This document shows positions 1 to 64,000 of a stretch of DNA of 64,000 nucleotides, piece after piece. A model generated the notes under the pieces. The model was given only the letters and a program-made list of their open reading frames with translations. It was not told the origin of the DNA and searched no databases. The translations under genes were made by a program, and so were the position numbers. This DNA comes from Alphaproteobacteria bacterium (GTDB lineage Bacteria; Pseudomonadota; Alphaproteobacteria; Rhizobiales; Xanthobacteraceae): contig JAPLPD010000111.1 of the NCBI GenBank assembly GCA_026400395.1, positions 1-64,000 on the forward strand. Direction: 5' to 3'. Numbering within the stretch: the first letter of the stretch is position 1; every line of letters begins with the position of its first letter.

Positions 1-220
1 GCTGTCGCTTCGATGAGTTGGCCATCGGGAAATGATGCCCAATTCAACCGCCTTACGAAACCCCGAAAACCCAGTATCCATAGGCCTTCAGGCCGCATTC
101 CCCATCAGATTCACCCACTCGTTTTCCTGATGAGCCACTTATTCGTTCGGCGACATCAGAAACGATAAAGATGTCGTATGGAACGAGTCTACGCCGATCC
201 TCGGCATTGATTGCTCGGCG

Positions 221-631
221 TTGCTGTCTCAATTCTGGAACATTAAACCTGCCGTCAGTACGGAAGATTTCATCCGGTATGCTCGAGACAAAGAGAATAA
301 TATCTGGCGGCTCCCCGAAATTAAATTTTTGAGTATGAATGACGCTCTGTTGATAAGGACGCCGGATCTTAACCACATCGCCTTGTTCCGGGAGACGCGA
401 ACATATTCTCCATCGAATGACTCCGAAACGATGCTGGTGGTGGAATCAAGTAGCTCATGCGGCGGGGCGTGCTGGACGTTCTATGACGAGAGTTTTTTTC
501 ATGGCTGGGCATTGATCAGAACGGCACCAAAACAGCCTGAATTCAAAATGTGGAAGAAGGACTATGCCAATCTTACAAAGATGCTGACCGATGCTGATGA
601 ATGGGGCGAAGTCTTTCACTTGCCGAAATGA
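221..631 (+). CDS. hypothetical protein (136 aa)
   Basis: Open frame in a locally AT-richer stretch; no recognised motif; overlaps an antisense ORF (53..376 -), so coding status is uncertain. Confidence 0.3.
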   Translation: MLSQFWNIKPAVSTEDFIRYARDKENNIWRLPEIKFLSMNDALLIRTPDLNHIALFRETRTYSPSNDSETMLVVESSSSCGGACWTFYDESFFHGWALIRTAPKQPEFKMWKKDYANLTKMLTDADEWGEVFHLPK

Positions 632-937
632 ATTTAGTGCTGCCTCGATCAAGGTGCTCGCGCGATAACCGGCTATTCGTGGGAGCAGCAGCGTGGCCAA
701 CAGCTGTTCGAATAGCATTTTCGTTAGGCGTGTCGGCGTGGCAACGACGCTAGTGCGACAGGGGCTACATCGGGGCAACGCTGCGGCCAGACAGATCGGG
801 CATGGCCAGAGTAGGGCGCCTTCAATGACAGCGATGAAGTGTGCGCATCTCGGGGATGGGTAAAGGCCTTTCCGATAGCGTCGTATCGATCGGGTCTCCT
901 CAAGCTGATCGGCCATGAGTCACAAAACCGGGATTCT

Positions 938-2029
938 TTATTTGCGGGACGCGAGCGCGGCCGTTCGGGAACAACTCGCCCCCCCGAGAACGGTCTCCTC
1001 GTTGGTGTCCGCAAGCTTGGGCATGACCTCGGTGCGGAACAGCTCCAGCGACCGCATCTGTTCCTGGTGCGTTAGCGAACCGAAGGCCAGAAGCAGCACG
1101 AGATAATTGTGGCCGCAGCGTTCCGCTTGTGCCTTGAATATGCGCGCGACGGTATCGGGGCTGCCGGCCACCAAGGTGCCCGCTGCTCTGGCCTGATCGA
1201 AATCGGGAGCGATCGCGATCGGCGGGAAGGTGCCGCGGACCTTCCACAGCCAGGCGAGATTGTCGAACCAGACGCCATGGGCCTTACGTGCGATGCGCTC
1301 TGCCTCCGCATCGGTGTCGGCGATGAACATGGCGCGCATTACGCCGACGAACGGGGAGATAACCGGCGAGCTGAGCGCCTTTCGCTCGTCGGCGTGGAGG
1401 GCCCACTCCTCCCGGAAACTCTGTATGATCTTGCTGACGCGGTCATCGGGGCCGAGTGTCACGCCGTTCATGCCGTGCTTCGCCGCGAACACCGGGCCGT
1501 GCTCCCCGCGGAGCCCATACCAGAACGGCGGATGCGGCTGCTGTTTCGACCGAAGCACCACGGGGACGTCCTTGAAGGTGAAATTCGGGGACGAATAGTT
1601 GATCCGATCGCGTGTGAAGCCTTGGTGGAGCACATTGAAACAATGGTCGAAGTCGGCGCCCGAGTCGGCAAAGTCCGTATCGAACGCTTCGAACTCATGG
1701 GGCGAAATTCCGCGGCCGATGCCGATGTCGAGCCGTCCGCCGGACAGTTGATCCAGCATGCACAGCTCTTCGAGTAGGCGCATCGGATGGTAGAGCGGTA
1801 GCAGGTAGAGCAGGGTACCGAGCCGAATGCGCTTAGTTTCGCGCGCCGCGGCGGCCAGAAAAATGCTCGGCGACGGCGTCATCGACAGCGGCGTCGCGTG
1901 GTGCTCCGACAGGTGATAGCCGTAGAAATCCGCCGCTTCGAGCGACTGAATGAGCGTGAGCCGCTCTTCGTAGGTCTGATCGAGAGGGATGTCGCCCGCT
2001 TCGATGTAATCGAAGACTCCGAATCTCAT
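938..2029 (-). CDS. LLM class flavin-dependent oxidoreductase (luciferase-like monooxygenase)
   Basis: 363 aa; MRFGVFDYIEAG..., SGGRLDIGIGRGISPHEFEAFD..., GSPDTVARIF typical of the luciferase-like family. Confidence 0.88.
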   Translation of the reverse strand: MRFGVFDYIEAGDIPLDQTYEERLTLIQSLEAADFYGYHLSEHHATPLSMTPSPSIFLAAAARETKRIRLGTLLYLLPLYHPMRLLEELCMLDQLSGGRLDIGIGRGISPHEFEAFDTDFADSGADFDHCFNVLHQGFTRDRINYSSPNFTFKDVPVVLRSKQQPHPPFWYGLRGEHGPVFAAKHGMNGVTLGPDDRVSKIIQSFREEWALHADERKALSSPVISPFVGVMRAMFIADTDAEAERIARKAHGVWFDNLAWLWKVRGTFPPIAIAPDFDQARAAGTLVAGSPDTVARIFKAQAERCGHNYLVLLLAFGSLTHQEQMRSLELFRTEVMPKLADTNEETVLGGASCSRTAALASRK

Positions 2030-2030
2030 G

Positions 2031-2243
2031 TTAGCCCCTGTTGTATGCCTTCGTTCTGAGCAGCAAACACCTCAAGGAGCCACAGCCCCAAGTCCTTGGC
2101 CTTGCGTTCGGCTTATTTCGAAGTTCCGGACGCATCTCCGACCCATCCATCGTCGTGCGCTCGATCGGAATAAGCTCCCGGTCGACGAAATCGCCGACCG
2201 TCTTCTTCAGGATCCGCAATTCTTCCGGCAAATCGAAGTCCAA
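2031..2243 (-). pseudogene. acyl-CoA dehydrogenase N-terminal remnant (frameshifted, truncated)
   Basis: MDFDLPEELRILKKTVGDFVDRELIPIERTT... is an acyl-CoA dehydrogenase N-terminus; the expected continuation AERKAKDLGLWLLEV is found in another frame, after which the homology ends at the next gene. Confidence 0.75.
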
Positions 2244-2244
2244 C

Positions 2245-3420
2245 TCAGATCACCGCCTCTGCGCGCAACTCGCCGATGCCGGATCGATCGTAGCCGAGCT
2301 CCAGCAGGACCTCGTTGGTGTGTTGCCCGAGCGTCGGTGCCGGCAGATCCGAGCCATCGCGGCCGCCATCGATGCGCACTGGCCGGCGGATGGAAACGAT
2401 GTCGCCCTCGGTCGGATGCCGGAGCGTCCGGAAGGTTTCGAGATGCTTGATCTGGGGATCGTCGATCACTTCCGGAATGTTGTGAACCGGCGCGAACGGC
2501 ACATCCTCGGCTTCAAGCTGCGTCATCCATTCGAATCGCGGCTTCGTCGCGAACGTCTCGGCGAGCACTTGGGTCAGCGCGACGTAATTCTTGATCCGGG
2601 CCTCGCGGACGGCGAACCGTTCGTCGGTCGCCAGTTCGGTTCGTCCGATCGCCGTCAGCATGCCCTCCCAGAATTTCTCCTGGGATGACAGATGGACCGC
2701 CAGCAGATTGCCGTCGGCGCAGCGGAACGCAAACGAATGCGAGCTGGCGACGCGGGTGAGCGGATCGTTCCAGATGCCCATCTGGGTGTGATTGGCGAAC
2801 GGGTCGGGAATGAACGAGATCGCCGCCTCGAGCATGTTGACCTCTACGCGCCGGCCCCGGCCGGTGCGTTCGCGTTCGTACAGCGCGCCGAGGATGCCGC
2901 AGCAGGCAAACATCCCGGTGGCGTTGTCGGGAATGGTCGGGCCGCAGGCCTGCGGATTGTCCGGATCGAGGAACAGGCTCGCGATGCCGCTCAGCGCAAG
3001 GCCGACGCTGTCGTAGGCCGGCCGTCCGCTGTACGGCCCAGACGCGCCGAACCCGGTGATAGAACAATGGATCAGCTTGGGATTTGTCGCCGCCAGCGCC
3101 TCGGCGCCGAAACCCAGCCGGTCCATGACGCCGGCGCGATAGTTCTCGAGCAGGATATCCGATCGCGCCAGAAGCTTGCGCAGCACCGCCGCGCCCGCTT
3201 TGTTGCGCAGGTCGAGCTGCATGCTGCGCTTGCCGCGGTTGTAGGCGACAAAGTGCGGGCTGTACTGGCCGCCCCGGAAACTTCGGAATGGATCGCCGCC
3301 CTGTGGGTGCTCGATCTTGATCACCTCGGCGCCGAGATCGGCCAGCATCATGCCGGCGAGCGGGGCTGTGATCATCGTTCCGAGCTCGACGACGCGCACG
3401 CCTTGGAGCACCTCGGTCAC
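2245..3420 (-). CDS. CaiB/BaiF family CoA transferase (class III)
   Basis: VTEVLQGVRVVELGTMITAPLAGMMLADLGAEVIKIEHPQGGDPFR...; GTG start at 3420 preferred over the longer ORF. Confidence 0.9.
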   Translation of the reverse strand: MTEVLQGVRVVELGTMITAPLAGMMLADLGAEVIKIEHPQGGDPFRSFRGGQYSPHFVAYNRGKRSMQLDLRNKAGAAVLRKLLARSDILLENYRAGVMDRLGFGAEALAATNPKLIHCSITGFGASGPYSGRPAYDSVGLALSGIASLFLDPDNPQACGPTIPDNATGMFACCGILGALYERERTGRGRRVEVNMLEAAISFIPDPFANHTQMGIWNDPLTRVASSHSFAFRCADGNLLAVHLSSQEKFWEGMLTAIGRTELATDERFAVREARIKNYVALTQVLAETFATKPRFEWMTQLEAEDVPFAPVHNIPEVIDDPQIKHLETFRTLRHPTEGDIVSIRRPVRIDGGRDGSDLPAPTLGQHTNEVLLELGYDRSGIGELRAEAVI

Positions 3421-3433
3421 CGGGCCGTCTCCG

Positions 3434-4198
3434 TCAGTTGATTGTCTGGCCGCCGTCGACCAGAATCGAGGCGCCATGAACAAAGCTTGCCGCGTCGGAC
3501 ACTAGAAATGCGGCGACGTTGCCGATTTCGTCGCACTCGCCGAAACGGCCAAGCATGACCTTCTGCAAGGTGCCGGCAGGGTCGGCGCGGCCGGAATCGA
3601 AATAGCCCTTCACCCGCGGCGACAGCGTGGGGCCTGGGCAGATTGAATTAACACGCAGTCCCTTGGGGCCGTAATCGACGGCCAGCTGCCGGGTGAGTGA
3701 AACGACGCCGCCTTTGGCGGCACAATAGACCGGCATATGGGCGTTACCGATGTGTGCGAAGGTCGACGCGACGTTTAGGATCGCGGGCTTTGGCGATTTC
3801 AGCAGCAGGGGAATGAAATCGCGGCACATGAAATAAACGCTGTCGAGGTCAACCGCGATCAACTCGCGCCATTTCTCGGTGGCGAGATCGGTGATCGGCG
3901 AGATGAAATTGTTGCCGGCGTTGTTGATCACCGCCTTGGCGCGTCCCCATTTTTGGCTGACGAAGTCGCGGAGTTTGCCGACGTCGGCTTCGTTCGAAAC
4001 ATCCGCCGCGAAGGCCTCGGCCTTGCCGCCGCTGTTCTCGATTGCCGATTTCACCTCGTCGAGGTTGGCCTTAGTCCGCGCCACCAGAACGACGGTTGCG
4101 CCAAGTTCGGCGAGCGCCACGGCGGTGGCGCGGCCGATCCCGGTTCCGGCGCCGGTGACCACCACCACTTCGCCGTCGAACTGCATCTGCTTCAGCAC
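3434..4198 (-). CDS. SDR family NAD(P)-dependent oxidoreductase
   Basis: VVVVTGAGTGIGRATAVALAELGA; NNAG; YCAAKGG; GTG start at 4198 preceded by GGAGGA RBS. Confidence 0.9.
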   Translation of the reverse strand: MLKQMQFDGEVVVVTGAGTGIGRATAVALAELGATVVLVARTKANLDEVKSAIENSGGKAEAFAADVSNEADVGKLRDFVSQKWGRAKAVINNAGNNFISPITDLATEKWRELIAVDLDSVYFMCRDFIPLLLKSPKPAILNVASTFAHIGNAHMPVYCAAKGGVVSLTRQLAVDYGPKGLRVNSICPGPTLSPRVKGYFDSGRADPAGTLQKVMLGRFGECDEIGNVAAFLVSDAASFVHGASILVDGGQTIN

Positions 4199-4336
4199 GT
4201 CATCCTCCCGTTGCCGGATCCCGGTGTTCCGGTTGATCCTGGCGCATGCTGTATCGGAGGCGCCAAACGCGCCAGCCCCGGTACGGTCGCAACGATGCAC
4301 CAGAGTTCGGCCGCGTCCCGAACCGACGGCGTGCCG

Positions 4337-5524
4337 TCACTCCGCGGCGCGCACCTCCATGCCAGCGTATTCTTTGTCAGTTAAGCGCTGAAGAGCTGGC
4401 ATGACCTCGCTGGCGAACAGCCGGATGTTTCGTTCCGTCAGGTCGCGCGGCAAGGTGCCGAATTGCATCAGGCAGAGCAGGTTCTGGAAGCCGAGCAGGC
4501 GATGCGTGTCCATGAACTGCTTGCGCACGGTCTCCGGGCTGCCGCAGACGATGATGCCCTGCTGGATCAGGGTATCGATGGTGTGCTCCTGGCCGCTGAC
4601 AGAGCGCTTGTGGCTCCGCATGTTTTTCAGCGACTTGCTCGACAGATAGCCGGGCGGGAACAGCATTTCGAACGGCAGGCGCAGATATCGGTTGAACAGG
4701 TTCTCGATGTGCGGCTTCGCCTCTTCGCGCGCCTTTTCGTCGGTGTCAGAGATATAGACTGGGGTCGACCAGCCTATCTGATCGGAACTCGCCGTATAGC
4801 CGTGCATGGTCTGGGCGCATTCGCGATAGTAGTTCAGATAGCGCGCCACCGATTGGGTCGGACTGTAGGCTTGAAGGTAGGTGTACTTGCGCGAGGGATG
4901 GGCCGCCCACTCGATCGTTTCGGCCGATCCCGTCGATGGCGCCCAGATCGGCGGATGCGGCTGCTGATAAGGCCGCGGCCACATGTTGACGTACTCGAAG
5001 TGATAGAACTTGCCTTCGAACGCGAATGGCCCGGGCTTGCTCCAGGCCTGCACCACGAGGTCGTGGGCCTCTTGGAAGCGCGCGTGCGAGAACGCCGGAT
5101 TGTTTCCGGTTGAGAAATATTCGGCACCGATGCCGCGCACCATTCCGGTGATCAGCCGCCCGCCGGTGATGCAGTCGATCATGGCGTGCTCTTCGGCGAT
5201 GTTGAGCGGATGCTCGCGAAGGCAGAAGGCATTGCCTAGGATGGCGATCTTGGCCTGTTTGGTCCGCCGTGACAGCGCGGCCGCCGTCACCACCGGCGAC
5301 GGCATCAGCCCATAGGCATTCTGGTGGTGCTCGTTGACGGAAATGCCGTCGAAGCCGAGCTCCGCCGCCATTTCGAGTTCATCGAGGTAACGGTTGTAAA
5401 GTTCGTGGCCCTTCTTTGGATCGAAATAGGTATTCGGCAACACCACCCATGCGGCGCGGTGTTTTTCCGTATAGCTCATGTCCAGATGGGCATACGGCAT
5501 CAGATGGAACATGAAGACCTTCAC
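4337..5524 (-). CDS. LLM class flavin-dependent oxidoreductase
   Basis: MFHLMPYAHLDMSYTEKHRAAWVVLPNTYFDP..., EHHQNAYGLMPSPVV, GSPETVRKQF; GTG at 5524 overlaps the upstream gene's TGA. Confidence 0.88.
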   Translation of the reverse strand: MKVFMFHLMPYAHLDMSYTEKHRAAWVVLPNTYFDPKKGHELYNRYLDELEMAAELGFDGISVNEHHQNAYGLMPSPVVTAAALSRRTKQAKIAILGNAFCLREHPLNIAEEHAMIDCITGGRLITGMVRGIGAEYFSTGNNPAFSHARFQEAHDLVVQAWSKPGPFAFEGKFYHFEYVNMWPRPYQQPHPPIWAPSTGSAETIEWAAHPSRKYTYLQAYSPTQSVARYLNYYRECAQTMHGYTASSDQIGWSTPVYISDTDEKAREEAKPHIENLFNRYLRLPFEMLFPPGYLSSKSLKNMRSHKRSVSGQEHTIDTLIQQGIIVCGSPETVRKQFMDTHRLLGFQNLLCLMQFGTLPRDLTERNIRLFASEVMPALQRLTDKEYAGMEVRAAE

Positions 5525-6300
5525 GGCGCGACCCTCTGGATGAATTGCGACACCTGATCCGCGAAAACCTGCGGCTGTTCGATATGCGCGAGATGCGCGC
5601 AGTCGGATAGGGTGACCACGGTCGATCCGGCGATCAGACCCTTCAGCGCATCGGCGTAGGCCGGCGGGATGACCCGATCCTCCTTGCCCCAGATAATGTG
5701 GGTCGCGACGTCGACGCGGTGCAGCCACCGGTCGAGCTTGGGATTGCACAAGCGCGGCGACCAAGAATATTTCGCCGCGGCCGCCCGGTTGCGATCGTAG
5801 ATGTCTTCGAGGTCGGGTGTGGCCCGCCAGCTCTGCAGCCATTCGGCGGCGCCATCGCCGGCAAACAACAGCTTCAGCAGTTCGGCTTCGGAGCAGATGA
5901 ACATGTCGCCGCGCGGCACGCTCTTCACGCGGATGCCCGCGCTGTTGAGCAGCACCAGCGATTTGAATCGGGCGCTCGATGTTACCGCCATCTCCAGCGC
6001 GAGCCAGCCGCCAATGCATTGGCCGACGACATGAACGCGGTCGAGTTTCAGCGTGTCGAGGAGGTCGAGATAGAACAGCGCGAGGTCGCCGACATCATCG
6101 ACAGAATCCGAACTGTCGGACAATCCGAATCCCGGATGGTCCGGTGCAATCACGTCAAAGCGCGTCGCCAAGGCGGCGAGGCCGCGCTCGTTGCCGATGA
6201 TGCCTTGCGCGCCATGCAGGAAAAGGAGCGGCTCGCCCTGGCCGGAACGCCGGATATTGATTTTGCAGCCACGCACATCGACGGCGAAGATCTGCGCCAT
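5521..6300 (-). CDS. alpha/beta fold hydrolase
   Basis: PLLFLHGAQGI, DHPGFGLSD, nucleophile elbow VVGQCIGGWLALEMA (GQCIGG, cysteine at the nucleophile position), C-terminal DCAHLAHIEQP. Confidence 0.88.
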   Translation of the reverse strand: MAQIFAVDVRGCKINIRRSGQGEPLLFLHGAQGIIGNERGLAALATRFDVIAPDHPGFGLSDSSDSVDDVGDLALFYLDLLDTLKLDRVHVVGQCIGGWLALEMAVTSSARFKSLVLLNSAGIRVKSVPRGDMFICSEAELLKLLFAGDGAAEWLQSWRATPDLEDIYDRNRAAAAKYSWSPRLCNPKLDRWLHRVDVATHIIWGKEDRVIPPAYADALKGLIAGSTVVTLSDCAHLAHIEQPQVFADQVSQFIQRVAP

Positions 6301-6357
6301 TACGGCCTCCCTGATTTCCGCCGAACGCTTGTCGCGCTTTTCGGCCGTTCGACAATG

Positions 6358-6371
6358 GATAGGTTCCTATC
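6358..6371. promoter_or_regulatory. candidate operator palindrome GATAGGTTCCTATC
   Basis: Perfect 6-bp inverted arms (GATAGG/CCTATC) with 2-bp spacer, between the divergent hydrolase (start 6300) and marR (start ~6442). Confidence 0.4.
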
Positions 6372-6441
6372 TTTCTCCGCCGTTGTCAACGCGGGCGGGC
6401 CGCTGCATGGTGCGCGTCGCGACCCGCCGGAGAAAGTTACA

Positions 6442-6996
6442 GTGGCCAAGAAACGTTCCACATCGAACAGCGGAAAACCGGCATTGGGTCAGCCGCGTTT
6501 CGATCACCTTCGGCTTCAGGAGACGCTCGGATTCCTGCTGTCCGAAGCAACCCGCACGATGACGAGAACCTTCTCGGCGCGAATCGCCGCGCATGGCGTT
6601 GGGATGGGCATCTTTCAGTTTCTCCGAATCCTCTGGGAGGAAGATGGACTGACGCAAAGTCAGTTGGCGGCGCGCACCCGTATGCGCGAGCCCTCGGCGG
6701 CTGACGCCTTGTACGATCTGGAACGGCGCGGCCTGGTCCGTCGGGTCGCCGACCGCAACGACCGGCGGAAGGTGTGCGTCCTGCTCACCGCCGAGGGCCG
6801 CAAGCTCTATGACCTGGTGATGCCCGACATTGCGGCGACCAACGGGATTATGCTGGCGAGTTTCTCCGCGACCGAGCAGGAGTTGTTGAAATCGATGCTG
6901 CGTCGGATCCGGGAGAATCTGGCGGCTGCCGGGACCCGGCCGCCGGTTCAAAAGGTGTCGAAGCACGCGGCCAGCCCGCGCAGCCGGAGTTCCTGA
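6442..6996 (+). CDS. MarR family transcriptional regulator
   Basis: wHTH core LTQSQLAARTRMREPSAADALYDLERRGLVRRVADRNDRRKVCVLLTAEGRKLYD; GTG start with GGAGAAAG RBS. Confidence 0.85.
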   Translation: MAKKRSTSNSGKPALGQPRFDHLRLQETLGFLLSEATRTMTRTFSARIAAHGVGMGIFQFLRILWEEDGLTQSQLAARTRMREPSAADALYDLERRGLVRRVADRNDRRKVCVLLTAEGRKLYDLVMPDIAATNGIMLASFSATEQELLKSMLRRIRENLAAAGTRPPVQKVSKHAASPRSRSS

Positions 6997-7003
6997 CAGC
7001 CGG

Positions 7004-7310
7004 TCAGCTGCCGGCCTTCTCGCGTCCGCCGAGGCCGGGGCGGTACTTGCCCTCCAGGAAGTAGCCGATCCCTTCGCTGCGCCAGGAATCGTTTTAATGC
7101 AACGTGAGCTGATCGGACTTGCCGCGGAGAACTCGAGCGCTGCCTCGGTGCTCATTTCGAGCGAATGGCGATAGCCTTCTTTGCAGGCGGTCAGCGCATC
7201 GGGGTCCTTGCTGGCGATCCCGCGCGCCAGCGCTATGACCTCGCCCTTGAGATCGGCGAGCGGGTAGGCCGCATTGATGAGGCCGATTTCGGTTCCGCCA
7301 TTTCCACCCC
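7004..7310 (-). pseudogene. enoyl-CoA hydratase / p-hydroxycinnamoyl-CoA hydratase-lyase-like C-terminal remnant
   Basis: GLINAAYPLADLKGEVIALARGIASKDPDALTACKEGYRHSLEMSTEAALEFSAA, then frameshift into KSDQLTLH*NDSWRSEGIGYFLEGKYRPGLGGREKAGS*. Frameshift plus stop; N-terminal part absent. Confidence 0.75.
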
Positions 7311-7348
7311 TGGTATGAATGAATTCAGTCGGCGGTTTTTCGACGCTC

Positions 7349-8182
7349 TCACCAGCCGGCGGGGCTGCCGACGTTCTCAGGCGGCTCACGCTGCAATCGC
7401 TCGGTGTCCCATTCCTTGGCAACGATCCGGCGTCCGCTGACGCCGTCCGAATGCGATGACATCAGCCAAACGATCGGCGCCGTCATGACCTCCGGCTGAA
7501 TGAGGGTGGCGCGATCGGTCACCTCGGCCTGCGGGATCATGCGGGTGTTGGCGGGGCCTCCGGGCAGCAGGGCGTTGACGGTGACGCCGGTTCCGGCCAG
7601 ATCCTTCGCCCAGATCACGGTGGCGGATTCGAGCGCCGCCTTCGACGGCCCGTAGGGAGAAAATCCGTCCATCATCATGGTGTAGAAGCTGGTTACGATA
7701 TTGACGATTCGGCCGAAGCCTTGCTCGATCAGCTTCGGCGCGATGGCCTTGGCCATCATGAAGGCGCCGTTGAAGTTGGCGTCGATCGCCTTGCGCCAGG
7801 TGTCGGCCTCGACCTCGTAGAAGCGTTTACGGCTGCCGACCAGGACGTTTCCGATGTTCTGCATGCCGATGCCGGCGTTGTTGACCAGACCATGTATGGC
7901 GCCGAACTTGCCGGCCGTCGTGTTTACCGCGTTGACGCAGTCTTGCCACTGCGTGACGTCGCACTCGACATAGATCAGCCGACCCTGAAGTCCCTCGGTG
8001 GCAGCTTGATTCAACAGCTCGCGCGCCTCTGAGGCGCTCACCGGCAGATCGGCGACGGCAACGCGAACGCCGTTCCGGATCAAGGCCAGCGTCATCGCTC
8101 GGCCGAGGCCACGCGTTCCTCCGGTGACGATGACCACCATCCCGGGCGGATTTATAGATTCATGCGCTGATGCTCGGGCCAA
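7349..8182 (-). CDS. SDR family oxidoreductase
   Basis: MVVIVTGGTRGLGRAMTLALIRNGV; NNAGIG; YGPSKAALE. Confidence 0.88.
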   Translation of the reverse strand: MARASAHESINPPGMVVIVTGGTRGLGRAMTLALIRNGVRVAVADLPVSASEARELLNQAATEGLQGRLIYVECDVTQWQDCVNAVNTTAGKFGAIHGLVNNAGIGMQNIGNVLVGSRKRFYEVEADTWRKAIDANFNGAFMMAKAIAPKLIEQGFGRIVNIVTSFYTMMMDGFSPYGPSKAALESATVIWAKDLAGTGVTVNALLPGGPANTRMIPQAEVTDRATLIQPEVMTAPIVWLMSSHSDGVSGRRIVAKEWDTERLQREPPENVGSPAGW

Positions 8183-8248
8183 CTTCGATCTCCATCTCCA
8201 TATTCAGGTCAACGTCACAAACGGCGCATCACTTGGCAGATAAGCGTT

Positions 8249-8938
8249 TCACACACCGAGGTACCTGGTCTTGGTTTCCGCATCGTCCGCAAGCTCTGCG
8301 GGCGAGCACTGATGGACGATACGGCCCTTGCTCATGATGAACACGACATCGGCGTAGCGCAGAGCGAAGGCCAATTGCTGCTCGACGAGCAGGATCGAAG
8401 TGCCGGCATTCTTGAGCGCCTCGATGGTGCGGCCGAGCTCGCGCACCATCATCGGCGCCAATCCCTCCGTTGGTTCATCCATCAGCAGCAGCGCCGGATT
8501 TCCGACCAGGGCGCGCGCCGCCGCGAGCATCTGCTGTTCGCCACCGCTGAGCTTGCCGGCGAGGCTACGCAGCCGGCTGTGCAGGTTGGGAAACAGCTCG
8601 ACCACCTTGTCGAAGCCCCACCGGCCATGTCCGCGCGCGGCGACCTCGAGGTGCTCCTTCACGCTGAGGGAACGGAACACATGACGGCCCTGCGGCACCA
8701 GCCCGACGCCGAGGCGGGCGATGCGGTGCGACGGCATGTTGGTGATGTCGGTATCCTTGAAAAGGATGGTGCCGCGCTTTGCCGGCGTAAGCCCGATGAT
8801 GGAGCGCACCAAAGTCGTCTTACCGACGCCGTTGCGGCCGAGCAGGGCGACCACCTGACCAGGCTTCAATTCGAGCGACACACCCTGAAGGATGTAGCTG
8901 TCGCCGTAGTAGGTGTGAACGTCTTTGATGCTCAGCAT
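8249..8938 (-). CDS. livF: branched-chain amino acid-type ABC transporter ATP-binding protein (LivF)
   Basis: Walker A GRNGVGKTT, LSGGEQQML signature, Walker B ALLLMDEPTEGL. Confidence 0.92.
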   Translation of the reverse strand: MLSIKDVHTYYGDSYILQGVSLELKPGQVVALLGRNGVGKTTLVRSIIGLTPAKRGTILFKDTDITNMPSHRIARLGVGLVPQGRHVFRSLSVKEHLEVAARGHGRWGFDKVVELFPNLHSRLRSLAGKLSGGEQQMLAAARALVGNPALLLMDEPTEGLAPMMVRELGRTIEALKNAGTSILLVEQQLAFALRYADVVFIMSKGRIVHQCSPAELADDAETKTRYLGV

Positions 8939-8943
8939 GCTAG

Positions 8944-9636
8944 TCAGCGCCGAGGTAGATTTCGGTGACGTGAGGATCGTTGCGGATGGTGGCTACGTCG
9001 CCGTCCGCGATCAAACGTCCCTGGTGGAGGACGGATCATCAGGATTGTCATCTCGCTCGGCAGGCTGCGGATCATGCCGACGACGCGGACAACCTCGGCC
9101 GCCGACAGGCCGGCGGTGGGTTCGTCCAACAACAGCACCTTCGGCTGAACCGCCATGGCGAGGATGAGGTCGATCTGGCGTTTTTCTCCGTAGGAGATTT
9201 CTTGGGTGGTCCTTCCGGCGATCGAGGTGAGATCCCATTTTTTCAGCAGCGCGTCGGCCATCTGAAACAGGTGACGGTTGGCGCCCATGCGCTTGAGCAT
9301 GGAAAACGCCGATGGTTCGGGGGCTTGTAGGGCGAGTAGGATGTTTTCCAGGACCGTCAGGCGCGGGAACAGATTGGTGATTTGAAACGTCCGGGCGAGC
9401 CCCAGTCTGGCGCGCTCGTAGGCCGGGAGTTCGGTGATGTCGCGGCCGAACAGTGTGATCGTGCCGCTCGACACCGGAAAGCTGCCGGCCAGCATGTTGA
9501 ACAGCGTGGTCTTGCCGGCTCCATTGGGCCCGATGATGAGGCGGCGCTCCTGCGGCGCGACGGACAGCGAAACGTCGGACAGCGCCCGCACGCCGCCGAA
9601 ATTCTTGGACACGGCTTCGATCGCGAGGGCGCTCAC
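8944..9636 (-). pseudogene. livG: ABC transporter ATP-binding protein (LivG) with apparent internal deletion/frameshift near the C-terminus
   Basis: Walker A GPNGAGKTT, ISYGEKRQIDL, Walker B VLLLDEPTAGL intact; after MTILMI the frame changes to RPPPGTFDRG..., while the expected tail VLHQGRLIADGDVATIRNDPHVTEIYLGAD* is readable in another frame (original stop at 8940-8942). GTG start at 9636. Confidence 0.7.
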
Positions 9637-9647
9637 CGTTCGGGCGC

Positions 9648-10613
9648 TCAAGGTCCGCTCCTGCGCTTGCGAAGGCTCTCGATAAGTCCGGTCAGGCCGT
9701 TCGGCGTGAACAGGGCAACCAGCACGTAGACAAATCCAAGAATCATCAGCCAACGCTCGGTGTACGTGCTGATGATATTTTCCAGGAGTACAATCGCCGC
9801 CGCGCCCAACGCGGGCCCGATCAAGGTCCCGGCGCCACCCAGGATGACCATCAGCAGGACTTCGGCCGAGCGGGCCACATGGATGTAGTCGGGGCTGACA
9901 AAGCGGTTGTTGAAGACGTAAAGGCAGCCGGCCAACCCCGCGAATGCGGCGGCGAGGACGAAGACTGCGAGCTTGTATCGCCAAACATTATAGCCGAGTG
10001 CCAGCATTCGCGTTTCGCTTTCGCGGATTCCCCGCAAGGCGCAGCCGAACGGCGACGACACTATGCGAACGAGCAATAGCGTGCCTACGACAACGAAAAA
10101 CAGTACGAAGTAATAGAACGGCGTGCTGTCCGCCATTGACCAGGGCAGCGGCAGGTTCGGCCGCGGCACCTCGGGAAGGCCGTCGTCACCGCCGGTGAGC
10201 GAACGCCAGCCGAAGGCGATTCCCCACACCACCTGCGATAGAGCGAGCGTGATCATCAGGAAATAGCTGCCCCGCGTCCGCAACGCCAGCAGGCCCAGCA
10301 AGAGCGCCGTCAGCGCGGCCATAAGAATGCCCGCCGGCAGCGTGAGCCAAACGCTCCACCCCAACTTCAGCGCCAAAAGACCGGTGACATAGGCCGCCAT
10401 CCCGAAGTAGGCGGCATGTCCTAACGAGGCCATGCCGGTGTATCCCAACAGCAGATCGAGGCTCATCGCGAATAACGCGAAGATCATCATTTTAATCACC
10501 AGCCCGAGATAGTAGGGCGGCAGAAAATAGGGCAAGGCCAGCAGCACGGCGGTCCCGATCAGGGCGATTACCGCGAACTTCCGGCCGGACATATGGGGGA
10601 GGAGATTTGTCAT
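9648..10613 (-). CDS. livM: branched-chain amino acid ABC transporter permease (LivM)
   Basis: Hydrophobic permease; LGYTGMASLGHAAYFGMAAYVTG, RGSYFLMITLALSQV. Confidence 0.92.
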   Translation of the reverse strand: MTNLLPHMSGRKFAVIALIGTAVLLALPYFLPPYYLGLVIKMMIFALFAMSLDLLLGYTGMASLGHAAYFGMAAYVTGLLALKLGWSVWLTLPAGILMAALTALLLGLLALRTRGSYFLMITLALSQVVWGIAFGWRSLTGGDDGLPEVPRPNLPLPWSMADSTPFYYFVLFFVVVGTLLLVRIVSSPFGCALRGIRESETRMLALGYNVWRYKLAVFVLAAAFAGLAGCLYVFNNRFVSPDYIHVARSAEVLLMVILGGAGTLIGPALGAAAIVLLENIISTYTERWLMILGFVYVLVALFTPNGLTGLIESLRKRRSGP

Positions 10614-11464
10614 TCACGCCCGAACAGGCCGGCAGGACGCACCGCCAAGATCAGCGCCATCGGCGCGAAAATGGTGAACAGCGCGAATTCCGGAAAGAAG
10701 ACCTTCCCGAAATTGTCGAGCAGTCCTACGATCAGCCCGCCCGCCAGGGCACCCTTCAGGCTTCCCAGCCCGCCGATGATCACTACGACGAAGCCCAACA
10801 ACATCACCTCGAAATCTGCCCCGGGGTAGACGCCCATGATGGGGCCACCCATGACGCCGCCCAGGGCTGCGAGAAATGCGCCCAACGCAAACACCATGGT
10901 AAAAAGCAACGACACGTTGATTCCCAAGGCCCGGGCGGTCTCCTCGTCGTCGACGCCGGCGCGCAGCATCGCGCCGACGCGCGTGCCTTCCTGCATCCAC
11001 CACAGAAGCCCGGCGATGGCGAAGCCGAATCCGATGATGAACAGCCGATAGGACGGATAGAAGAACGCGCCGAATTGCACCGACTCGCTGAACATCGCCG
11101 GTTTCGGCATCGTTTGCGGATTGCCGCCCCAGATGACGATCGCCAGGTCGGAAAATATGAAAAGGAAGCCGAAGGTGAGGAGGGTCTGCGGCAACTCCTG
11201 AAGATGAAAGCGGCGGAGCAGGAAACGCTCCATCAGGGCGCCGAGCAGCGCGATCGAGAGACTTCCGACCAGCACCGCGAGCAGCAGGCTCCCGGTGAGA
11301 TGGACCACGGCCAAGCCGATGTAGCCGCCGAGCAAATAGAAAGAGCCGTGCGTCAGATTCAGGATCTTCATTAATCCGTAGATGAGCGAAAGTCCCGATG
11401 CCAGCAGGAACAGCAGCATCCCGAACGAGATGCCGTTCAGAGTTTGGATCACCCAGAACATCAT
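10610..11464 (-). CDS. livH: branched-chain amino acid ABC transporter permease (LivH)
   Basis: LNGISFGMLLFLLASGLSLIYGLMKILNLTHGSFYLLGGYIG; LGGLGSLKGALAGGLIVGLLDNFG. Confidence 0.92.
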   Translation of the reverse strand: MMFWVIQTLNGISFGMLLFLLASGLSLIYGLMKILNLTHGSFYLLGGYIGLAVVHLTGSLLLAVLVGSLSIALLGALMERFLLRRFHLQELPQTLLTFGFLFIFSDLAIVIWGGNPQTMPKPAMFSESVQFGAFFYPSYRLFIIGFGFAIAGLLWWMQEGTRVGAMLRAGVDDEETARALGINVSLLFTMVFALGAFLAALGGVMGGPIMGVYPGADFEVMLLGFVVVIIGGLGSLKGALAGGLIVGLLDNFGKVFFPEFALFTIFAPMALILAVRPAGLFGRE

Positions 11465-11597
11465 TGCGCCGGAACCGCGCCGCGTGGCCGTGATCGAACT
11501 TCACGCCCGCCGCGCGATGTGTTGGCCTTGGCTCAAGTCGACTGATAGGCGGATATCCAATCCGCGCGTCGATCGTACTTGCCGCGATTGAGGCGTC

Positions 11598-12764
11598 TCA
11601 AGGGAAGCTGGCGTAGGGATCCTTCACCTGAGGGATGCGCTCACCGCAACGGTTCTGCAGCTGTCCGTTGCTGCCTTTCTCGACCGTGAGCACGTAGAAG
11701 TCGGCGACCATTCCATGTTGCTCGTCGAAGCTGGTTTCCCCCATCGGGCCCTTGACCTTTACCTTTCCGAGCGCGGCGATGAACGCTTCCCGGTCCTCGA
11801 CCTTGCCGTTGATGTCCTTGATGGCCTGGATCACCATTTTTGCAGCCATGTAGCCCATGTACTGATACGAGCCTGGGACCGCCTTGTAGCGGGATTGATA
11901 GCCCTCGACGAACTTCTTGTTCTCGGCCGTATCAAGCGTTCCGCAGTATGTGTAGGCGCTGAGAACTCCAACTGACGCGGCCGGCATGTCGCCCAGTAAC
12001 TCCTCACTTGTAAACGACGCTATGCCAAACAGAGGCATCTTCTTGTTCAGGCCGTACTCGACATATTGCTGAACGATCCGCGGCGCGTCGGCACCCCACA
12101 TGGCGGTGAACACGCCGTCGGCCTTCGACGTATCCATCTTGGTCAGATACGGCGCGTAGTCTGAGGTGCCGACATTCGGGAACATCGCGTCGACGACGTT
12201 TTCCTCACCGAAAACCTTCTTCACCGCCTCATATGATTCACGGCTTGGCGGCGCGTTCCAGCCAATGAAGTACACCTTTTTCCACCCCATCTTCTTGGCC
12301 ACTTCGGCAGCCGTCGTGGCGTACTGATACGACGACGGCACAAAGCGGAAGATGTACGGGCTCTTCTGCGCGCGGGTCAGGCTGGCGAGCGCTACGGTGC
12401 TGATCCAAGGCATCTTCTGTTCGTTGACGTAGGGCGCGACCGCCGCTCCAATGGAGCTCACTAATTCCGAAAGCAGCAGATGAACCTTATCACGCTCGAC
12501 CAAGGCCTTAATCTTGGTCAGCCCGGTGTCGGGACGCCCGGTGCTGTCTTCGTAGAGAAGTTCGATCTTGCGCCCGGCGATCGTGTTGTTCTCTTCATCA
12601 AAGGCTTGTTTGATGGCGTCACGCTCGGGTCGTCCTTGAGCGGAGATCGGCCCGGTGTAAGGGAACATGACGCCGATCTTGATTGGCTCCTGGCTGAAAG
12701 CGGGCTTTGCGAGCGTGCCGAAAGCTGCGAGCGCGACCGTGACGGCGATGAGTGAGCGCATCAA
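11598..12764 (-). CDS. ABC transporter substrate-binding protein (LivK/periplasmic-binding family 6)
   Basis: Signal peptide MMRSLIAVTVALAAFGTLAKPAFSQ; PIKIGVMFPYTGPISAQGRPERDAIKQAFDEEN. Confidence 0.9.
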   Translation of the reverse strand: MMRSLIAVTVALAAFGTLAKPAFSQEPIKIGVMFPYTGPISAQGRPERDAIKQAFDEENNTIAGRKIELLYEDSTGRPDTGLTKIKALVERDKVHLLLSELVSSIGAAVAPYVNEQKMPWISTVALASLTRAQKSPYIFRFVPSSYQYATTAAEVAKKMGWKKVYFIGWNAPPSRESYEAVKKVFGEENVVDAMFPNVGTSDYAPYLTKMDTSKADGVFTAMWGADAPRIVQQYVEYGLNKKMPLFGIASFTSEELLGDMPAASVGVLSAYTYCGTLDTAENKKFVEGYQSRYKAVPGSYQYMGYMAAKMVIQAIKDINGKVEDREAFIAALGKVKVKGPMGETSFDEQHGMVADFYVLTVEKGSNGQLQNRCGERIPQVKDPYASFP

Positions 12765-12802
12765 AAAACTCCTCCCTCTGATCTTCTGATTTTCCTGGGA
12801 TA

Positions 12803-12816
12803 CTAAGTTACCTTAG
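12803..12816. promoter_or_regulatory. candidate operator palindrome CTAAGTTACCTTAG upstream of the substrate-binding protein
   Basis: Perfect 5-bp inverted arms CTAAG/CTTAG, 4-bp spacer, 39 bp upstream of the start codon at 12764; half-site resembles the palindrome at 6358-6371. Confidence 0.35.
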
Positions 12817-13515
12817 GGACAAAGCGCAAGCTAATCGGCCGCGAGGCTGTCGATTGGTCGCAGCAGCTGACACAGTCTTGCTGCCGGCAGTTGTGTGTCA
12901 TCGGCATCCCCCAGTTACTCGCTCAGCCGCCGCGACAGCTCCCTTGAATTGGTATGCAGCGTCTTATGCATCTTGGTGAGAGCGCTTTCCAAGATTCGGT
13001 GAGCGTGGCGAAGCACGCAAGGACCCCGATCCAGTTGGCGATGTATTGTCAAAGGGACCGCCACGGAATTGATCCCCGGGACCCACTTGCCGCGGCTGGC
13101 GGAAACCAATTTCCGGATCTCTGAAATCTTGATACAATTCCCGATCGCAAAAGGCGCTGTCTCTGGACGGCTCGAACGGCCAGCGCGTCGCCATGTCCGG
13201 CCGTTGGGACAACGCGACCATTTGCAGAGCTTAAGGCCGTTTCCTTTCATCACCACTTGGATCGGAAACGATTGTCCGAAAGAGACGACACACGCACTGG
13301 GCTTTGCGTTTCGACCGGGTCGATGAGAACCAATCCGTCGTTCTCGACACAAACACCGTGCTCTCGCCGGTCGCCTGGAACACTTCGAAGCGTCGGCCTG
13401 GCAAGGCAGCATCGAACGGACGGCGGCGCCGAATATTCTAGACGACTGTGGCGGTCTTGGTCCGCACTTCGACTAGCTGTGAAATAAGCCGCATACGGTC
13501 GGCGTTTGCGAGGAT

Positions 13516-14472
13516 TTAAGGCGCCGGCTTGACGCCCTGCTCGTAATAGAAGGCGACCGCAGCGTCGTGATACGGGACCTGGAAGTTCTGATACATCCGG
13601 TCCGCGACAAGTCCCCGGAATAGCGGCATTCCGATCGCAAGCGCGTCGCGCCGTTCGATGAACACCCGCAGCAGGGCCGTCACGAGTTTTGCCGGCATGG
13701 CCGCGTTCACAACGGCGATCACATCGTACTGCGCAACCGCGAGCGGTTCCAGCACGCCCGGCAGGTCGACAGCAGGATTCACCTTGCCGACATAGCCGGT
13801 ACGGATGAATTTTCGCAGACCGGCAACTGCATCAGGCTCGGCGCTGACGGCAAGGAAGCGGATGCCGCCGACAGCCTTGTCGGCCTCCGCGACCTTGGCC
13901 TGCCCAAGCGCAAAGAAGGCGACGTCGGTCCGTCCTTGGATTAGCGCATCAACGTTGTCGATCAGGTTCTTCACGGTCACCGGCTGCACGTCCTGGATGG
14001 TCATGCCGGCATTGGCGAGCAGCGCATCGATGTTGCCCTTGCTGCTCGCCTGGTCGGTGAAGTCATAGGGCACGCGCCGCCCCCGCAAATCCTGCATCGT
14101 CTCGATCGACGAATCCTTGCGGACGAAAAGGGCGAAGCGGTTGGGGAAGAGAATGCCGATAGCGCGCAGGTTGGGGTTAGGCTTGCCTTCGGAAGAGCCG
14201 ACGCCGTGAAACGAGTCATAAAGCTCCGGCGTCCCGCAAAAGCCCAGATCGAGGCCGCCAGCATTGACCATCGGGATCAGCACGCCGGTTCCGCCTTGCG
14301 GCTGCACAGCAGAAGCTATATCGGCGTCGGCCAGCGTTTTCGACAGTGCATTGCCGAGCGCGAACATCATCGTTCCAGGTGGTGTGGTGCCGATCGAAAG
14401 TGATTGGGCCCTGGCAGCGGACCAACCGGCCACCATCGCCGCTGCCATTGCAACCAGCATGAATTGTCGCAT
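13516..14472 (-). CDS. TAXI family TRAP transporter solute-binding protein
   Basis: Signal peptide MRQFMLVAMAAAMVAGWSAARAQ; SLSIGTTPPGTMMFALGNALSKTL..., AVQPQGGTGVLIPMVNAGGLDLGFC. Confidence 0.8.
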   Translation of the reverse strand: MRQFMLVAMAAAMVAGWSAARAQSLSIGTTPPGTMMFALGNALSKTLADADIASAVQPQGGTGVLIPMVNAGGLDLGFCGTPELYDSFHGVGSSEGKPNPNLRAIGILFPNRFALFVRKDSSIETMQDLRGRRVPYDFTDQASSKGNIDALLANAGMTIQDVQPVTVKNLIDNVDALIQGRTDVAFFALGQAKVAEADKAVGGIRFLAVSAEPDAVAGLRKFIRTGYVGKVNPAVDLPGVLEPLAVAQYDVIAVVNAAMPAKLVTALLRVFIERRDALAIGMPLFRGLVADRMYQNFQVPYHDAAVAFYYEQGVKPAP

Positions 14473-14494
14473 GAACGCCCCCAGTTCCGTTGTA

Positions 14495-14980
14495 CTATTC
14501 CTCGCGCTCAAACGTCTCCACGCCGACAGCCGCCCGTCCAGGGAAGAACAGACTGGATGAGATCGTGTTGGTAAAGGTCAGGGTGTTACCGCTGAGCAAG
14601 TAAGTGCGCGTGGTACTGGTGTTGGTCAGAAACTCGGTCCAGGACGCATCGATGTCGATCAACACTTCCTTGTCGGTCGCTCGATAGCGGCCGGTCCAGG
14701 CCGCCATCGACTGCAGCAGGGCGGCGCGGTCTGAGTCTGTCTTTGGAGGCGTGCGGCCCTCGGCGACGCGGAAATTGGTAATGTGGCCGCCTTTAGTCAG
14801 GATCATCCGCCCGTAAGGTCGCGGCCCCAGTGCGTCCTTGGTCTCCTTGGTGTCGACTAGTTCGATGCGGAACGACTTCAGCTTCCACGAGCCGACAAGA
14901 CCGGCGGGATCTTGTGCGAGCGCCGGCCCGATTGCCGCGGCGGTCACGACAAGGCCGGCGAGCAAAACGCTAATCTTCAT
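14495..14980 (-). CDS. lipocalin-like domain secreted protein
   Basis: MKISVLLAGLVVTAAAIGPALAQ signal peptide; LVGSWKLKSFRIEL..., RPYGRMILTKGGHITNF. Confidence 0.75.
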   Translation of the reverse strand: MKISVLLAGLVVTAAAIGPALAQDPAGLVGSWKLKSFRIELVDTKETKDALGPRPYGRMILTKGGHITNFRVAEGRTPPKTDSDRAALLQSMAAWTGRYRATDKEVLIDIDASWTEFLTNTSTTRTYLLSGNTLTFTNTISSSLFFPGRAAVGVETFEREE

Positions 14981-15095
14981 GGTTGAGCCCCTTATTCGTT
15001 GGCACGCCGCCCCTGCAATCCTCAAATGCCCCGACCGCGATAGTCGTAAAGCCCTTCGATGTTCATACCGCCGGCAGTCTATTGGAGAAATTGCT

Positions 15096-15518
15096 TCACT
15101 TCTCTAGCCCGGCGTTGACGCACTCCTCGTCTTTAACCGGCGAACCGGACAGGCCGACACCGCCGATTACATCGCTGCCGACCTTGATTGGAACTCCGCC
15201 GTTGATCGCTATCACATGTGGTAACGAGGTCTGCTCGCGCCTGAAGGCGTTAGCGGTATAGGCTTTTCGCCCCGCATTTTCTACCGTGTGCGGACCCGAA
15301 CCGTCGCCCGCAGCGTATCACCGCCCGCGATCGACCACGACTACGGAAGCGACGTAGCCCATTGCCTTGCAAGCATCGAGTGCGCCGTTGGCGATACTCT
15401 GTGCCATCGACAGGCTCAGATCCTTGCGCTGCAGGAGTTACGCGGACGAGGGAAAGGCGAAAGAGACGGAGAAGGCGGTGGAGGCGAATAGCGTGAAAAG
15501 GCTATGCAAGCGTGGCAT
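15096..15518 (-). pseudogene. GlcG/HbpS family heme-binding-like protein, disrupted
   Basis: Signal-peptide-like MPRLHSLFTLFASTAFSVSFAFPSSA then TAA; LQRKDLSLSMAQSIANGALDACKAMGYVASVVVVDR; frameshift GGDTLRATVRV; frameshift HTVENAGRKAYTANAFRREQTSLPHVIAINGGVPIKVGSDVIGGVGLSGSPVKDEECVNAGLEK*. Confidence 0.75.
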
Positions 15519-15641
15519 GGCATTGAACTCCCCAGTTGATAGTTGCGCTGCTTTGTCTGGCGGCATCAACTCGATGTTTCGTAGGAGACGACTGCATTGG
15601 GCACGCGATGCCAACGATATCCTCCGCCGGTTGCAACCGGG

Positions 15642-16151
15642 CTACCGCGCGCTGACGAGCCCTGAAATGGAGCCTTCGCGCTTCGGCAATGCGTCGATCA
15701 GCACCACCGCCAGCCGGCACGGCTGGTCGCTGCGGTTCCTCCATGCGTGATATGTGCCGCGCTGGATCAGAACGTCGCCAGCTCGAAGCGTGACGAACTG
15801 GGTGTCATCGACGAACATGTCGATCTGGCCCGCGACGCAGATGACGTAGTCGACCGTGTCGGTGCGGTGTAGGCCGTCCGCCTCATTGCCGGGCAGGAAC
15901 TCCATCATAGTGAAACGGCTGCCGCCGCTCGGCGGAGCGGAGCCTAGGATGCGGGCGCCTTCATCTTCATCGCCCAGTATTTGAGTGGGGGTGGCATCGG
16001 TCGACCACATCAGCGTCGAGGATATCTTGGGATCGGGAAATTTGTGATTGGTCGCATCGCTGTCGACCCAGATCACGGGCTTGCAGTCGGCGTCGTGCTT
16101 GGTGACGATGCGCCGAAATTTCGGCTGAGGTCGTTGTTCTGGCTGCGCCAC
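15642..16151 (-). CDS. cupin domain-containing protein
   Basis: DTVDYVICVAGQIDMFVDDTQFVTLRAGDVLIQRGTYHAWRNRSDQPCRLAVVLIDA. Confidence 0.85.
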   Translation of the reverse strand: MAQPEQRPQPKFRRIVTKHDADCKPVIWVDSDATNHKFPDPKISSTLMWSTDATPTQILGDEDEGARILGSAPPSGGSRFTMMEFLPGNEADGLHRTDTVDYVICVAGQIDMFVDDTQFVTLRAGDVLIQRGTYHAWRNRSDQPCRLAVVLIDALPKREGSISGLVSAR

Positions 16152-16222
16152 ACTGTGCTCCCCGGCTTGTTTTGATCCTGTCGTGTGAACAGATGCGGCG
16201 GTTGCCGGCGATCGAGGGCGAT

Positions 16223-17443
16223 CTAGCCGACTCTTTGCAATTCCTGAGAGAACGCATGAAGGGAGCGAGCTCCGGTGTCGGTGATCACCACGGTGTCGGC
16301 GAACACAGCGCCGGTCTCGCCATTACGCCATTTCGGATCGAACAGGTCGATGTTGAAGGCGAACACCATCCCGGTCTTGAACTCGCCACCGATCGTTGCC
16401 AGCGCGGCTTGATCGGCCTTGAGCGCGTGGAAGCGATAACGGGGATACTCCAGCGAGGCAAGGCCATGTCCGTGGATACCAGTCTCGCAAATGCCTAGCT
16501 TGGCATCGTCGATGACGTGCTTCACCTTGTTCATGCAGTCGACGATGGACTTGCCGGGGCCGAACAGTTCCATGCCGCGGCGGAAAGCTGCGAGGCAACC
16601 GTCATGGATACGCTGCGTCTCCTTGTCCGGCTCACCGAGGCAGAACGTGCGCTCCACGTGGGTGAAGTAACCGCCGATCTTCGGATGGATCTCGCAGATG
16701 ATAAGGTCTCGCGCCTCCATCGGCCGCGTTGTTGGCAACCGGAATGGATGCGGTAACGGATATCGATCGCAGGCCCAGAGGAACAGCGTCGGCTCCTCGC
16801 CGCCGTCGGCAAGCATCGCCTCCATCATGCCGGCATGCACTTCAGATTCGCGAACGCCCGGCCGCGCGCGATTGCTGCAGGCTTGCAGCATCTTGTCGCC
16901 AAGCGCAGCTGCCTTTTCGAGCTGAGCGATTTCCTCGGCGCTCTTGATCGACCGCGTCGTCTCCAGCAGATCGCCGAGATCGACGAAGCGCACATTCGGT
17001 AGAGCCGACTTGACTGACTCGTAGATGCTGTGGGGCAGCCAGCCGTCCGGATCGAGAGGCCCGGCGAGGCCGTCCATGCCGATTGTTGCGCGCTCGAGGC
17101 CCATTTCCTTCAGACGCGTGACCACCGTCTCCGCCCATGTGCCGCGGCGGGACCGTACGTCGCCGACCCAGTCCTGGGCGCGCTTCCAGTATTCGACGAA
17201 GGTAGGCATGAAGACGAAGGATGTGGGCTCGCCTTCCAACGGGAAGATCAGCGTGTTGTTCTCCGCATTGCCGCCGATCGGACAAAGATAGCGGGCGTTG
17301 GCGGTCGTGAAGTCCCACATCGCGGGCCAGCCCCAAAGGACGAGGCACTCGATGCCCTGTGCGCGCATCTGCTTGCGCGTGATGGACCAACGTCTGTCAC
17401 GCTCGGCCATGGACATGCGGGGCAGCTCGAGGCGATCACGCAT
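16223..17443 (-). CDS. M24 family metallopeptidase (Xaa-Pro peptidase-like)
   Basis: Creatinase-like N-domain; SAEEIAQLEKAAALGDKMLQA; LIICEIHPKIGGYFTHVERTF; HGHGLASLEYPR. Confidence 0.85.
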   Translation of the reverse strand: MRDRLELPRMSMAERDRRWSITRKQMRAQGIECLVLWGWPAMWDFTTANARYLCPIGGNAENNTLIFPLEGEPTSFVFMPTFVEYWKRAQDWVGDVRSRRGTWAETVVTRLKEMGLERATIGMDGLAGPLDPDGWLPHSIYESVKSALPNVRFVDLGDLLETTRSIKSAEEIAQLEKAAALGDKMLQACSNRARPGVRESEVHAGMMEAMLADGGEEPTLFLWACDRYPLPHPFRLPTTRPMEARDLIICEIHPKIGGYFTHVERTFCLGEPDKETQRIHDGCLAAFRRGMELFGPGKSIVDCMNKVKHVIDDAKLGICETGIHGHGLASLEYPRYRFHALKADQAALATIGGEFKTGMVFAFNIDLFDPKWRNGETGAVFADTVVITDTGARSLHAFSQELQRVG

Positions 17444-19325
17444 GAGGTAAGCTCCGTTGAATTTCAGGCGCGTTCCAATGGCTCGGGTTCGGCGCGCCCT
17501 GCCGACGAACAAGTTTTCGGCGTCGCGGTTGCGGTGGCAGGAAACCTTCCAGGTCGGCTTTGATCAACAGCGCAGTGTAGTGCGAATACGCCCGCGCCGC
17601 TGGAAACCCGCCGCCGACCACGAAGAAACCCTCCTGAGCGGTTCGAGCGTACATGTTGCGGAGTTCGCCGTCGGCGCCGATCCCCCAGATCGGGCCGACG
17701 CGGTCGGCCATGTCATCGCCGAACATGGCGCGGACAGCCTCCTGGAGCGGCTGATAGCCCGTCGCGAGCACGAGAATATCGGCGTTCACCGGGCTACCGT
17801 CGGAGAACATTACTTTGTTCTTCGTCAGCCTCTCAATTTCGACACCGACCTTTAACTTGATCTTTCCCTGGATGATCAGATCGGATGCGCCGACGTTCAA
17901 GTAATAGCCGGACTGGGAGCGCAGCAATTTCAGGAAATAGCCGGTGTCATCTTCACCGTTATCGAGCAGAAAGCCAACCTTCATCAAGCCGGCGAGCAAT
18001 TCTTTGTCTTCTTCCGCCATCTGTCGGCTCAACGGACGGTGCAGCCGCGCCAGCAGATCGTAGGGCACCGAGCCGGTCATCAAGTCGGTGTCGGCGATCG
18101 GCCGAACCCCTTCGTTTCGGCGATACATCTCGTAGGCGCGAACCGAACTGGGCTCGAGGCTCACGACCGTGACCGACGAGCGTTGCAACATGGTCACGTC
18201 GGCGCCCCGCAGGTGCAGATTCTGCGCGATATCATGCCCGCTGGTGCCGGCGCCGACAACGACAACCGACTTGCCTTTGACGTCCAGATCGTCGGAGTCT
18301 CCGCTGGAGTGAAGGATCGTTCCGCCGAATTCCTCCATTCCCTTTAGCGCGGGGATGTTCGGAATGCCGCTGACGCCCATCGCCATGATGACGTGGCGCG
18401 GCCGCATGGTCTTGATGTTGCCGTCCGCGAGCCGCAGCCGCACCGTCCATCGCTTGTTCGAATGAACGTACTCGCCGCCCAGGAACGAGGTGCTGGTCCA
18501 GACATTGAGCTCCATGCTCTCGGCATAGAACTCAAACCAATCCGCCAGCTTGTCCTTGGGGAGAAACACCGGCCACGTGTCTGGAAACGGCATGTATGGA
18601 AAATGGTTCATGCAGATTTCATTATGCAGCTTCAGCGAGTGATAACGCTTGCGCCAGACATCCCCGATCCGTTCGGATTTATCGACCACGAGCGTGCTGA
18701 TGTTAAGCTGACCGAGCCTGGCCGCCATCATCAGCCCGGATTGTCCAGCGCCGATGATGATGACGTCCGGATCTTTGTGCCTGAATTTGCGCGTTGCGTT
18801 TCTTTGATCGAGCCAGTTTTCTAGCCCGCGTGATGAGACGCGCATGTCTTCACGCAGGCGGTTTCGTCCAACGGCTTCTGGAAAAGCCTTCAACTCCCTC
18901 ATAGTGGTCAGGATGGTGAACGCTTTCGGAGCTTCGAGTGGGTTCGGATCTGCAACCAGCCTGACAAAGCCGCGACCAAGGGCGACGTTCGTCTCGAACC
19001 CGAAGAAGAATTCAAGTGTCTCGCTGTGATCGCCGATGGCGCCGGCCCAAGGTTCTCCCTCCAGTAGAAAGTTACGCGGTGTCGTGGCATCCACGGTGTG
19101 GCGCAGCCACGATTCAACCTCGCTCACACCGTGAAGCGTTCTGAAATCCCAATCGAACGTTAGAAGATCGCGCCAATAGCCATCGTGGTGCATCAGCGCA
19201 GTCACCGCTGCAGATTTTCTCTGCTCCAGCGTCGCTCTCAACGTGGCCAGCCATGCTCGGGCGATCGGACGCTGTTCCCCTGATGATGTGCCGCGCCAGC
19301 TCCCCACGGTAGTCCCCTTCTTCAT
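17436..19325 (-). CDS. flavin-containing monooxygenase (Baeyer-Villiger/FMO-like)
   Basis: PDVIIIGAGQSGLMMAARLGQLNISTLVVDKSERIGDVWRKRYHSLKLH; second GxGxxG SVVVVGAGTSGHDIAQNL; SNTF-like N-terminal segment. Confidence 0.88.
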   Translation of the reverse strand: MKKGTTVGSWRGTSSGEQRPIARAWLATLRATLEQRKSAAVTALMHHDGYWRDLLTFDWDFRTLHGVSEVESWLRHTVDATTPRNFLLEGEPWAGAIGDHSETLEFFFGFETNVALGRGFVRLVADPNPLEAPKAFTILTTMRELKAFPEAVGRNRLREDMRVSSRGLENWLDQRNATRKFRHKDPDVIIIGAGQSGLMMAARLGQLNISTLVVDKSERIGDVWRKRYHSLKLHNEICMNHFPYMPFPDTWPVFLPKDKLADWFEFYAESMELNVWTSTSFLGGEYVHSNKRWTVRLRLADGNIKTMRPRHVIMAMGVSGIPNIPALKGMEEFGGTILHSSGDSDDLDVKGKSVVVVGAGTSGHDIAQNLHLRGADVTMLQRSSVTVVSLEPSSVRAYEMYRRNEGVRPIADTDLMTGSVPYDLLARLHRPLSRQMAEEDKELLAGLMKVGFLLDNGEDDTGYFLKLLRSQSGYYLNVGASDLIIQGKIKLKVGVEIERLTKNKVMFSDGSPVNADILVLATGYQPLQEAVRAMFGDDMADRVGPIWGIGADGELRNMYARTAQEGFFVVGGGFPAARAYSHYTALLIKADLEGFLPPQPRRRKLVRRQGAPNPSHWNAPEIQRSLPHA

Positions 19326-19755
19326 AGCCCGATAGGCAACAAACCGCCCCTAGTCTGGGGCACCCAAGCTTTGCGTCTGGGATAACGGCAAGGCCCTGCG
19401 AAAGAATGCAGCAAGCTCAACGAGCCGACTTGAGATGCAGGGGAAGGCGCCAGGAAGTGCCATCGAGGCGTTCGTTCCATATTCCTGAATCAGATTCCAA
19501 AATTTCATGGGGTGATCGACGTGTCAATTCCAGCTGGAACTGCTGCGTGTGCGCCGAAGCCCGCGACGCAGGTTTGACGGGATGACCGGCACCAAGATGC
19601 GCGACGATGAACATCCGACCTAGATGGGTGCGGGCAAGCATGGGGTTCGATAACAATTTCACAAAACTGCGCTTTGGTTTTTTGTGTTCAGCCAAGTGTT
19701 TCCAGCTCGAGGTCCGGTTCTGAATGCGAAAATCTATGATACTAAGCGCAACGCT

Positions 19756-19832
19756 GGCCCCGTAGCTCAGCTGGATAGAGCAGTCGCCTTCTAAGCGACA
19801 GGTCGCAGGTTCGAGTCCTGCCGGGGTCGCCA
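19756..19832 (+). tRNA. tRNA-Arg (anticodon TCT)
   Basis: GGCCCCGTAGCTCAGCTGGATAGAGCAGTCGCCTTCTAAGCGACAGGTCGCAGGTTCGAGTCCTGCCGGGGTCGCCA; paired acceptor, D, anticodon (GTCGC/GCGAC) and T stems; encoded CCA. Confidence 0.97.
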
Positions 19833-19970
19833 ACTTCAAATTCAAAATAATATTGCTTCCGAAAAGTGTAACCCGGCATGTTACCCCAGAGGCTCGGTTC
19901 GCTTTTGTACTCGTTTTACTTGTTCCTAACATATTGAAATATAGTCATAATTTCAGCCCTCGAAATTCTA

Positions 19971-20019
19971 GACCTTCAGCTTAGAAGGCTGATGCTCTAT
20001 CCAACTGAGCTACGGGGCC
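19971..20019 (-). pseudogene. truncated tRNA-Arg (TCT), 5' part only
   Basis: Reverse complement GGCCCCGTAGCTCAGTTGGATAGAGCATCAGCCTTCTAAGCTGAAGGTC matches tRNA-Arg through the anticodon stem (TCAGC/GCTGA), then diverges to TAGAATTTCGAGGGC; no T-arm or acceptor 3' strand. Confidence 0.85.
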
Positions 20020-20351
20020 AAGCTTTGGCTGCGCCGCTCGCCGGGCGCAGGCCATGCATATCACATTCCGCCGGGAGCGGTCCGCAGGCTTTCGCCACGG
20101 TGGACAACGGTTCCATGGACGGTCGGTCACCGGTTTGAACCTGACCCGCGCCGTGACCGACCCATACACTCGGAGCTGCGGCGCCGCCGTGTCGGCCGGA
20201 AACCCAGGATGGATCAAGCGGATACCCCCTGCATATCGGCCAGCAAAGGTCCGGTGTTACTCGGTCAAGACCTGGACACGATTCAGGATTGTGCTTGGAT
20301 GGTCGCCCCTTCGGAAATTTCCCGTCGAAGGGGGTAGGAGGAATTTGGCCC

Positions 20352-23300
20352 ATGTTCGCGAATATCCGCGTCGGCCTGGTTGCCGCGCTCGTCAGTATTG
20401 CGTCCATTTCACTGGGTTTAATTCCGGCGTCAGCCGCCGGCAAAGCCTTTCAGCGCGGCGAACTCGACGAAGCCGCGATTAAACTCGAAGCTGAGATCAA
20501 GACCGATGCCGGCTCGCCGGGCAAAGCGGTCGCGCAACTGCGCCGCGACGCCGACGCGGCGTTCCAGAAGAACGACGTGCGCAGCGGCATCGTCATCCTC
20601 GGCCAGATCATCGCACAGGTTCCCGACGACAGCGCCACCTGGTTGCGGCTCTCCCGCGCGATCCAGCAGATTCGCGTGGTGATTGACCGCGATCGTACCG
20701 CGATGCTCGAACGCGCGGGCACCGCCGCTTATATCGCCTATCAGCGGGCCAAGAACCGCGGGGAGGAGGCCGACGCGCTGGTTATAATCGGGCGAAGTTT
20801 CGGCGACCGCCAGGTCTGGCGCCCGTCACTTGATGCGCTGCGGCTCGGTCTCGAATTGCGCGAGACCGCCGACGTTCGCGCGCTCTACGAGAAGATGCGC
20901 GAGGATCACGGCTTCCGCATGCTCGACTACACCATCGACGCGGATTCGGCGTCGCCGCGCGCCTGCTTCCAGTTCTCCGAGTCGCTACCGGAAAAGCGCG
21001 TCGACTTCTCGCCGTTCGTCGCGGTGGCCGGCATGGACAAGCTCGCGCTGTCGGCCGACGACAAGCAACTCTGCGTCGAGGGCTTGAAGCATGGCGAACG
21101 CTACAGCGTGACGTTGCGCGCGGGTCTGCCATCGACCGTCAAAGAGTCGCTGGCGAAATCGGCCGAGCTTACGATCTACGTGCGCGACCGCAAGCCGATG
21201 GCGCGTTTCGCCGGCAAGGCTTACGTGCTGCCGCGCACCGGCCAGCGCGGCATTCCGCTGGTCAGCGTCAATACCAAGGCGGTCAATGTTTCAGTTTACC
21301 GCATCAGCGACCGAAACCTGATCGAGACCGTGCTCGGCCGCGACTTCCAACGCAATCTTTCTCCCTACGAGATCGAACGGCTGACCGACAGCCGCGGCAT
21401 CAAGGTGTGGAGCGGTGAACTTGCCGTTGAGCAGACCCAGAATGCCGAGATCACCACCGCGTTCCCGGTCGATCTGGCGGTCGGTGACATGGCGCCCGGA
21501 GTCTATGTGATGACGGCGCAGGCCAAGGGCACGACCTCCGAAGACTACGACGATATGTCGACCCAGTGGTTCATCGTGTCCGACATGGGGCTCGCTGCCT
21601 ATTCCGGCACCGACGGCATCAACGTGTTCGTGAATTCGCTCGCCTCCACCGAGCCCAAGGGCCAGGTCGAGGTGCGGCTGATGTCGCGCGGCAATGAAGT
21701 GCTCGGCACCAAAAAGAGCGACGCCAACGGCCGCATAGCCTTCGAGGCGGGACTGTCGCGCGGCGAGGGGGCGCTGGCGCCGGCCATGCTGGTCGCGACC
21801 GACGCGAAGGGCGACTATGCTTTTCTCAATCTGAAAGGCCCGGCATTCGATCTGAGCGACCGCGGCGTCACCGGCCGCCCGGCGGCGGCGGGGCTCGACG
21901 CCTTCGTCTATACCGAACGCGGCGTCTATCGCTCGGGCGAAACCGTGCATGTCATGTCGCTGTTGCGCGATGCGCAGGGTGGGGCGGCTTTGAATCTTCC
22001 GCTCACGCTTGTGGTCGAGCGGCCCGACGGCATCGAGTATCGCCGCGTCGCGGTGCCCGATCAGGGGGTCGGCGGTCATGCGCTCGACGTGCTGATCAAT
22101 TCGGCTGCCTCGACCGGCACCTGGCGCGTGCGCGCCTTCACCGATCCGAAGCGCCCGGCCATCGGTGAGACGACCTTCCTGGTCGAAGACTACGTGGCAG
22201 ACCGGCTGGAGTTCGATCTGGCTGCGCCGGAAGGCAAGATCGCCCGCAATGCGCCCGCCAAGCTCACGGTCGATGGCCGCTATCTTTACGGTGCGCCAGC
22301 CTCGGCTCTCGACCTTGAAGGCGAGGTCGTGATCGGACTGGCGAAAGAGCGGGCAGGACTCGCAGGCTATAAGTTCGGTCTTTCCGACGAGGAGATCGAG
22401 ACCAGCCGCAAGCCGCTCGAAGACCTGCCGCAGACCGACGACAAGGGTAAGGCGAGCTTCGAGGTGTCTCTCGACAAGGTGCCGACAACGTCACGGCCCT
22501 TGGAGGCCAAGGTGATTGTGCGGCTCGCCGAATCCGGTGGCCGCGCGGTGGAACGCACCATCACGCTGCCGGTGCTTGCGTCCGGCAATATGATCGGTGT
22601 GAAGCCGCTGTTCTCCGGCCGCTCGCTCGGCGAGGGCGAGAACGCCACCTTCGACGTCGCGCTGGTCGCGCCGGACGGCAAGATGCTGTCGGGTCAGGGT
22701 CTGCGCTTCGAACTGCTCAAGGTGGAGTCGCGTTACCAGTGGTATCGCCGCGACGGCCGCTGGGACTACGAGCCGATCAAGCGCACCCGCCGCGTCGCCG
22801 ACGGTCGTATCGATGTGACGCCCGACAAGCCGGCACGCATCTCGGCGCCGGTGCAGTGGGGCCGCTATCGCCTGGAGGTGTCCAGTGCCGACCCGGACGG
22901 GCCGATGACTTCCATGGGATTCGACGCCGGCTGGTACACCGAAGCGACCGCCGATACGCCGGACATGCTGGAGATCGCGCTCGACAAGGCCGAGTACAAG
23001 GCGGGCGAGTCGATGACGGTGGCCGTGGTGGCGCGTGCCGCCGGCCGCGTTACGCTCAACGTGATGGGCGACAAGCTTCTCAGTTCCGTGACCCAGGAGG
23101 TGACGCCCGGCACAGCGCGGATCAAGTTGCCGGTCGGCTCGGACTGGGGCACCGGCGCCTATGTGGTGGCGACCCTGCGCCGTCCGCTCGACGCCCAGGC
23201 CCAGCGCATGCCGGGCCGCGCCATCGGCGTGCAGTGGTTCTCCATCGACCGCAAGGCGAAGACGCTGGCACTCGATATGAAGCTGCCGGCGCTGCACCGT

Positions 23301-25568
23301 CCGAATACGCAGTTGCGGGTGCCGATCAAGATCGACGGCCTTGGCATGCTCGATCAGGCCCGTGTCGTCGTTGCCGCGGTCGATGTCGGAATCCTGAATC
23401 TGACGAACTACAAGCCGCCAGCGCCGGACGAGTATTATCTCGGCCAGCGCCAGCTCTCGGCGGAGTTGCGCGATCTCTACGGCCAGTTGATCGACGGCAT
23501 GCAGGGCACGCGCGGCCAGATCAAAACCGGCGGCGATGGCGGCGCCGAGCTGAACGGCAGTCCGCCGACACAGGCGCCGCTCGCGCTGTTCTCGGGCATC
23601 GTCGAAGTCCGCTCCGGACAGGCCGAGGTCGTGTTCGACATCCCGGCGTTCGCCGGCAGCGTCCGCGTCATGGCGGTCGCCTGGAGCAAGGACAAGGTCG
23701 GCCGTGCCGTGGGCGACGTCGTCGTGCGCGATCCGGTGGTGCTGACAGCCACTCTGCCGCGGTTCCTGCTCACCGGCGACAAGAGTACGATGAACCTCGA
23801 TCTCGACAACGTCGAGGGCGCGGCGGGTGCTTACAGTCTCGACGTCACCGCCGAAGGCCCGGTCGCCATCGGCGAGGGCGCAGTGAAAAGCCTGCAGCTT
23901 CGCGCCAAGCAGCGCGACCGCGTGGTCGTGCCGCTCAATGCCTCAGGCGCCGGCCCCGCGACCGTCAAGGTCGCTATTAAGGGGCCGGGCAACTTCGCGC
24001 TCGAACGCAGTTACGTGATGAACGTCAAGCCCGCCACCCAGGTGCTGGCGCGGCGGACGGTGAAGCCGATCGCCAAAGGCGAGAGCCTGACGCTGTCGAG
24101 CGATCTGTTCGCCGATCTGGTGCCGGGCACCGGCGGCGTGTCGCTCTCGGTCGGTGTGTCGACCGCGCTGGACGCTGCCACTTTGCTCAAGGCGCTGGAT
24201 CGCTATCCGTATGGCTGCTCGGAACAGATCACCAGCCGGGCGATGCCGCTGCTCTACGTCAATGAACTCGCAAGCGCTGCTCACTTGGCTCTCGACGACG
24301 CCATCGACCAGCGCATCCGCGACGCGATCGACCGCGTGCTGGCGCGTCAGTCGTCGAACGGCTCGTTCGGCCTCTGGGGCATCGGCGGCGACGACGCGTG
24401 GCTCGATGCCTACGTCACCGACTTCCTGACGCGGGCCAAGGAGCGCGGCTTTGCCGTACCGGACGTGGCGTTCAAGCTCGCCATCGACCGGCTGCGCAAT
24501 GTCGTCGCCACGGCGGCAGAGGCTTCCAAGGACGGTGGCCGTGATCTCGCCTACGCACTTTATGTGCTGGCGCGAAACGGCGCCGCACCGCTCGGCGACC
24601 TGCGGTATCTGGCCGACGCCAAGCTCGACGATCTGGCAACGCCGATCGCTAAAGCGCAGATCGCCGCGGCGTTGGGGCTGCTCGGCGATCGTGTACGCGC
24701 CGAGCGCGTCTACAAGGCGGCGCTCGACGATCTGAAGCCGCCGGCGCAGACTGAAATGTTCAGCCGCGCCGACTACGGCTCGACATTGCGTGATGCGGCG
24801 GCGCTGGTGACGCTCGCCAGCGAAGCGGGCGGCTCACGGCCGATGATCGTCAACGCGGTGGCGAAGATCGAGCAGGCGAGGGCGCGTGCGCCCTACACCT
24901 CGACCCAGGAGAATGCCTGGCTGGTGATGGCGGCGCGCGCGATGGCCAAGGATGCCGGGGGCGTGTCGCTCAACGTGGCTGGCTCCGACGTCAAGGGCGC
25001 GCTCTATCGCAGCGTCAAGGCGAGCGATCTGGCTCAACCGTTGAAGGTGACCAACACCGGGGAAGCGCCGTTGCAGGCGGTTCTCTCGGTCTCCGGCTCG
25101 CCGACCGTGCCGGAGCCCGCGGCGGAAAGCGGCTTCAAGATCGAGCGGCTTTATTACACGCTCGATGGCGACGAGGCCGACCCGACCAAGGCCAAGCAGA
25201 ACCAGCGCTTCGTCGTGGTGCTCAAGATCACCGAGCCCGATGCGCAGTTCGGCCGCGTGCTGGTGGCCGACTATCTGCCGGCGGGATTCGAGATCGACAA
25301 TCCGCGTCTTGTCTCAACGGGTGAGACCGGTACGCTGTCGTGGATCGAGAACGCTAAGGCGCCGTCGTACTCGGAATTCCGCGACGAACGGTTCAGCGCG
25401 GCGTTCGAGCGGCGTCCGAAGGATCCGCCGGTGTTTTCGGTGGCTTATGTGGTGCGGGCGGTATCGCCCGGGCGCTACGTGCTGCCGCAGGCCTACGTCG
25501 AGGACATGTATCGGCCCGATCGCTTTGGCAGGACCGGCACGGGCACCATCGAGATCGCGCCGAAGTAA
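20352..25568 (+). CDS. bacterial alpha-2-macroglobulin family protein
   Basis: Large secreted protein; thioester motif PYGCSEQ; YTERGVYRSGETVHV MG-domain motif; signal peptide MFANIRVGLVAALVSIASISLGLIPASA; RBS GGAGGA. Confidence 0.9.
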   Translation: MFANIRVGLVAALVSIASISLGLIPASAAGKAFQRGELDEAAIKLEAEIKTDAGSPGKAVAQLRRDADAAFQKNDVRSGIVILGQIIAQVPDDSATWLRLSRAIQQIRVVIDRDRTAMLERAGTAAYIAYQRAKNRGEEADALVIIGRSFGDRQVWRPSLDALRLGLELRETADVRALYEKMREDHGFRMLDYTIDADSASPRACFQFSESLPEKRVDFSPFVAVAGMDKLALSADDKQLCVEGLKHGERYSVTLRAGLPSTVKESLAKSAELTIYVRDRKPMARFAGKAYVLPRTGQRGIPLVSVNTKAVNVSVYRISDRNLIETVLGRDFQRNLSPYEIERLTDSRGIKVWSGELAVEQTQNAEITTAFPVDLAVGDMAPGVYVMTAQAKGTTSEDYDDMSTQWFIVSDMGLAAYSGTDGINVFVNSLASTEPKGQVEVRLMSRGNEVLGTKKSDANGRIAFEAGLSRGEGALAPAMLVATDAKGDYAFLNLKGPAFDLSDRGVTGRPAAAGLDAFVYTERGVYRSGETVHVMSLLRDAQGGAALNLPLTLVVERPDGIEYRRVAVPDQGVGGHALDVLINSAASTGTWRVRAFTDPKRPAIGETTFLVEDYVADRLEFDLAAPEGKIARNAPAKLTVDGRYLYGAPASALDLEGEVVIGLAKERAGLAGYKFGLSDEEIETSRKPLEDLPQTDDKGKASFEVSLDKVPTTSRPLEAKVIVRLAESGGRAVERTITLPVLASGNMIGVKPLFSGRSLGEGENATFDVALVAPDGKMLSGQGLRFELLKVESRYQWYRRDGRWDYEPIKRTRRVADGRIDVTPDKPARISAPVQWGRYRLEVSSADPDGPMTSMGFDAGWYTEATADTPDMLEIALDKAEYKAGESMTVAVVARAAGRVTLNVMGDKLLSSVTQEVTPGTARIKLPVGSDWGTGAYVVATLRRPLDAQAQRMPGRAIGVQWFSIDRKAKTLALDMKLPALHRPNTQLRVPIKIDGLGMLDQARVVVAAVDVGILNLTNYKPPAPDEYYLGQRQLSAELRDLYGQLIDGMQGTRGQIKTGGDGGAELNGSPPTQAPLALFSGIVEVRSGQAEVVFDIPAFAGSVRVMAVAWSKDKVGRAVGDVVVRDPVVLTATLPRFLLTGDKSTMNLDLDNVEGAAGAYSLDVTAEGPVAIGEGAVKSLQLRAKQRDRVVVPLNASGAGPATVKVAIKGPGNFALERSYVMNVKPATQVLARRTVKPIAKGESLTLSSDLFADLVPGTGGVSLSVGVSTALDAATLLKALDRYPYGCSEQITSRAMPLLYVNELASAAHLALDDAIDQRIRDAIDRVLARQSSNGSFGLWGIGGDDAWLDAYVTDFLTRAKERGFAVPDVAFKLAIDRLRNVVATAAEASKDGGRDLAYALYVLARNGAAPLGDLRYLADAKLDDLATPIAKAQIAAALGLLGDRVRAERVYKAALDDLKPPAQTEMFSRADYGSTLRDAAALVTLASEAGGSRPMIVNAVAKIEQARARAPYTSTQENAWLVMAARAMAKDAGGVSLNVAGSDVKGALYRSVKASDLAQPLKVTNTGEAPLQAVLSVSGSPTVPEPAAESGFKIERLYYTLDGDEADPTKAKQNQRFVVVLKITEPDAQFGRVLVADYLPAGFEIDNPRLVSTGETGTLSWIENAKAPSYSEFRDERFSAAFERRPKDPPVFSVAYVVRAVSPGRYVLPQAYVEDMYRPDRFGRTGTGTIEIAPK

Positions 25569-25571
25569 CCG

Positions 25572-27638
25572 ATGAAGCCGGTCCGTATCATCCTCACCAT
25601 CATTGCCGCCGCGGCGTTCGCGGCGGCCGGCGGCGGTGTGTGGTTTGTGCGGTCGCTCGGTCCGGTCCCGGTGCTCGCCGATACCGACCTTTCGACTCAG
25701 GTGCTCGACCGCAACGGCCGGCTCCTGCGCGCCTATGCGACGCCGGACGGCCGCTGGCGGCTGCCGGTGACGGTGTTCGACGTCGATCCGCGCTTCATCG
25801 AGATGTTGCAGATCTACGAGGATCGCCGCTTCCGCAACCATGCCGGCGTCGATCCGCTGGCGATGAGCCGCGCCGCCTGGCAGTTCCTGGCGAGCGCTCG
25901 GGTCATTTCCGGCGGCTCGACCTTGACGATGCAGGTCGCGCGTCTGCTTGAGCCGCGCGCCGAGCGCACCCTCGGCGCGAAACTTCGGCAGATCGTTCGC
26001 GCCCTCGAAATCGAGCGCAACATGAGCAAAGACGAGGTGCTCGGCCTCTACCTGACGCTCGCGCCCTATGGCGGTAATCTAGAGGGCATTCGTGCGGCGT
26101 CGCTCGCCTATTTCGGCAAGGAGCCGAAGAAGCTCTCGCTCGCTGAGGCCGCGCTGCTGGTTGCGTTGCCGCAGTCGCCGGAACTGCGCAGGCCGGACCG
26201 TTCCGCCACAGTGGCCCGCGCGGCGCGCGACCGGGTGCTCGATCGCATCGCCAAGGCTGGCCGCGTCCCCGCGGACGAGGTTGCCTTCGCCAAGCTTGAA
26301 GTCGTTGTTGCCGGACGGCGGCCGATGCCGGCGCTCGCGCCGCACGCCTCCGATCAGACGGTCGCCGCGCTGCCGAAGCAGAAGCTGCACCGGCTGACGA
26401 TCGACGCGGCGCTGCAGAAGAATCTCGAGGATTTGGCCCGCGAGCGGGCGAAGGCGCTCGGCCCCAATATTTCGGTGGCGATCATTGCGGTCGACAACGC
26501 CAGCGGCGAGGTGCTGGCCCGCGTCGCGTCGGCCGATTATTTCGACGAACGGCGCGCGGGGCAGGTCGATATGACCGATGCGCTGCGCTCGCCCGGCTCC
26601 GCGCTCAAGCCGTTCATCTACGGATTGGCCTTCGAGGACGGCATTGCGCATCCGGAAACCCTGATCGAAGATCGCCCGGTTCGTTATGGCGCCTACGCGC
26701 CGGAAAATTTCGATATGACGTTCCAAGGCACGGTGACAACGCGGCGGGCGCTGCAGATGTCGCTCAACGTGCCGGCGGTGTCGCTGCTCGATGGTGTTGG
26801 CGCGAGCCGTCTGAATGCGCGCATTGCACAGGCGGGAGGCACGCTGATGCTGCCGAAGGGCGAGGCACCCGGTCTCGCCATGGCGCTCGGCGGTCTTGGC
26901 ATCAAGCTATCCGACCTCACCATGCTTTATGTTGGTCTCGCTCGCGGCGGCAACGCCGTTTCGCTCGTTGAGCGCATCACAAGCGCCGAGCCGGCCGCGC
27001 CGCGGCGTCTGCTCGACCCGGTGGCGTCCTGGTATCTTGGCAATATCCTGGTCGGCACGCCCCCGCCGGAGAATGCCGCCGGTGGCCGCATCGCGTTCAA
27101 GACCGGCACCTCCTACGGTTATCGGGATGCCTGGTCGGTCGGATTTGACGGCAAGCGCACGATCGGCGTGTGGGTCGGCCGCCCTGACGGGGCGCCGGTT
27201 GCCGGGCTGGTCGGCCGCGTGGCCGCGGCGCCCATCCTGTTCGACGTCTTCGCGCGCCTCGGCCAGCCGGCCGCTCCGCTGCAGCATGCGCCGCGTGGCG
27301 CCGTGTTTTCGACCAGCGCCAAGCTGCCGCCGCCGCTTCGACACTTTCGTCCAAACGGCGTGGTGGCAAGCGACAGCGCTTCGCCACCCCTCCGCATTAT
27401 GTTCCCACCGAACAATGCGCGTCTCGAACTGACGACATTCGAGGGCAAGACCGATCCGTTGGCGTTGAAGATTACGGGCGGCGTCGAGCCGCTGACCGTG
27501 CTGGTCAATGGCGCACCCACGGCCGCGCGCGTCGATCGCCGCACGCTGTTCGTCGATCCGGACGGGCCTGGGTTCCTTCGTTTGACGGTGATCGACGCTC
27601 GCGGCGCCGCCGACAGCGTCATGGTTCGGCTGCAATAA
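25572..27638 (+). CDS. pbpC: penicillin-binding protein 1C
   Basis: GT51 EDRRFRNHAGVDPLAM, GGSTLTMQVARLLEPR; transpeptidase SPGSALKPFIYGLAFEDG, FKTGTSYGYRDAW; C-terminal PBP1C domain. Confidence 0.92.
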   Translation: MKPVRIILTIIAAAAFAAAGGGVWFVRSLGPVPVLADTDLSTQVLDRNGRLLRAYATPDGRWRLPVTVFDVDPRFIEMLQIYEDRRFRNHAGVDPLAMSRAAWQFLASARVISGGSTLTMQVARLLEPRAERTLGAKLRQIVRALEIERNMSKDEVLGLYLTLAPYGGNLEGIRAASLAYFGKEPKKLSLAEAALLVALPQSPELRRPDRSATVARAARDRVLDRIAKAGRVPADEVAFAKLEVVVAGRRPMPALAPHASDQTVAALPKQKLHRLTIDAALQKNLEDLARERAKALGPNISVAIIAVDNASGEVLARVASADYFDERRAGQVDMTDALRSPGSALKPFIYGLAFEDGIAHPETLIEDRPVRYGAYAPENFDMTFQGTVTTRRALQMSLNVPAVSLLDGVGASRLNARIAQAGGTLMLPKGEAPGLAMALGGLGIKLSDLTMLYVGLARGGNAVSLVERITSAEPAAPRRLLDPVASWYLGNILVGTPPPENAAGGRIAFKTGTSYGYRDAWSVGFDGKRTIGVWVGRPDGAPVAGLVGRVAAAPILFDVFARLGQPAAPLQHAPRGAVFSTSAKLPPPLRHFRPNGVVASDSASPPLRIMFPPNNARLELTTFEGKTDPLALKITGGVEPLTVLVNGAPTAARVDRRTLFVDPDGPGFLRLTVIDARGAADSVMVRLQ

Positions 27639-27699
27639 GCCGCATTTCCAACCTCCCGCCAGCGTTGTAACGTTGTTCTCGAAATTGGGGAGGGCTTTT

Positions 27700-28023
27700 A
27701 TGCTGATCGATCATCGCACCTACACGGTGCGGGCGGGCGCACTGCGCAAGCAACTCGCACTCTACGAGAAGCACGGCCTCGTTCATCAAAAGCGTCATTT
27801 CGGCGAGCCGCTCGCCTGGCTGGTCAGCGAGACCGGCGACGTCAACAGTTACGTCCACATCTGGGTCTATGAGGATGCCGAGGACCGCAACCGCAAGCGC
27901 GCGGCACTGTTCAAAGATCCGGAGTGGCTCAAGTATATCGAGATGAACGCGGAGGCGGGCTATCTGCTCAAGCAGGAGAGCAAGCTGATGTCGCCTGCGG
28001 CGTTCGCGCCGATCAAACGTTGA
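27700..28023 (+). CDS. NIPSNAP family protein
   Basis: MLIDHRTYTVRAGALRKQLALYEKHGL...VHIWVYEDAEDRNRKRAAL. Confidence 0.85.
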   Translation: MLIDHRTYTVRAGALRKQLALYEKHGLVHQKRHFGEPLAWLVSETGDVNSYVHIWVYEDAEDRNRKRAALFKDPEWLKYIEMNAEAGYLLKQESKLMSPAAFAPIKR

Positions 28024-28048
28024 GAATAGAAGCGTTGGGAGGACGATT

Positions 28049-29023
28049 GTGATCGGATCGCGTTTTGCACATTTGATTGTGGCCGGTTTTGTCAGCTTTG
28101 CGATAGCCCTGCCGGTGTCAGCCCAGGAGTTTCCGTCCCGGACCGTCAAGATCGTCATGGGTTTCGGGCCGGGTGGTCTCGGCGACATTGCTGGCCGTGC
28201 CATCGGCGAGGTGATGTCGAAGTCGATCGGCCAGCCGGTGATTATCGAGAATATGCCGGGGGCGGGCGGGGCGACCTCGGCGCTTGCTGTGGCTCGCGCA
28301 ACGCCTGACGGACACTCGATGCTCTGGGTGAGCAGCCAGAACGCCATAGCGCCGTCGATGTTCAAGTCGCTGCCTTATGACTGGGCGCGCGATTTCACCC
28401 CGGTCGGACCGATGGCGACTTTCGACTTTGTGCTGTTCGTGCACAAGGACAGTCCACTCAATACCGTGCAGGACGTGATCGTGGCGGCAAAGAAGGACCC
28501 GGACAAGTTCAACTTCGGCTCGATCGCGGTCGGCACCGCGCAAAATCTCTCTACCCTGCAGTTTGTTTCGATGGCCGGGCTGAAGGTGCCGACGGTGCCG
28601 TTCCGCACCACGGGTGAAGTGATGACCGGATTGATTTCCGGCAGCATCCAGGCGGCTTTCGAGACCATTCCGGGCGTCATCGGCCAGATCAACGGCGGGC
28701 AGATGCGTGCGATCGGCGTGTCATCGACCAAGCGCAATCCGTTTCTGCCCAACGTGCCGACCATCGCAGAGAGTGGCGTGCCCAACTACCTGACCTACTC
28801 CTGGAACGGAATGGTGTTGCCGGCCAAGACACCGAACAACGTGGTGATGCGGGTCAACAGCGAGATCAACAAAGCGATCGCGACGCCGGAGATTCAAAAG
28901 CGCTTCCGTGACCTGATCATGGAGCCGCGCACCGGCACACCGGATGACCTGCAAAAAATCTACGACACCGATGTGGCGGTGTGGCGCAATATCATTACTG
29001 AGGCTAAAATTCAGCCCAACTGA
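28049..29023 (+). CDS. Bug/tripartite tricarboxylate transporter family solute-binding protein
   Basis: FPSRTVKIVMGFGPGGLGDIAGRAIGEVMSKSIGQPVIIENMPGAGG; GTG start. Confidence 0.9.
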   Translation: MIGSRFAHLIVAGFVSFAIALPVSAQEFPSRTVKIVMGFGPGGLGDIAGRAIGEVMSKSIGQPVIIENMPGAGGATSALAVARATPDGHSMLWVSSQNAIAPSMFKSLPYDWARDFTPVGPMATFDFVLFVHKDSPLNTVQDVIVAAKKDPDKFNFGSIAVGTAQNLSTLQFVSMAGLKVPTVPFRTTGEVMTGLISGSIQAAFETIPGVIGQINGGQMRAIGVSSTKRNPFLPNVPTIAESGVPNYLTYSWNGMVLPAKTPNNVVMRVNSEINKAIATPEIQKRFRDLIMEPRTGTPDDLQKIYDTDVAVWRNIITEAKIQPN

Positions 29024-29046
29024 TTTGGGCGAGCGGAGACCTTGCC

Positions 29047-29850
29047 ATGAACGAGCTTCCGAAGATCGATACCGCCAACGCGCGGCCGGCGCACATCGAT
29101 GCGGCCGAATGGGAGGTCCGAGTCGATCTCGCCGCCTGCTATCGTCTTGTCGATCTCTACGGAATGACCGACCTGCACCTCAACCACATCTCGGCGCGGG
29201 TGCCGGGGACCGACGAGCATTTTCTAATCAACCCGTTCGGCATGATGTACGAGGAGATCACGGCTTCCTCGCTGATCAAGGTCGATCTCGACGGCAAGAT
29301 CATCGCCAACTCCAATGCGGACTACGGCATCAATCTGGCGGGCTATGTAATCCACAGCGCCATCCATGGCGCGCGCCACGATGTCGGATGCGTGCTGCAC
29401 ACCCACACCAACGCCGGGATGGCGGTGTCGGTGCTCAAATGCGGATTGTTGCCGCTGACCCAGACGGCCATGCGATGGGGCAAGATCGCGTATCACGATT
29501 TCGAGGGCGTTGCAGTCGAGGTCGGGGAGCGGGAGCGGCTGGTGGCGGACCTGGGCGACTGCGAGGTGATGATCCTGCGCAACCACGGACTGCTTTCGGT
29601 CGGCGCTACCGTCGGACAAGCCTTCAACAGCATCTATCGCTTGGAGCGGGCCTGCGAGACTCAGCTGCTGGCGATGGCGTGCAACAGCGAGATGACCATG
29701 CCGCCGCAGGCGGTCATCGCCAAATCCAACGCCCAGCTTAAGACGATGCCGTCGCCGGACGTGAAGGGAAAGAAACAGGCGCATGGCTCGCTGGAATGGC
29801 CCGCCTTGAAGCGTATGTTGGACCGGCGGGACCCTTCTTATAAGAGCTGA
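29047..29850 (+). CDS. class II aldolase/adducin family protein
   Basis: NHISARVPG, HTHTNAGMAVS, ILRNHGLLSVG. Confidence 0.9.
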   Translation: MNELPKIDTANARPAHIDAAEWEVRVDLAACYRLVDLYGMTDLHLNHISARVPGTDEHFLINPFGMMYEEITASSLIKVDLDGKIIANSNADYGINLAGYVIHSAIHGARHDVGCVLHTHTNAGMAVSVLKCGLLPLTQTAMRWGKIAYHDFEGVAVEVGERERLVADLGDCEVMILRNHGLLSVGATVGQAFNSIYRLERACETQLLAMACNSEMTMPPQAVIAKSNAQLKTMPSPDVKGKKQAHGSLEWPALKRMLDRRDPSYKS

Positions 29851-29868
29851 CGGGCAAAAGCCGCCCGT
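29850..29868 (+). terminator. possible stem-loop terminator ACGGGC-AAAAGCC-GCCCGT
   Basis: 6-bp perfect stem immediately after the aldolase gene; weak T-tract. Confidence 0.35.
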
Positions 29869-29958
29869 TCCTTCGCCATTTGGATTTCCAGTGTTGCCGG
29901 GCCGTCCTATTCCGCGGCGGGCGATTTCTCTATTGTCCGCACCGATTCAGGACCAGGG

Positions 29959-31677
29959 ATGACGACGGCTAGCAATCGGGACCAGATTTCCTTCCGCGAC
30001 AAGGGTTTGACCGCGATTATGGATCTCGCGGTGGGATCGCATGCGCGCGCCGTGGCCGTGCTGCTGCTGGCGTCGCTGCTGGCCTTCCTGCCGGGCTTCT
30101 TCCAGATACCGCCAACCGATCGCGACGAGGCCCGCTTCGCCCAGGCGACCAAGCAGATGCTGGAAACCGGCGAGTACGTCGATATCCATTTCCAGGATGA
30201 GGTTCGGTACAAAAAGCCGGTCGGTATCTACTGGCTGCAGGTGGCCACCATCAAGACCGCCTCGGCCCTCGGCATATCCAATGCCCGGCAGCGGATATGG
30301 CTCTACCGCGTCCCCTCGCTGATCGGGGCAGTTGGCGCTGTGCTGCTGACCTATTGGACGGCGCTCGCCTTCGTGTCGCGCCGTGCCGCCGTCTTGGCTG
30401 CCTTGATGATGGCCAGCTCAATCCTGCTCGGTGTCGAGGCGCGTCTCGCAAAGACCGACGCCATGCTGCTGTTCACCGCGGTCGCCGCGATGGGCGCGAT
30501 GGCGCGGGTCTATCTCAGCGACCGGCGCCAGCAGTCTGGACTTGCCGGCTGGACCTGGCCGGCGATTTTTTGGACGGCGCTGGCGGCGGGCGTCCTGATC
30601 AAAGGGCCGCTGATTGTCATGTTCGTCGGTCTTGCTGTGCTGGCGCTGGCGGTGACCGATCGATCGGTGCGCTGGCTCGCGGGGCTGCGCCCGATCCCGG
30701 GCCTGCTCTGGCTCTGCCTTCTGGTGCTGCCCTGGTTTCTCGCCATCATCAGCCGGTCCGGCTCGAATTTTTTCGCTGAGTCGGTCGGCCACGACCTGAT
30801 CAGCAAGTTGGTCAGCATCCAGGAGTCGCACGGCGCGCCGCCTGGCACCTACTTTGCGCTGTTCTGGGTGACATTCTGGCCCGGGGCTACCTTGGCGGCG
30901 ATGGCGGTTCCCACCGTCTGGGCGTCGCGCCGTGAGAAGGGCGCGAAGTTCCTGCTGTGCTGGATCGTGCCGGCTTGGTTCGTTCTCGAACTGGTCATCA
31001 CCAAGCTGCCGCACTACGTGTTGCCGCTCTATCCGGCCATCGCCATCCTGATTTCCGGCGTGGTCGATCCGCATGTGCTGGCGCGGGACCGATGGCTGAC
31101 GCGCGGCGCCGGCTGGTTCTTCGTCTTCCCGGTGATCTTCGGCATCAGCACCGTCGTGGTGCTTGTGATGTTCGGGCGTCAACTGGGTCTACCGGCATGG
31201 CCGTTCGCGGCGGCGGCGATGATCTTCGGTCTGCGGGCGTGGTGGCTCTATCAAGCCGATGGCGCGGAACATGCACTCCTGCGCGGGATGGCCTCGTCCG
31301 GCCTGCTCGCCGTAGCGTTCTACGCCTTCATCGTGCCGTCGCTCGGCACCGTGTTTCCGAGCGCGGCCCTGGCACGTATGCTCCGTGAGGCGGGTTGCCG
31401 GCCCGCCATGGTGGCGTTAGCGGGGTACCAGGAGCCGAGCCTTGTGTTCATGGTCGGCACCGAAACGGCCATGGTTGATGGCACCGATGCGGCCGAATTC
31501 CTGCGCGCTGGCGGCTGCCGGTTTGCACTGGTGGAGTCGCGGCACGAACGGGCGTTCTTGCGGCGCGCCGATGCAATCGGGTTGCGCTACGCGCAACCGC
31601 AGCGCTTCGAGGGCTACAACTATTCCGTCGGCCGCGCGGTTTCGATCGCTATCTATCGGGCTGAGGGCACGCAGTGA
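29959..31677 (+). CDS. ArnT-like glycosyltransferase family 39 membrane protein
   Basis: LPGFFQIPPTDRDEARFAQATKQMLETGEYVDIHFQDEVRYKKPVGIYWLQ; many TM segments. Confidence 0.88.
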   Translation: MTTASNRDQISFRDKGLTAIMDLAVGSHARAVAVLLLASLLAFLPGFFQIPPTDRDEARFAQATKQMLETGEYVDIHFQDEVRYKKPVGIYWLQVATIKTASALGISNARQRIWLYRVPSLIGAVGAVLLTYWTALAFVSRRAAVLAALMMASSILLGVEARLAKTDAMLLFTAVAAMGAMARVYLSDRRQQSGLAGWTWPAIFWTALAAGVLIKGPLIVMFVGLAVLALAVTDRSVRWLAGLRPIPGLLWLCLLVLPWFLAIISRSGSNFFAESVGHDLISKLVSIQESHGAPPGTYFALFWVTFWPGATLAAMAVPTVWASRREKGAKFLLCWIVPAWFVLELVITKLPHYVLPLYPAIAILISGVVDPHVLARDRWLTRGAGWFFVFPVIFGISTVVVLVMFGRQLGLPAWPFAAAAMIFGLRAWWLYQADGAEHALLRGMASSGLLAVAFYAFIVPSLGTVFPSAALARMLREAGCRPAMVALAGYQEPSLVFMVGTETAMVDGTDAAEFLRAGGCRFALVESRHERAFLRRADAIGLRYAQPQRFEGYNYSVGRAVSIAIYRAEGTQ

Positions 31678-32522
31678 GCGCCGCTGGCGATTTTGGCGAG
31701 CGTCCAACCGCAACGCAGTCGTGGCTCCGTAAGACTGAGACTTTGGTTCGTGCGTCCATCGCGACGCTGCGGCGGCCGAGCCGCGGCCCGGTCGCATGGT
31801 GGAGCCAGCGGCGGCTTTTCGTTCTGACTGTGTTTGCAATCGCCGCGCTGCTCGCGACGATGGTTTTGTTCGATGCCTGGTCGGTGCGATCGGCGCGGGG
31901 GCTGCCGCACGGGCTGATCGTTGCGATGCGCGAGTTCACCGATCTCGGCAAGTCCGGCTGGTTCCTGTGGCCAATCGGCGCCATGCTGCTTGCGCTGGCG
32001 GCCATCGACAATCTGACGCTCACGCGGCTGTCGCGCGGGGTATTGGCGGCGTTCGCGCTGCGACTGGGATTTGTATTTCTCGCCATCGGGCTGCCCGGCT
32101 TGTTTGTCACCGTTATCAAGCGGCTGATCGGCCGCGCCCGGCCGTTCGTCCGGGGGGATGACGTCTGGGCTTATGTGCCGTTCAGCTGGCACCCGGCCTA
32201 CGCGAGTTTTCCTTCCGGGCACGCCACCACGGCCTTCGCGGCACTGGTCGCCATAGGCGCGTTATTCCCCCAGGCGCGGGCGCTGATGTGGATTTATGCC
32301 GTCCTGATCGGGCTCAGCCGGGTTGTGGTCACGGCCCACCACCCGAGCGACGTCATCGCGGGGGCGATCTTCGGCGCGATAGGGGGGCTTCTGGTGCGCA
32401 ACTGGTTTGCCGCCCGCCGTCTGGTATTTGCCGTCCGGACGGATGGTTCCGTGCGCCCGATGCCGGGACCCAGCATCTGGCGCATCATCAAAGCTGTTGC
32501 CCGCCGCCCGCTCTCTGCCTAG
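31674..32522 (+). CDS. PAP2-family phosphatase
   Basis: KRLIGRARP ... PSGHATTAFAALVAIG ... SRVVVTAHHPSDVIAGA; GTGA overlap with upstream gene. Confidence 0.9.
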   Translation: MSAAGDFGERPTATQSWLRKTETLVRASIATLRRPSRGPVAWWSQRRLFVLTVFAIAALLATMVLFDAWSVRSARGLPHGLIVAMREFTDLGKSGWFLWPIGAMLLALAAIDNLTLTRLSRGVLAAFALRLGFVFLAIGLPGLFVTVIKRLIGRARPFVRGDDVWAYVPFSWHPAYASFPSGHATTAFAALVAIGALFPQARALMWIYAVLIGLSRVVVTAHHPSDVIAGAIFGAIGGLLVRNWFAARRLVFAVRTDGSVRPMPGPSIWRIIKAVARRPLSA

Positions 32523-32530
32523 AAGGCGGC

Positions 32531-33268
32531 ATGAGCGTCGAACCCATCTCTCCGCCCGCGGTTTCCGTCGTCGTTCCGGTCCGGAACGAGGCGGAGAATA
32601 TTGCCCCGCTGGTGGCCGAAATCGCCGCCGCGCTGGCTGGCCGGCCGTTCGAGGTGATTTATGTCAACGACGGCTCGACCGACGGGACCGCCGCCGAGCT
32701 GACCCGGTTGAAGCTCCTGCATCCCTGGCTTCGCCAGGTGCGGCACGCGCAATCCTGCGGGCAATCGTCGGCGCTGCGCAGCGGCATGGCGGCGGCGCGG
32801 GGGCGGATCATCGTCACCCTCGACGGCGACGGCCAGAACGACCCGGCTTTCCTGCCAAAGCTGATCGCGCCACTGGAACAGAGCGGCACGCGCGTCGGTC
32901 TGGTCGCCGGTCAGCGCGTCGGCCGCCAGGCCACGTCGTTCAAACGCTTCCAGTCACGTTTCGCTAACGCCGTGCGCGGCGCGCTGCTGCGCGACGGCAC
33001 GCGCGACTCCGGCTGCGGGCTCAAGGCTTTTCCTCGCGATCTCGGTTTGTCGCTGCCATATTTCGACGGACTGCATCGTTTTCTGCCGGCGCTAATCCGG
33101 CGCGAGGGCCGCGACGTTGCCTATGTCGATGTGGTGGACCGGCCGCGCCAGCATGGCGTTTCGAACTATGGATTTTGGGACCGGCTGTGGGTCGGGATTC
33201 TCGACCTTTGCGGCGTGTGGTGGCTGATCCGCCGCAGGAAGCGCGTACCGGACGTTTCGGAGGTGTGA
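32531..33268 (+). CDS. glycosyltransferase family 2 (polyprenyl-phosphate glycosyltransferase-like)
   Basis: VSVVVPVRNEAENIAPLVAEIAAAL; VIYVNDGSTDGT; TLDGDGQNDP; FKRFQSRFANAVRGALLRDGTRDSGCGLKAF. Confidence 0.9.
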   Translation: MSVEPISPPAVSVVVPVRNEAENIAPLVAEIAAALAGRPFEVIYVNDGSTDGTAAELTRLKLLHPWLRQVRHAQSCGQSSALRSGMAAARGRIIVTLDGDGQNDPAFLPKLIAPLEQSGTRVGLVAGQRVGRQATSFKRFQSRFANAVRGALLRDGTRDSGCGLKAFPRDLGLSLPYFDGLHRFLPALIRREGRDVAYVDVVDRPRQHGVSNYGFWDRLWVGILDLCGVWWLIRRRKRVPDVSEV

Positions 33269-33595
33269 ATGATCGGTGATCTGGCCCATGTCGTCGGCGG
33301 GTATCTTCACGACGTGTTCGTCGTCAAGCTCGACTGGTGGGTGATCCTGGGGTTGATCGCGCAGGCTTTGTTCACCGCGCGCTTTGTCGTGCAGTGGATC
33401 GCCTCCGAACGCGTTGGCAAGAGCGTGATACCTGTTGCGTTCTGGTGGTTCTCGATCGGCGGCGGATTGTTGCTGTTCGTTTATGCGCTTTACCGCCGCG
33501 ACCCTGTGTTCATTCTCGGACAGGGCTTCGGCGTGTTCGTCTATCTGCGCAATCTCTATTTCGTCCTGCGCGAGCGAAAGCAGGCAACCGCGTAG
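33269..33595 (+). CDS. lipid-A-disaccharide synthase N-terminal-like (LAB_N) membrane protein
   Basis: GLIAQALFTARFVVQWIASERVGKSVIPVAFWWFSIGGGLLLFVYALYRRDPVFILGQGFGVFVYLRNLYF. Confidence 0.9.
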   Translation: MIGDLAHVVGGYLHDVFVVKLDWWVILGLIAQALFTARFVVQWIASERVGKSVIPVAFWWFSIGGGLLLFVYALYRRDPVFILGQGFGVFVYLRNLYFVLRERKQATA

Positions 33596-35044
33596 TCATT
33601 TTGCCGACAACAGCATTGGTGGGCGTTTGCTGACCCATTGGCTGGCTTGATCGTAGGCATGGGCGAGCTGCAGGCACGCCAACTCGCCGTGATTCGGTCC
33701 CATGATTTGCAGCCCCATGGGCAGGCTGTTCTCGCCAAAGCCGATCGGGATGCTGAGCGCCGGGCAACTCGACATTGTGACCGGGATCATAAGCTCCATC
33801 CACCGGTGGTAGGTTTCCATCGTTTTACCGGCGATCGTCTTCGGCCAGTCGGTGCCGGCGTCGAACGGGAAAACTTGGCTCGACGGCATCACCAGATAGT
33901 CGTAGCGATCGAAGAAGGCGCGCACCGCCTGATACCAGGCCGTGCGGACGGCGTTGGCGTCGTAAATATCGTAGGCCGCTAGCTTCGCGCCATTCTCGAC
34001 CTCGAATTGCGCCTCGGGCTTCATCAGCGCGCGCTTGGCCGGATCGTCGTAATAGGCTTTCAACGCCGAGCCGGACTGCCACGCGCGTAAAACCTTCCAG
34101 TTCTGCCAGACCCGCTCGATGGGATAGTCGGGCACCGCCTCTTCGACGGTGCAGCCGAGCGACTCAAAAACCTTCAGGGCCGACCGGCAGAGATCGAGAA
34201 TGCCCGCCTCGAATGGCAGGTGACCGCCGAAATCGGCCGCCCATGCAACACGGACGCTTTTGAAGTCACGCTGCAACGATCCTGCGAATTGCGTCGGGTC
34301 CTGCCGGTTCGAGAGCGGCGCGCGCGGATCGTAGCCGGCTTGTACGGACAGCAGCGCGGCAAGGTCGGGCACGTTGCGTGCCATCGGTCCCGGCGTGCCC
34401 ATGATGGCGTAGAAAGCGTCGGCCGCATTGGCCGGCACCCGGCCGAACGACGGGCGGAAGCCGAACACGTTGTTGTAGGCAGCGGGATTGCGCAGCGAAC
34501 CGCCGTGATCGGTGCCGTCGGCGACCGGCAGCATATGCAGCGCCAGCGCCACGCCCGCGCCGCCGCTCGATCCGCCCGCGGTCTTCGACTGGTCGTAGGC
34601 ATTCAGCGTGCGCCCGAACACATCGTTGTACGTGTTGGAGCCGAGCCCGAACTCCGGAGTATTGGTTTTGCCGATGATGATTGCGCCGGCGCGTTTGACG
34701 CGCTCGACGTGGATCGCGTCGGCGGTGGGCACGAAGTCCTTGAAGATGCGCGATCCCTGCGTGGTGCGGATGCCCTTGGTGGCGGTCAGGTCCTTGATCG
34801 CCTGCGGCAGGCCATGCATCCAGCCACGGTCCTCGCCGCGCGCGAGCTCGCCGTCGCGCGCCTTCGCCTGCGCCAGCAGATCGCCGCGCTCCTGGAGCGA
34901 GACGATGGCGTTGACCGTCGGATTGAGTGCGTCGATGTGGTCGAGATAAGCGTCCATCACTTCGACGCAGGAAATGCACTTGTCGTGGATCGCGCGCGAC
35001 AGCGCCAGCGCATCCATCATGACGATGCCGGAGGGTTTGTGCAT
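33596..35044 (-). CDS. amidase
   Basis: Amidase signature GGSSGGAGVALALHMLPVADGTDHGGSLRNPAAYNNVFGFRPSFG. Confidence 0.9.
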   Translation of the reverse strand: MHKPSGIVMMDALALSRAIHDKCISCVEVMDAYLDHIDALNPTVNAIVSLQERGDLLAQAKARDGELARGEDRGWMHGLPQAIKDLTATKGIRTTQGSRIFKDFVPTADAIHVERVKRAGAIIIGKTNTPEFGLGSNTYNDVFGRTLNAYDQSKTAGGSSGGAGVALALHMLPVADGTDHGGSLRNPAAYNNVFGFRPSFGRVPANAADAFYAIMGTPGPMARNVPDLAALLSVQAGYDPRAPLSNRQDPTQFAGSLQRDFKSVRVAWAADFGGHLPFEAGILDLCRSALKVFESLGCTVEEAVPDYPIERVWQNWKVLRAWQSGSALKAYYDDPAKRALMKPEAQFEVENGAKLAAYDIYDANAVRTAWYQAVRAFFDRYDYLVMPSSQVFPFDAGTDWPKTIAGKTMETYHRWMELMIPVTMSSCPALSIPIGFGENSLPMGLQIMGPNHGELACLQLAHAYDQASQWVSKRPPMLLSAK

Positions 35045-36244
35045 CTATTTCGCAACCGCCAAGGCGGCAAAGCCGCGTTCCAGGTCCGCGATCAGATCGC
35101 CAGCGTCTTCGAGACCGATGTGGAAGCGCACCGCGGGCCCACCCGGCGACCATTGGGTTGCGCTGCGATAGCCGGTCACACCGTAAGGAATGGCTAGACT
35201 CTCGTAGCCGCCCCATGAGGCGCCGAGGCCATAAAGCGTCAGCGCGTTGAGGAAGGCGAACACGGCCTTCTCGGGCACAGGCTTTAGAATGATCCCGAAC
35301 AGGCCGCAGGCGCCGGTGAAGTCGCGCTTCCAGATGTCGTAGCCCGGCGCGCCTGGCAGCGCCGGATGAAGCACCCGCAGTACCTCCGGGCGCTGCGCCA
35401 GCCACTCGGCGACCTTGAGGCCGGATTGGTGATGCTGTCGCAGCCGCACAGCCAGCGTGCGCAGGCCGCGCAGCGCCAGGTTCATGTCATCGGGCCCGAC
35501 GCACAGGCCCATCGTGAATACCGTGTCCTTGAGGCGTTGCGCCGTTTCTTTGTTGGCGGAGACGGTGCCGAGCATCACGTCGCAATGACCGCCGATGTAT
35601 TTGCTCCCGGATTGGATCGACAGGTCGACGCCCTTTTCCAGCGCCTTAAAATGCAGCGGGCCGGCCCAGGTGTTGTCCATCAGCACCAGTGCGTTGTTGC
35701 TGTGCGCCGCCTCCGCGATGGCCGGAATGTCCTGCATCTCGAATGTCAGTGAACCGGGCGCCTCGGTGTATACCGCGCGGGTGTTAGGCTGCATCAGTGC
35801 GGCGATGCCTGAGCCGATCAGCGGGTTGTAATATGAGGTGGTCACCCCATAGCGTTGGAGCATTGTGTCGCAGAACGTCCGGCCTGGCCCGTATATGCTG
35901 TCAGTGGCCAGGACGTGATCGCCGGACTTCAGCACCGAGAGCAGGGCGGTGGATATCGCGGCGAGCCCGGATGGCAGCAGAGCCACCGCCGCGCATTCCG
36001 GCCCCTCGACGCTCTGAATGGCCTTTTCGAGGGCTTCCGATGTTGGAGTCCCGAGACGGCCATAGAAATAGGGCCCGTTGCTGGCGAGATAGTCCTCGGC
36101 GGTCCGATAAAGCACGGTGGAGGCGTGGTAGACGGGTGGATTCACGTATCCGTGATGCGCGTGCGGGTTGCGGCCCCCGATGGTGACCCTGGTCTCCGCC
36201 TTCAAGACGGCGTCTGCGTGCGTATTGCCTTCGGCCTTGGTCAT
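35045..36244 (-). CDS. metC: cystathionine beta-lyase (Cys/Met metabolism PLP-dependent enzyme)
   Basis: YFYGRLGTPTSEALEKAIQSVEG, MDNTWAGPLHFKALEKGVDLSIQSGSKYIGGHCDVMLG. Confidence 0.88.
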   Translation of the reverse strand: MTKAEGNTHADAVLKAETRVTIGGRNPHAHHGYVNPPVYHASTVLYRTAEDYLASNGPYFYGRLGTPTSEALEKAIQSVEGPECAAVALLPSGLAAISTALLSVLKSGDHVLATDSIYGPGRTFCDTMLQRYGVTTSYYNPLIGSGIAALMQPNTRAVYTEAPGSLTFEMQDIPAIAEAAHSNNALVLMDNTWAGPLHFKALEKGVDLSIQSGSKYIGGHCDVMLGTVSANKETAQRLKDTVFTMGLCVGPDDMNLALRGLRTLAVRLRQHHQSGLKVAEWLAQRPEVLRVLHPALPGAPGYDIWKRDFTGACGLFGIILKPVPEKAVFAFLNALTLYGLGASWGGYESLAIPYGVTGYRSATQWSPGGPAVRFHIGLEDAGDLIADLERGFAALAVAK

Positions 36245-36412
36245 CGAACAGTTCCAGCTTTCAGCTCATTTACGGCGTTGGCCGAGACGATCGCAACCCC
36301 TTGACCTGACGGCCCGCCCGTTCTGTGATGGCTTCTACTGAGGGGATCGGTGGGTCAGGTAATGTCCGCGCTCGAGGCGCAAGGCGCCGGCCCGTGTTTT
36401 GGAGTTCAGGCC

Positions 36413-37429
36413 ATGAAAAGCTTTGTAGTTCGCGCGGTGTTGGCGGGTGCCCTTGCGATCGCCGCATCGGCTGCGTCGGCCCAGACCCTGAACACGATCA
36501 AGCAGCGCGGGGTGCTCAACTGCGGCTCGAACGGCACGCTCGCCGGTTTCGGCCTGCCGGACTCGCAAGGCCGCTGGACCGGCCTCGATGTCGATTTCTG
36601 CAAGGCTCTGGCGGCCGCCATCTTCAACGACGTGACCAAGGTCAAGTTCGTTCCGCTGAACACGAAGGACCGTTTCACCGCGTTGCAATCGGGCGAAGTC
36701 GATGTGCTGGCGCGCAACACCACCTGGACTTCGTCGCGTGATACGTCGCTGGGGCTCAATTTCAGCGTCGTCAATTATTTCGACGGCCAGGGTTTCATGG
36801 TGCGGAAGTCGTTGAAGCTCAATTCGGCGCTTGAGTTGGGCGACGCCGCGGTTTGCGTTCAGCAGGGCACGACGACCGAACTCAACCTTGCCGACTACTT
36901 CCGTGCCAACAAGATGAAGCTCAAGACCGTCACCTTTGCCACCGCGACTGAGGCGCTGAAGGCCTATGACGCGGGCCGCTGCGATGCCTACACCACCGAC
37001 GCCTCCGGTCTTGCCGGCGAGCGCTTGCGGCTGGCCCAGATCGACGACCACATCATCCTGCCGGAGATCATCTCCAAAGAGCCGCTCGGGCCGGCGGTGC
37101 GCCACGGCGATGACCAGTGGTTCGACATCGTCAAGTGGACGCACTACGCCATGGTCAACGCCGAGGAGCTAGGCATTACGCAGGCCAATGTCGATGATCA
37201 GAAGAAGTCCGACAATCCCGACATCAAGCGTCTGTTAGGCACCGAGGGCAAGCACGGCGAGGGGCTCGGCCTGAGCGACGACTGGGCGTACCGCATCATC
37301 AAGCAGGTCGGTAATTACGGCGAGGCGTTCGAGCGTAACGTAGGGCAAGGTTCGACTTTGAAGATCGCCCGCGGGCTGAATGCGCTGTGGAACAAGGGCG
37401 GACTGCAATTCGCTCCGTCGGTTCGCTGA
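36413..37429 (+). CDS. aapJ: general L-amino-acid ABC transporter substrate-binding protein (AapJ-like)
   Basis: Signal peptide; IKQRGVLNCGSNGTLAGFGLPDSQGRWTGLDVDFCKALAAAIF. Confidence 0.9.
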   Translation: MKSFVVRAVLAGALAIAASAASAQTLNTIKQRGVLNCGSNGTLAGFGLPDSQGRWTGLDVDFCKALAAAIFNDVTKVKFVPLNTKDRFTALQSGEVDVLARNTTWTSSRDTSLGLNFSVVNYFDGQGFMVRKSLKLNSALELGDAAVCVQQGTTTELNLADYFRANKMKLKTVTFATATEALKAYDAGRCDAYTTDASGLAGERLRLAQIDDHIILPEIISKEPLGPAVRHGDDQWFDIVKWTHYAMVNAEELGITQANVDDQKKSDNPDIKRLLGTEGKHGEGLGLSDDWAYRIIKQVGNYGEAFERNVGQGSTLKIARGLNALWNKGGLQFAPSVR

Positions 37430-37436
37430 GCGGCCT

Positions 37437-38618
37437 ATGGCCGCGGTCGAGCCCACCAGACCGAAAGCGCCGCTGATCTACAATCCGCAGGCCTGCAGCA
37501 TCGCCTATCAGGTCCTGCTATGCGCGGCGATCGTGTTCCTGGCGTGGAGCGCGATCCACAACGCGGCCGAGAACTTGGCCCGCGCCAAGATCGCGTCCGG
37601 GTTCGGCTTCTGGGACAACACCGCAGGATTCGATATCAGCCAGACGTTGATCCAATACGCGACCACATCAAGCTATGGACGCGCCTTTTGGGTAGGCCTG
37701 ATCAACACGCTGCTGGTCGCCGCTCTCGGCATCGTGCTCGCGACGATCCTCGGGTTCCTGATCGGCATCGCGCGGCTGTCGAAGAACTGGCTCTTGTCGC
37801 GCATGGCCTCCTTTTATGTCGAGACCATCCGCAACATCCCGTTACTGTTGCAGTTGCTGTTTTGGTACAACGCCGTCCTCAAGGCGCTGCCGGGTATTCG
37901 CGAAAGTTTGGCGATACCGGGCGGCGGTTTTTTGAACAACCGGGGCCTGTTCCTGCCGCAGCCGATTTTCGAGTCGGGCTCCGGGATCGCATTGGTCGCG
38001 CTCGCCGCGGGCATTGCAGCGTCCATCGCCTATGCAGTCTGGGCGAAGCGCCGGCAGATGGCGACTGGACGGCAAGCGCCGGTACTTTGGGTAGGGCTCG
38101 GCCTTATGGTCGTTATGCCGCTCGCCGTGCTCGCGCTCTCGGGCTTTCCTGTGACCTTCAACTATCCGGAAGCCGGACGGTTCAATATTCGCGGCGGCAT
38201 TGAGATTTTGCCCGAGTTCATGGCGCTGCTGTTTGGGCTTTCGATCTACACCGCGGCGTTCATCGCCGAGGTGGTGCGCGCCGGTATTACGTCAGTGGTG
38301 AAAGGGCAGACCGAGGCTGCTTATTCGCTTGGACTACGGCCTGGTGCGACCCTGCGCCTTGTGGTGATCCCGCAGGCGATGCGGGTGATTATCCCGCCGC
38401 TCACCAGCCAGTATCTGAACATCACCAAGAATTCGACGCTCGCGGTTGCGATCGGATACCCGGACCTTGTCCAGATATTCGCGGGGACCGTGCTCAACCA
38501 GACCGGCCAGGCGGTCGAGGTTATCGTGATCACCATGGCGGTCTATCTCACGATCAGTCTGGTCACGTCGGGACTGATGAACCTTTACAACCGTCGTATT
38601 TCTCTGGTCGAGCGATGA
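37437..38618 (+). CDS. aapQ: amino-acid ABC transporter permease (AapQ-like)
   Basis: ETIRNIPLLLQLLFWY; IYTAAFIAEVVRAGITSVVKGQTEAAYSLGL. Confidence 0.9.
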   Translation: MAAVEPTRPKAPLIYNPQACSIAYQVLLCAAIVFLAWSAIHNAAENLARAKIASGFGFWDNTAGFDISQTLIQYATTSSYGRAFWVGLINTLLVAALGIVLATILGFLIGIARLSKNWLLSRMASFYVETIRNIPLLLQLLFWYNAVLKALPGIRESLAIPGGGFLNNRGLFLPQPIFESGSGIALVALAAGIAASIAYAVWAKRRQMATGRQAPVLWVGLGLMVVMPLAVLALSGFPVTFNYPEAGRFNIRGGIEILPEFMALLFGLSIYTAAFIAEVVRAGITSVVKGQTEAAYSLGLRPGATLRLVVIPQAMRVIIPPLTSQYLNITKNSTLAVAIGYPDLVQIFAGTVLNQTGQAVEVIVITMAVYLTISLVTSGLMNLYNRRISLVER

Positions 38619-39790
38619 GCGACATTGCAACGACCACCGACGCTGAACTGATGGAGGGTCCGGCCTTTGTCCGTGGCCAGCCGTTGGCCCCGTTGCCGCC
38701 GCCGATCAAGGAGGGTGGCGCAGTTGGCTGGATGCGCAAGAATCTTTTTTCCGGCGTCCTCAACATCGCGCTCACTATCGTGTGCGCGGCGCTGATCGTC
38801 TGGATCGTGCCGCCGCTGATCAAATTTCTGGTGATCGACGCGGTGTGGAATGGATCGGGCCGCGCCGATTGTCTGCAGCAGCCTGGACAGCCGGAGATCG
38901 GCGCCTGCTGGGCTTACGTCTTTGATAAGATCAGCTTCTTCACTTATGGCTTCTACCCGATTGGCGAGCGCTGGCGCGTCGATGTGTTCTTTGCGTTGCT
39001 GACGATCGGGGTGGGGTGGATGGCGTGGCTGAACGCGCCGCGCCGCGACATTTGCATGATCTATTTCTTCATCGTGCTGCCGGCCGCGTCGCTGATCCTG
39101 CTGCTGGGCTGGCCGCCGATCGGCCTGCCGAAGGTTGCGACCACCCAATGGGGCGGCGTGCTGGTGACCGTGGTGGTGGCCTCCGTCGGCATCGTGTTCT
39201 CGCTGCCGATCGGCATCGTTTTGGCGCTCGGTCGTCGCTCGAAAATGCCCGCGGTGAGGCTGTTCTCGGTGATGTTCATCGAGTTCGTGCGCGGCGTACC
39301 GCTGATCACGGTGCTGTTCATGGCAAGCGTCATGCTGCCGTTGTTCGTGCCGGACACCTGGTCGCCGGACAAGCTGTTGCGCGCGCTGGTCGGTGTCTCG
39401 CTGTTCGCGGCGGCCTATATGGCGGAGGTGGTGCGCGCCGGCCTGCAGGCGATCCCGAAGGGGCAGTTCGAGGGCGCCATGGCGGTGGGGCTGGGCTACT
39501 GGCAGACCATGCGTTTCATCGTCCTGCCGCAGGCGCTGAAGATCACCATTCCGAACATCGTCAACACCACGATCGGGCTGTTCAAGGACACCACGCTGGT
39601 GTTCATCGTCGGCATCTTCGACTTCCTGATGACGGTGGAGGCCGGCCGCGGCGACCCCGCCTGGGCGACGCCGGTGACCAGCACCACCGGCTACGCGTTC
39701 GCCGCGATCTTCTATCTGGTGTTCTGCTACGGCATGTCGCGCTATGCGCGGTTCGTCGAGGCCCGGCTCGCCGCGGGCGACCGGCGATAA
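38615..39790 (+). CDS. aapM: amino-acid ABC transporter permease (AapM-like)
   Basis: FIEFVRGVPLITVLFMASVMLPLF; YMAEVVRAGLQAIPKGQFEGAMAVGL. Confidence 0.9.
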   Translation: MSDIATTTDAELMEGPAFVRGQPLAPLPPPIKEGGAVGWMRKNLFSGVLNIALTIVCAALIVWIVPPLIKFLVIDAVWNGSGRADCLQQPGQPEIGACWAYVFDKISFFTYGFYPIGERWRVDVFFALLTIGVGWMAWLNAPRRDICMIYFFIVLPAASLILLLGWPPIGLPKVATTQWGGVLVTVVVASVGIVFSLPIGIVLALGRRSKMPAVRLFSVMFIEFVRGVPLITVLFMASVMLPLFVPDTWSPDKLLRALVGVSLFAAAYMAEVVRAGLQAIPKGQFEGAMAVGLGYWQTMRFIVLPQALKITIPNIVNTTIGLFKDTTLVFIVGIFDFLMTVEAGRGDPAWATPVTSTTGYAFAAIFYLVFCYGMSRYARFVEARLAAGDRR

Positions 39791-39799
39791 GGAGCGCAA

Positions 39800-40576
39800 A
39801 TGGCATTGGCAAACTCTGCACTGAAGCCCGCGCCGCTGAAAACCGGCGTCGCCGTGGACATGATCGGCGTGCACAAGTGGTACGGCGACTTTCATGTGCT
39901 GCGCGACATCAACCTGCGCGTCACCAAGAGCGAACGCATCGTGATTTGCGGGCCGTCCGGGTCCGGCAAGTCCACCATGATCCGCTGCATCAATCGGCTG
40001 GAGGAGCATCAGAAGGGCAGCATCATCGTCGATGGCACTGAGCTTGCCAACGACCTCAAGAAGATCGACGAAGTGCGCCGCGACGTCGGCATGGTGTTCC
40101 AGCATTTCAATCTGTTCCCGCACTTGACCGTGCTGGAAAACCTCACGCTGGCGCCGATCTGGGTGCGCAAGCAGCCGAAGAAGGAAGCCGAGGAGATCGC
40201 GATGCATTATCTGCAGCGCGTCAAGATCCCCGAACAGGCCGGCAAGTTCCCCGGACAACTCTCCGGTGGCCAGCAGCAGCGGGTGGCGATCGCGCGGGCG
40301 CTCTGTATGAACCCCAAGATCATGCTGTTCGACGAGCCTACCTCGGCGCTTGATCCGGAGATGGTCAAGGAGGTGCTCGACACCATGGTGCAACTCGCCG
40401 AAGACGGCATGACCATGCTGTGCGTTACCCACGAGATGAGCTTTGCGCGGCAAGTGGCCAACCGCATCGTATTCATGGACGAGGGGCAGATCGTCGAGGT
40501 GAACGAGCCGAAGGCATTCTTCGACAATCCGCAGCACGAGCGGACCCGGCTGTTCCTGAGCCAGATATTGCATTGA
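39800..40576 (+). CDS. aapP: amino-acid ABC transporter ATP-binding protein (AapP-like)
   Basis: GPSGSGKSTMIRCINRLE; LSGGQQQRVAIARAL; IMLFDEPTSALDPEMVKEVLD. Confidence 0.93.
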   Translation: MALANSALKPAPLKTGVAVDMIGVHKWYGDFHVLRDINLRVTKSERIVICGPSGSGKSTMIRCINRLEEHQKGSIIVDGTELANDLKKIDEVRRDVGMVFQHFNLFPHLTVLENLTLAPIWVRKQPKKEAEEIAMHYLQRVKIPEQAGKFPGQLSGGQQQRVAIARALCMNPKIMLFDEPTSALDPEMVKEVLDTMVQLAEDGMTMLCVTHEMSFARQVANRIVFMDEGQIVEVNEPKAFFDNPQHERTRLFLSQILH

Positions 40577-40730
40577 GGCGGCCGGGCGGGCGAGGCGGGC
40601 CGCGTGCGGAAATCCTGGCAGTCAATCTATTCATCGCGCATCGCTCGGTCGGCCAGCGGCCGACAAGCCAGCGGCGAATGAACCGATGACCGAACTGATC
40701 ATTGGCTCTGCCGTTACATTGCCGAGAAGC

Positions 40731-41768
40731 TCAATGCGCCAGCGGGCCGCTGGCCTTCTTCCAGGCGTCGATGCCGCCCTGGATGTGGCAGGCGCTGCAG
40801 AGCCCCGCGTCCTGCGCGGCCTGCACAGCCATCGCCGAGCGTTCGCCGAACGCGCAGTAGAACAGCAGCCGCTTGCTGGTGGCCTTCGCAAGCTCGTGCA
40901 GCATGCCACCGCTGGCGATGGTTTCCTGCAGGCTCGGGTAGGGCACATGCAGCGAACCGGGGATTGTGCCGTGCCGCTCGCGCTCGGTGCGCTCGCGGAG
41001 ATCGATCAGCGCCACATCCGGCTTGCCGATTAGCGCCATCGCATTGGTCACCGACAACGCCCAGCCGCGCCGTGCGATCTCCTCCTGGTGCAGACCGACC
41101 TTCATGTTGGCCGGCACCGCCACATCCATCATCTTCGGATTGGCAAGCTTGAGGTTGTTCATCAGGGCGACGTATTCGTCCATCGACTTGACCTGAAGCC
41201 GCGGGTTGTAGGCTTTCTCTTCGCCAATTGTGGAGACGGTGTCGCCTTTGTAGTCGTGGGCCGGATAGACCAGCGTTTCGTTCGGCAGCTTGAGCAGCCG
41301 GCCGAACAGCGACTCGTATTGCTGGCGCGGGTCGCCATTCTGGAAATCGGTGCGGCCGGTGCCGCGGATCAGCAGTGTGTCGCCGGTGAACACCCGGTCC
41401 GGCATCATGAAGCTGTAGGAATCGTCGGTGTGGCCGGGCGTGTAGATCACGTCGAGGGCGAGCCCTTCGATGGTCAACTGTTCGCCATCGGCGAGCCGCA
41501 TCGAAACGACATCGGCCTTGGTCTGCTCGCCCATCACGGTGATGCAATGGGTCTTGTCGCGCAACGCGCCAAGACCGGTTATGTGGTCGGCGTGCATATG
41601 GGTGTCGACCGCCTTCACCAGCTTGAGGTCGAGTTCCCGCACCAACGACAGATAGCGATCGACCTTTTCCAGCACCGGGTCGATGATCAGCGCCTCGCCG
41701 CCGCGGCGGCTGGCGAGCAGATAGGAATAGGTGCCGGAGGTTTGATCGAACAACTGGCGGAAGATCAT
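40731..41768 (-). CDS. MBL-fold persulfide dioxygenase (ETHE1-like) fused to rhodanese domain
   Basis: THMHADHITG, YTPGHTDDSYSF, GDTLLIRGTGRTDFQNGD, YPAHDYKGDTVSTIGEEKAYNPRL; C-terminal rhodanese LLFYCAFGERSAMAVQAAQDAG. Confidence 0.9.
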   Translation of the reverse strand: MIFRQLFDQTSGTYSYLLASRRGGEALIIDPVLEKVDRYLSLVRELDLKLVKAVDTHMHADHITGLGALRDKTHCITVMGEQTKADVVSMRLADGEQLTIEGLALDVIYTPGHTDDSYSFMMPDRVFTGDTLLIRGTGRTDFQNGDPRQQYESLFGRLLKLPNETLVYPAHDYKGDTVSTIGEEKAYNPRLQVKSMDEYVALMNNLKLANPKMMDVAVPANMKVGLHQEEIARRGWALSVTNAMALIGKPDVALIDLRERTERERHGTIPGSLHVPYPSLQETIASGGMLHELAKATSKRLLFYCAFGERSAMAVQAAQDAGLCSACHIQGGIDAWKKASGPLAH

Positions 41769-41820
41769 GGGCCAATTCTCCAGCTTCGATGCAGGCGAAA
41801 GGATAGCGCTGGCGGCCTGG

Positions 41821-42582
41821 TCACTCCAGATAGATCATCTTTCGTGAGGTGCCGCCGTCCACCACGAAATTGGCGCCGGTGACGAAACCGGACTTCTCCC
41901 GGTCAAGCAGGAACGCGACGATTTCCGCTACGTCCTGCGGCTTTCCCACGCGTCCCACCGGATGCTGGGTGTGGTCTTTGCGCTTGAGCTTGGCGTACTC
42001 GCTGGTGGCGATCCAGCCCGGACTCACGCAATTGACGCGGATGTCCGGGCCGAGGCTGACCGCAAGCGAGTGGGTCAACGCGAGCAGCCCGCCCTTGGAG
42101 GCCGAATAGGATTCCGTGTTGGGTTCCGACATCAGTGCCCGCGTCGATGCGATGGTGACGATCGAACCCTTGGAGGAGCGGAGCGCGCGCTGGGCCGCGC
42201 GCGCCAGCAGGAAGGTCGCCGTCAAGTTGATGTCGAGGACGCGCCGCCAGTCTTCCAGAGAAAGCCGCCGGATCGGACGGCGGAGCATGATGCCCGCGTT
42301 GGCGACAACCGCATCGAGCCGGCCGAACCGATCGAGCGTCTGCCGCACCGCGTCGGCCACCGTGTCCTCGTCGGCAACGTCACCCTCGATGGTCAGCGAC
42401 GACCGCGCCCAGCCGCGGAACTGCTGCACCAGGCTCGTTTTCGGCAGGTCGAAGGCGGCGACGCACCAGCCGGCGTCGAGCAGGTGGTGCGAGATGGCCC
42501 GGCCGATCCCGTTCGCGGCTCCGGTCACAAGCGCGACCGGCCGGTTCGGTTTTGCCGCCACGCGTGCCCCCGCCCGCGCCAT
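41821..42582 (-). CDS. SDR family oxidoreductase
   Basis: VALVTGAANGIGRAISHHLLDAG; VANAGIM; YSASKGGLLALTHSLAVSLGPDIRVNCVSPGWI. Confidence 0.88.
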   Translation of the reverse strand: MARAGARVAAKPNRPVALVTGAANGIGRAISHHLLDAGWCVAAFDLPKTSLVQQFRGWARSSLTIEGDVADEDTVADAVRQTLDRFGRLDAVVANAGIMLRRPIRRLSLEDWRRVLDINLTATFLLARAAQRALRSSKGSIVTIASTRALMSEPNTESYSASKGGLLALTHSLAVSLGPDIRVNCVSPGWIATSEYAKLKRKDHTQHPVGRVGKPQDVAEIVAFLLDREKSGFVTGANFVVDGGTSRKMIYLE

Positions 42583-42583
42583 C

Positions 42584-43444
42584 CTAGTCTTTCGTCGCAA
42601 TCGGCAGGTCTGGCCGTCCGCCCCATTCGGTCCACGAGCCGTCGTAAAGCGCCGTGGGCGTCTTGCCGATGGCGTCGAGGGCAAACCACAGGGTTGCCGC
42701 GGTGACACCCGAGCCGCAACTCGTGATGATCGGCTGGTCGAGATCGACGCCGCCGGCGATGAATTTTTCCTTGATCTTGTCCGGTGCGATCAGCCGCCCG
42801 TTTTCGATCAAACCGGTCACCGGCACGTTCTTGGCGCCGGGCATGTGGCCAGAGCGAATACCCGGCCGCGGTTCGACGTCCTCGCCACGGAAGCGGCTGG
42901 CCGGCCGCGCGTCCACCACCTGGGCGGATTTGTCGATCAGTGCCAGATGCACGTCGTCGGCGTTGGCGACCACCCGCGTGTTCAATTCGGACTGGAATTT
43001 CCGGGGCGTGCGCTGGGCCGGGCCGGTCTCGACCGCGCGGCCTTCGGCCTTCCACTTCGGCAGTCCGCCATCGAGGATATAGACCTTCTTGGCGCCGAAA
43101 ATCTTGAACGTCCACCACACCCGCGGCGAGCCGCCGAGGCCCGTGCCGTCATAGATCACGATGGTGTCGTCGCGGTCGATGCCGAGCGCGCTCACGTCCT
43201 TATCGAATTGGGTCGTCCCTGGCAGCATGTGCGGCAGGTCAGAGGAATGGTCGGCGATGGCGTCGATGTCGAAGAACGCCGCGCCGGGAATATGGCCAGC
43301 GAGAAACTCCTCCTTCGCATTGCGCTTGAGCGCGGGCAGGTAGAACGAGGCATCGACAATGCTGATTTCGGGCTCGCCCATGCGGGCGGCCAGCCATTCG
43401 GTGGTGACCAGATTTTTGCTGGCAGGGGGGTGGGGTTCGGGCAT
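42584..43444 (-). CDS. sseA: 3-mercaptopyruvate sulfurtransferase
   Basis: Two rhodanese domains; IVIYDGTGLGGSPRVWWTFKIFG; active-site loop TSCGSGVTAATLWFAL. Confidence 0.88.
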   Translation of the reverse strand: MPEPHPPASKNLVTTEWLAARMGEPEISIVDASFYLPALKRNAKEEFLAGHIPGAAFFDIDAIADHSSDLPHMLPGTTQFDKDVSALGIDRDDTIVIYDGTGLGGSPRVWWTFKIFGAKKVYILDGGLPKWKAEGRAVETGPAQRTPRKFQSELNTRVVANADDVHLALIDKSAQVVDARPASRFRGEDVEPRPGIRSGHMPGAKNVPVTGLIENGRLIAPDKIKEKFIAGGVDLDQPIITSCGSGVTAATLWFALDAIGKTPTALYDGSWTEWGGRPDLPIATKD

Positions 43445-43602
43445 TTGGCGCTCTCACTTTCCTCGATGCAGACTACACCAACGCCATCCGCCCGCAGCGG
43501 TTCAATTCCTGCCTTTTTTGGCCTGGAGGGGGCGAAACCCCACCGAATCGGGCTGCTTGCGGTGGCCCCTGAGGCCGTCCCGGAATTGGCGGCTGCTTCC
43601 GC

Positions 43603-44643
43603 CTAGATTGTCTCGAATGGAATTTTGAGGCTCGATTTTTTCTCTAGCCAGGCCGGGACCGGTAGTTTTTTCGACCGCAGAAACTCCGGGTTGAACAGCT
43701 TCGACTGGTAGCGCGTTCCGGAATCGCAGAGCACGGTGACGATGGTTTTGCCGGGCCCCAGGTCCTTGGCCAGCTGGATGGCGCCGGCCACATTGATGCC
43801 GGACGAACCTCCGAGGCAGAGCCCCTCGTGCTCCAGCAGATCGAAGATGATCGGCACGGCCTCCTCGTCGGGGATGAGGTAGGGCTTGTCGACCGTGATG
43901 TCGTCGATGATCGGGGTGACGCGGCCGAGCCCGATGCCTTCGGTGATTGAGCCACCGTCGGTGGATTTGGCGAGGCCGGTGGAGAACAGATTGTACATCG
44001 CGGCCCCGCGCGGGTCGGCGACGCCGATCACGATGTCCTTTTTCTTTTCACGCAGAAATATCGATGTACCGGCGAGCGTGCCGCCGGTGCCGACCGAGCA
44101 GATGAAGCCATCGATCGTGCCGCCCGTCTGTTCCCAGAGTTCCGGACCAGTTGAGAGGTAGTGAGCCAGGCGGTTGTCGCGGTTGTTCCACTGATCGGCG
44201 AACAGCACGCCGCTTTTTTCGGTCTTGCGAAGGTTGTCGGCGAGGCGGCGCGCGACGTGCTGGTAATTGTCGGGATTGCTGTAGGGCAGGGCGGGCACCT
44301 CGACCAACTCGGCGCCGCAGAGCCGCAGAATGTCCTTCTTTTCCTGGCTCTGGGTGTTGGGGATGACGATGACGGTGCGGTAGCCGCGCGCGTTGGCGAC
44401 CAGCGCCAGTCCGATCCCGGTGTTGCCGGCTGTGCCCTCGACCACGAGGCCGCCGGGCTTGAGGTCGCCGCGTTTCTCGGCCTCCAGGATCATCTGGCGG
44501 CCGGGGCGGTCCTTCACCGAACCGCCTGGATTCATGAATTCGGCCTTGCCCAGAATGGTGCAGCCGGTTGCCGCCGAGGCGCGCTCGAGCTTGATCAGCG
44601 GTGTGTTGCCGATGGCTTCGACGACTCCGTCGCGGAATGACAT
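43603..44643 (-). CDS. cysK: cysteine synthase A-like PLP enzyme
   Basis: EAIGNTPLIKL, NPGGSVKDRPGRQMI, EGTAGNTGIGLALVANARGY, GTGGTLAGTS, GGSSGINVAGA. Confidence 0.9.
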   Translation of the reverse strand: MSFRDGVVEAIGNTPLIKLERASAATGCTILGKAEFMNPGGSVKDRPGRQMILEAEKRGDLKPGGLVVEGTAGNTGIGLALVANARGYRTVIVIPNTQSQEKKDILRLCGAELVEVPALPYSNPDNYQHVARRLADNLRKTEKSGVLFADQWNNRDNRLAHYLSTGPELWEQTGGTIDGFICSVGTGGTLAGTSIFLREKKKDIVIGVADPRGAAMYNLFSTGLAKSTDGGSITEGIGLGRVTPIIDDITVDKPYLIPDEEAVPIIFDLLEHEGLCLGGSSGINVAGAIQLAKDLGPGKTIVTVLCDSGTRYQSKLFNPEFLRSKKLPVPAWLEKKSSLKIPFETI

Positions 44644-44840
44644 GGGTGTTTCGCCTGTTACGAGACGCCGAAACGTAGTGGACCGCCTGTCTGGCGACAA
44701 GACCGCGCGATTGTCTGCGCGATTGTGCCGCGCGATTGTGGGGAAGTTCATGCTATCGGCACGCGGGACGGCAGCAACAGACGCGCGGAGGATGAGTTGG
44801 GACGGCGCTTGCGTTCTGTGGCGCCGCGAAACCGCTGGCG

Positions 44841-46250
44841 TCAGGTGGCGTTGGACTTGAGGCCGGAGAAGGCTTTCAAAGCGCGCTCCCGAGCGGCGCG
44901 ATGCTCGACGATGGGGGCCGGATAAGCCGTTCCGAACAGCGTGCCGCCGTCGGCCGCCTCGGGCACGAAGGTGTCCACATACGCGCCCTTCGGATCGAAT
45001 TTCTCCGCCTGGATCGCGGGATTGAACACGCGGAAGTAGGGCGCGGCGTCCGCGCCGCAGCCGGCCACCCATTGCCAGCCCGCCGGATTGTTGGCGGCGT
45101 CCGCATCGACCAGCGTATTCCAGAACCACTGCTCGCCCGCGCGCCAGTCGATCATCAGATGCTTGACCAGGAACGACGCCACCACCATGCGGACGCGGTT
45201 ATGCATCCAGCCGGTTTGCCAGAGCTGGCGCATGCCGGCATCGACCATCGGATATCCGGTCTGGCCCCGCTGCCAGGCGCGCAACGCCTTGTTGTCCGTG
45301 CGCCAGGGAAAGCGGTCGAAGCGCCGGTCGATGTTGCGGGTGGCGAGATCGGGATACTGGTGCAGCAGATGATAGGCGAACTCGCGCCAGCCGATCTCCG
45401 AAAGAAACTTTTCCAAGTCCGCCGCGCGCGGGCGAAGGCCACGGCCGGAGCCGGCTGCGATCTGGGCGGCGTGCCATATCTGGAACGGGCTGATCTCGCC
45501 GAAGCGCAGATAGGGCGACAGCCGCGACGTGCCGGGGAGGTCCGGACGGTCGCGCTGCGTGGCGTAGCCCGCAAGCTCTTTGTCGAGGAATTCGGCAAGC
45601 CGCTCCTGCGCGCCGGTTTCGCCACGCGTCCAGCTTTCGCGCATCCCTGCGGCCCAGTCGGGCTGTTCCGGTTCGAGTTTCCAGCTCGCGAGATCGTCCG
45701 ATGGGAGGCCGTGCACGCCATCGATGCGCTTTGGCGCGGGAAGGGGCGCGCGCGGCGGGCCGAGCGTCTGCGCGGTGCGCCAGAACGGCGTGAAGACCTG
45801 CAACGGGTTTCCGCTTTTGCCGAGGATTGGCGGATCGTGAAGCAGTGCCGCCTGGAAGGTGCGGACCGCGACGCCGCGTGTGGCGAGGCTGTTCGCCAGC
45901 GTTTCGTCGATGGCAGCACCGGCGTCGTGGCGGCGGTTCCAATGGACGGCGTTGGCGCCGCTGTTGGCGGCCACCGATGCGACGACCTGCGCCGCCGGCC
46001 CCCGCCGTAAAACCAAGCTCGCGCCGCGTTGCTCCAACGACCGGACGAGGGCGCGAAGCGATCCCGCCAGCCACCAGCGCGCCGCGCCGCCCAGCGGGCG
46101 GATGCCCGGCGTTTCGTCCAGCACATAAAGGCAAACGAGCGGACGGCCGGACTGGACCGCTTCCGCCAGCGCCGGATGGTCGGCCACCCGCAGATCGTCG
46201 CGGAACCAGACGATCGTCGGGGCGGTGTCGCTGCGCGGGTGGTCGGCCAT
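44841..46250 (-). CDS. phrB: deoxyribodipyrimidine photolyase
   Basis: TIVWFRDDLRVADHPAL; WREFAYHLL; TGYPMVDAGMRQLWQTGWMHNRVRMVVASFLVKHLMIDWRAGEQWF. Confidence 0.92.
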   Translation of the reverse strand: MADHPRSDTAPTIVWFRDDLRVADHPALAEAVQSGRPLVCLYVLDETPGIRPLGGAARWWLAGSLRALVRSLEQRGASLVLRRGPAAQVVASVAANSGANAVHWNRRHDAGAAIDETLANSLATRGVAVRTFQAALLHDPPILGKSGNPLQVFTPFWRTAQTLGPPRAPLPAPKRIDGVHGLPSDDLASWKLEPEQPDWAAGMRESWTRGETGAQERLAEFLDKELAGYATQRDRPDLPGTSRLSPYLRFGEISPFQIWHAAQIAAGSGRGLRPRAADLEKFLSEIGWREFAYHLLHQYPDLATRNIDRRFDRFPWRTDNKALRAWQRGQTGYPMVDAGMRQLWQTGWMHNRVRMVVASFLVKHLMIDWRAGEQWFWNTLVDADAANNPAGWQWVAGCGADAAPYFRVFNPAIQAEKFDPKGAYVDTFVPEAADGGTLFGTAYPAPIVEHRAARERALKAFSGLKSNAT

Positions 46251-46458
46251 ACGGTGCTGTCGGATTGGGGGGGAATGAACTCATTACGTCGATTGTGCCG
46301 GATCGGTTCACCCGGCATCACATTTCAACCACTTCGAAACCATAGCGCCGGCGATCGGCGCTTTTCGCACCTGCGTTCACTGACTCTTTCACACGCCACG
46401 GCTAGGAATCGCTGCGGTACGGCGGGCGTGTGCGCTGGCCTGGCCCCGCGCGGATAGG

Positions 46459-47694
46459 ATGATGGCACTCGACGTCAACACTCTGTTCCTGGTGACCATT
46501 TACGTCGAGGCCATGCTCGGCCTGCTGCTGCTGTTCGCCTGGGTCCAGAATTCCGGCATCCACGCCGTCGCATGGTGGGGCTGCGCCCACTTGCTGCGGG
46601 CGGCGTCCATTGTCCTGTTCGGCATGTACGGTTCGGTGTCGGATGCGATTTCGATCGACCTCGCCAACGCCATCCTGTTCACCGCCTTTGCGCTGACCTG
46701 GTCGGGCGCGCGCGTGTTCAATGGCCGGGCGCCGGAGCCGATGTATATCGTCGGCGGCGCGATCCTTTGGATTCTACTGACCCATACATCGTCGCTTTTC
46801 GAGTCTCTTGACGCAAAGGTGCTGCTCGCCTCGGGCATCATCTGCGCCTATACGTGGGCGACCGCCTATGAATTCTGGCACGGCCGGGGCGAACCGCTCG
46901 TCTCACGCTGGCCGGCGATCTTCATGCTGTTCGCCCACGGCGCGCTGTTCCTGCTGCGCACTCCGCTCGCCCAAGTCCTGCCGTGGTCGCCGTCCAGCCA
47001 AGTGTTCGACAGCGTGTGGCTCACGGTGCTGAGCTTCGAGGCGCTGCTGTTCACCATCGCCATCGCCTTCATCCTGCTCGCCATGGCCAAGGAGCGCACC
47101 GAAATGCGCCACAAGACCGCGGCGCTGATCGATCCGCTCACCGGTATCGCCAACCGCCGCGCCTTCCTTGAAGACGTGATGGTGATGGCCAAGCGCCAGC
47201 AGGTGGAGCACCGGCCGGCCGCGGTGCTGCTCGCCGACCTCGATCACTTCAAGTCAATCAACGACCGCTTCGGTCATGCCGTCGGCGACCGCGTGTTGCA
47301 GATATTTGCCGCCACCGCTTGCTCCAAGCTCAGCTCTGCCGATCTGATCGGACGGCTTGGCGGCGAGGAGTTTGTTATCGTTGTTTACGATGCAGGGCGC
47401 GACCAGGGCCTCGCCATCGCCGAACGAATCCGGATGGCATTCGAGGACACAGCGTCCGACGTCGAAGGCCGATCGGTCGGCGGTACCGTCAGCATGGGCG
47501 TGGCGATCGCCGATATGAATCTGTTCGACATTCCGGCATTGCTTCAGCAGAGCGACGAGGCGCTCTATTGCGCCAAGGAGCGCGGCCGGAACCGCGTCGA
47601 GGTGGCCTCGCTGCAAATGGTGCTCGATCGTGCCAACGAGGCGGAGGCGGAGGCGGGCCACGCCACGCCGAGGGTTGCGGCCAACGCGGCCTGA
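46459..47694 (+). CDS. membrane-anchored GGDEF diguanylate cyclase
   Basis: N-terminal TM segments; DPLTGIANRRAFLED; intact RLGGEEFVIVVYD. Confidence 0.9.
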   Translation: MMALDVNTLFLVTIYVEAMLGLLLLFAWVQNSGIHAVAWWGCAHLLRAASIVLFGMYGSVSDAISIDLANAILFTAFALTWSGARVFNGRAPEPMYIVGGAILWILLTHTSSLFESLDAKVLLASGIICAYTWATAYEFWHGRGEPLVSRWPAIFMLFAHGALFLLRTPLAQVLPWSPSSQVFDSVWLTVLSFEALLFTIAIAFILLAMAKERTEMRHKTAALIDPLTGIANRRAFLEDVMVMAKRQQVEHRPAAVLLADLDHFKSINDRFGHAVGDRVLQIFAATACSKLSSADLIGRLGGEEFVIVVYDAGRDQGLAIAERIRMAFEDTASDVEGRSVGGTVSMGVAIADMNLFDIPALLQQSDEALYCAKERGRNRVEVASLQMVLDRANEAEAEAGHATPRVAANAA

Positions 47695-47746
47695 CCCTTC
47701 GATTAATGCCCGTGTCACAGTCCGTTACATCTTGCTATGACACAGC

Positions 47747-47995
47747 ATGATCGAGAGCATCGAAATCGAGAAATGCACCGGCTGCGGGGTCTGCGACGTG
47801 GTCTGCCCGGCCGATGTGATCCACATGGAAGCCCAGCCGGTCGCGGTTGAGATCGAGGGCTTGCGCCAGACTAAGCTCTTGCCGGTGATCAAGTTCCGCG
47901 AGCACTGCATCACCTGCTTCAGCTGCGAGATTTTCTGCCCGGAGCATATCGTCGATGTGCATCCGTCGGTCAAAAACCGTCCGCGACCATGGTGA
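47747..47995 (+). CDS. ferredoxin-type 4Fe-4S dicluster protein
   Basis: CTGCGVCDVVCPADVI and CITCFSCEIFCPEHIVDV. Confidence 0.9.
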   Translation: MIESIEIEKCTGCGVCDVVCPADVIHMEAQPVAVEIEGLRQTKLLPVIKFREHCITCFSCEIFCPEHIVDVHPSVKNRPRPW

Positions 47996-48000
47996 TCTGA

Positions 48001-49709
48001 TGGACGGGACTTTGATCGATACCGACGTGCTGGTGGTTGGCGGCGGCGCCGGCGGCCTGATGGCGGCGCTCTCCGCTAAGCGAAATGGCCCGCCAGGCAC
48101 CCGCGTCACCCTGGTCGATTCCTGGCTGATCGGCCGGACCGGCCACACTGCGTTTTCCAACGCCTGGACCATCGTCGCACTGCCGGGCGACGACGTCGAC
48201 GGCATCCTGCATGAGATCGTTGCCGGCAATGACGGTATTGCCGACCAGGAACTTGTGCGGCAGTCGCTGATCGATTCAGCCGCGCGCCTTGCCGATTTCG
48301 AGGCGATGGGGATGCACTTCAGCCGCGACGAGGCTGGCGCTTATAAGCGGAGGCCGACCCGCGGCCTCGATCTTGCGCGGGTGATGTATCCCGAGGGCGG
48401 CGGTCTCGAATTCGCCTGGAAGCTCCGGCTGGCGCTCGAACAGGCGGGGGTGCAACTCCTCGATCGGCTGTTCATCACCGGCCTGATGCGCTCGGGTGGC
48501 GAACGCATTGTCGGCGCGGTGGGTATCAACAGCCGCAACGGGGAGTTCAACGTCATCAAGGCGCGGACGACCATCGTTGCCACCAACGCCATCACGTTCC
48601 GCTCGGGCTTCGTGCGCGACATCACGGGCACCGGCACGCTGCTGGCCTATCGGGCGGGCGCGAGCTTGCGCAACGCCGAGTTCTCCTACGTGCGCCCCGG
48701 CACGCCGAAGTTCTATTTCGAGGGCATCACCTTCGCCATCCAGGAGGGCGCGCGGTGGCTGAACGCCAAGGGCGAGGCGTTCATGGACGAGTACGAGCCG
48801 GAGTGGGGCGATCAGGCCGATGTGCCGCGCATCGCCAAGGCGATGGCGATGGAAAACCGCAAGGGCAACACGCCGCTCTATCTCGACATGTCGCCGATCC
48901 CCGATCACCTGCGGGACTATTTCATCCAGAGCAAAGTCAAATGGATGGACAACTTCTTCCGCAAGCTTGGCGACGAGGCGAAGACCGACATGTTCGGCAA
49001 GACGCCGTACTACGCGCTCAATCAGATGACCAAGATGGGCATCCGGACCGGTGCCGATTGCCGCTCCGACGTGCCGGGCCTGCTGTCGGCGGGGCTGGCG
49101 CAGGCCGGCTGCGCCAATCATTTCGCCGGTTTCCATATCGGACTTTGCGTCGGCAACGGCTGGATCGCGGGAAAATCGGCGATCGAGGATATGGACCGCC
49201 TGCCGCCGCCGTCGCTCGATGCCGCGGAGGTGAGGGCGCTGCACGCCGAGACGCAGGCACCGCTGAAGGCGTCAGCGTCGGCGGAATCCGACCGGATCCT
49301 GCGCGACCTGCAGGGCGTGATGTTCGCTTACGACACCGGCATCCTGAAAAAGGAAGATCGTCTGCAGACGGCGCTCGATCGTGTCACGGTGCTGTCCGAC
49401 GAGTTCAAGGAGATTGCGGCGCCGCACACCCACGAATTGGTGCGCCTCAAGGAGACCGAGGCGATGTTGCTGGCGGCGCATTTCATTCTCGCTGCCTCGC
49501 TCTATCGCACCGAGTCCCGCCTCAGCCACTTCCGCGAGGATCACGATCTCCGCGACGATGATAACTGGCTGGTGTGGGTCGATGTGGCCGAGGGCGGCAA
49601 CGGGCCGTCGTTCAGCAGGACGCCGATCCCGACGCCTTATTGTCCGGTGACCTTGCCGCGAAGAAAGCCGTCACGCCTTGCGGCGAGTTCGCCGGTGGGC
49701 GGCGTCTAA
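48001..49709 (+). CDS. FAD-dependent oxidoreductase (fumarate reductase/adenylylsulfate reductase flavoprotein-like)
   Basis: TDVLVVGGGAGGLMAALSAK; GLLSAGLAQAGCANHFAGFHIGLCVGNGWIAGKSAIE; 5 bp downstream of the ferredoxin gene. Confidence 0.85.
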
Positions 49710-49716
49710 GACAAAA

Positions 49717-51333
49717 TCAGCGCGTGGTGACGATGAAATCGGTGTATTCGCCGGTTTCCTCGGACATCTTGTTGTCGGACACGATCAACGACGAGCCGGC
49801 CGTGATCAGCGAGGAAATGCGCTCCACCAGTTCCGGGGCCATGACTAGACGATCCAGCGCGGCGGCCGGGTTCGGCACCGGCGCTTCGACGTCCTTGACC
49901 GGCTCGGCGCGTCCCTTGCGTGGGGCGTTGGAGCCCTTGAGCTCGGCCATGCGCCGGTAACCGCTCGGGATCGACACCACGGTCCAGCGGAGGCCCTCGC
50001 CGGAGACCTTCATGCCCATGGCGGTGTAGACGTGCGTGCCTACGGGCTGGTCGGGGCGCTCGAAGCTGACCGGCGCGTCGAACAGCGGCTTCCAGCCTTG
50101 ACGGACGTAGAGCTTGCTGTCCTTCAGGCTGACGAACACCGAGATCGGCCGCCCGTTGGCCTCGCGCACCGCGGCGGGCGGCATGGCCTTCGGACGTTCA
50201 TCGATCATGATCGGCGCCGGAGCGGCGAGGGGGGCCGATTTGGCCTCGACGGCCACAGCGTCAACGGCCACGGCTTCGGCAGGCTTGATGTCAGCGGGTT
50301 TGGTCGCCGCGGACTTGATCTCTGACGGCACGGGCTCGGCAGTTACGGCCGCTTCGGCCTCCGCAGGCTTGACCTCCGCAGTCTCGGCTTCCGCAGTCTT
50401 GGTTTCTACAGGGCTGGCTTCCGCAACTTGGGCGTCGGTCGCTGCCGGCCGGGCTTCGGCCTGGCCGGAATTGTGCTCAGCGGATGAGGTGGCTTCGGCA
50501 ACCAATTCCTTGGCGCTGCCGCCGGACCCGTCGGTGGACTTGGTCGCCTGCTCGGCCGCGGGCGCGTCGGCCGCAGGTTCGGTGACAACCGAGTTGGCGA
50601 CGGCCTTGGCATCGTCGCCGGTGGCCGTCATGACCGCGATCGCGTTCGAAGCGTCGGCGGTCCTGACCTTGGCGACCGACGACGTGAACGCCGGTTCGGT
50701 CGCTACGACGGCGGGAAGGGGCGTCAGCGCGGGCGCGGCGGCGGCGGGCTTGGGCGCCGGAAGGGGCAGCGGCGGCGACTCCGCCATCTGCGGCTTCGGC
50801 ACGAACAGCCGGGCATGGTCGAACTCGATCGGCGCAACCTCCGGCCGGGTGATGATCACCCGCGCGCCCATCTTGGTGGTCTTCCAGAGAAGCTGAGCGA
50901 AGTTTTCGGTCAGGCGGACGCAGCCGTGCGACGCCGGGTAGCCGGGCAAGGGCCCTTGGTGAAGCGCGGAACCCGACCAGGTGATGCGCTGCATGTACGG
51001 CATCGACGCGCCGTAGAGATTGGAGACGTGATGGCGGCTCTTCTGGATGATCGAGAACATGCCCATCGGCGTGGGGTGGCCGGGGGTTCCTGTGGAAACG
51101 GCCGTGCTTGCGATCGGGTTTCCGTCGGCGAACAGCGTCGCGCGCTGCTTGTCGATCGAAACGATGATGTGCAACGGCCCGGATGGAATGGGCGGCGACT
51201 TGTCGTTTTTGCTTTCATCGATCCGCGGCCGCGATTTGGGCTTCCGGACGACAGCCGGGCTGGGCGACGCAGCACTGCTGGAAAACCCTGGAAAATCCCA
51301 GGCTTTGACCTCAACGGGTCCGGCCGCCAGCAA
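49717..51333 (-). CDS. L,D-transpeptidase (YkuD domain) with Ala/Glu/Lys-rich linker; signal peptide interrupted by in-frame TGA upstream (51349-51351)
   Basis: LHIIVSIDKQRATLFADG, GTPGHPTPMGMFSI, PASHGCVRLTENFAQLLW; upstream in-frame MNRAALIA*ISLSSLLAAGPVEVKAWDF from ATG at 51375. Confidence 0.82.
   Translation of the reverse strand: MLAAGPVEVKAWDFPGFSSSAASPSPAVVRKPKSRPRIDESKNDKSPPIPSGPLHIIVSIDKQRATLFADGNPIASTAVSTGTPGHPTPMGMFSIIQKSRHHVSNLYGASMPYMQRITWSGSALHQGPLPGYPASHGCVRLTENFAQLLWKTTKMGARVIITRPEVAPIEFDHARLFVPKPQMAESPPLPLPAPKPAAAAPALTPLPAVVATEPAFTSSVAKVRTADASNAIAVMTATGDDAKAVANSVVTEPAADAPAAEQATKSTDGSGGSAKELVAEATSSAEHNSGQAEARPAATDAQVAEASPVETKTAEAETAEVKPAEAEAAVTAEPVPSEIKSAATKPADIKPAEAVAVDAVAVEAKSAPLAAPAPIMIDERPKAMPPAAVREANGRPISVFVSLKDSKLYVRQGWKPLFDAPVSFERPDQPVGTHVYTAMGMKVSGEGLRWTVVSIPSGYRRMAELKGSNAPRKGRAEPVKDVEAPVPNPAAALDRLVMAPELVERISSLITAGSSLIVSDNKMSEETGEYTDFIVTTR
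50344..50433. repeat. 15-bp degenerate tandem repeat (about 6 units) inside the transpeptidase linker
   Basis: Successive 15-mers ctccgcaggcttgac/ctccgcagtctcggc/ttccgcagtcttggt/ttctacagggctggc/ttccgcaacttgggc; encodes a pentapeptide-like series (e.g. PVETK TAEAE TAEVK PAEAE). Confidence 0.7.
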
Positions 51334-51586
51334 CGACGAAAGCGATATTCAGGCAATCAGCGCAGCGCGATTCATCGTCCAGTCTCCATCAACCCAAAGC
51401 GCCCGCACCGGCGGCAATTTAGCTCAGGTTTCCGGATTCACCAGTTGAAATTAGCCTCAATTCCCCAGGCATTTATGGGTGCTAACGGACTTGTGAGCGG
51501 ATCTGAGGCATGAGCAATCAGCGGGTACGATTTGGTCCCGAATTGGGGCATGATAGGACGGCTCGCCACCACCAGCAGGACGCGCC

Positions 51587-52570
51587 ATGAAATACCGCCG
51601 CTCGGAAGCCAAGGACCACGCCCGTGCCCACATGAAGGGCATCTGGGCCGCCGCGCTGATGCCCTACGCGCAGGATCTGTCGATCGACGAGAAGGGATTC
51701 CGCAAGAACCTGCGGCACTGGGTGGACGATCTCGGCATCGACGGCGTGTTCATCGCCGGCAAGCAGAGCGAGTTTTTCTCGATGTCGATTGCCGAGCGCA
51801 AGCGCTCCATGGAGATCGTCGTCGATGAGATCGGCAAGACGGCCGGCGTGATCGCCTCGTGTTCCGATCAGAACATGGACGTGGTGATCGATCTTGCGAA
51901 GCACGCCCAGGCAATCGGTGCGCCCTATATTGTGGTGCACGCGCCGGTGCTCCACTTCCTCGGCAAGCAGGACGAGACGCTCTACCAGTATTACAAAACG
52001 ATCAGCGAGCAGGTCGACATCGGCATCGCCATGTGGAGCCACGAGGACTCCGGCTACCTGATGAGCCCGGAGCTTTGCGCTCGGATCGCCGAACTGCCGA
52101 ACATTGTCGCCATCAAATACAGCGTGCCGCGCGAGATGTATGTGCGGCTGTCGCGGATGGTAGGCGACAAGATCCAGGTCAGCACGGCGTCGGAGGTCGA
52201 GTGGTTCGACAATATCGTCGAACTCGGCTGGCGGCTCTATCTGTGCTCGTCACCGCCGTATCTGTTCCAGACCAAGGTGGACCGCCGCATGCGCGACTAC
52301 ACCGATCTCGCGTTCAAGGGCGAGGTGGCGAAGGCGAAGGTCATCCGTGACAGTCTCAATCCGGTGCGCGAGGCGTTCCGCCGCACGCGGCCCGCCGAGA
52401 AGCCGCCGTCGCATTCGAAGTACTGGCAGGAGCTGATGGGCCAGGTCGGCGGCCGGGTGCGCCCGCCGATGCTCGAACTGACCGACGCGGAGAAGGAAGC
52501 CACGCGCAAGGCGTTCGAGACTTGCGGGTTGAAACTGCCTGGTACCGATGCGAAGCCGTCGGCGGCTTGA
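51587..52570 (+). CDS. dihydrodipicolinate synthase family protein
   Basis: KGIWAAALMPYAQDLSIDEKGFRKNLRHWVDDLGIDGVFIAGKQSEFFSMSIAERKR; NIVAIKYSVPREMY. Confidence 0.88.
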   Translation: MKYRRSEAKDHARAHMKGIWAAALMPYAQDLSIDEKGFRKNLRHWVDDLGIDGVFIAGKQSEFFSMSIAERKRSMEIVVDEIGKTAGVIASCSDQNMDVVIDLAKHAQAIGAPYIVVHAPVLHFLGKQDETLYQYYKTISEQVDIGIAMWSHEDSGYLMSPELCARIAELPNIVAIKYSVPREMYVRLSRMVGDKIQVSTASEVEWFDNIVELGWRLYLCSSPPYLFQTKVDRRMRDYTDLAFKGEVAKAKVIRDSLNPVREAFRRTRPAEKPPSHSKYWQELMGQVGGRVRPPMLELTDAEKEATRKAFETCGLKLPGTDAKPSAA

Positions 52571-52575
52571 GGGCG

Positions 52576-53136
52576 ATGATCATGCAAACCGGACGACTCA
52601 AGGCTTTTAACTTTCAGAAATGGATCGCCGAGAACGAACACCTGCTCAAGCCGCCGGTCGGCAACAAGAAGGTGTTCGAGGATGGTGAGATGACCGTGCA
52701 GGTGGTCGGCGGTCCAAACGAGCGCGCTGACTATCACGACGACCCGGTGGAGGAATTTTTCTACCAGCTCAAGGGCAACATGGTGCTCAAGGTCGGCGAC
52801 AACGGCAATTTTTACGACGTGCCGATCCGCGAGGGCGAGGTGTTTCTTCTGCCTGCGCATGTGCGGCACTCGCCGCAACGGCCGCCGGGTTCGATCGGTC
52901 TCGTGGTCGAGCCGAAGCGCTACGACAGCGATCCATTCGATGCGTTCGAATGGTACTGCTTCGAATGCAATGCGCTGGTCCACCGCATCGAGGTAAAGGT
53001 CGAGCATCTCGTGCGCGAACTGCCGCCGCTCTACGAGGCATTCTTTGCCGACGAGGCGGCGCGCATTTGCAAGAAATGTGGTGCACTGCATCCCGGACGC
53101 AAGCCGCCGGCGGGCTGGGCGCAGTTTCCGGCCTGA
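52576..53136 (+). CDS. 3-hydroxyanthranilate 3,4-dioxygenase-like protein
   Basis: NEHLLKPPVGNKKVFEDGEMTVQVVGGPNERADYHDDPVEEFFYQLKGNMVLKV; C-terminal CxxC pairs CFECNALVH and CKKCGALHPG as in bacterial 3-HAO. Confidence 0.88.
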   Translation: MIMQTGRLKAFNFQKWIAENEHLLKPPVGNKKVFEDGEMTVQVVGGPNERADYHDDPVEEFFYQLKGNMVLKVGDNGNFYDVPIREGEVFLLPAHVRHSPQRPPGSIGLVVEPKRYDSDPFDAFEWYCFECNALVHRIEVKVEHLVRELPPLYEAFFADEAARICKKCGALHPGRKPPAGWAQFPA

Positions 53137-53137
53137 C

Positions 53138-53614
53138 CTACTGCGCCATATCGACAGCCGTGCTGATGCCCGGGCCTTCACCGGTGATGAGGACGATCAC
53201 CTCCTCATCCTTGGCGCCGTCGTAGTGGACCTGTTTGCCGTAGTGGGTCACCGCGCCGCCGGGCTTGACGGCGATGGTCGCATCCTTGTCCCACTTGTTG
53301 CCGGTGCCGACATACCAGGTGCCTTGCAGCACGGTGATGAAGCGGTCGTTGGGATGGAAATGCGGCTTGGAGAAGTTGCCGGGTTTGAAGCGGTTCATCA
53401 CCATGTAGAAGCCGGGCTTGCTCGGATCGCCGAACAGTACTTTCTGATTGGTGGGGGCGGCGCCGGTCGGATCGCGCCATTTCAGTTCGTCGGCCTGTCT
53501 GATGGCGATGGCTTTGGGGTCGAGTTCGGCCGCGGCGGCGGAACCGGCGAGCCCGGCGAGCAGCGCTGTGGCAATGAGGTGACGGGAAATGCGGCAAGAA
53601 GCGCCGTATGACAT
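53138..53614 (-). CDS. cupin domain-containing secreted protein
   Basis: Signal-peptide-like N-terminus; KPHFHPNDRFITVLQGTWYVGTGNKWDKDATIAVKPGGAVTHYGKQVHYDGAKD. Confidence 0.85.
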   Translation of the reverse strand: MSYGASCRISRHLIATALLAGLAGSAAAAELDPKAIAIRQADELKWRDPTGAAPTNQKVLFGDPSKPGFYMVMNRFKPGNFSKPHFHPNDRFITVLQGTWYVGTGNKWDKDATIAVKPGGAVTHYGKQVHYDGAKDEEVIVLITGEGPGISTAVDMAQ

Positions 53615-53783
53615 GATGCCCTCCCAGCGGTTTATTGTGGCCCGATCCGATGGCCTTGGCGGTCAGTCTAGCGCAAATCGCCGGACTTGGTGGCGCTTTG
53701 GCGCGTTGACAATTTGCGCGAAGCGAGCGCGAAATCGGCAACCGCCGCCGCGGTTCGAGCGGCAGGCGCACCGGGAGGATCGA

Positions 53784-54749
53784 ATGATGAAGCGGCTTGT
53801 CGCAGCTGTTGTGGTGCTGGCCGGACTTTCGACTGCGGCTCTGGCGCAGCAGGACTATCCGAACCGAGTGATTAAGATCACCCAGGGCTTTCCGCCCGGC
53901 GGCAACGTCGACATCATCGCCCGTATCCTCGGCCATGAGATGGAGAAGGGTCTCGGCCAGTCGATGATCGTCGAAGCGAAGCCCGGTCTCGCCGGCGCAC
54001 TGGCCGCCGAGACCGTGGCGCGCAGCGATCCCGACGGCTACAGCCTCTTGGTGCTGCCGAGCGCGCATCCGGCTTATGCGGCGCTGTCGAAATACGTGAA
54101 GTTCAAGGTGGTGGACGATTTCTCCTGGATTTCGGTCGCGAGCTTCTATCCGTTCATGATCGCGGTGAAAGCGGACTCGCGCTTCAAGACGCTCAAGCAG
54201 CTGATCGAGGAGGGGCGTAGCAAGCCCGGCGAACTGAAATACGGCTCGGCCGGCATCGGCTCGATCCTGCACACCACCGTCGAGTTGCTGGGCGTCGAGA
54301 CCAAGACCAAGTACCTGCATATTCCCTATCGCGGGGAGGCGCCGGCGATCACCGCGCTGCTGCAGGGCGAGATCGACTTTATCGCCGCGACCACCGGGCC
54401 GATCAGCGCGCGCATCAAGGGCGGCGAGTTCCGCGCGCTGGCGGTGACCGGCAAGACGCGCTGGCGTGATTTCCCCGAGGTGCCGACCGTCGATGAATCC
54501 GGCATCCCGGGTTTTGAGGTGATCTCATGGACAGGCATGGCCGGGCCGGCGAACATGCCGAAGCCGATCGTCGATCGCCTCAATGCCGAGCTTCGCAAGG
54601 CGCTTGCCGTGCCCGACGTGAAGAGCAAGCTCGAGGCGATGGGCGGCGACGCGCGCGCCACCACGCCCGAGGAGATGAAGGCGCTTGTGCAGCGGCAATA
54701 CGATCTGTGGAAGAGGCTCGCCGTCGAGGCGAACCTGTCCATCAACTAG
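53784..54749 (+). CDS. Bug/tripartite tricarboxylate transporter family solute-binding protein
   Basis: Signal peptide MMKRLVAAVVVLAGLSTAALAQ; YPNRVIKITQGFPPGGNVDIIARILGHEMEKGLGQSMIVEAKPG. Confidence 0.9.
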   Translation: MMKRLVAAVVVLAGLSTAALAQQDYPNRVIKITQGFPPGGNVDIIARILGHEMEKGLGQSMIVEAKPGLAGALAAETVARSDPDGYSLLVLPSAHPAYAALSKYVKFKVVDDFSWISVASFYPFMIAVKADSRFKTLKQLIEEGRSKPGELKYGSAGIGSILHTTVELLGVETKTKYLHIPYRGEAPAITALLQGEIDFIAATTGPISARIKGGEFRALAVTGKTRWRDFPEVPTVDESGIPGFEVISWTGMAGPANMPKPIVDRLNAELRKALAVPDVKSKLEAMGGDARATTPEEMKALVQRQYDLWKRLAVEANLSIN

Positions 54750-54792
54750 CCGAGCGCATAAGCTGGAGCCCCGACAAGCCCTGAGGTCCGCC

Positions 54793-55986
54793 ATGAACGC
54801 ACCCATCAAACTGTCCACGATCCCGTTCGACGCCGCTCGCCTCGACAGGTTGATGGATGACGCTGGCATGGACGTGCTGATCGCCACCTCCAAGCACAAC
54901 GTGCAGTACCTGCTTGGCGGACACCGCGCATTCTTCTTCGACTACATGGATGCGATGGGCCTGAGCCGCTATCTGCCGGTGCTGGTCTATGCCAAAGGTG
55001 CGCCCGAAAAGGCTGCCTATTTCGGCCACCGCCTGGAAAACTTCCAGCGCGAGAACAATCCGTTCTGGACGCCGGTGCAGTTGTGCAATTCGTCGGGCTC
55101 GCTCGACACCATGCAGAAGGCGATCGAGCACATCAAAAAGGCCGGCATCAAGACGCGCGGCATCGGCGCCGAGCTTTCGTTCCTGCCGGTCGATGCCGGC
55201 CATGCTCTGCAGAGCGCCTTCGCCGACAGCAAGTTGAGCGATGCTCTTTTCGTGCTGGAGCGGATGCGCGCGATCAAGACGCCCGATGAATTGAAGAAGC
55301 TCAAGATCGCGTCGGAGGCGGTGATCGAGTCGATGAAGGCGGTGATCGCCAAGCACGGTCCCGGCGCGACCAAGGCCGAGGTCACCGAGGCGTTGCGCCG
55401 GGAGGAAACCAACCGCGGGCTGACGTTCGAATATTGCCTGATCACGGCGGGCAAGTCGCTCAACCGCGCGCCGTCCGATCAGGTCTGGGGCGAGGGCGAC
55501 ATCATGTCGATCGACTCCGGCGGCAACTATCACGGCTACATCGGCGATCTTTGCCGGATGGCGATCCAGGGCGAGCCGGACCCCGAGTTGGAGGACATGC
55601 TGGGCGACATCGAAGCGATCCAGCGCGCCTCGATGAAGCCGATCAAGGCCGGCGCCATGGGCAGCGAGGTCTATGCGGCGGGCGAAGCGATGTTGGCCAG
55701 ATCGAAGTACCACAACAACATGCATTTCCTCGGTCACGGCATGGGGCTCGTGAGCCATGAAGCGCCGCGGCTCACCGCCACCGGGCCGGTTCCCTATGAC
55801 GACTATGACGCCCACCGGCCACTCGAAGCCGGCATGGTGATCTCGGTCGAGACCACGTTGGCTCACCCCAAACGGGGCTTCATCAAGCTCGAGGACACCG
55901 CAGTTGTGACCGAGCGGGGCTGCGATATCTACGGGGAGGGGGCCCGGGGTTGGAACCGGGCCGGAACCGCTGTGCACCACGCCTGA
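54793..55986 (+). CDS. M24 family metallopeptidase (Xaa-Pro peptidase-like)
   Basis: Creatinase N-domain; WGEGDIMSIDSGGNYHGYIGDLCR; MHFLGHGMGLVSHEAPR; FIKLEDTAVVTERG. Confidence 0.9.
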   Translation: MNAPIKLSTIPFDAARLDRLMDDAGMDVLIATSKHNVQYLLGGHRAFFFDYMDAMGLSRYLPVLVYAKGAPEKAAYFGHRLENFQRENNPFWTPVQLCNSSGSLDTMQKAIEHIKKAGIKTRGIGAELSFLPVDAGHALQSAFADSKLSDALFVLERMRAIKTPDELKKLKIASEAVIESMKAVIAKHGPGATKAEVTEALRREETNRGLTFEYCLITAGKSLNRAPSDQVWGEGDIMSIDSGGNYHGYIGDLCRMAIQGEPDPELEDMLGDIEAIQRASMKPIKAGAMGSEVYAAGEAMLARSKYHNNMHFLGHGMGLVSHEAPRLTATGPVPYDDYDAHRPLEAGMVISVETTLAHPKRGFIKLEDTAVVTERGCDIYGEGARGWNRAGTAVHHA

Positions 55987-56180
55987 CAGCGGAATAAGTC
56001 GCCTGCTCGGGGTTTAGCCATCCGGAGAGCAACATCTCCTCTTGAACAAGGCATGGTGTTCGGGGATGATTTTGCCAGCAGCAAAGCGACTCAGGCATCG
56101 GATGTCGGCGGCCTTCTCGGAGGATGGCCGGAGGCCGACGTGATGCCAAAGAGAAGTCGTGCTTTGGGGGTTAGGCGTCG

Positions 56181-59100
56181 ATGATTGGTCTGGTTCGCCT
56201 CGCGCTGAGACGGCCGTACACTATGGCGATCGCCGGAATGCTCATCCTGCTGATGGGCTTCCTGTCGGCCCAGCGTATGGTCGTCGATATCTTCCCCAAC
56301 ATCGACATCCCTGTGGTCTATGTCGCGTGGAATTATCCGGGCCTGTCCGCCGAGGACATGGAGCGGCGGGTCGTTCTGGTCAGCGAGCGCTCATACTCGA
56401 CCACGGTCAACGGCATCGAGCGCATCGAGTCGCTGTCGATCCCGGGGCTTGGCATTCTCAAGGTTTACTTCAATCCGGGGACCGATATCGGCGGCGCCAT
56501 CTCGCAGATCAACGCGCAGAACAACTCCATCCTGCGCATCGCGCCGCCGGGCATCACTCCGCCGAGCATGATCCGTTTCAATGCCTCGAACGTGCCGGTG
56601 GTGCAGGTCACGCTCAACAGCAAGACCATTTCCGAGCAGCAGATCTTTGATTACGGCCTCAACTTCCTGCGCACGCGCCTGTTCACGATCCCGGGTCTCT
56701 CGATCCCCGCGCCCTATGGCGGCAAACAGCGTCAGATCATCGTTGACGTCGACCCCTCCAAGCTCAGCGCCAAGGGGTTGTCGCAGATGGATGTCGTCGG
56801 TGCGCTGCAAACCACCAACGTCATCGTTCCGGCCGGCGTCGCCCGCATTGGCGAGCGCGAGTTCAACGTCAAACTCAACTCCAGTCCGCAGATGGTGGAG
56901 CAGTTCCAGACGCTGCCGGTTGGTGTGCGTGACGGCCTGATCGTGTCGCTGAGCGACGTGGCCAAGGTCAGCGACAGTTTCGCAACCCAGCAGAACGCGG
57001 TGCGCATCAACGGTCAGCGCGCCAGCTATATGAATATCCTGAAGAACTCCGACGCTTCCACGATCGCAGTGGTGAAGGCGATCCGCGAGGTTCTGCCGGA
57101 GGTTCAGTCCACCGCGCCCGAGGGGCTCGAACTCAAACTCGACTTCGACCAGTCGGTGTTCGTGCAGGGCGCCGTCGATAACATCATTCACGAGGCCATT
57201 CTGTCGTCGATCCTGGTCTCGTTAATGATCCTGATCTTCCTCGGCAGTTGGCGGAACACCGTGATCGTGTCGCTGTCGATCCCGCTGTCGATCGCCGCGG
57301 GCGTCGCCGGCCTCTTTCTCACCGGCCAGACCATCAACCTGATGACCCTCGGCGGGCTGGCGCTGGCGATCGGACTGCTGGTCGACAACGCCACGGTGAC
57401 GATCGAGAACATTCACCGCAACCAGTCGCTCGGCAAGCCGCTCACCGTTGCCATCCTGGACGGATCGAACGAGGTGATTCAGCCGCTCACCGTCGCCACT
57501 CTGGCGATCTGCATTGTGTTCTTGCCGGTGCTGCTGCTGACCGGACCATCGCGCTTTCTGTTCATTCCGCTCGCCATCACGGTCGTGCTGGCGATGCTCG
57601 CGTCCTACGTTCTTTCGTTCTCCGTCATTCCGGCGCTGGCGCGCTATCTGCTCAAGGACCATGACGACCACGCGCCGAAAAACATCGGCGCGCGCATGTC
57701 GGCGACCTTCGATCGCGGCTTCGAGCGCGTCAAGAACGGCTATGGCGGCCTGCTGGAGATGGCCCTGGGCCGGCGGAAATTCGTACTCGGCTGTTTCGGT
57801 CTTCTGCTCGTGGCGACGGGAGCGCTGGCGCCGGTCATCGGCACCGACTTCTTCCCGACCTCCGATGTCGGCATCCTCAAGCTGCACGTTCGCGCGCCGC
57901 GCGGAATGCGGCTGGAGGAGACAGAAAAGGTCGTGGCCGGCGTGGAGCAGAGCATCCGCGAGGTGATCCCGGCCAAGGAATTGCGTACCATCAACTCGAC
58001 GATCGGGCTGCCGTTCTCGCTCAATCTCGCGTTCGTGCCGAGCGACAACACCAGCGGCATGGACGCTGAGCTTCTGATCTCGCTCAACCACGGCCACCGG
58101 CCGACCGTGGAATACCAGCGCCTCGTCCGCGAAAAACTGAACGCCGAATTTCCCGGCACGCTGTTCTATTTCCAAACCGCCGACATCGTGAGCCAGGTGC
58201 TGAACTTCGGGCTTTCGGCGCCGATCGACGTTCAGATTCAGGATTCTAACTTTCCGCGCGCCTATGCGTCCGCGCAGCGCATCCTGACGGCGATTCAAAA
58301 AATTCCGGGTGTGGTCGATCCGCGCATTGCGCAGGTGCTGGATTTCCCGACCATCCAGATCGACGTGGATCGCCAGCGCGCCGCGCGAATGGGCATCTCT
58401 CAGCGCGATGTCGCCAACAACATGCTCACGTCTCTGGCCGGCAGCGCGCTGGTCGGTCCGACCTACTTCCTCAATCCGGTGACCGGCGTGAACTACACTG
58501 TGGCGGTGCAGACCCCGGCCGACAAAATCAATTCGGTTTCGGACGTCATGAATTTGCCGGCCAATCCAGCGGCGCCCAACATCAATCCGAATATTCCGGT
58601 GACGACGCTGCTGACGGTGCCGAACTCGCCGGTGACCCGGATCGGCGACATCGCCTCGATGCGGCCGACCACCGCGATGCAATCCATCAACCACTACACC
58701 GTGCAGCGGGTCGTGGACGTGAACGCCAACATCGACAGCCGCGATCTCGGCAGCGTCGCGGCCGAAATCAAAAAAGTCATCGCCGAGGAGCAGAAGAACC
58801 TGCCATCGACGGTCAAGATATTCCTGCGCGGCCAGAACGAGGTGATGGAAACTTCGTTCCGAAACCTTGGCCTTGGACTGATCCTCGCTGTGATCCTGGT
58901 CTATGCGGTGCTGGTGGTGCTGTTCCAGTCTTGGGTCGATCCGTTCATCATCATGATGGCGGTGCCGGGCGCGCTGGTCGGGATTCTGTGGACGCTGGCG
59001 GTCACCGGCACCACGATCAATGTTGCCTCGCTGATGGGGGCGATCATGTCGATCGGCATCGCGGTGTCGAATTCGATCCTGGTCGTCAGCTTCGCCAACG

Positions 59101-59429
59101 ATCTGCGCAGCCGGAACGAGAACCTCACCCCATTCGAGGCGGTGATCGAGGCCGGCAAGACCCGGCTTCGCCCGATCCTGATGACGGCGCTGGCCATGAT
59201 CATCGGCATGCTGCCGATGGCGCTGGCGCTCGGCGAGGCCGGCGAGCAGAATGCGCCGCTCGGCCGCGCGGTGATCGGTGGGCTGGCTTTCGCGACCATT
59301 GCGACGCTGGTGCTGGTGCCGGTTTTCTACACGCTGCTGCGGAGCGCGCTGCCCACCTTGCACACTCTGGACAAGCGATTTGAAGCTGAAGCCGCGGGTT
59401 CGGCGGCTGGAGGTTCTGCTCATGGCTGA
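56181..59429 (+). CDS. efflux RND transporter permease subunit
   Basis: 1082 aa; FPNIDIPVVYVAWNYPGLSAEDMERRV; TM block LGGLALAIGLLVDNATVTIENI; repeated RND architecture. Confidence 0.92.
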   Translation: MIGLVRLALRRPYTMAIAGMLILLMGFLSAQRMVVDIFPNIDIPVVYVAWNYPGLSAEDMERRVVLVSERSYSTTVNGIERIESLSIPGLGILKVYFNPGTDIGGAISQINAQNNSILRIAPPGITPPSMIRFNASNVPVVQVTLNSKTISEQQIFDYGLNFLRTRLFTIPGLSIPAPYGGKQRQIIVDVDPSKLSAKGLSQMDVVGALQTTNVIVPAGVARIGEREFNVKLNSSPQMVEQFQTLPVGVRDGLIVSLSDVAKVSDSFATQQNAVRINGQRASYMNILKNSDASTIAVVKAIREVLPEVQSTAPEGLELKLDFDQSVFVQGAVDNIIHEAILSSILVSLMILIFLGSWRNTVIVSLSIPLSIAAGVAGLFLTGQTINLMTLGGLALAIGLLVDNATVTIENIHRNQSLGKPLTVAILDGSNEVIQPLTVATLAICIVFLPVLLLTGPSRFLFIPLAITVVLAMLASYVLSFSVIPALARYLLKDHDDHAPKNIGARMSATFDRGFERVKNGYGGLLEMALGRRKFVLGCFGLLLVATGALAPVIGTDFFPTSDVGILKLHVRAPRGMRLEETEKVVAGVEQSIREVIPAKELRTINSTIGLPFSLNLAFVPSDNTSGMDAELLISLNHGHRPTVEYQRLVREKLNAEFPGTLFYFQTADIVSQVLNFGLSAPIDVQIQDSNFPRAYASAQRILTAIQKIPGVVDPRIAQVLDFPTIQIDVDRQRAARMGISQRDVANNMLTSLAGSALVGPTYFLNPVTGVNYTVAVQTPADKINSVSDVMNLPANPAAPNINPNIPVTTLLTVPNSPVTRIGDIASMRPTTAMQSINHYTVQRVVDVNANIDSRDLGSVAAEIKKVIAEEQKNLPSTVKIFLRGQNEVMETSFRNLGLGLILAVILVYAVLVVLFQSWVDPFIIMMAVPGALVGILWTLAVTGTTINVASLMGAIMSIGIAVSNSILVVSFANDLRSRNENLTPFEAVIEAGKTRLRPILMTALAMIIGMLPMALALGEAGEQNAPLGRAVIGGLAFATIATLVLVPVFYTLLRSALPTLHTLDKRFEAEAAGSAAGGSAHG

Positions 59430-60552
59430 AGATCAACCGGCGACCGCTCCGGGGGCGGGGCGCTCCGTCAGGTTCTATCTGGTGGGGCTGGGCGTCGTCG
59501 CCGTGGCCTTCGCGGCGGTCGGATATTTCCATTTCAGCCGCACCGAGACGGTGGCGGTGGCGCGTGAGGCGAGGGCCAGCGTGGTCGAACGCGGCCCCCG
59601 CGTCGAGGTGGTGGCGGCGACGCAGGGGCCGAGCGAGCGCACGGTCACAATGCTCGCGGATGTGCGCGCCAACTCGACGGCCATCCTTTACTCCAAGGTC
59701 AGCGGCTATGTGAAAACCGTGAGCGCTGATCGCGGCGACCGGGTCCAGGCCGGGCAGGTTGTCGCGGTGATCGAGTCGCCCGAGATCGACCAGCAGTATG
59801 CCGCGGCGGTTGCCGATCTGGAGCAGAAGCGCCGCAACTTCGCGCGCTCCCAGGATCTGTTCGCCAAGGGCAACACCACCCAGGTGGCGATGTTCCAGTT
59901 CGAAACCGATACGCGGGTGGCGGAGGCCAATGTCAAAGGCCTGGAGACGATGAAGGGCTATCAGACCATCCGCGCGCCGTTTGCCGGGCGAGTGACCGCG
60001 CGCTTCGTCGATCCGGGTGGCCTGATCACCAACGCACAGACCAACATGGTCAGCGCGTTGCCGATCATGACGATCTCCGACGACAGCCGGCTGCGGGTCT
60101 ATTGCTACGTCCAGCAGACCGATGTGCCTTACATCAACGTCGGCGACCTGGCGGAGGTGATCGACGCCAGCAATCCCGAACGCCGCATGAAGGCAAAGGT
60201 GTCCCGGATGACCGGCGAACTCGAGACTCGCACGCGCACCATGCAGATCGAGATCAACATCGACAACGCCGAAGGCTTCCTCGTCGCCGGCAGCTTCGCC
60301 AACGTCAAGCTGCACATACCGATCAAGAGCTATCCGCAGATACCGGTGAGCGGGCTTGTGGTCCGCGGCAACGACCATTTCGTTGCCATGGTCGAGAACG
60401 ACACGCTTCGCTACAAGCCGGTGCGTGTCGAGACGACAGACGGCAATACGGTGACTGTGGCGGATGGGCTTAAGAAAGGCGACCGCGTCGCTGTGAACCT
60501 GCCGGACGAAATCACCGACGGTGCGAAGGTCCAGCCGATCCTCAAGAAGTAG
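59422..60552 (+). CDS. efflux RND transporter periplasmic adaptor subunit
   Basis: VSGYVKTVSADRGDRVQAGQVVAVIESPEIDQQYAAAVADLEQKRRNFARSQDLFAKG; IRAPFAGRVTARFVDPGGLI. Confidence 0.9.
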   Translation: MAEDQPATAPGAGRSVRFYLVGLGVVAVAFAAVGYFHFSRTETVAVAREARASVVERGPRVEVVAATQGPSERTVTMLADVRANSTAILYSKVSGYVKTVSADRGDRVQAGQVVAVIESPEIDQQYAAAVADLEQKRRNFARSQDLFAKGNTTQVAMFQFETDTRVAEANVKGLETMKGYQTIRAPFAGRVTARFVDPGGLITNAQTNMVSALPIMTISDDSRLRVYCYVQQTDVPYINVGDLAEVIDASNPERRMKAKVSRMTGELETRTRTMQIEINIDNAEGFLVAGSFANVKLHIPIKSYPQIPVSGLVVRGNDHFVAMVENDTLRYKPVRVETTDGNTVTVADGLKKGDRVAVNLPDEITDGAKVQPILKK

Positions 60553-60561
60553 AAACGAAAT

Positions 60562-60585
60562 GGAGCGGGGTCTCGGCCCCGCTCC
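60562..60585. terminator. bidirectional stem-loop GGAGCGGGG-TCTCGG-CCCCGCTCC between convergent genes
   Basis: 9-bp perfect stem, 6-nt loop, between the RND adaptor (+) and infA (-); flanking AAACG...CGTTT. Confidence 0.75.
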
Positions 60586-60594
60586 TCGATCCGT

Positions 60595-60873
60595 TTAGCC
60601 GCGCTTGCGCCACATCGCGCGGCGCTGACCGGTCGCGGCTGTGGTCGGCTGGGACGACTTGTGGCGGAAGGTGATCCGCCCGCGCGCCAGGTCATAGGGG
60701 GACATCTCGACCGTGACCCGGTCGCCTACGCCGGTGCGGATGCGGAACTTGCGCATCTTGCCCGCCGTGTAGGCCAGGATCATGTGTTCGTTGTCGAGCT
60801 TCACCCGGAAGTTGCCGTCCGGCAGTTCTTCGGTGACCTCGCCTTCGAATTCGAGCAGTTCTTCTTTCGCCAT
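60595..60873 (-). CDS. infA: translation initiation factor IF-1 (C-terminally extended)
   Basis: [72 protein letters not shown] + basic extension. Confidence 0.93.
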
Positions 60874-60905
60874 GGATCGTTCCCTGGATTTCGCTTGGGT
60901 GCAGT

Positions 60906-62405
60906 CTAGCGCGGCTGCATGAAAGTGACTTTAGAAAAATCGCCGATCGGCTGTGTCGAGGCGACCGGGCGGGGGCCCTGGTTGCTCGCCGGCGCCGGGT
61001 GCCGCGCGCCGCCGCGATCCGGGGCGCGCTCCTGCGCCTGATGTTCGCCGCGCTCGTTACCGCGCTTCGGCCCGCCGTTGCGCTGGCCGCCGCCGCCACC
61101 GCGCTCGTGGCGATTGCCACCGCGGGCGTGCTCGTTGCGGGACTGGCCGTTCCGCTGCTCGCCGCCGCGGCCGTTGTTCGGCTGCGCCGGGCGTGCCGGT
61201 TGACGGGTCGACTGTCCGGACGCCGGGATGGCCATCCGGATCAGCTTCTCGATGTCGCGCAGGAACGGCAGTTCGTCATGGGAGCACAGCGAGATCGCGA
61301 TGCCGTCGGCGCCGGCTCGCGCGGTGCGACCGATGCGGTGCACGTAGCTTTCCGGGATGTTGGGCAGGTCGAAGTTGACGACGTGGCTGATGCCCTCGAC
61401 GTCGATGCCGCGGGCGGCGATGTCGGTGGCCACCAGCGTGCGGATGCGGCCGCTGCGGAAGTCCTTCAATACGCGTTCGCGCTGGTTCTGTGACTTGTTG
61501 CCGTGGATTGCCTCGGCGGAGATGCCGTCTTTGTTCAGGCCGCGGACCACCTTGTCGGCGCCGTGCTTGGTGCGGGTGAACACCAGCACGCGATCGACGG
61601 TCTCTTTGCGCAGGATGTCGGTCAGCATCTGGGGCTTGTGGGCGCGATCGACGTGGATGATCTGCTGGGCGATGCGCTCCACCGTCGTGGATTGCGGCGT
61701 TACCGACACCTTGGCCGGGTCCTTCAGCATGTGGCGGGCGAGCTCCGCGATGTCCTGCGGCATGGTGGCCGAGAACAACAGCGTCTGCCGCTCCTTCGGG
61801 AGCTTGGCTACGATTTTGCGGATGTCACGGATGAAGCCCATGTCGAGCATGCGGTCGGCTTCATCGAGTACGAACATCTCGACATCGCTCAGGCGGAGCG
61901 CGTGGCTCTGGAGCAGGTCGAGGAGCCGGCCCGGCGTTGCCACCAGCACATCGACGCCGTGCGCCAGCGCGCGGACCTGCGGTCCCATGTTGACGCCGCC
62001 GATGGCAAGCGTCGTCTGGATGCGCAGATGCCGGCCGTAGGCGCGGAAGCTGTCGAGGATCTGGCCGGACAACTCACGGGTCGGGCTTAGAACCAGCACG
62101 CGGCAGGTCTTCGGCTGCGGGCGGGGGCGATTGACGGACAGAGCATTCAGGATCGGCAGTGCGAACGCCGCGGTCTTGCCGGTGCCGGTCTGTGCGATGC
62201 CGATGACGTCGCGCTTGGCGAGCAGCAGCGGGATGGTCTGTTCCTGGATCGGGGTAGGGGTGACGTATTTCTCTTCGGTCAGCGCGCGAAGGATCGGCTC
62301 TGCGAGGCCGAAGTCGTTAAAGGTGGTCAATTCAAAGTCTTTCTGTGTGCGGCCGGACCGCGTCGCACCAAAGCGCGCGGACGTCGAACGCGGGGTTCGA
62401 GACAT
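60906..62405 (-). CDS. rhlE: DEAD/DEAH-box RNA helicase (RhlE-like)
   Basis: [75 protein letters not shown]; Arg/Gly/Asn-rich tail. Confidence 0.92.
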
Positions 62406-62733
62406 CCCGCGTGGACAGGGCTGTCAGTTGTGAGAAGTCGGAAGTCGGGGCTGAAAACCTCAGGCTGAGAAATGCGCCGAGATCGTCTTTCACGCGGCCC
62501 GGAAACGACCTGGAGAATCAGGCCTTTGATCCGACTGGCGAGTACATGGCAGGTTGCAGGGGTGTTTTCAAGGGCTATCGGCGCAAACGGGCGCTCGGCG
62601 GGATCAGGCAGCCCCGCTCCTTGGTTAACCGATGGTTAGAGATTCGCACGCCTTATCGTCTGTGAAGCTGCCGCTCGGGCTCAAACACAGCGTCCGCAGG
62701 ATGAGTTCTTTCGCCTGCGGAACTAGAGGCAAC

Positions 62734-63069
62734 ATGGTCAAACATCTTTGCGCCGGTTTGGCGGTGGTTGCTGTTCTAGCAACTGCGATTGCTGCTGAAG
62801 TGGCAGATTTGTCCATGACGCCCATCTACAAGTCACGGCCGTCAACGGCCTCGAACTTGAATGGCAGCCTGAAGGACGAATACCGGTTGTTCGATCCGCG
62901 TAGTTCCGGATTTCAACAGTCGGTGCCGCGGGCGGCAACCGCTTCCAACGCTCAGGCCGACGCTGGCCACTTCGGACTGCTCGGCACACTGAGCGGTGGT
63001 GCTGTTCAGACCGGCGCAGACAATCGATCTGACAGGCGGTCCGAGCGTTTGCTTCCAGCCTGGGCGTGA
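62734..63069 (+). CDS. small secreted hypothetical protein
   Basis: MVKHLCAGLAVVAVLATAIAAEVADLSMTPIYK signal-peptide-like start within ORF 62632..63069. Confidence 0.5.
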   Translation: MVKHLCAGLAVVAVLATAIAAEVADLSMTPIYKSRPSTASNLNGSLKDEYRLFDPRSSGFQQSVPRAATASNAQADAGHFGLLGTLSGGAVQTGADNRSDRRSERLLPAWA

Positions 63070-63111
63070 TCCGATACTTCCGCGGTGGCGATGATGGCCG
63101 AGGGTTGCCTC

Positions 63112-63492
63112 ATGCTGAAGCAAATCGCCGGGTTGCTCTTCGTCGCGGCAGTGCTGGGCGGGTGCTCCTCACTTGGAACGACACAGGAGAGGCCGGCCGA
63201 ACGCCCGCCGGAACAGCCGGCGACCGTCCGGCAGATTATCGCCAACAGCACCGACACGCTGTTCGACGCATCCGCCAATGCAAAGAACCCCGCCATCGGC
63301 GAGTTGCGGCGGTTCAACTCGGCGGTGGGCTCCGAGTCCGGCGTTTGCCTGCGCGCGTTGGTCACCGATCGCTCCGGCAAGAACCGCAGCACGGCGACCT
63401 ATGTACTGTTCATCGCGCGAAACCGTATTGCCGACCGCCGCAAGGCATTACCCGCCGACGGGTGTGACCGCGATATCTATCAGCCACTCTAG
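63112..63492 (+). CDS. putative lipoprotein
   Basis: MLKQIAGLLFVAAVLGGCSSLG lipobox (LGGC); ORF 63085..63492, ATG at 63112 preferred. Confidence 0.7.
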   Translation: MLKQIAGLLFVAAVLGGCSSLGTTQERPAERPPEQPATVRQIIANSTDTLFDASANAKNPAIGELRRFNSAVGSESGVCLRALVTDRSGKNRSTATYVLFIARNRIADRRKALPADGCDRDIYQPL

Positions 63493-63504
63493 CCTCGCCG
63501 GGTG

Positions 63505-63945
63505 TCAGGGCTTGCGGGCCGTACCGCGCCGCATAAGCTGGTCGGTCTGGTAGCCGCCCTCCAGTTCAGGAAATGGCGAGTACGGTTGTCCGGCGCAGGC
63601 CGCCGCCGCGTCCTCCATCAAAAACTCCGGCGGCTTGGCGACACCGTAGAGCGCAACGAGATATTGTCGCGGACTGGTGGCGTCGCCGAACGTGCTTCGG
63701 ATGTTCATGCGCACGCAGACGCGCCAGAGGCCCGCCATGTGCTTTGGCGGCGCAATGGCCGCGTTGCGGATGCTCTCCAGATTTCGCCAGAGCAGCGCGC
63801 GATGGGCGATGACAATGCCGCGCGCATCCGGTGGTTGATCCAGATTTTCCCGGCCGGAGGAGCACCCGGATATCGCCAATGTGCACAGCATCGCGGCTGC
63901 GACGCCGCATGGTCCGATCGCTGAAGGGCGACGCGGGGGCCGCAT
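63505..63945 (-). CDS. putative lipoprotein
   Basis: AAAMLCTLAISGCSSG lipobox (ISGC); convergent with the preceding lipoprotein gene. Confidence 0.65.
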   Translation of the reverse strand: MRPPRRPSAIGPCGVAAAMLCTLAISGCSSGRENLDQPPDARGIVIAHRALLWRNLESIRNAAIAPPKHMAGLWRVCVRMNIRSTFGDATSPRQYLVALYGVAKPPEFLMEDAAAACAGQPYSPFPELEGGYQTDQLMRRGTARKP

Positions 63946-64000
63946 CGGCTCTCCGTTGCTGGTCAGCCTGATGCCGGCTGAGCGGCGTGCATTAAGTGTA

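Follow-up and report, generated by a model that had tools for sequence, protein, structure and literature searches.

We analysed a 64,000-nucleotide stretch of alphaproteobacterial DNA (the window), in which four plus-strand genes occupy positions 29959-33595. In order, they encode a GT39 (GT-C, ArnT-like) transferase (29959..31677; 572 amino acids (aa); Pfam PMT, 2.6e-12), a PAP2 phosphatase (31674..32522; 282 aa; Pfam PAP2, 5.8e-24), a short ArnC-like GT2 (32531..33268; 245 aa; Pfam Glycos_transf_2, 4.9e-25) and a stand-alone LAB_N protein (33269..33595; 108 aa; Pfam LAB_N, 1.3e-32). The open reading frame coordinates and Pfam assignments bear out the tightly packed, overlapping GT39-PAP2-GT2-LAB_N cluster of the original prediction: the PAP2 gene begins at a GTG start inside a GTGA overlap, the GT2 gene has an ATG start, and the ATG of LAB_N abuts the TGA of GT2. 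The flanking genes are unrelated to the cluster on the basis of Pfam, with TctC and class II aldolase genes upstream and amidase and Cys/Met PLP enzyme genes downstream on the opposite strand. Searching the cluster region for sigma-70-like promoters gave no hit, a result that says little for alphaproteobacteria.

Enzyme families and the probable lipid A C-1 pathway

The best solved relative of the GT2, which has the motifs DGST and DGDGQ and a single weakly hydrophobic C-terminal segment, is ArnC (9hwj, 6.5e-21), and the only solved relative of the GT39 is ArnT (5ezm, 1.6e-6). These relationships support the earlier suggestion that the GT2 makes a polyprenyl-phosphate sugar that the GT39 then transfers. 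The two proteins are not ArnT and ArnC themselves, scoring 82 against 567 bits (ArnT) and 80 against 529 bits (ArnC) for the NCBIfam equivalog cut-offs. The catalytic motif of the PAP2 protein (K-x6-RP / PSGH / SR-x5-H) is intact, and its best solved relative is LpxE (6ebu, E 3.5e-10), in a comparison that does not separate LpxE from LpxF specificity. In five Pleomorphomonas-type loci the PAP2 and GT2 proteins are fused.

The set required for the RgtF/LpxE/RgtE system, namely a clustered ArnT-superfamily GT39, PAP2 phosphatase and short RgtE-type GT2, is present. As summarized in PMC5644692 and PMC7663294 from Brown et al. 2013, Oligotropha carboxidovorans has rgtF-lpxE-rgtE in the same order as GT39-PAP2-GT2, and rgtE, rgtF and lpxE are clustered in Mesorhizobium loti; the same two articles describe Oligotropha lipid A as bearing two GalA residues. 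A Mesorhizobium locus in our set has the order GT2-LAB_N-GT39-PAP2, and its GT39 is 37.5% identical to that of the window. The Oligotropha gene order and the LpxE-like PAP2 uphold the likeness to rhizobial Rgt systems that had been proposed. Because the gene set matches the rgtF-lpxE-rgtE genes, however, it is not the under-described system of the original prediction but very probably the RgtF/LpxE/RgtE pathway itself, which carries out lipid A C-1 alpha-galacturonosylation/hexuronosylation.

From these family relationships we infer a sequence of enzymatic steps. On the cytoplasmic side, the GT2, proposed to be a short RgtE-like polyprenyl-phosphate hexuronosyltransferase, would load polyprenyl phosphate with hexuronic acid from UDP-GalA (or UDP-GlcA). 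At the periplasmic face, the LpxE-like PAP2 protein, a proposed lipid A 1-phosphatase, would strip the 1-phosphate from lipid A, and the RgtF-like GT39, a proposed lipid A C-1 hexuronosyltransferase, would add the sugar at the freed position with release of polyprenyl phosphate. The expected product is lipid A, or a precursor, with an alpha-linked hexuronic acid at C-1 replacing the phosphate. An alternative in which the acceptor is a hopanoid, the LPS core or some other glycolipid, with the PAP2 protein as a general polyprenyl-pyrophosphate phosphatase, is improbable. In its favour, the GT39 and PAP2 families are broad, other PMT_2 transferases adjoin some LAB_N-GT2 loci (L133, L153), and PMC6581854 includes undecaprenyl pyrophosphate among the substrates of LpxE-type phosphatases, but LpxE is the best solved PAP2 relative and the gene order matches the rgtF-lpxE-rgtE cluster as reported in the articles above. 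Moreover, Pfam analysis revealed no hopanoid gene within or adjoining the cluster, which leaves the hopanoid-glycolipid role that had been considered without support.

The neighbours of distant GT2/LAB_N loci point to the sugar donor. UDP-GlcA 4-epimerase-like genes adjoin GT2/LAB_N in six such loci and a UDP-glucose dehydrogenase gene lies nearby in three, and thus the donor sugar is probably a hexuronic acid, either GalA or GlcA. ArnA and ArnB genes are absent from the cluster, which is no obstacle because a hexuronic-acid pathway needs neither. The LPS genes of the window's genome were checked by single searches. UDP-glucose dehydrogenase is present (470 bits), and an orthologue of the UDP-GlcA 4-epimerase, found in 33 of the 41 genomes searched, was not found in this draft genome; we therefore do not choose between GalA and GlcA.

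Linkage of LAB_N to GT2 and its replacement by DedA

Surveying gene neighbourhoods had been put forward as a check on the cluster, and it reveals strong co-occurrence, centred on GT2 and LAB_N. PAP2-GT2-LAB_N synteny recurs across the family and the full GT39-PAP2-GT2-LAB_N order is found in most of 80 named loci, so that the gene order is not due to chance. The class-wide comparison covered 385 genomes; LAB_N is present in 104 of them, and 97 of these also carry GT2 (p=4e-49), with the two genes within 3 kb of each other in 84. Some LAB_N genes are located away from GT2 or in genomes that lack it. The GT39 and PAP2 genes accompany this pair less consistently than its two members accompany each other. 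Open frames of 248-414 aa that looked like GT2-LAB_N fusions proved to be frame overlaps in GC-rich DNA.

In relatives without LAB_N, a DedA/VTT protein (PF09335), from a family of undecaprenyl-phosphate flippases, adjoins GT2 in 16 loci from 9 families, and DedA and LAB_N never occur together beside GT2. A further 51 GT2 locations have neither nearby. Profile comparison rejects homology between LAB_N and DedA (hhalign probability 0.3%, E 0.19), which makes DedA a candidate functional stand-in, unrelated by profile, that occupies the same place beside GT2. Separately, a family of 141-155-aa proteins with four TM helices and no Pfam match adjoins GT2 in several loci that lack LAB_N; since it also co-occurs with DedA (L283, L285), we do not put it forward as another substitute for LAB_N.

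The close tracking of GT2 by LAB_N could also be expected if LAB_N were not a transporter but anchored or stabilized the short GT2, in the manner of DPM2/DPM3 with DPM1. ArnC-like GT2s of about 325 aa carry C-terminal TM helices of their own, where the 245-aa GT2 has one weak segment, and the long ArnC-like GT2s (L262, L263, L265, L267) come without LAB_N. We nevertheless think an anchoring role unlikely, because LAB_N resembles a transporter fold and its replacement by a sequence-unrelated family of carrier flippases is difficult to reconcile with a purely anchoring function.

Fold and candidate role of LAB_N

By sequence profile, LAB_N is a SemiSWEET/PQ-loop-like protein. All eight PDB matches to the LAB_N profile are SemiSWEETs (best E 0.0047), and direct alignment with the SemiSWEETs covers 85 columns and the whole three-TM unit (hhalign E 1.5e-5, probability 80%), including the glutamine column of the PQ motif. 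The AlphaFold model has a pLDDT of 92.5, and SemiSWEETs top the Foldseek list for the LAB_N monomer at an E-value of about 0.4, which is not significant. One bridge gene matches both PF03083 (MtN3_slv) and LAB_N, and one relative is a fused double LAB_N with a 3-1-3 TM plan, for which phmmer found no match in the PDB. LAB_N is, however, distinct from SemiSWEETs and SWEETs in several respects. PF03083 does not match the window protein and gives weak matches in 4 of 21 relatives (best E 0.0088), below the cut-off; LAB_N has its own signature (RF-x2-Q-x3-SE, P-x2-FW, DPV-x2-GQ and RN); and it is linked to a lipid-carrier pathway, not to free-sugar transport.

The original prediction did not settle what LAB_N does, and the SemiSWEET likeness, the linkage to GT2 and the replacement by DedA are new information on this point. 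We know of no protein to which movement of the polyprenyl-phosphate uronate in rhizobial-type lipid A modification has been assigned. The survey of relatives points to LAB_N as the pathway's translocase for polyprenyl phosphate or its sugar-loaded form, an assignment for which we consider the chances about even. In such a mechanism LAB_N, which probably forms a parallel dimer like that of SemiSWEETs, would carry lipid-linked cargo over the inner membrane: most likely the polyprenyl-phosphate sugar outward, or possibly bare polyprenyl phosphate back inward.

LAB_N might instead serve only to recycle bare polyprenyl phosphate inward, with another protein flipping the sugar-loaded carrier. DedA, which takes the place of LAB_N, is characterized as an undecaprenyl phosphate recycling translocase and so speaks for this role, but recycling is a general need met by housekeeping proteins, whereas LAB_N is tied to one pathway, and eukaryotic MPDU1, which shares this fold family, is required for using the sugar-loaded carrier (PMC3281891). 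We thus regard recycling alone as doubtful. Overall, lipid A C-1 hexuronosylation with LAB_N as carrier translocase is the explanation we favour, with a probability of roughly 0.6. Weighing against it are the epimerase orthologue not found in the draft genome, the GT2 locations with neither LAB_N nor DedA nearby, the LAB_N genes apart from GT2, the non-significant Foldseek result and the lesser constancy of GT39 and PAP2 as neighbours.

Relation to known systems

The GT39, PAP2 and short GT2 genes match the known RgtF/LpxE/RgtE pathway, clustered in the Oligotropha order and with an LpxE-like PAP2, and what is new here concerns LAB_N. The locus differs from the known system in having LAB_N, of which the literature searched on that system makes no mention, and in a sugar that may be GalA or GlcA, the usual epimerase being missing from the draft genome. 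The Arn (L-Ara4N) system is similar in that a GT2 (ArnC) loads the carrier, a flippase (ArnE/ArnF) moves it and an ArnT-type GT-C transfers the sugar. It differs in that a lipid A phosphatase and LAB_N are additional here, ArnA/ArnB are lacking from the cluster and the scores are far under the equivalog cut-offs. Three-component glycosylation systems likewise combine a GT2, a small membrane protein and a GT-C (GtrA/GtcA + GT2 + GT-C; PMC11127046, PMC7389260), although the small protein here is LAB_N, not GtrA. Membership of LAB_N in GtrA/GtcA (PF04138) was rejected (hhalign probability 0.2%, E 0.35). A GtrA gene is present elsewhere in the window's genome.

With eukaryotic MPDU1, the likeness is one of PQ-loop fold family only, the LAB_N profile comparison having been made with SemiSWEETs, and LAB_N is a possible bacterial counterpart. 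The broader proposal, that stand-alone LAB_N proteins are widespread, unrecognized SemiSWEET/PQ-loop flippases for polyprenyl-monophosphate sugars, interchangeable with DedA and corresponding to MPDU1, is tentative, and we place it somewhat below even odds. In 2012, how MPDU1 acts in the use of dolichyl-phosphate sugars was still said to be unknown (PMC3281891). Should LAB_N turn out to be a translocase, this 108-aa bacterial protein would be a tractable model for polyprenyl-phosphate-uronate transport and for questions about MPDU1. If the broader proposal is correct, bacteria and eukaryotes would have parallel sets of components, with GT2, a PQ-loop protein and a GT-C in the former corresponding to DPM1, MPDU1 and PMT/ALG in the latter.

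Gene cluster and fold of the LAB_N protein

All four genes were recovered where the original prediction had placed them, on the + strand and with Pfam support: GT39 (29959-31677), PAP2 (31674-32522, with a GTGA overlap with GT39), GT2 (32531-33268) and LAB_N (33269-33595). Each junction is an overlap or a gap of a few bases. The flanking genes are unrelated to the cluster: TctC and a class II aldolase lie upstream, while downstream an amidase gene is encoded on the opposite strand, as is one for a Cys/Met PLP enzyme. Also upstream (25572-27638), with no hint of a connection, is a penicillin-binding protein of the PBP1C type (transglycosylase, transpeptidase, BiPBP_C). Among named relatives, those closest in their LAB_N gene are Xanthobacteraceae, Rhodoplanes and Pseudorhodoplanes.

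In the AlphaFold prediction, LAB_N has three TM helices together with one amphipathic helix (best model pLDDT 92.5); the Foldseek likeness to SemiSWEETs is only suggestive. In a profile search of the PDB, SemiSWEETs were the only matches (best E 0.0047), and hhalign aligned LAB_N to a SemiSWEET alignment over 85 columns (E 1.5e-5, probability 80%); the GtrA and DedA controls reached 0.2-0.3% probability. One genome (G309) has a single gene matching PF03083 as well as LAB_N. The LAB_N name has been described as a misleading annotation inside the PQ-loop group, which includes MPDU1 (PMC3281891). In genome G102, one ORF holds two LAB_N units (locus L139, 7657-8448, - strand) separated by a hydrophobic segment; this is the 3-1-3 helix arrangement seen in eukaryotic SWEETs and is consistent with a parallel dimer.

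Association of LAB_N with GT2

Among 80 named loci, a sample that is skewed towards conservation because it holds the nearest relatives, LAB_N is adjoined by GT2 in 79, the remaining locus ending at a contig edge. GT39 occurs in 70. PAP2 is a separate gene in 51 and fused in five more: in these Pleomorphomonas-type loci (L112, L115, L124, L126 and L129, at about 8365-10008) PAP2 then GT2 form a single 532-547-aa ORF between GT39 and LAB_N. Two less biased samples agree. Across the phylum (249 genomes), GT2 occurs in 34 of the 35 LAB_N genomes and is adjacent in about 30. Across the class (385 genomes), GT2 is present in 137 and LAB_N in 104 (Fisher p 4e-49, in a test that ignores the kinship of genomes), with GT2 within 3 kb of LAB_N in 84 of the 104 at a median gap of 90 bp. 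The neighbourhood survey suggested with the original prediction thus returned strong co-occurrence, 97 of the 104 LAB_N genomes of the class carrying GT2. Three loci (L138, L140, L141) have solitary LAB_N genes among unrelated or unassigned neighbours, with GT2 far off in the same genome.

Proposed replacement of LAB_N by DedA

If LAB_N moves the carrier, loci that lack it should hold another carrier-moving protein. In GT2-positive genomes without LAB_N, a DedA/VTT protein lies directly beside GT2 in 16 loci from nine family codes, and all 16 proteins match PF09335. Among 232 GT2 places (some loci counted twice), 164 have LAB_N only, 17 DedA only (16 distinct), 51 neither and none both; the LAB_N loci, 1.95 Mb in total, likewise contain no DedA. 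Some of the 51 places lacking both partners are truncated or split loci or have long ArnC-like GT2s; others are real exceptions. Parsimony on the GT2 tree gives at least five changes between the LAB_N and DedA states, fewer being forced by strongly supported branches.

Other membrane proteins also occur beside GT2 in LAB_N-less loci. A conserved 141-155-aa 4-TM family without a Pfam match (alignment A5) is found at L253:5967-6389, L257:5701-6141, L255:4376-4840 (-), L292-L296 and L299, and a DUF423 membrane protein, divergently oriented, at L271-L274.

DedA proteins translocate undecaprenyl phosphate, and carrier-dependent modification of lipid A needs some of them (PMC9876793, PMC12893004, PMC7835334). 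LAB_N could act as an anchor rather than a translocase, but the presence of this translocase family beside GT2 in LAB_N-less loci argues against that. Mainly because DedA takes its place, we infer from sequence that LAB_N would be the carrier translocase of the pathway. It could work in either direction, DedA being known for recycling of empty carrier. Shared fold family and pathway logic suggest a parallel with MPDU1. The translocase assignment appears new relative to the literature searched; it can be tested, and it is the reason to pursue the finding.

Sugar donor and relation to known Rgt systems

An extended SDR lies close to GT2/LAB_N in six distant loci (L139, L148, L142, L143, L144, L146). 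Its top solved match is 5u4q, named dTDP-glucose 4,6-dehydratase, and its closest solved relative with a nameable function is 6zl6 (E 3e-55), known as a UDP-GlcA 4-epimerase. Three loci, two of them Bartonella, carry a UDP-glucose dehydrogenase that shares about 55% identity with the one in the window's own genome. Given these two enzymes at distant loci, the donor is probably a UDP-hexuronic acid. A search of 41 genomes, most of them from relatives, found UDP-GlcA 4-epimerase in 33; the window's draft genome gave no close match, and two of ten congeners gave none either. Its absence from the draft reflects either an assembly gap or a changed sugar. Granulibacter, which has an RgtF homologue, bears alpha-GlcA on lipid A (PMC8036547). 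Because of this and the missing epimerase, the hexuronic acid may be either GalA or GlcA.

By sequence search, ArnT (5ezm, 1.6e-6) is the sole solved relative of GT39, LpxE (6ebu, 3.5e-10) the top solved relative of PAP2, whose motif is intact, and ArnC (9hwj, 6.5e-21) that of GT2. The scores of GT39 and GT2 fall far short of the equivalog cut-offs for ArnT and ArnC, and the cluster is therefore not an Arn system. In Oligotropha, whose lipid A bears two GalA residues, OCA5_c19730, c19740 and c19750 are rgtE, lpxE and rgtF (PMC7663294), in the same gene order as the window. The rgtE, rgtF and lpxE genes of M. loti are likewise clustered (PMC5644692), as MAFF_RS01125, 01135 and 01140 (tags used in PMC7795004 too); the intervening 01130 goes unmentioned in the available parts of PMC5644692 and PMC7795004. 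It is probably LAB_N, because the order in Mesorhizobium sp. 1M-11 (L132) is GT2-LAB_N-GT39-PAP2. The window's GT39 shares 37.5% identity with that of L132, a value like the published 38-39% between M. loti RgtF and the proteins of Granulibacter and Oligotropha. The likeness to rhizobial Rgt systems noticed originally is borne out by the Oligotropha order and by the four genes of L132, and the view of the cluster as under-described gives way: although we infer each functional step, it very probably belongs to the already known RgtF/LpxE/RgtE kind of system.
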